This document shows, one piece after another, positions 1-17,411 of a stretch of 17,411 nt of DNA. Positions within the stretch are counted from its first letter, which is position 1, and each line of letters begins with the position of its first letter. The stretch lies in assembly GCA_900299205.1 (NCBI GenBank), contig OMIW01000116.1:1-17411 (forward strand). Reading direction: 5' to 3'. The notes beneath the pieces are model-generated. The model was not told the origin of the DNA and did not search any database. It saw only the letters and a list, made by a program, of their open reading frames with translations. The stretch is from Pseudomonadota bacterium. GTDB taxonomy: Bacteria > Bdellovibrionota_C > UBA2361 > OMIW01. The translations under genes were made by a program, and so were the position numbers.

Positions 1-1263
1 CAACTGAGCGATACGATGAGTTCCGGTAAGATCCTTACCTGGAAGAAAAAAGAGGGCGATCAGGTTAACCGAGGTGACATCTTGGCCGAGGTAGAGACCG
101 ACAAAGCTAACCTTGAGATCGAGTCCTTCTTTAACGGCACCCTCCTCAAGATACTCACCCCCGCCAACTCTTCAGCCAAGGTAGGGGAAATTATCGCTGT
201 TATCGGTGCAGCGGGAGAGAGTGTTGCTGCCGGCCCAGCTTCAGTAGCTTCAGCGCCATCAATGCCCACCCCTTCCCCAGTAGCAGCGCCAAAGGCTCCT
301 GCTCCAGTAGCAGCACCCGCGCCAGTGGCTCCGCTCAGCGTGGTTTCAGCAAGCGATCGTGTTAAGGCCAGTCCCCTCGCGAAGCGAGTAGCTGAGCAAC
401 TTCAAGTAAACCTCTCTTCAGTTCAGGGCTCAGGACCAAACGGGCGCATCGTTCGAAAGGATGTTGAGGCAGCTGCTGGTGGAACATCAGCGGCGCCGGC
501 GTACCATCCAACACCAACGCCATCGTATCAACCCGCTCCAACTCCGGCTCTTACGGCCGTTGAGCCAGCACAAGCAGGCGCCGGAACGTACACCTCGCTC
601 TCAAAGATGCGCGAAACTATCGCGCGTCGCATGCAGGAGACGGTCACCCAATCACCCCACTTCTTTACCACCACAACCGTTGCGATGGACGATGCCACTA
701 AGCTTCGTGAACTACTGAAAGCCCGCCCCGAATTTAAAGGTATCAGCGTTAACCACCTCGTCATTAAAGCAGCCGCCTACGCGCTCGCTCGTGAACCACG
801 AGTTAATGCTGCGATGCGCGATGGCATGCTCTTTCAGCCCCACGACATAAATATCGGCATCATCACCGCGATTGACGATGGGCTGCTCATTCCGGTGATC
901 CGTACCACCGATAAACTCTCGCTCGCTGATATCGTCTTTGAATCACGAGCGGCCGTTGAGCGCGCCCGCGCGGGTCGCCCCTCGCCGACCGACCTCGTAG
1001 GCGGGACCTTTAGTATTTCGAACATGGGGATGTATAATATCGAGAGCTTTACCGCTCTGATTAACCCCGGTCAGGGAGCAGTGCTGGCGGTGAGTTCGAT
1101 TCGCGAAGAGCCTGTCGTCCGCAACGGTTCAATTGTGATCGGTAAACAGATGCGGGTAACCCTCTCAGTAGACCACCGCATCATCGACGGCATCATGGCA
1201 GGCACCTGGCTCAAGCACTTCACCGAAGCGCTCGAAAATCCTGCAATTTTGCTCTTGCCGTAA
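1..1263 (+). CDS. pdhC: Dihydrolipoamide acetyltransferase, E2 of pyruvate dehydrogenase (5' partial)
   Basis: E2 core of the pyruvate dehydrogenase complex, which moves the acetyl group from lipoyl-lysine to CoA. The frame is open to base 1 and the codons before the ATG at 16 read QLSDT, which fits the start of a lipoyl domain (family pattern LSPTM). The true start therefore lies a few codons outside the window and the ATG at 16 is internal. 420 residues are visible: one lipoyl domain with the lipoyl lysine in ETDKANLEIES (K35 of the visible part), an Ala/Pro-rich linker, a peripheral-subunit-binding domain (KASPLAKRVAEQL to GRIVRKDV), a second linker, and the catalytic domain with the active-site motif DHRIIDG at about residue 391. 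Only one lipoyl domain is present. Pyruvate is the likeliest substrate; a 2-oxoglutarate or branched-chain E2 cannot be fully excluded. lipA follows at 22 bp. Confidence 0.93.
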   Translation, partial: QLSDTMSSGKILTWKKKEGDQVNRGDILAEVETDKANLEIESFFNGTLLKILTPANSSAKVGEIIAVIGAAGESVAAGPASVASAPSMPTPSPVAAPKAPAPVAAPAPVAPLSVVSASDRVKASPLAKRVAEQLQVNLSSVQGSGPNGRIVRKDVEAAAGGTSAAPAYHPTPTPSYQPAPTPALTAVEPAQAGAGTYTSLSKMRETIARRMQETVTQSPHFFTTTTVAMDDATKLRELLKARPEFKGISVNHLVIKAAAYALAREPRVNAAMRDGMLFQPHDINIGIITAIDDGLLIPVIRTTDKLSLADIVFESRAAVERARAGRPSPTDLVGGTFSISNMGMYNIESFTALINPGQGAVLAVSSIREEPVVRNGSIVIGKQMRVTLSVDHRIIDGIMAGTWLKHFTEALENPAILLLP

Positions 1264-1285
1264 CGGCTAACCGGAGAGGTACCCC

Positions 1286-2206
1286 ATGGCGATACCAATC
1301 GGCAGATTCAGGAAGGAAGGCACCGCCGCTCCGAAGCCACCGTGGCTGAAGGTCAAAGCTCCAGGCTCGCCCGATTACATGGCGACCCACAATATCGTTA
1401 AGGGGCTCCGCCTCCATACCGTTTGCGAGGAAGCTCGCTGCCCCAACATCGGAGAGTGTTGGTCCCACGCGACCGCCACTTTTATGATCATGGGCGATCT
1501 CTGCACCCGCAAATGCCACTTCTGCTCGGTAAAAAAAGGTACCGTCGAAGAGGGATTATCCGAATCGCTCCAACCGCTCGACCCTCTTGAACCGGAGCGC
1601 GTTGGTCGAGCCGTGCGCGATCTCAAGCTAAAACACGCCGTGATAACCTCGGTCGATCGGGACGATCAACCAAACAACGGCGCAGATCACTTCGCTAAGA
1701 CCGTCGCAGCGATACACTACCACGCCCCTGATTGCCGAATCGAGCTTCTTATTCCTGATCTGCAAGGAAATCTCGATGATCTTGCGATTATCATGGCCAC
1801 CGGTATCGATGTCCTCAACCATAACGTCGAAACCGTTCCCCGCCTCTACCGCAAAGTGCGTCCGGGGGCTGGGTACATCAGGTCATTAACCATTCTTAAA
1901 ACAGCCAAGGAACTCGCCCCATCGGTCCTCACCAAATCGGGAATCATGGTCGGGCTCGGCGAAACAAAGGATGAGGTGCTCGCCCTCATGGACGATCTGC
2001 GAGCCTCCAACGTCGACATCATGACAATAGGCCAATACCTGCGCCCCTCCGAGCGACAACTTCCAGTGCGCGAATTTGTAACGCCAGAGGAATTTAAGGA
2101 GTACGAGGAAGAAGGCCTCGCTAGAGGCTTCTCCTTCGTCGAATCAGGCCCACTTGTGCGCAGTTCGTACCATGCTTGGAAGCATACCGTGGAGAGTCCG
2201 CGCTAA
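1286..2206 (+). CDS. lipA: Lipoyl synthase
   Basis: Radical-SAM enzyme that inserts two sulfurs into protein-bound octanoyl chains to make lipoyl groups. The 306 residues match the family length. Both cluster motifs are visible: C47-x4-C52-x5-C58 for the auxiliary 4Fe-4S cluster that donates sulfur, and C73-x3-C77-x2-C80 for the SAM-binding cluster. The C-terminal RSSY (292-295) provides the serine ligand. The ATG at 1286 has a purine-rich site (GGAGAGG) upstream. The gene lies 22 bp after the E2 gene on the same strand, so the two are probably co-transcribed, and E2 is a substrate of the lipoylation pathway. No lipB or lipM is in view. Confidence 0.97.
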   Translation: MAIPIGRFRKEGTAAPKPPWLKVKAPGSPDYMATHNIVKGLRLHTVCEEARCPNIGECWSHATATFMIMGDLCTRKCHFCSVKKGTVEEGLSESLQPLDPLEPERVGRAVRDLKLKHAVITSVDRDDQPNNGADHFAKTVAAIHYHAPDCRIELLIPDLQGNLDDLAIIMATGIDVLNHNVETVPRLYRKVRPGAGYIRSLTILKTAKELAPSVLTKSGIMVGLGETKDEVLALMDDLRASNVDIMTIGQYLRPSERQLPVREFVTPEEFKEYEEEGLARGFSFVESGPLVRSSYHAWKHTVESPR

Positions 2207-2245
2207 ATTGCCTCCTGTCTCCGGTGAGCACACAAAGCAGTAGCC

Positions 2246-2261
2246 AGGGCGGTTCGGCCCT
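2246..2261. other. Short inverted repeat downstream of lipA
   Basis: A 5-bp inverted repeat, AGGGC / GCCCT, with a 6-base loop, 40 bp after the lipA stop. No T-tract follows, so it is at best a weak or factor-assisted 3' end of the pdhC-lipA transcript. Nothing else in 2207-2339 is convincing. Confidence 0.25.
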
Positions 2262-2339
2262 TACATGAGCGGGGCTCCCGTGGCCATTCTCGCTTTCATG
2301 GTCAATTGAACCATTCACGGTCCGAAAAATCCTCCCTCT

Positions 2340-2885
2340 ATGCGATCATCCCCCAAACGAATCATCATCACCGGTGCGCCCGGCACCGGGAAAACCACCC
2401 TGATCAACGCCCTCCGCGCCCGCGGACTCACCTGTATGGCCGAACCCGCTCGCGAAATTATCTCCGAGCAACGGGCGATTGATGGCCTTGGGGTGTGGGA
2501 GCGTGATACACGATTATTCTTAGAGCTCCTCCTCTCTCGATCGATCGCGCAGTTCAAAGCAGCTGAAGCGATGGCTGCGGCCTCAAGCGGACCGATCTTC
2601 TACGACCGAGGAATCCCCGACTGCCTCGCGTATACCGCCACCGCTGGTATACAACTCCCTCACTGCGAGCGAGCCGCCCTCGAATATCGATACGAGCCGG
2701 AAATATGGTTACTCCCCCCGTGGGAGGATATTTATACCCAGGATAGCGAGCGACTAATTGCTTTCTCTGATACCTGTCGTTTCCATGAGGCGCTAGTCGC
2801 GGGGTATGAGCACCTTGGATACAAAGTGCGAGAGGTAGCGCGAGGGGCTGTGACCAAGCGAGTATTAGGCATTATTGGAGATTGA
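2340..2885 (+). CDS. AAA_28-type P-loop NTPase/kinase-like protein
   Basis: Small 181-residue P-loop protein. The Walker A motif GAPGTGKTT lies at residues 12-20. The EPAREII motif (36-41) and FYDRGIPDCLAY (87-98) are typical of the AAA_28 family (PF13521), whose members resemble the kinase part of NadR and thymidylate kinases. The substrate is unknown; a small-molecule kinase role is inference from the fold. There is no clear Shine-Dalgarno before the ATG (upstream bases are TCCTCCCTCT), so the message may be leaderless or the start may differ. It lies 133 bp after lipA on the same strand and ends 21 bp before the convergent PAP2-like gene. Confidence 0.8.
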   Translation: MRSSPKRIIITGAPGTGKTTLINALRARGLTCMAEPAREIISEQRAIDGLGVWERDTRLFLELLLSRSIAQFKAAEAMAAASSGPIFYDRGIPDCLAYTATAGIQLPHCERAALEYRYEPEIWLLPPWEDIYTQDSERLIAFSDTCRFHEALVAGYEHLGYKVREVARGAVTKRVLGIIGD

Positions 2886-2906
2886 AATCCCCCAGCTTTT
2901 TATTAG

Positions 2907-4055
2907 TCAACCGTGGCCTCGGTCGCGAAAATGCGGAAAAACCCGCATTACCCAAGCCATCAAACGCCTCCCATCCGCTGCCACACAGGCGATAGGATGC
3001 AAAACTATGTCAGGAATCGATCCCGGCGACTCTTCATCGGGACACCATTTTTCAGCGCCATAGATCGTTACGAGGGCGATCGCCACTGCCGGCACAAAAT
3101 CAACGACGTAGTGCTGGAACGAGTACAATGCCCCGCACACATTTAGAACGCAAAGCGGGATCATCACGACGAGGGTGTACCGATGCACGAGGAAAAGACC
3201 GTACGCAATAATCAAATAGCCCCCAACGTGGAAACTCGGGAAACTGCTCACTGCGTATATCCCTTGCGAGGGATTACTCCATACGGTCGATAATTTTTTG
3301 AGAAGCGCATCAAGCTCTGGAATGATCGTCAGCTGTCTAAGGCTAACGGTGACCGCTTCCATTCCGGGCATATCCCCCAGCACCCCCTGCCGAAAAAGCT
3401 CCTCGGGGCTAACAGCCGGTACGAAAGCCCAGCATGGGAGCGCGAGCACCGTCCAAGCAACCATAGCACAATTAAATCGACGGGCTGCATACATCCCTCG
3501 GACCAATGTCGCGAGGAAGGTTACTAATCCAAGCGAGCTAAAAAGAAGATAGGCCTGAATGCTAACAGCTCCGATGAATCGAGGAAGCATTCGATGGATC
3601 TCGAAGACGGGATAACAACCGAATACCGCTCGATCAACCTCCATGAGGAACATACTGATCCGCTTTACCCGATCTGGATCCTGACGCGAAAGGTATGTCA
3701 GCGCGAGCGCATTCGCGATATTAACAGCACATATTCCCCCATACACGACGATAGCCGTCGCAAAAAATTGGAACCCGCTTGCCAACCCCCTTCGGGGGGC
3801 AGCAAGGCCCTCTTCAATCGAACGCCACGGAACGTAAAAAATAAGGAGCAGAAGAAGAAACTTCAGTTCTGGTGGCCCCGCAAGAAGGAAAAATAGAGGA
3901 CCCCGCACTCCACCTATTCCTGAAAAAACCTCTGCGAAATCAAATCGGGGGAATAAAAGCATTCCTAAAAATGCCACGATCGGATACACAAAGAATAGCC
4001 AAAACTCCGGCATTTTGAACAATTCATGAACAAAATTAGATCGATACTTTTTCAA
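2907..4055 (-). CDS. PAP2/Aur1-like integral membrane phosphatase or phosphotransferase
   Basis: 382-residue protein with many hydrophobic segments (for example 18-35, 53-75, 95-120, 162-186, 198-213, 280-305, 318-335). Two PAP2 signature blocks are visible near the C-terminus: SSFPSFH (270-276) and HYVVDF (315-320), with His276 and His315 as the expected catalytic pair and Asp319 beside it. This spacing resembles the PAP2_3 group (PF14378), which includes eukaryotic inositol-phosphoceramide synthase Aur1 and bacterial relatives. It probably dephosphorylates a lipid or transfers a head group at the membrane; the substrate is unknown. The start is TTG at 4055-4053 with a strong AAGGAG site (4067-4062) six bases upstream. 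It is convergent with the NTPase gene and divergent from the DUF423 gene. Confidence 0.8.
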   Translation of the reverse strand: MKKYRSNFVHELFKMPEFWLFFVYPIVAFLGMLLFPRFDFAEVFSGIGGVRGPLFFLLAGPPELKFLLLLLIFYVPWRSIEEGLAAPRRGLASGFQFFATAIVVYGGICAVNIANALALTYLSRQDPDRVKRISMFLMEVDRAVFGCYPVFEIHRMLPRFIGAVSIQAYLLFSSLGLVTFLATLVRGMYAARRFNCAMVAWTVLALPCWAFVPAVSPEELFRQGVLGDMPGMEAVTVSLRQLTIIPELDALLKKLSTVWSNPSQGIYAVSSFPSFHVGGYLIIAYGLFLVHRYTLVVMIPLCVLNVCGALYSFQHYVVDFVPAVAIALVTIYGAEKWCPDEESPGSIPDIVLHPIACVAADGRRLMAWVMRVFPHFRDRGHG

Positions 4056-4087
4056 AATGCTCTCCTTAACGGATCGTCATGGTGATA

Positions 4088-4152
4088 TTCCCCCGTATTT
4101 TGGACACATCTTATTCAATCTGATATGAGGTGTATCTAAAATACGGGGGGAA
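4088..4152. promoter_or_regulatory. Long imperfect palindrome between divergent genes
   Basis: Arms TTCCCCCGTATTTT (4088-4101) and AAAATACGGGGGGAA (4138-4152) are complementary apart from one extra G. Inside them, 4102-4114 and 4125-4137 pair partly (about 9 of 13 positions plus G-U pairs), leaving a small loop near 4115-4122. The right arm contains the G-run that would be the ribosome-binding site of the DUF423 gene (ATG at 4158). It could act as an operator for both divergent promoters or as an RNA hairpin that hides the DUF423 start. The structure is seen; the function is inferred. Confidence 0.6.
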
Positions 4153-4157
4153 CATCA

Positions 4158-4541
4158 ATGATACCTGCACGATGGATTGGAATTGGGGCTCTTTTGCTCA
4201 TGATGGCGGTCCTTATTGGCGCATTCGGTGCCCATGGATTGCGAGCACGACTGGATGGTTATCCTCTGCAGGTTTATGAGAAGGCGGTATTCTATCACGT
4301 CACTCATGCTATCGGGATAATTCTCGTGGGACTGATGGCTGCTTCGGGCGTTGTATCCGATAGTGTAATGAGCAAGGTATGCTTAATTCTTTTCATAGGA
4401 ATAATTTTCTTCTCCGGCTCACTGTATCTGCTCGCGATTACGGGAATTCGTTGGTTGGGGGCCATCACACCGATAGGGGGCAGCGCCTTTATTATCGCAT
4501 GGGGATATCTCACATGGATTACACTCGTTTCCAGTAAATAG
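4158..4541 (+). CDS. DUF423 family membrane protein
   Basis: 127 residues, the usual length for DUF423 (E. coli YgdD is a member). The family hallmarks are present: GAFGAHGLR near residues 22-30, YEKAVFYHVTHAIG (40-53), FSGSLYLLAITGIRWLGAITPIGG (about 81-104) and WGYL near the end. Four hydrophobic stretches span nearly the whole protein, placing it in the inner membrane. The molecular function of the family is unknown. The ATG at 4158 has GGGGGG at 4145-4150 as a binding site, inside the palindrome described separately. Confidence 0.88.
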   Translation: MIPARWIGIGALLLMMAVLIGAFGAHGLRARLDGYPLQVYEKAVFYHVTHAIGIILVGLMAASGVVSDSVMSKVCLILFIGIIFFSGSLYLLAITGIRWLGAITPIGGSAFIIAWGYLTWITLVSSK

Positions 4542-4549
4542 CTCAGCAC

Positions 4550-4597
4550 CTGTCCGAGCCTCCATAGCCTCAAGGAGGACGATAAATGCTCGGACAG
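4550..4597. other. 10-bp inverted repeat after the DUF423 gene
   Basis: Perfect arms CTGTCCGAGC (4550-4559) and GCTCGGACAG (4588-4597) flank 28 bases, within which CCTCC (4559-4563) and GGAGG (4574-4578) can also pair. It starts 9 bases after the DUF423 stop. No T-run follows, so it may be a 3'-end stabiliser or a protein-binding site rather than a standard terminator. Confidence 0.45.
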
Positions 4598-4744
4598 CAG
4601 CTCAAGCCCATATTCAAAAATTAGTTCTATTTTCTCGAATCCTTCGGCGGATTGTCGGCATCCTACCATGGCTATTTCTCCAGAATGGGTGGAAGAAAAT
4701 AGTCCGGAGCCGGCTAAAGCAACCTTTTTAACGGAACTTACTCG

Positions 4745-6601
4745 ATGGGGTTTGATAATGATATGATTCCCATCGAGTTAAATAGGCAACTTGTCAGCCC
4801 CTCGTCAGCAGGTTGGGGAGACAGGCGGCACTGGCGGGGAGAAAAAAGTTTCACTCGGCATGTAAAGACAATACGTCGGTATCGTCTGACAATTCTTGTG
4901 GGTCTAATCCTAGGGGCCTGCGGTGGAGCGAGCTATCGATGTCTGTATCCCGCCCATTATCGCAGCTCAGCCGTTGTAAGCCTTGGTTCAGATTTGGATT
5001 CACTGCAGAATGTCCAACATTTAGGACTTCCTCCCAGCGTTGCAGGTGCTTTGCCACTTGAGAGAAAACTCGCAGTTATTAAAAGCCCGGGTCTTGCCGA
5101 AGCTATTTTAAGTCGGAATCCCGATGTCGCTGCCCTTGTACGAGCCGAGGACAAACCCTCTGGTGAATCGGACATTCCCCCCGGTAATGGTGTAAAGGGT
5201 CGGAGTATCTCAGCGAGTGAAGCGGCCTCCTACCTCAAGCGGATTTCCTTTATTCCCCAGCCTAACACCTCTCTCGTCACCATTTCAGCAGTATGGGCAG
5301 ACCCCTTAATAGCCAACAAGATAGCCTCCCTACACACTCAAGGAGTTATTGATAACCTTCGCGAACAACAGAGGAGACTGATTGATGATGTGCTCGTTCG
5401 GTTGAACGGTCATAAAGAGGAACTCGATGAGAAATACCTCGAGATACTGACCACCGAAAGACGATTGCGCACTGAACTTGATGCATCGGCCAAAGATCAA
5501 CAAAAGCAATCACAATTAATGGCTGAGCTAACAATTATTCAGAATCGAGGAGATGCTACTCGGCAAAGCCTCAGCTCTATAAATCAGATGCTAGAATCGG
5601 TTTCCCTCCACGCGGATAAGGACCTGCGAAATGTATCGGTTATAGAGCCAGCATCCCCAAACTTCTCCCCGATATCACCAAGTATCGCCTTGTTCTTAGG
5701 CGCGGGAGGGGTTGCTGGTCTGATCATTGGAATTGCTATTGCCCTGCTCCGCGAGGCTAGTGACCCTACCATCCATTCAATAAGCGATTGCGCTGATCAG
5801 CTCGAGCTTCCGGTTATAGGAGCAATACCGAATTTTTCTCCTGACACCCGAAAAGCTATCACCAATTTTAAGACCAAACCCCGATCGAGGAGGGACAGAG
5901 ATACTCGTGAACTGAGAAATCCGCAGGGACTTTTCGGCTCTTCCCGGTCCTCAGCTTCTCGAGGGAGCGCTCCTGTGCTAATCGCTGCACCGTTCAGTCC
6001 AGAGAGTGAATCGATACGGGCATTTGCCGCAGCTCTCACGCACCAATGTCTCTCAGTGGGTCAGCAAATCATCCTCTTCGCCAGCACGGGGATTGATGAG
6101 GGCAAATCGAGCCTCGCTGCCAACACAGCTATTGCCCTCGCTGAGATGCATAAACGAACCCTCCTCATTGATGCTGACCTGAGATTTCCCTCCATCCACC
6201 ATATGTTTGGAATGGATATCACCTCGGGTGGACTTTTTGATTTTGCCTTGGGAGGGGGAGAGCTCCAGGACCATTTCGTACAAGGCCCGGGAGAAAATCT
6301 AACCCTCCTTCTCTCCGGAAGCCCCGCTCCCCTCCCTGTAGTAACCAGCGATCACGAATTGATTCACGCAGGACTCCGTGGCGTCACGCCCCTTTTTGAT
6401 GCGGTGATTATCGACTCTCCCCCTCTTGGTTTAGTAGCTGATACCGTTCTTCTTTCCACGATGGCTCACGCCGTTGTTCTTGTCGCTCGATTTGGACAGA
6501 CGACCGTTGAACGAGCTCGTCGCGGGTTGGAGCAGCTCAGGCAGGTCGATGCTAATGTGGTCGGAATAGCGCTTAATGGTGTTTCAGGAGAACTCGGCTG
6601 A
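4745..6601 (+). CDS. Fused Wzz chain-length determinant / BY-kinase-like ATPase
   Basis: 618-residue inner-membrane protein of the Wzc/polysaccharide co-polymerase type, which normally controls polymerisation and export of an exopolysaccharide. It has a first membrane segment (about 47-67), a periplasmic Wzz-like region with a coiled-coil part (about 205-290), a second membrane segment (about 312-336), and a cytoplasmic kinase-like domain from about 400. In the latter are a Walker A-like ASTGIDEGKSSLAAN (about 443-457), Walker A' LLIDADLR (about 472-479) and Walker B VIIDSPPL (about 553-560). The C-terminus, GIALNGVSGELG, lacks the tyrosine cluster that Wzc-type kinases autophosphorylate. The start is uncertain: ATG at 4745 or 4763, neither with a strong binding site. 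No capsule or EPS genes are nearby. The last 18 bp overlap the convergent murI. Confidence 0.85.
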   Translation: MGFDNDMIPIELNRQLVSPSSAGWGDRRHWRGEKSFTRHVKTIRRYRLTILVGLILGACGGASYRCLYPAHYRSSAVVSLGSDLDSLQNVQHLGLPPSVAGALPLERKLAVIKSPGLAEAILSRNPDVAALVRAEDKPSGESDIPPGNGVKGRSISASEAASYLKRISFIPQPNTSLVTISAVWADPLIANKIASLHTQGVIDNLREQQRRLIDDVLVRLNGHKEELDEKYLEILTTERRLRTELDASAKDQQKQSQLMAELTIIQNRGDATRQSLSSINQMLESVSLHADKDLRNVSVIEPASPNFSPISPSIALFLGAGGVAGLIIGIAIALLREASDPTIHSISDCADQLELPVIGAIPNFSPDTRKAITNFKTKPRSRRDRDTRELRNPQGLFGSSRSSASRGSAPVLIAAPFSPESESIRAFAAALTHQCLSVGQQIILFASTGIDEGKSSLAANTAIALAEMHKRTLLIDADLRFPSIHHMFGMDITSGGLFDFALGGGELQDHFVQGPGENLTLLLSGSPAPLPVVTSDHELIHAGLRGVTPLFDAVIIDSPPLGLVADTVLLSTMAHAVVLVARFGQTTVERARRGLEQLRQVDANVVGIALNGVSGELG

Positions 6602-7459
6602 TGGCCCGTTTTTTTTGCTATCGAGAGATATATTCTCAACAGTGAGCACACTTTCGCACAAGAAGCGCTGAGCTAATACATGGACTCGAGGAGCCGCATC
6701 AGTAACAAGACAGGTAAGAGAGCCATTATTCTTTGCGAGAGCCATGCGCAGAAGACCCCGATCCTCGAGGATATCGGCTACTTCACCAGCAACTGCCACA
6801 GAACCGTCGAGGACTTGGGTCGCTGATCCCATGTATTTGCTTATTGTCGATGCCAACATCGGATAGTGAGTACACGCAAGTAAGAGAGCATCGGGACACT
6901 CCTCCTTAACCGAAGAGAGATAATAACTTACAATTGATTCACAAATACCACCCGATGAAAGCCCCTCTTCAGCGAGAGGCACGAAAAGAGGACACGCCTT
7001 TGCCTCGATTCTCGTATTGAAGGGCAGCCGATCCCGAAGCAGCTTCTCATAAGCTCCACTTCGGACCGTTCCCTCAGTTCCAAGAATCCAAAGCGATTTA
7101 ACCGAGGGGAGACGTTCCACCATCGAAACCGAGGGCTCTACCATTCCGACAAAAGGCACCGGAAGTTCGCGTTGAAGCACATCACCCGCTATCGATGATG
7201 CCGTATTACACGCAGCGACAACTGCCTTCGCTCCTCGATTGACGAGATAGGTGGCACATTCGAGGGAATACCGCACAATCGTCTCGTCTCCGCGGGTCCC
7301 GTACGGAAGACGGGCCGTGTCGCCCAAATATAAGAAATCCTCCGCCGGCAAGCGCTCTCGCAGGGCCCGAAGGACTGAAAGGCCGCCTATTCCGCTATCG
7401 AATACACCGATTGGACCTGAGCTATCTTTGTTCACAAAAAGCCTCTTTCCCGATTTCAT
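6584..7459 (-). CDS. murI: Glutamate racemase
   Basis: Converts L-glutamate to D-glutamate for peptidoglycan, in the cytoplasm. The 291 residues match the family length. Landmarks are VFDSGIGGLSVL (19-30), GDTARLPYG (46-54), the first catalytic cysteine in ACNTAS (Cys84) and the second in ACTHYP (Cys196 followed by His198). The ATG at 7459 comes one base after the btuC stop (TAGgATG), so translation is probably coupled and murI belongs to the B12-uptake operon. The 3' end overlaps the convergent Wzz/BY-kinase gene by 18 bp. A downstream start near residue 8-10 cannot be excluded, but the ATG fits the junction. Confidence 0.96.
   Translation of the reverse strand: MKSGKRLFVNKDSSGPIGVFDSGIGGLSVLRALRERLPAEDFLYLGDTARLPYGTRGDETIVRYSLECATYLVNRGAKAVVAACNTASSIAGDVLQRELPVPFVGMVEPSVSMVERLPSVKSLWILGTEGTVRSGAYEKLLRDRLPFNTRIEAKACPLFVPLAEEGLSSGGICESIVSYYLSSVKEECPDALLLACTHYPMLASTISKYMGSATQVLDGSVAVAGEVADILEDRGLLRMALAKNNGSLTCLVTDAAPRVHVLAQRFLCESVLTVENISLDSKKNGPSAEFS
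6596..6618 (+). terminator. Weak terminator-like T8 tract after the Wzz/BY-kinase gene
   Basis: A short GGC / GCC stem next to the stop codon is followed by eight Ts at about 6611-6618. The stem is only about 3 bp and overlaps the murI 3' end, so intrinsic termination is uncertain. Confidence 0.22.
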
Positions 7460-7460
7460 C

Positions 7461-8438
7461 CTAGCTCTGATAGCGCCATCCGCGTATTAAGAGAAAAAGC
7501 CCGAAAGGTATCTCTATGAGAGGAGTCAATACACCGGCAGCCACCTCGAACGGAGGATATATAATCCGTCCCAAGAGATCTGCAGCGAGAACTACTGCCC
7601 CCCCCAATAAAAAAACAGCCGGGGTAAGGCGCCGAAAATCAGAGCCAACGAATCGACGACACACCTGAGGCTCGAGGATACCAACAAATCCAATTCCCCC
7701 ACACGCTGAGATAGCTGCTCCAACTCCAACGCTCATACTTATCATGAGTGATCGTTCAAGAGCTTGAACGGCAACGCCTCGGGACGCCGCTGCATCACGA
7801 CCAAGAGCCAGCGCGTTCAAGGATAGAGCCCTGTACCAGATTCGAGTAAACATCCAGCATGCAACCGCCATGAGAATTACCGCTTCTACCCATGACAACG
7901 GAGGTATGGATCCGATAAGCCATATTACAATCCGAGAAAGAGCAGCGGGGTCCGCAATTGATTGCACGAACAGGATAAGACTCGCCACCAGATAATTAAC
8001 TAAAATGCCAATCAATACGATCTGACCAGAAGGAGCTCTTTCAACGATTCGAGCAAGGCTTAGAAGCAGAAAACTAATGAGGGCCGCTCCCGTTATGGCC
8101 CCTAACGATGATGCCGAGGACAGCGGGAGCGATAGCCCAAACAGTATCACAAGAGTTGCCCCCAAAGCCGCACCACCGGAGACGCCCAGGGTCGTAGGCG
8201 TTGCCAAGGGATTTTGAACCATCGTCTGACAGACGAGACCCGCCGTCGCCAGAATCCCCCCCACCGAGAAGGCCACAACAGCTCGGGGCAATCTCATACG
8301 GGTAATAATTACTACTCCTTCGTCCGACAAAGAAAAGCCGTCCCACGCATCGAAGGCCCCAACGAATGGAGATATTGCGACCAAAAGGAGGGAAAAAAAA
8401 ATGAACGGTGCTAGGGCGAATGGCAGGGAACGAGACAT
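7461..8438 (-). CDS. btuC: Cobalamin ABC transporter permease (FecCD/BtuC family)
   Basis: 325 residues, close to E. coli BtuC (326), with about ten hydrophobic segments. It would form the homodimeric inner-membrane channel through which BtuD drives B12. Family features include the N-terminal RLPRAVVAFSVGGILATAGLVCQTMVQNPLATPTTLG block and the GFVGI...DFRRLTPAVFLLGGAVVLAADLLGR block near the C-terminus. In the latter the usual PHxxR reads PQVCR, and the usual ELPxG reads EVAAG, so this permease is divergent. The substrate is assigned from the upstream riboswitch and the btuB gene. The ATG at 8438 lies within the 3' end of btuD (28-bp overlap), which suggests coupling. Confidence 0.88.
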   Translation of the reverse strand: MSRSLPFALAPFIFFSLLLVAISPFVGAFDAWDGFSLSDEGVVIITRMRLPRAVVAFSVGGILATAGLVCQTMVQNPLATPTTLGVSGGAALGATLVILFGLSLPLSSASSLGAITGAALISFLLLSLARIVERAPSGQIVLIGILVNYLVASLILFVQSIADPAALSRIVIWLIGSIPPLSWVEAVILMAVACWMFTRIWYRALSLNALALGRDAAASRGVAVQALERSLMISMSVGVGAAISACGGIGFVGILEPQVCRRFVGSDFRRLTPAVFLLGGAVVLAADLLGRIIYPPFEVAAGVLTPLIEIPFGLFLLIRGWRYQS

Positions 8439-9196
8439 GGAAAACGACCAAGAGGATCAATAATCACCCGAAGCGGGCGGGCATACATCGTCGTTAATAC
8501 ACTTGATTGAAGAAGTTCATCTCTTCTCCCGTCAAATGCAATCCCTTGGTTGGTCAGCGCGATCATCCGAGAGGCGTAAGAGATTAGCAAAGATACGTCG
8601 TGACAGACAACGAGCACCCCGAACTGCTCCTCGAGACAGAGGTAAGCCAGCAGCTCCATCACCTCATGAGCTGCGCTCAGATCGAGAAATGTAGTTGGCT
8701 CATCGAGGATGAGGAACCGAGCTTCCTGAGCGACTGCAGACGCCACAAGAACCCGCTGTTGTTCTCCTCCTGAGAGTTCATCGAATAATCGGGCTCGCAG
8801 ATGAGCAACTTGGGCGAGGCCAAGAGCCCGCTCTATTCCGTCTCGGCATTTACTCAAATGACCTGTATGCCGGGAAAAAAATCGGACCCGTCCAGTAGCA
8901 ACAACCTGTTCGACAGTCATCCCGGTTCCTGCTGGGAGCCGAGTTTGCGGAATGTAGGAGAACCATGAGGCCCTTTCGTGATGAGTCAGCGAGTCGAGAT
9001 CTCGGTCCGCGATTGCTATATTACCCGTTGTTGCAGGGTTGAGACCAATCAGCGTCCTCAAAAGAGTTGTTTTCCCTATACCATTCGGTCCGATCAATCC
9101 AACGAATTCGGCCTGATTGAGGCAAAATGACAGAGGTGGGAGTCGTGTTGTTCCAGAGTTGGTAACTGACAAATTAGTGACAACGATCTGATTCAT
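8411..9196 (-). CDS. btuD: Cobalamin ABC transporter ATP-binding protein
   Basis: 261-residue ABC ATPase that powers the BtuC permease. Walker A is GPNGIGKTT (36-44), the Q-loop is YIPQT (Gln84), the signature is LSGGEQQ (141-147), Walker B is FLILDEP (161-167), the D-loop is FLDLS, and the switch histidine is His199 in VVCHD. The sequence is of the FecE/FhuC/BtuD iron-cobalamin type. It starts at ATG 9196, 15 bp after the btuF stop, without a strong binding site, and it overlaps btuC by 28 bp. Confidence 0.92.
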   Translation of the reverse strand: MNQIVVTNLSVTNSGTTRLPPLSFCLNQAEFVGLIGPNGIGKTTLLRTLIGLNPATTGNIAIADRDLDSLTHHERASWFSYIPQTRLPAGTGMTVEQVVATGRVRFFSRHTGHLSKCRDGIERALGLAQVAHLRARLFDELSGGEQQRVLVASAVAQEARFLILDEPTTFLDLSAAHEVMELLAYLCLEEQFGVLVVCHDVSLLISYASRMIALTNQGIAFDGRRDELLQSSVLTTMYARPLRVIIDPLGRFPCLVPCHSP

Positions 9197-9211
9197 GAGG
9201 AAAACAAAAAT

Positions 9212-10117
9212 CTAACCAGGCGACATTTCTTCGTGAGATATTCTCTTTCTCCGCAAAAAATCCTCAATCTCCCTCAGTAGAATATCAAATCGCGGTCCAG
9301 GTATGCTTGCGTAATCAGCATCAAGGATAGAAATTGAATCCGATGCCACCGCGGGGATCATCGGCCAGTTTTTCCACCACGCCTGTCTCGTTTTGGCCTC
9401 ACTTTCAGACAATTTCCGGTCAAACACCTCGAATATCACCGTCGGTTTGCTTGCGATGATACCCTCCATTGATATCTGAGAGAGGGACATCGTGGGAGTT
9501 TCTATAACTGGGCGTGCCCCCGTAAAGGATAGAAGCTCCCAATAGAATCCATCGATGCCTGAAACAAACAGATTCGAACTATCTGAGATGGACCCGGCAG
9601 AGGTAATAGTCACCAGGACACGGTGGCCCCTCCCCACATTATTCAGGATCGCCCCATCGATGGCTTCTTTTCGCTCCTCCCGAAGAGCAAGCCCCTTTTC
9701 GTGACGACCGCAGGCAGTGCCGATTGCCCCAATCGATTCCATTATTCCTGAAACGGTATGGTGATCAGCTATCAGAGTATCAATGCCGAGCTTTTTAAGT
9801 GCCGTTATCGTCGTGGCCATCTCCGATAAGACAAGCACAATTGTCGGTCGAAAACTAGCGATTAGTTCTGTTGATGAATCTAGTCCCCCTCCGACATTCG
9901 GAAGGCGTTTAACCGAAGACGGGAAATTATCGTATTTTGTTACCGCCACCACCGCCTCACCAAGATCGAGCGCAAATGCTATCTCGGTGAGGCTCGGCGC
10001 TAGTGATACGATTCGAGAGCAGAGATGGCTGGGGGCAGATTCCGCCAAAGCAAAAGGCATCCTACACGCCCCCAGAATCGCGAGAATAATCCCGACACGA
10101 TTGATTTCGCGTCCCAA
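9212..10117 (-). CDS. btuF: Cobalamin-binding periplasmic protein
   Basis: Class-III helical-backbone binding protein that captures B12 in the periplasm and delivers it to BtuC. It has the family start RIVSLAPSLTEIAFALDLGEAVVAVTKYDNFP, the FRPTIVLVLS stretch, and a C-terminal DADYASIPGPRFDILL. I place the start at TTG 10117: GGGGG lies about six bases upstream, the codon follows the btuB stop by one base (TAAgTTG), and the product begins MGREINR followed by a clean hydrophobic core ending PFALA (302 aa). An in-frame start at 10171 would overlap btuB by 53 bp and prepend a non-signal sequence. The segment ILGAC (14-18) also resembles a lipobox, so it might be a lipoprotein with Cys18. Confidence 0.88.
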   Translation of the reverse strand: MGREINRVGIILAILGACRMPFALAESAPSHLCSRIVSLAPSLTEIAFALDLGEAVVAVTKYDNFPSSVKRLPNVGGGLDSSTELIASFRPTIVLVLSEMATTITALKKLGIDTLIADHHTVSGIMESIGAIGTACGRHEKGLALREERKEAIDGAILNNVGRGHRVLVTITSAGSISDSSNLFVSGIDGFYWELLSFTGARPVIETPTMSLSQISMEGIIASKPTVIFEVFDRKLSESEAKTRQAWWKNWPMIPAVASDSISILDADYASIPGPRFDILLREIEDFLRRKRISHEEMSPG

Positions 10118-10118
10118 C

Positions 10119-12110
10119 TTACACCCCCGAGCCGAACCGATATCGAAGGCCAGCATACGCCCCGAATCCAAAGGTACCGTATCCGTTTACCTCGTTATAC
10201 CTCTTATCAAGCACATTATTCACCTGAATGTTAAGAAGAATTCTCTCAGTCAGTTCAGCCTGGGCCCCAATCCGCAAAAGCCCATACCCAGGGAGCCCTA
10301 TTCGCTCTGCACCACCCCGCGAAAAATCGAGATCAAGCCGCTCCCCTACCACCGTGTAACCACCTATGAGGGAATACCGCTTGGCGAAGCGATAGCTGGC
10401 GCTAAAATCTGCCATGTTTCGCGCTCGTCTCAGGAGGCGCTGGCCTGTCTCAGCGTCTGTCGGATCGGTGTAAGTGTAGTTCGCAAGAAGATCTAAATTG
10501 CTCGATACGGACCAACGAGCAGTTACCTCTACCCCGCGTGTCCGAGCTTCGTTGATATTCTGAAATAGAAAGGTGGTCGGATCAAAATTTATGAGATTGG
10601 TAAGCTTATTATTGAAGTAATTCGCCTCAAACAATACGTCTCTCTCACAAAACGACTGCTCGATACCAACATCCCATCCGACACTTCGCTCGGGCATAAG
10701 ATTCCGATCTCCATACGGAGAGAATATCTGGTAAAGCGACGGAGCTTTATAGCCCGTACCGACACTCGCCCGGATTTTCGTGGCACGCCCCCCGAAAACA
10801 TATTGGGGCGCAAATCGCCACGTCCCTCGGGGATCAAATCGCTGATTGTCATCGAGACGAGCAGAACCTTCCAGAATGAGTCCCTCAAGAGGTTGCCCCC
10901 TCACCTGGAGGAATCCGCCATTTGTCCTCGCCGATTTCTCGGGAAGATCCTCGGTGTAGGGACCGAACGCGGACTCAGATCGATAGCTCGATTGAGCTAC
11001 CTCCTCAATGACCTCAATGCCGGCAATTGCCGATACAGCCTCGAAAGGATCTACCTGAACCGTTCCGAATCCTTTCATGAGCCGCCCATCATACGAACTC
11101 CTCAAAAGATCATCCGGATGAAGCGTATCGGGGTCATTATTATCGTCCAGGGCATGATCTGATATGGTGAACCCCAGCGAGGGTTTGATAATTCCAGACG
11201 CCAGCCCTCCTTCTGCAACGACTGATGCCGCAATCGTCCGATTATCAACCTTACGATTGGGATCATCTCCCCCAGCCCCTCCAAAATTATCTATCTCCGT
11301 CTCTGATTGGTTAACCCGAAGGGTACTGCGCAGAGAAAACTGCTCTGTTGGAGTATAGCCCACTTGACCGGCAAAGCCCGTGACATCATTCCCGTCTTTC
11401 TCTCTATTACCATCCCTCCGATCCGCAGCAGAAACACCGTCAGTATGGGCCTGAGAAACTGCAACGCTGTAGTCGATGTCCCCTAGTTGTCCCGAACGCG
11501 ATGCTCCAAATCGCCCTGTCCCAAAACTACCCCCTTCTGCCTCTAGAGTTGATGAGGGCTCTCTCTGACCTTTTTTGGTTATGATTGAAATCACCCCCCC
11601 GAGTGCGTCGGAGCCATAAAGGCTACTTTGAGGCCCCCTGATAATCTCGATACGCTCGACATTGTCGAGTGGTAGATTTGCAAGATTGAACAGCCTTGAT
11701 GGCGTTACGGGATTATTCATCAAGATTCCATCAACGAGCACGAGGGTATGCTCAGCATTTGCTCCTCTGATGAATACGGAGACATTCCCTCCGGGAGGAC
11801 CGCTTTGAACAACATTAATCCCGGGTTGGGTTCTCAAAACTTCGGCTACGGTGGTCGCGCCGGACCGTTCTATGGTTTCCGAATCAATTATGGTTAAGGC
11901 AGAGGAAATGTCCTGAACTCGCCCCTTGAGGCGGTCGGCAAAAATAACAATCTCTGGGGCAAGCGATTCCCCCTCTCGGACGATCTCTTGCGCCGCAGCG
12001 GGGGAAATATGATTTATTGAAAAAAGAGAGAACAAAGTAAGTGCGCCCGACAACTGCGCACACGACCGAGCAGTGCGCAGCGAAGCTGCGCGTCGAGAAA
12101 GATTTATCAT
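10119..12110 (-). CDS. btuB: TonB-dependent outer-membrane cobalamin receptor
   Basis: 22-stranded beta-barrel receptor that imports B12 across the outer membrane with energy from TonB. From the ATG at 12110 it is 663 residues, with a long signal peptide ending SPAAA-QE. A TonB-box-like EIVIFADRL precedes the plug domain, which has GINVVQSGPPGGNVSVFIRG, TLVLVDG, VERIEIIRGPQSSLYGSDALGGVISI. The barrel ends in GLRYRF followed by four extra residues, GSGV. The start is uncertain: in-frame GTG codons at 12170 and 12152 and TTG at 12128 extend the frame, but only the ATG gives a normal signal peptide; its binding site is poor. The cobalamin riboswitch upstream supports B12 as ligand. No tonB or exbBD is in the window. 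Confidence 0.92.
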   Translation of the reverse strand: MINLSRRAASLRTARSCAQLSGALTLFSLFSINHISPAAAQEIVREGESLAPEIVIFADRLKGRVQDISSALTIIDSETIERSGATTVAEVLRTQPGINVVQSGPPGGNVSVFIRGANAEHTLVLVDGILMNNPVTPSRLFNLANLPLDNVERIEIIRGPQSSLYGSDALGGVISIITKKGQREPSSTLEAEGGSFGTGRFGASRSGQLGDIDYSVAVSQAHTDGVSAADRRDGNREKDGNDVTGFAGQVGYTPTEQFSLRSTLRVNQSETEIDNFGGAGGDDPNRKVDNRTIAASVVAEGGLASGIIKPSLGFTISDHALDDNNDPDTLHPDDLLRSSYDGRLMKGFGTVQVDPFEAVSAIAGIEVIEEVAQSSYRSESAFGPYTEDLPEKSARTNGGFLQVRGQPLEGLILEGSARLDDNQRFDPRGTWRFAPQYVFGGRATKIRASVGTGYKAPSLYQIFSPYGDRNLMPERSVGWDVGIEQSFCERDVLFEANYFNNKLTNLINFDPTTFLFQNINEARTRGVEVTARWSVSSNLDLLANYTYTDPTDAETGQRLLRRARNMADFSASYRFAKRYSLIGGYTVVGERLDLDFSRGGAERIGLPGYGLLRIGAQAELTERILLNIQVNNVLDKRYNEVNGYGTFGFGAYAGLRYRFGSGV

Positions 12111-12180
12111 CTGAGGAAATAATCTCAATGTGTTTACAATGCCCCAATCCACGAGAGCATTGCTAGGCACCGCGACTTGC

Positions 12181-12222
12181 CCGCACCGAGAAAGAGCAGG
12201 GTCTCGGGGCGAAAGCCCCTTT
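12181..12222 (-). promoter_or_regulatory. Likely expression platform of the riboswitch
   Basis: Between the riboswitch core and btuB, a GGGGC-tttc-GCCCC hairpin (12219-12206) overlaps a possible alternative stem in which CCGAGA just after it pairs with TCTCGG further downstream. The two cannot form fully together. There is no U-tract, so control at translation initiation is more likely than intrinsic termination. This is inference from pairing by eye. Confidence 0.4.
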
Positions 12223-12229
12223 GTCGGGA

Positions 12230-12647
12230 AAACACCAGGTCTTCTGGCTCAGCTGAACGTGCTCGACACCTCGGTGATGAACAAAAAAAGTTCTCCGTCT
12301 CCGATGGCCGCACTCCTGCAGTTAGAGTCTTCCCAGCATAACGCCAGTGACTGTGAATCGGCTCTCCGAGAACTTGCATCACGAATGATGAAAATTATCT
12401 TTCTCGGGGGCTACTTACATAACTCGTCGGCTGGGATGCGCCAAAGGAGGCTCCCCCCACAACGACCAAGTAAGCGAACTGCAGTCTCTTTTTCAACCTC
12501 ACAGCGGCGGGACCGCGGCGGATTAAAACCGCACTTCCTTGAGGTGCTTCCCGGCCATCGTGGCAATCTCATGAGGGGAATGTCAATACTTCTCTGTTGT
12601 CGCAAAAGTGGTGCGCCTCCTAACCCGGGAAAAACGAACAGGTGTTT
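12230..12647 (-). ncRNA. Cobalamin riboswitch (expanded)
   Basis: Read on the minus strand, the conserved pieces occur in the right order: GGGAA (12552-12548), the GCGGTTTTAATCCGC hairpin, CCCGCCGCTGTGA ending at 12499, the B12-box-like GTCACTGGCG (12351-12342; usual GCCACTGG), CTGGGAAGAC (12336-12327), and the 3' signature AGCCAGAAGACCTG (12249-12236). AAACAC (12647-12642) can pair with GTGTTT (12235-12230) as P1. Three intervals are unusually long: 89 nt between P1 and GGGAA, 147 nt between CTGTGA and the B12 box, and 77 nt before the 3' signature. It controls the btu operon, presumably reducing expression when B12 is plentiful. The 5' boundary is the least certain part. Confidence 0.9.
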
Positions 12648-12659
12648 ATGAGAAATGAT

Positions 12660-12688
12660 TTGACTTTTTCACCAACCGTCCCTAAATA
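12660..12688 (+). promoter_or_regulatory. infC: Possible sigma-70-type promoter for infC
   Basis: TTGACT (12660-12665), a 17-base spacer, and TAAATA (12683-12688). The -35 matches 5 of 6 positions but the -10 only about 3 of 6. It would give an infC leader of about 145 nt and lies next to the start of the oppositely transcribed riboswitch. Confidence 0.35.
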
Positions 12689-12726
12689 GGAGATCGGATT
12701 TTTGCTCGGCGGGAGTCAGGCTCACG

Positions 12727-12777
12727 ATGAGCTATTTCCCGCGAGGACCATGTATCAGGAGGACTTTGCTGAGGTAG
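12727..12777 (+). CDS. Possible 16-codon leader peptide upstream of infC
   Basis: ATG at 12727 opens a 16-residue frame, MSYFPRGPCIRRTLLR, ending with TAG at 12775-12777, 63 bp before the infC start. GGGAG (12711-12715) lies 11 bases upstream, which is longer than ideal. Four of the 16 residues are arginine. A short ORF of this size can arise by chance, so this is only a candidate. Confidence 0.2.
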   Translation: MSYFPRGPCIRRTLLR

Positions 12778-12840
12778 GCTCGCGCCCGCCTTTCGTCTGT
12801 AGTAGGATACCTCCACATATCTAATTTGAGGGAGTTTTTT

Positions 12841-13419
12841 TTGACCACTTTTAGACCTGCCGGGCCACGACCGAGCCGAAATGTTCGCTCTCGCCCCCTA
12901 CCGACCCCTGATACCCACCGCATCAATAGCCGAATCATCGCCCGGGAGGTGAGAGTCATCGATGATGCCGGGGGGCAGCTCGGCATATTTCCCCTCCGCG
13001 AGGCGATCGAGCTGGCTGAGGGTCGAGAATTGGACCTTGTTGAGGTCGCTCCTGAGGCAAAACCGCCCGTTTGTCGTATTATGGACTACGGTAAGTTTAA
13101 ATATCGGGAACAGAAGAAAGAGGCCGAAGCTCGGAAGAAACGGTCAGAGTCGACCATGAAGGAGATTCGGCTCCGATACCGCACCGATGTTGGGGATCTC
13201 GAGACCAAATTGAAGCACGCGAGGGAATTTCTCCAAGGGGGAGAAAAGGTGAAGTTCTCTATGCGGTTCAAGGGCCGTGAGGTAATGTACCTCGGCCTTG
13301 GTCAGGAGAAATTTGAATCTATCAGCCAAAGACTTGCCGATATTGCTCAGGTTGAGGAAAAAAGCCCTTTGGCAGGCCGAAGCATTCATATAGTTCTAGC
13401 TCCAGCAAAGGCAAAGTAA
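12841..13419 (+). CDS. infC: Translation initiation factor IF-3
   Basis: Binds the 30S subunit and checks initiator-tRNA and start-codon selection. It has an N-terminal domain (NSRIIAREVRVIDDAGGQLGIFPLREAIELAEGRELDLVEVAPEAKPPVCRIMDYGKFKYREQKK), a charged helical linker, and a C-terminal domain (MKEIRLRYRTDVGDLETKLKHAREFL to VKFSMRFKGRE). I choose TTG 12841: GAGGGAG (12828-12834) lies six Ts upstream, giving 192 residues. The TTG at 12826 would leave the binding site inside the gene. A non-ATG start suits this gene, since E. coli infC uses AUU for autoregulation. Neither thrS upstream nor rpmI-rplT downstream is present. Confidence 0.95.
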   Translation: MTTFRPAGPRPSRNVRSRPLPTPDTHRINSRIIAREVRVIDDAGGQLGIFPLREAIELAEGRELDLVEVAPEAKPPVCRIMDYGKFKYREQKKEAEARKKRSESTMKEIRLRYRTDVGDLETKLKHAREFLQGGEKVKFSMRFKGREVMYLGLGQEKFESISQRLADIAQVEEKSPLAGRSIHIVLAPAKAK

Positions 13420-13475
13420 CGATGGTTCCTCGGCTGCTTGAATTTGACCCATTTTTTGGCGCAACTCGCTAACGA

Positions 13476-13485
13476 CCGTTAACGG
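13476..13485. promoter_or_regulatory. 10-bp palindrome upstream of the DUF6178 gene
   Basis: CCGTTAACGG is a perfect palindrome 15 bp before the ATG at 13501, and TAACG / CGTTA nearby makes a second inverted pair. TTGACC lies at 13444-13449. It may be an operator or chance. Confidence 0.25.
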
Positions 13486-13500
13486 AAATTATCGTGAACG

Positions 13501-14940
13501 ATGGGCACTCTCCGTGGCCAGGGGAGTAGCGCCTCCAGCCGCACCTTCTCGGTATCGGAGAGCACGGCTCAATCCGTCTCTAAGCCAAATTCTATGGAAT
13601 CATCACGCCCGAATCGGAATATAGTTACAAAGAAAGGGCTCTCCACTCCTTCGCGTGCTTCGGCTCAGGTACTTTCTCGGGCCATATTTGCAGCCGACTC
13701 CCCCGAGCAGATGGTAGCAGCGCTCCCAGCTGAAACGTTGTACTGCGTTCTTCGGGCTCACGGGATATCTTCGTCTGCCGACCTCATCGAGCTGCTGTCT
13801 CCCGATCAGCTTCGCTCATGTCTCGACTTCGATCTCTGGCAGGGTGATCGCTTGAGTGAGACATCTTTCTTTGAATGGCTTGAGCTACCCGATGCTGCGG
13901 GCGAACTTTCCATACTCGAACAGCTTCTCCGCTCCCTCGATCTCCGATTGCTCGGAGTTCTCGTTGCCCGATATGTGGCGGTCAGAGTATTTGATGAGCC
14001 GACAGATGCTCCGCCAGGAGATGGATTTGTTACCCCCGACAAAGGTTTCACTTGGATTAAGATAGGATTTAATGATGCGCTTCAGGATGGAGAAGGAAGC
14101 CCGCTTAGCCCCCATCAGGAGTTTCTCGCTCAGCGACTTCTTGCACTAATATTTGATACTTCTGCTGAACTTTTCTATCAGATTCTCGCTATTCCCTCTG
14201 TGGCAACTCCCTCTCAGCTTGAGGAGGAGGCGTTTCAGGACCGAAATAAGCGCCTTCAAAGCTTAGGTATCCCGGACCAGGAATTCGCGGCTTTCCTCAA
14301 TACTCCGCGTTCATCCTCTGAGATGATTAACGCCGCCCCCGCCGCCGCAATCGACCACATTACGATAGAGGCGATAGACCCCCTCCTCGCGGCAGCGGCC
14401 CTCGCAGGTGGACTTCCGAGCGAATCATCGGACGACCACGTGATTACCGATGAGCAGGCGGCCGAACTCGATGCCGAGGTAACTCTCCTCATTAACAGCG
14501 CCTTGGTGCATTTTAATCGAGACTGGCACGATAGTGGTCAGCTCGAGGAAACCTCCAGATTCGTTGCTGGATCAATTCGTATAGGAGTCGAAGCACTAAA
14601 GGAACACGGCGTTTCGTCTCGAGAGGCTATTCGTCTCTTCGGTTGTCAAGGTTGTTATTCTGTCGGCCTTTGGGAACTCACCACCCTTCGGAGAAAGGCT
14701 CTGAGAGTGCCTGCTGAATTACTGGTACCGTCCCGTCTCGGCTCGGAAACCATCGACGCGATCGAAATGTTAAAGTTAAAAATGCCTCTGATCAAAATGT
14801 CATTGCTCCAGAATGGCGATGAAAAGGGTTTGGCAAAGACACCAGAGGTACATCGTCCCCTTGAGAATTTAGCCGAGGTGCGCCGCGCCGACTCTATTCT
14901 CAGCAACTTATTGGGTGCTGCCCCTCTCATTCAGTATTAG
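13501..14940 (+). CDS. DUF6178 family protein
   Basis: 479 residues with no signal peptide or membrane segment, probably cytoplasmic. I recognise the DUF6178 pattern, from memory of deltaproteobacterial members: LPAETLYCVLRAHG followed by LIELLSPDQLRSCLDFDLWQGDRL and FFEWLELPDAAGE, then LEEEAFQDRNKRLQSLGIPDQEF, and a C-terminal VGLWELTTLRRKALRVP. The family function is unknown. The first 60 residues are rich in Ser, Thr and Arg and look disordered, so the start could be internal (a Met at residue 32 is in frame); ATG 13501 has no strong binding site. It follows infC by 81 bp on the same strand; shared transcription is possible but the gap holds a palindrome and a TTGACC. Confidence 0.75.
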   Translation: MGTLRGQGSSASSRTFSVSESTAQSVSKPNSMESSRPNRNIVTKKGLSTPSRASAQVLSRAIFAADSPEQMVAALPAETLYCVLRAHGISSSADLIELLSPDQLRSCLDFDLWQGDRLSETSFFEWLELPDAAGELSILEQLLRSLDLRLLGVLVARYVAVRVFDEPTDAPPGDGFVTPDKGFTWIKIGFNDALQDGEGSPLSPHQEFLAQRLLALIFDTSAELFYQILAIPSVATPSQLEEEAFQDRNKRLQSLGIPDQEFAAFLNTPRSSSEMINAAPAAAIDHITIEAIDPLLAAAALAGGLPSESSDDHVITDEQAAELDAEVTLLINSALVHFNRDWHDSGQLEETSRFVAGSIRIGVEALKEHGVSSREAIRLFGCQGCYSVGLWELTTLRRKALRVPAELLVPSRLGSETIDAIEMLKLKMPLIKMSLLQNGDEKGLAKTPEVHRPLENLAEVRRADSILSNLLGAAPLIQY

Positions 14941-15405
14941 AGCCACCTCAATCAAGAAAGAGGACCGAAGGTAAGAATCTCCCGAATCCGAACTATACCC
15001 TCGCCCACACAAAGCGGACTGGACAAATGTCCTCAGCGGAAACAACGTCCCCTGGTCTTCCAGGTAAGCTCCCCCGTCGAGAGTTTAGAATTTTTTTATA
15101 ATAAAGCTAAAGTTTCGGTCCGATCCCGCCGTCAACCGAAGGGAAGATTAGTTTAGAGCACGGGAGCGCGTCTGTAACGGCCCACAAATGTTAAACAAAA
15201 TCAAAGTTCATCTGCTGCAATTATCGAAGCAATCTCCGGAGCGGTCCGACCCCGGATTGTCTGCCCGGTGCGAGTACGAAACACTCGTTCACGGAGGACT
15301 GGTCGAGGATTCTGATTACAAACCCTTCGTCCTTCCCGCAAGTTTCTTGTCCTCAGGGGAGGGGTTCTTCTTCGAGGGTGTTAGTCCGAAAGTCGGAAAG
15401 AATGT
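14941..15405. other. 465-bp region without a supported gene
   Basis: Lies between the DUF6178 stop and the 3' end of the leftward hypothetical gene. It holds a small hairpin CCTGG-tctt-CCAGG (15051-15064), an AT-rich run with T7 (about 15091-15097), and a sigma-28-like promoter listed separately. A forward frame opens at 15188 but continues across the whole opposite-strand gene with low-complexity Ser/Pro-rich translation, so I do not call it. Confidence 0.5.
15108..15135 (+). promoter_or_regulatory. Sigma-28 (FliA)-like promoter
   Basis: TAAAGTTT (15108-15115) matches the flagellar sigma -35 element at all eight positions. After a 12-base spacer, GCCGTCAA (15128-15135) matches the -10 consensus GCCGATAA at six of eight; the usual spacer is 11. 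It points right, and the first frame downstream is at 15188. No flagellar gene is recognisable in the window, so the target is unknown. Confidence 0.4.
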
Positions 15406-15822
15406 TCAGACACCTCCACAAGCCCTTATACCTCGCTCTAACACAATCCGCTCTGTCACCGCCTCTACCTCAGCCCGGTCCATGAAGTACCAAGGCGCTA
15501 TCCTCCGTGTTCCCCGCTTTGGAAGGGCACGAATGAATGCGGAAACTCGGGCCGTATCCAAGTCGAGCCCCTCACAGACCCAGGGGAAAGAAAAAGCCGT
15601 TGATGGTTCCTCGCCTTGCTCTCCATGTTCAACGTCCCCCCCGAAAAGCCAAGTCGCCGCCGACTCAACCTCTCGGGGATCGTTACCCACGAAGTCGAGT
15701 ATCGCCCTCTCTAACATGGCCAGCAAGAGCCTGCGTTCCGGCCCCCCCTCCAAAGGCGCGTCTCCAAAAACACTCATAGCATCTCTACTCATAGATGATG
15801 TTGCCGTTGAATCAATATTCAT
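15406..15822 (-). CDS. Conserved hypothetical protein
   Basis: 138-residue acidic soluble protein. The centre, ERRLLLAMLERAILDFVGNDPREVESAATWLFGG followed by FSFPWVCEGLDLD, resembles a small family of uncharacterised bacterial proteins with the pattern ERAI...W...FSF..VC..L.LD. That is recognition from memory, and no function is known. The start is ATG at 15822-15820, preceded by one base and then ten Gs (15833-15824), which must serve as the ribosome-binding site. The opposite-strand frame is longer but its composition is that of an antisense shadow. Stop TGA at 15408-15406. Confidence 0.7.
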   Translation of the reverse strand: MNIDSTATSSMSRDAMSVFGDAPLEGGPERRLLLAMLERAILDFVGNDPREVESAATWLFGGDVEHGEQGEEPSTAFSFPWVCEGLDLDTARVSAFIRALPKRGTRRIAPWYFMDRAEVEAVTERIVLERGIRACGGV

Positions 15823-15823
15823 G

Positions 15824-15833
15824 CCCCCCCCCC
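15824..15833. repeat. G10/C10 homopolymer at a ribosome-binding site
   Basis: Ten Cs on the plus strand, read as G10 on the minus strand, one base before the ATG of the gene at 15406-15822. Tracts of this length can change by slippage, which would alter spacing to the start codon. Confidence 0.6.
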
Positions 15834-15870
15834 ATATCTTAATGCGACCTTGACGACGCTCCCTTTTTTT

Positions 15871-15882
15871 TATTCATGAATA
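15871..15882. promoter_or_regulatory. 12-bp palindrome in a divergent intergenic region
   Basis: TATTCATGAATA is perfectly palindromic and lies between the leftward gene starting at 15822 and the rightward gene starting at 15936. An extra ATATTCAT half-site is at 15815-15822, over the leftward start codon. It could be an operator serving both genes; AT-rich chance occurrence is possible. Confidence 0.3.
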
Positions 15883-15935
15883 TCCTCAATAAAAGTTGTC
15901 TTGCTCAATCCGTATTAACCCAGAGGCGGTCCACC

Positions 15936-16421
15936 ATGATTCTCCTGTGGTGCTGTTTCATTTTGAGCTCATCTCCTGGGAAAGCCGATGTTACATGCGC
16001 GTCAACAGTTAGCTTTAATTGGGAACTCACCGGCCAATCAGGACAAAAAAGTGAAATTCATGCTGTTGTATTCTCTCACGGCTCTGATGAGAAGAATGCC
16101 AAAGCGGATCTTCTTATTAAAGCTCGACGAGCCCAAGCCGAAGCGCTTGCCTCATGTCGACGCGAGCACGAGACCATTTCAACCTGCGTCTCGCGGAGAT
16201 ACCATCAAGCTAGAGAAGCCATACGTGCCGGAACTCTTTCCGCACGACGGGCGGTTGAGTCCGCAATTGCCGAGGAGTGTTCGGCTAGAAGAGGCACCTG
16301 CCTCTCAACAGATGTCAGCCCACCCGACTGCCGTACCCTAGAATTACCTTCATCCCCAACTCCCAAAGAATCGAGCCCCTCAACTAATACAGACGAAAAG
16401 GAAACAGAGCAGTCAAAGTAG
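15936..16421 (+). CDS. Secreted six-cysteine protein of unknown function
   Basis: I start at ATG 15936: AGAGG (15922-15926) lies nine bases upstream and the product begins with a compact signal peptide, MILLWCCFILSSSPGKA, cut before DVTC. An in-frame ATG at 15876 has no binding site and would add 20 polar residues. The mature part (161 aa with signal) has six cysteines (21, 74, 84, 115, 122, 132), enough for three disulfides, a helical Arg/Ala/Glu-rich middle (52-115), and a low-complexity Ser/Thr/Glu tail. I do not recognise a family. The gene ends 9 bp before the next ORF, whose binding site overlaps this stop codon. Confidence 0.6.
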   Translation: MILLWCCFILSSSPGKADVTCASTVSFNWELTGQSGQKSEIHAVVFSHGSDEKNAKADLLIKARRAQAEALASCRREHETISTCVSRRYHQAREAIRAGTLSARRAVESAIAEECSARRGTCLSTDVSPPDCRTLELPSSPTPKESSPSTNTDEKETEQSK

Positions 16422-16430
16422 AGGATTTAC

Positions 16431-16616
16431 TTGATAAAAGCCCAAGCAACGACCTCGAACTCTTTATTAAGGATTCCTGTAAACTTTTTAAAGCCTACTT
16501 CTGACCGCTCGTTGCGAACCTACCCAAAAAAAACTCAAGTTGGCTGGTCTGATATCCGTCAATTCAAGGTGAGTGGATGGTTAGTTTCCACCGACTTCCA
16601 ATCAGGTTCAAAATAA
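16431..16616 (+). CDS. Small ORF, or the N-terminal part of a frameshifted HDOD gene
   Basis: 61 codons starting with TTG at 16431, preceded at five bases by AGAGGA (16420-16425) that overlaps the previous stop codon. That is a better start signal than the following HDOD frame has. The product is basic and polar with no recognised domain. Its 3' part overlaps an open +1 frame (from 16585) that continues without a stop into the HDOD coding region, so the two may be one gene. Confidence 0.4.
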   Translation: MIKAQATTSNSLLRIPVNFLKPTSDRSLRTYPKKTQVGWSDIRQFKVSGWLVSTDFQSGSK

Positions 16617-16653
16617 GAGGCCAAAGAGAAAAATACGCTTCAATGATCAGACC

Positions 16654-17411
16654 GTGACAAACTCTCAGTTTGAGAACACAAAAGAGGGGGGTATATTAAG
16701 CTCCATTAACGCAGTTCCTCACGATAAGGAGATTGCGTTAAGTGCCCGTAAGGCAGTTCTTCGACCTAACCTTAGAGTGGGGGATCTGGCTGCTATCGTG
16801 ATCAAGGACTCCCCACTCGCACTACGAGTTCTTTGCGTTGCGAATAGTCTAGAAATAGGGGGGGGGAAGAGAAAGATTACTGCGCTTAAGGACGCGATAA
16901 TACGCCTCGGATCTCGGGCGTTTGTATCAATATTGGATGAACTAGATTCCATCTCATACCCAGAATTTGATTCGATTGCCGAGTCCTTGATCCATCTAAA
17001 ACGCCGAGCAAGATTAACTGCCCTCGCCACTGAAATATTTGCCGCCGAGACTCGCCAACGTGCTCTTGATACAAGTTTCCTGGCTGGTCTTTTTTATAAC
17101 TATGGAGAGATGATTACTCTCGTAAAATTCGGCGAGGATTATCAGAAACTGGCGAGAGGCAGGGGTCGCGCACACCTCATTTTTGATCTTCAGTATGAAT
17201 TCGAAATCGACCTTGAACACGTTTCCGCTCAGTGGCTTAGTCGATGTGGTATCGATAAATCGATTGTGTCCGCGGTAAGTCCTGAAAGTCAGACGGGGGC
17301 ATTACATAGCCCTCTTCGACCGTTCGTTTTGGCGGCTGTTGAGATTGTTGATGCCTTTCAGGACGACCGACTATCTCGATTTGCTCCAAGCAGAACGCCT
17401 CCGCCTCGTTC
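16654..17411 (+). CDS. HDOD-domain signalling protein (3' partial)
   Basis: An open frame runs off the right edge. It reads like an HDOD domain: SINAVPHDKEIALSARKAVLRPNLRVGDLAAIVIKDSPLALRVLCVANS, then ITALKDAIIRLGSRAFVSIL, then DTSFLAGLFYNYGEMITLVKFGEDYQKL, with VSAQWLSRCGIDKSIVSAV and PLRPFVLAAVEIVDAF. These match the family blocks (DLA.II..DP.L....L..ANS; AI..LG; AFLAGLLHDIG), with the HD position replaced by YN, as expected for HDOD. Such proteins act in signalling and motility regulation. The start is uncertain: GTG 16654 is in frame but lacks a binding site, and GAGGGGGG (16683-16690) lies further in. The frame is open back to 16585, so the N-terminus may come from the upstream ORF by frameshift. 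A G9 tract is at 16858-16866. Confidence 0.72.
   Translation, partial: MTNSQFENTKEGGILSSINAVPHDKEIALSARKAVLRPNLRVGDLAAIVIKDSPLALRVLCVANSLEIGGGKRKITALKDAIIRLGSRAFVSILDELDSISYPEFDSIAESLIHLKRRARLTALATEIFAAETRQRALDTSFLAGLFYNYGEMITLVKFGEDYQKLARGRGRAHLIFDLQYEFEIDLEHVSAQWLSRCGIDKSIVSAVSPESQTGALHSPLRPFVLAAVEIVDAFQDDRLSRFAPSRTPPPR
16858..16866. repeat. G9 homopolymer inside the HDOD coding region
   Basis: Nine Gs encode Gly-Gly-Gly in the EIGGGKRK segment of the HDOD domain. A one-base change would shift the frame. Confidence 0.6.

Follow-up and report, generated by a model that had tools for sequence, protein, structure and literature searches.

A cobalamin riboswitch with one large and one moderate peripheral insertion in the leader of a B12 uptake operon

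The leader of a btuB-like gene in the window (the whole 17,411-nucleotide stretch of DNA analyzed here) raises the question of what an oversized cobalamin riboswitch is made of. An earlier note had mapped to this leader an RNA of about 418 nt interrupted by three large insertions, which might form peripheral helices or hide a nested element. Is the element a real riboswitch, how long is it, and which of the insertions are genuine?

The cobalamin aptamer core proposed earlier is indeed present, on the minus strand (as are all riboswitch and operon features described below) in front of a btuB-btuF-btuD-btuC operon. Rfam does not report the whole element at the gathering cut-off of its Cobalamin model, RF00174, which lies at 31.5 bits and serves to set a detection limit, not to define the structure. 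With relaxed settings, positions 12586-12448 are matched at 23.2 bits, with the 5′ half correct and the 3′ half wrongly placed. The covariance search called for in the earlier note therefore falls short on the whole element, but succeeds on its parts. The 5′ half alone matches model positions 47-149, and the 3′ half alone (12360-12217) matches model positions 100-189, including the CACTG...GGGAAG arm and the B12 box. The total score is below the cut-off because the inserts separate the two halves of the model, and the separate matches argue that the element is real and that its internal length is more than the model can bridge. Over about 40 nt, the P4-P5 core with CCCGCCNCTGTRA (12532-12499) shares 78-92% identity with same-order leaders; together with the two partial matches and the site upstream of btuB, this excludes a chance match. 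No other RF00174 match occurs in the 2.45-Mb draft genome (206 contigs). Judged by its sequence, the element is a real cobalamin riboswitch.

The genes downstream fit this assignment. The regulated gene (10119-12110, with its ATG at 12110) encodes a btuB-like TonB-dependent receptor with Pfam Plug and barrel domains, whose best family is TIGR01779 (TonB-B12; E 5.8e-97, a match below the equivalog cut-off of that family). It is followed by a btuF-like periplasmic binding protein (9212-10171; best family BtuF), an ABC ATPase identified by domain and family search that is btuD-like by position (8411-9196), and a FecCD permease whose best family is BtuC (7461-8438). The genome, at 90% completeness, encodes three B12-binding proteins and yields no match to CobS, in line with a B12 scavenger.

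Twenty-seven genomes of the same order, from other families, served for comparison. In many, an RF00174 element of ∼160-250 nt directly precedes the gene for a BtuB homologue, and in these leaders P1 stands immediately before the GGGAAG box, joined to it by a short linker, often UUCAA and elsewhere CGCCA. Most of them (for example L012, L021, L025 and L026) lack the usual P2-P3 hairpin and run from P1 through the linker to the GGGAA box. We aligned 19 leaders in blocks covering P1, P3, P4, P5, P6 and P13, with the register set by hand from the conserved boxes and with N entered for the G that the window's box lacks (and for one missing base in leader L030), so that the alignment depends in part on how the boxes were read. 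In this alignment 90.6% of cells are paired, and 21 of the 29 pairs show changes on both sides. Cells changed on both sides number 113, against a mean of 34.5 for shuffled alignments and with none of 500 shuffles reaching 113, and pairing drops to 36-49% when the blocks are slid. All 29 pairs form in the window, among them the long-range pairs of P1, P3 and P6 with and around the B12 box, and covariation in the relatives is strong for P1 and P6. At the level of sequence comparison, the core, P1, P3, P6, P13 and the operon context are established.

Read from its 5′ end, the aptamer begins with the P1 strand GGGAAGCACC (12543-12552), which pairs with GGTGTTTTCCC (12226-12236) at a predicted −14.4 kcal/mol; all eight P1 pairs show changes on both sides across the 19 leaders. 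The linker and P3/J3-4 box follow as TCAAGGAAG (12534-12542), where many relatives have TTCAAGGGAAG and one G is missing here. The functional box is accordingly AAGGAA (12540-12535), one G short of the AAGGGAA or close variant in aligned relatives; a GGGAA box is present in 74 of 83 candidates detected by pattern. The GGGAA singled out in the earlier note belongs instead to the P1 strand. P4 (GCGG-TTTTAAT-CCGC, 12518-12532), placed by the RF00174 alignment and by its pairs in the block alignment, has the loop TTTTAAT, whereas nearly all aligned relatives start this loop with TG. P5 (GC-GGTCCC-GC, 12507-12516) presents a loop, L5 (12514-12509), proposed as the kissing partner of L13. The conserved CTGTGA box (12499-12504), found by both the RF00174 alignment and the pattern scan, is followed by the P6 strand GGTTGAA (12492-12498), which pairs with TTCAGCT (12251-12257); the five P6 pairs counted all show changes on both sides in relatives.

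Beyond P6, P7 is an 8-bp match of CTGCAGTT (12477-12484) with AACTGCAG (12316-12323) that pairs across an insert and has normal flanking spacers. The P10/P11 arm, GTCACTG...TGGGAAG (12329-12351), identified by a truncated RF00174 match, is of normal length, with 10 nt between CACTG and GGGAAG compared with 8-50 nt in 23 relatives of the order or class. Its GTCACTG (12351-12345), earlier read as a deviant B12 box, is present as described but is the CACTG box of this arm, and relatives L008 and L016 have TCACTG as well. The B12 box proper, placed following PMC2258182, is AGCCAGAAGACC (12238-12249), which represents the AGYCMGgAGaCC-like 3′ signature, includes part of the 3′ strand of P3 and is identical in relatives. 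The element thus shares with RF00174 the P3-P4-P5-P6 core, the CACTG...GGGAAG arm, the B12 box and a site upstream of B12 uptake genes, and differs in its score, in the G lost from the GGGAA box and in inserts before the CACTG box and after P7.

By spacer comparison, two of the three insertions proposed earlier are genuine, and both sit in the peripheral P7 domain; the third is promoter region, as discussed below. Insertion A (∼125 nt, 12352-12476) lies between P7 and the CACTG box, and insertion B (58 nt, 12258-12315) between P7 and P6. The btuB leaders of the same order (for example L021, L012 and L029) match the window in the position of P1, the UUCAAGG-type linker of many, a P13 with a CTCGTGGATT-type loop and the position of the −35 element. 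They differ in spacing: from P7 to the CACTG box there are 127 nt here and 1-13 nt in 23 relatives of the order or class, and from the 3′ strand of P7 to the B12 box 66 nt here and 8-44 nt in the 23 relatives, where automatic P7 calls are short (3-5 bp) in some cases and may shift spacers by a few bases, leaving the contrast with the window unaffected. That relatives might lack the insertions had been named as a check beforehand, and they do lack them. The 147 nt reported between CTGTGA and GTCACTG (12504-12499 to 12351-12345) agree with our measurement. The 77 nt reported before the 3′ signature do correspond to a long stretch, of 79 nt from GGGAAG to AGCCAGAAGACC. The aptamer spans ∼327 nt and not ∼418 nt, compared with roughly 137-205 nt, summed from spacers, in same-order relatives; two optional outer arms are enlarged, making it ∼120-190 nt longer.

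The expectation of peripheral helices holds in part. The enlarged elements are peripheral, and two hairpins are predicted for most of insertion A (12475-12413 and 12411-12361, the latter with the tip CATCA-TTCG-TGATG), with a z-score against shuffled sequences of −2.03 for the whole and −2.89 for the first hairpin. Insertion B folds weakly, at the level of shuffled sequence (z of roughly −0.3 to −0.4). The idea of a nested element did not survive: among the Rfam matches listed for the whole region up to an E-value of 10, the sole one besides cobalamin is an opposite-strand snoRNA hit that we attribute to chance (E 0.59), and no other bacterial RNA family was found in the span. A mobile or repeated insert is likewise rejected, since neither insert has a second copy elsewhere in the genome, insertion A has no homologue by DNA similarity in the other 44 of 45 class genomes, and a search for direct or inverted repeats found none. 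Plasmids and viral contigs searched for matches gave nothing.

Large inserts in riboswitches have precedent. Barrick and Breaker (PMC2258182) describe many riboswitches that tolerate long nonconserved “variable insertions”, typically stem-loops, and bona fide low-scoring hits in complex classes that carry insertions at unusual positions. Among the ∼100 riboswitch candidates that a pattern scan detected in the loci compared, most of which are btuB leaders, that of Caballeronia zhejiangensis OP-1 (L119) likewise has an insert between P7 and CACTG; at 71 nt it is shorter than insertion A, and it is unrelated in sequence. The btuB leader of Planctomycetota casp150-mb.69 (L077, about 3331-3700) is a giant, with 332 nt from CTGTAA to the B12 box, and is missed by Rfam at the cut-off; its main insertion of 233 nt lies inside the P11 loop, whereas that of the window precedes CACTG. 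A Nitrospira assembly holds a cobalamin riboswitch (L091, about 1356-1530) with a 100-nt expansion of the P11 loop. Long spacings from the regular-expression scan in L056, L070, L082 and L078 were rejected as spurious upstream matches. Weak additional RF00174 hits in genomes G021 and G015 (18.4 bits) were also set aside, no B12 box having been found there. The window element is a riboswitch of a known kind, in which variable outer arms are documented; its inserts are most likely passive variable insertions, presumably neutral.

Alternatively, the enlarged P7 domain could be functional, with one or both inserts docking on the aptamer or binding another factor and so altering affinity, selectivity or folding speed. 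We consider this unlikely. The hairpins of insertion A do fold better than shuffled sequences, and a same-site insert exists in L119, yet the z-scores are modest, insertion B is at shuffled level, all order relatives examined do without insertion A, and insertion A offers no conserved sequence. Some peripheral hairpins may be maintained, as suggested by two sister genomes (L049 and L059) in which the arms of a post-P6 hairpin differ and still pair. In these members of sister genera the arms are CCATAATC/GATTGTGG and CCTAAATC/GATTTAGG, and the hairpin appears maintained. More specifically, the two hairpins of the 125-nt insert might form an additional, maintained domain that modulates cobalamin sensing or contributes to it, by tertiary docking or as a second input. 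This proposal strikes us as improbable; if true, it would represent a lineage-specific enlarged architecture.

We give equally little credence to the possibility that the riboswitch is decaying or misassembled, with the insert being debris or misjoined sequence. The G lost from a conserved box, the draft state of the assembly and the presence of insertion A in no other genome searched would all suit such an origin. Nonetheless, pairing across the inserts is seen for P1, P3, P6, P7 and P13, the operon has intact reading frames, and there are no repeats to cause a misjoin.

The stretch once counted as an 89-nt insertion between P1 and GGGAA has a different character. A putative −35 element, TTGACA (12581-12586), lies within it, upstream of the GGGAA-type box at a distance of 47 nt. 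Counting the window, 18 of 24 leaders (17 of the 23 others) have TTGAC 45-51 nt ahead of this box, compared with a mean of 1.1 and a maximum of 6 in shuffles. From this conserved position it follows that the −35 element falls within the supposed insertion, which is therefore most likely untranscribed. A weak putative −10 element, CACGAT (12557-12562), is proposed by position only, 18 nt after the −35 element, and several relatives carry TAnnnn at the −10 position. Given the weakness of this element and the lack of any promoter in a strict sigma-70 scan, we can only infer the transcription start, which would lie at or just before P1 (∼12552). The divergent infC gene (IF-3, 12826-13419) starts ∼270 nt from the riboswitch start, and the intergenic region serves both directions.

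The original map, a 418-nt RNA with P1 at 12647-12641 and three insertions, is almost certainly wrong: AAACACC at those positions and GGTGTTT are exact complements, but their duplex reaches only −7.0 kcal/mol against −14.4 kcal/mol for the P1 described above, the supposed first insertion contains a conserved −35 element and is less well folded than shuffled sequence (z +1.78), and P1 lies directly 5′ of the box, aligned and covarying, in 18 of 18 aligned relatives, so that the earlier pairing is rejected as a chance complement.

Downstream of P1 lies a hairpin missed by the earlier note, P13 (CAATGCTCT-CGTGGATT-GGGGCATTG, 12137-12162; z −3.85), which carries L13 and in which six of seven pairs show changes on both sides in relatives. 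By inspection, L5 GGUCC(C) can pair with L13 GGAUU, making this a candidate kissing contact; in characterized members, an L5-L13 kissing loop forms on ligand binding and P13 is involved in control (PMC9600662, PMC10653944). Between P1 and P13, a hairpin read from the sequence, GGGGC-TTTC-GCCCC (12206-12219), appears in the unconstrained fold of the whole leader and is absent from the minimum-energy structure of its segment folded alone. Leader L025 carries a hairpin at the same place, and the first arm of the window hairpin could also pair with the 5′ arm of P13, a possible anti-P13 alternative.

These features suggest how the element might act. An AdoCbl/cobalamin riboswitch with a P8-P11 arm would control the btuB-F-D-C uptake operon, cobalamin being the probable ligand in view of the family and the operon. 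Binding to the P3-P6 core would lead L5 to dock on L13 and stabilize P13, which ends ∼26 nt before the btuB start codon. Uptake would be turned down, most likely through hindered ribosome loading, with Rho-dependent termination also possible. Translational control is the likeliest route because a search of the leader found no intrinsic terminator and because of the position of P13, although no strong Shine-Dalgarno sequence precedes btuB, which makes this route uncertain. The account as a whole, a cobalamin riboswitch that controls btuB-F-D-C through L5-L13 and P13 and carries passive inserts, is in our judgment very probably correct.

Overall, this B12 uptake operon is preceded by an ordinary cobalamin riboswitch that carries two variable insertions, one large and one moderate. 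The case illustrates that true riboswitches escape a covariance model built on normal spacing once a peripheral arm grows, and that P1, P13 and the position of the promoter can be recovered by comparing leaders within one order. In biological terms it is an ordinary B12 uptake switch, and its inserts would matter only if they are maintained or functional.
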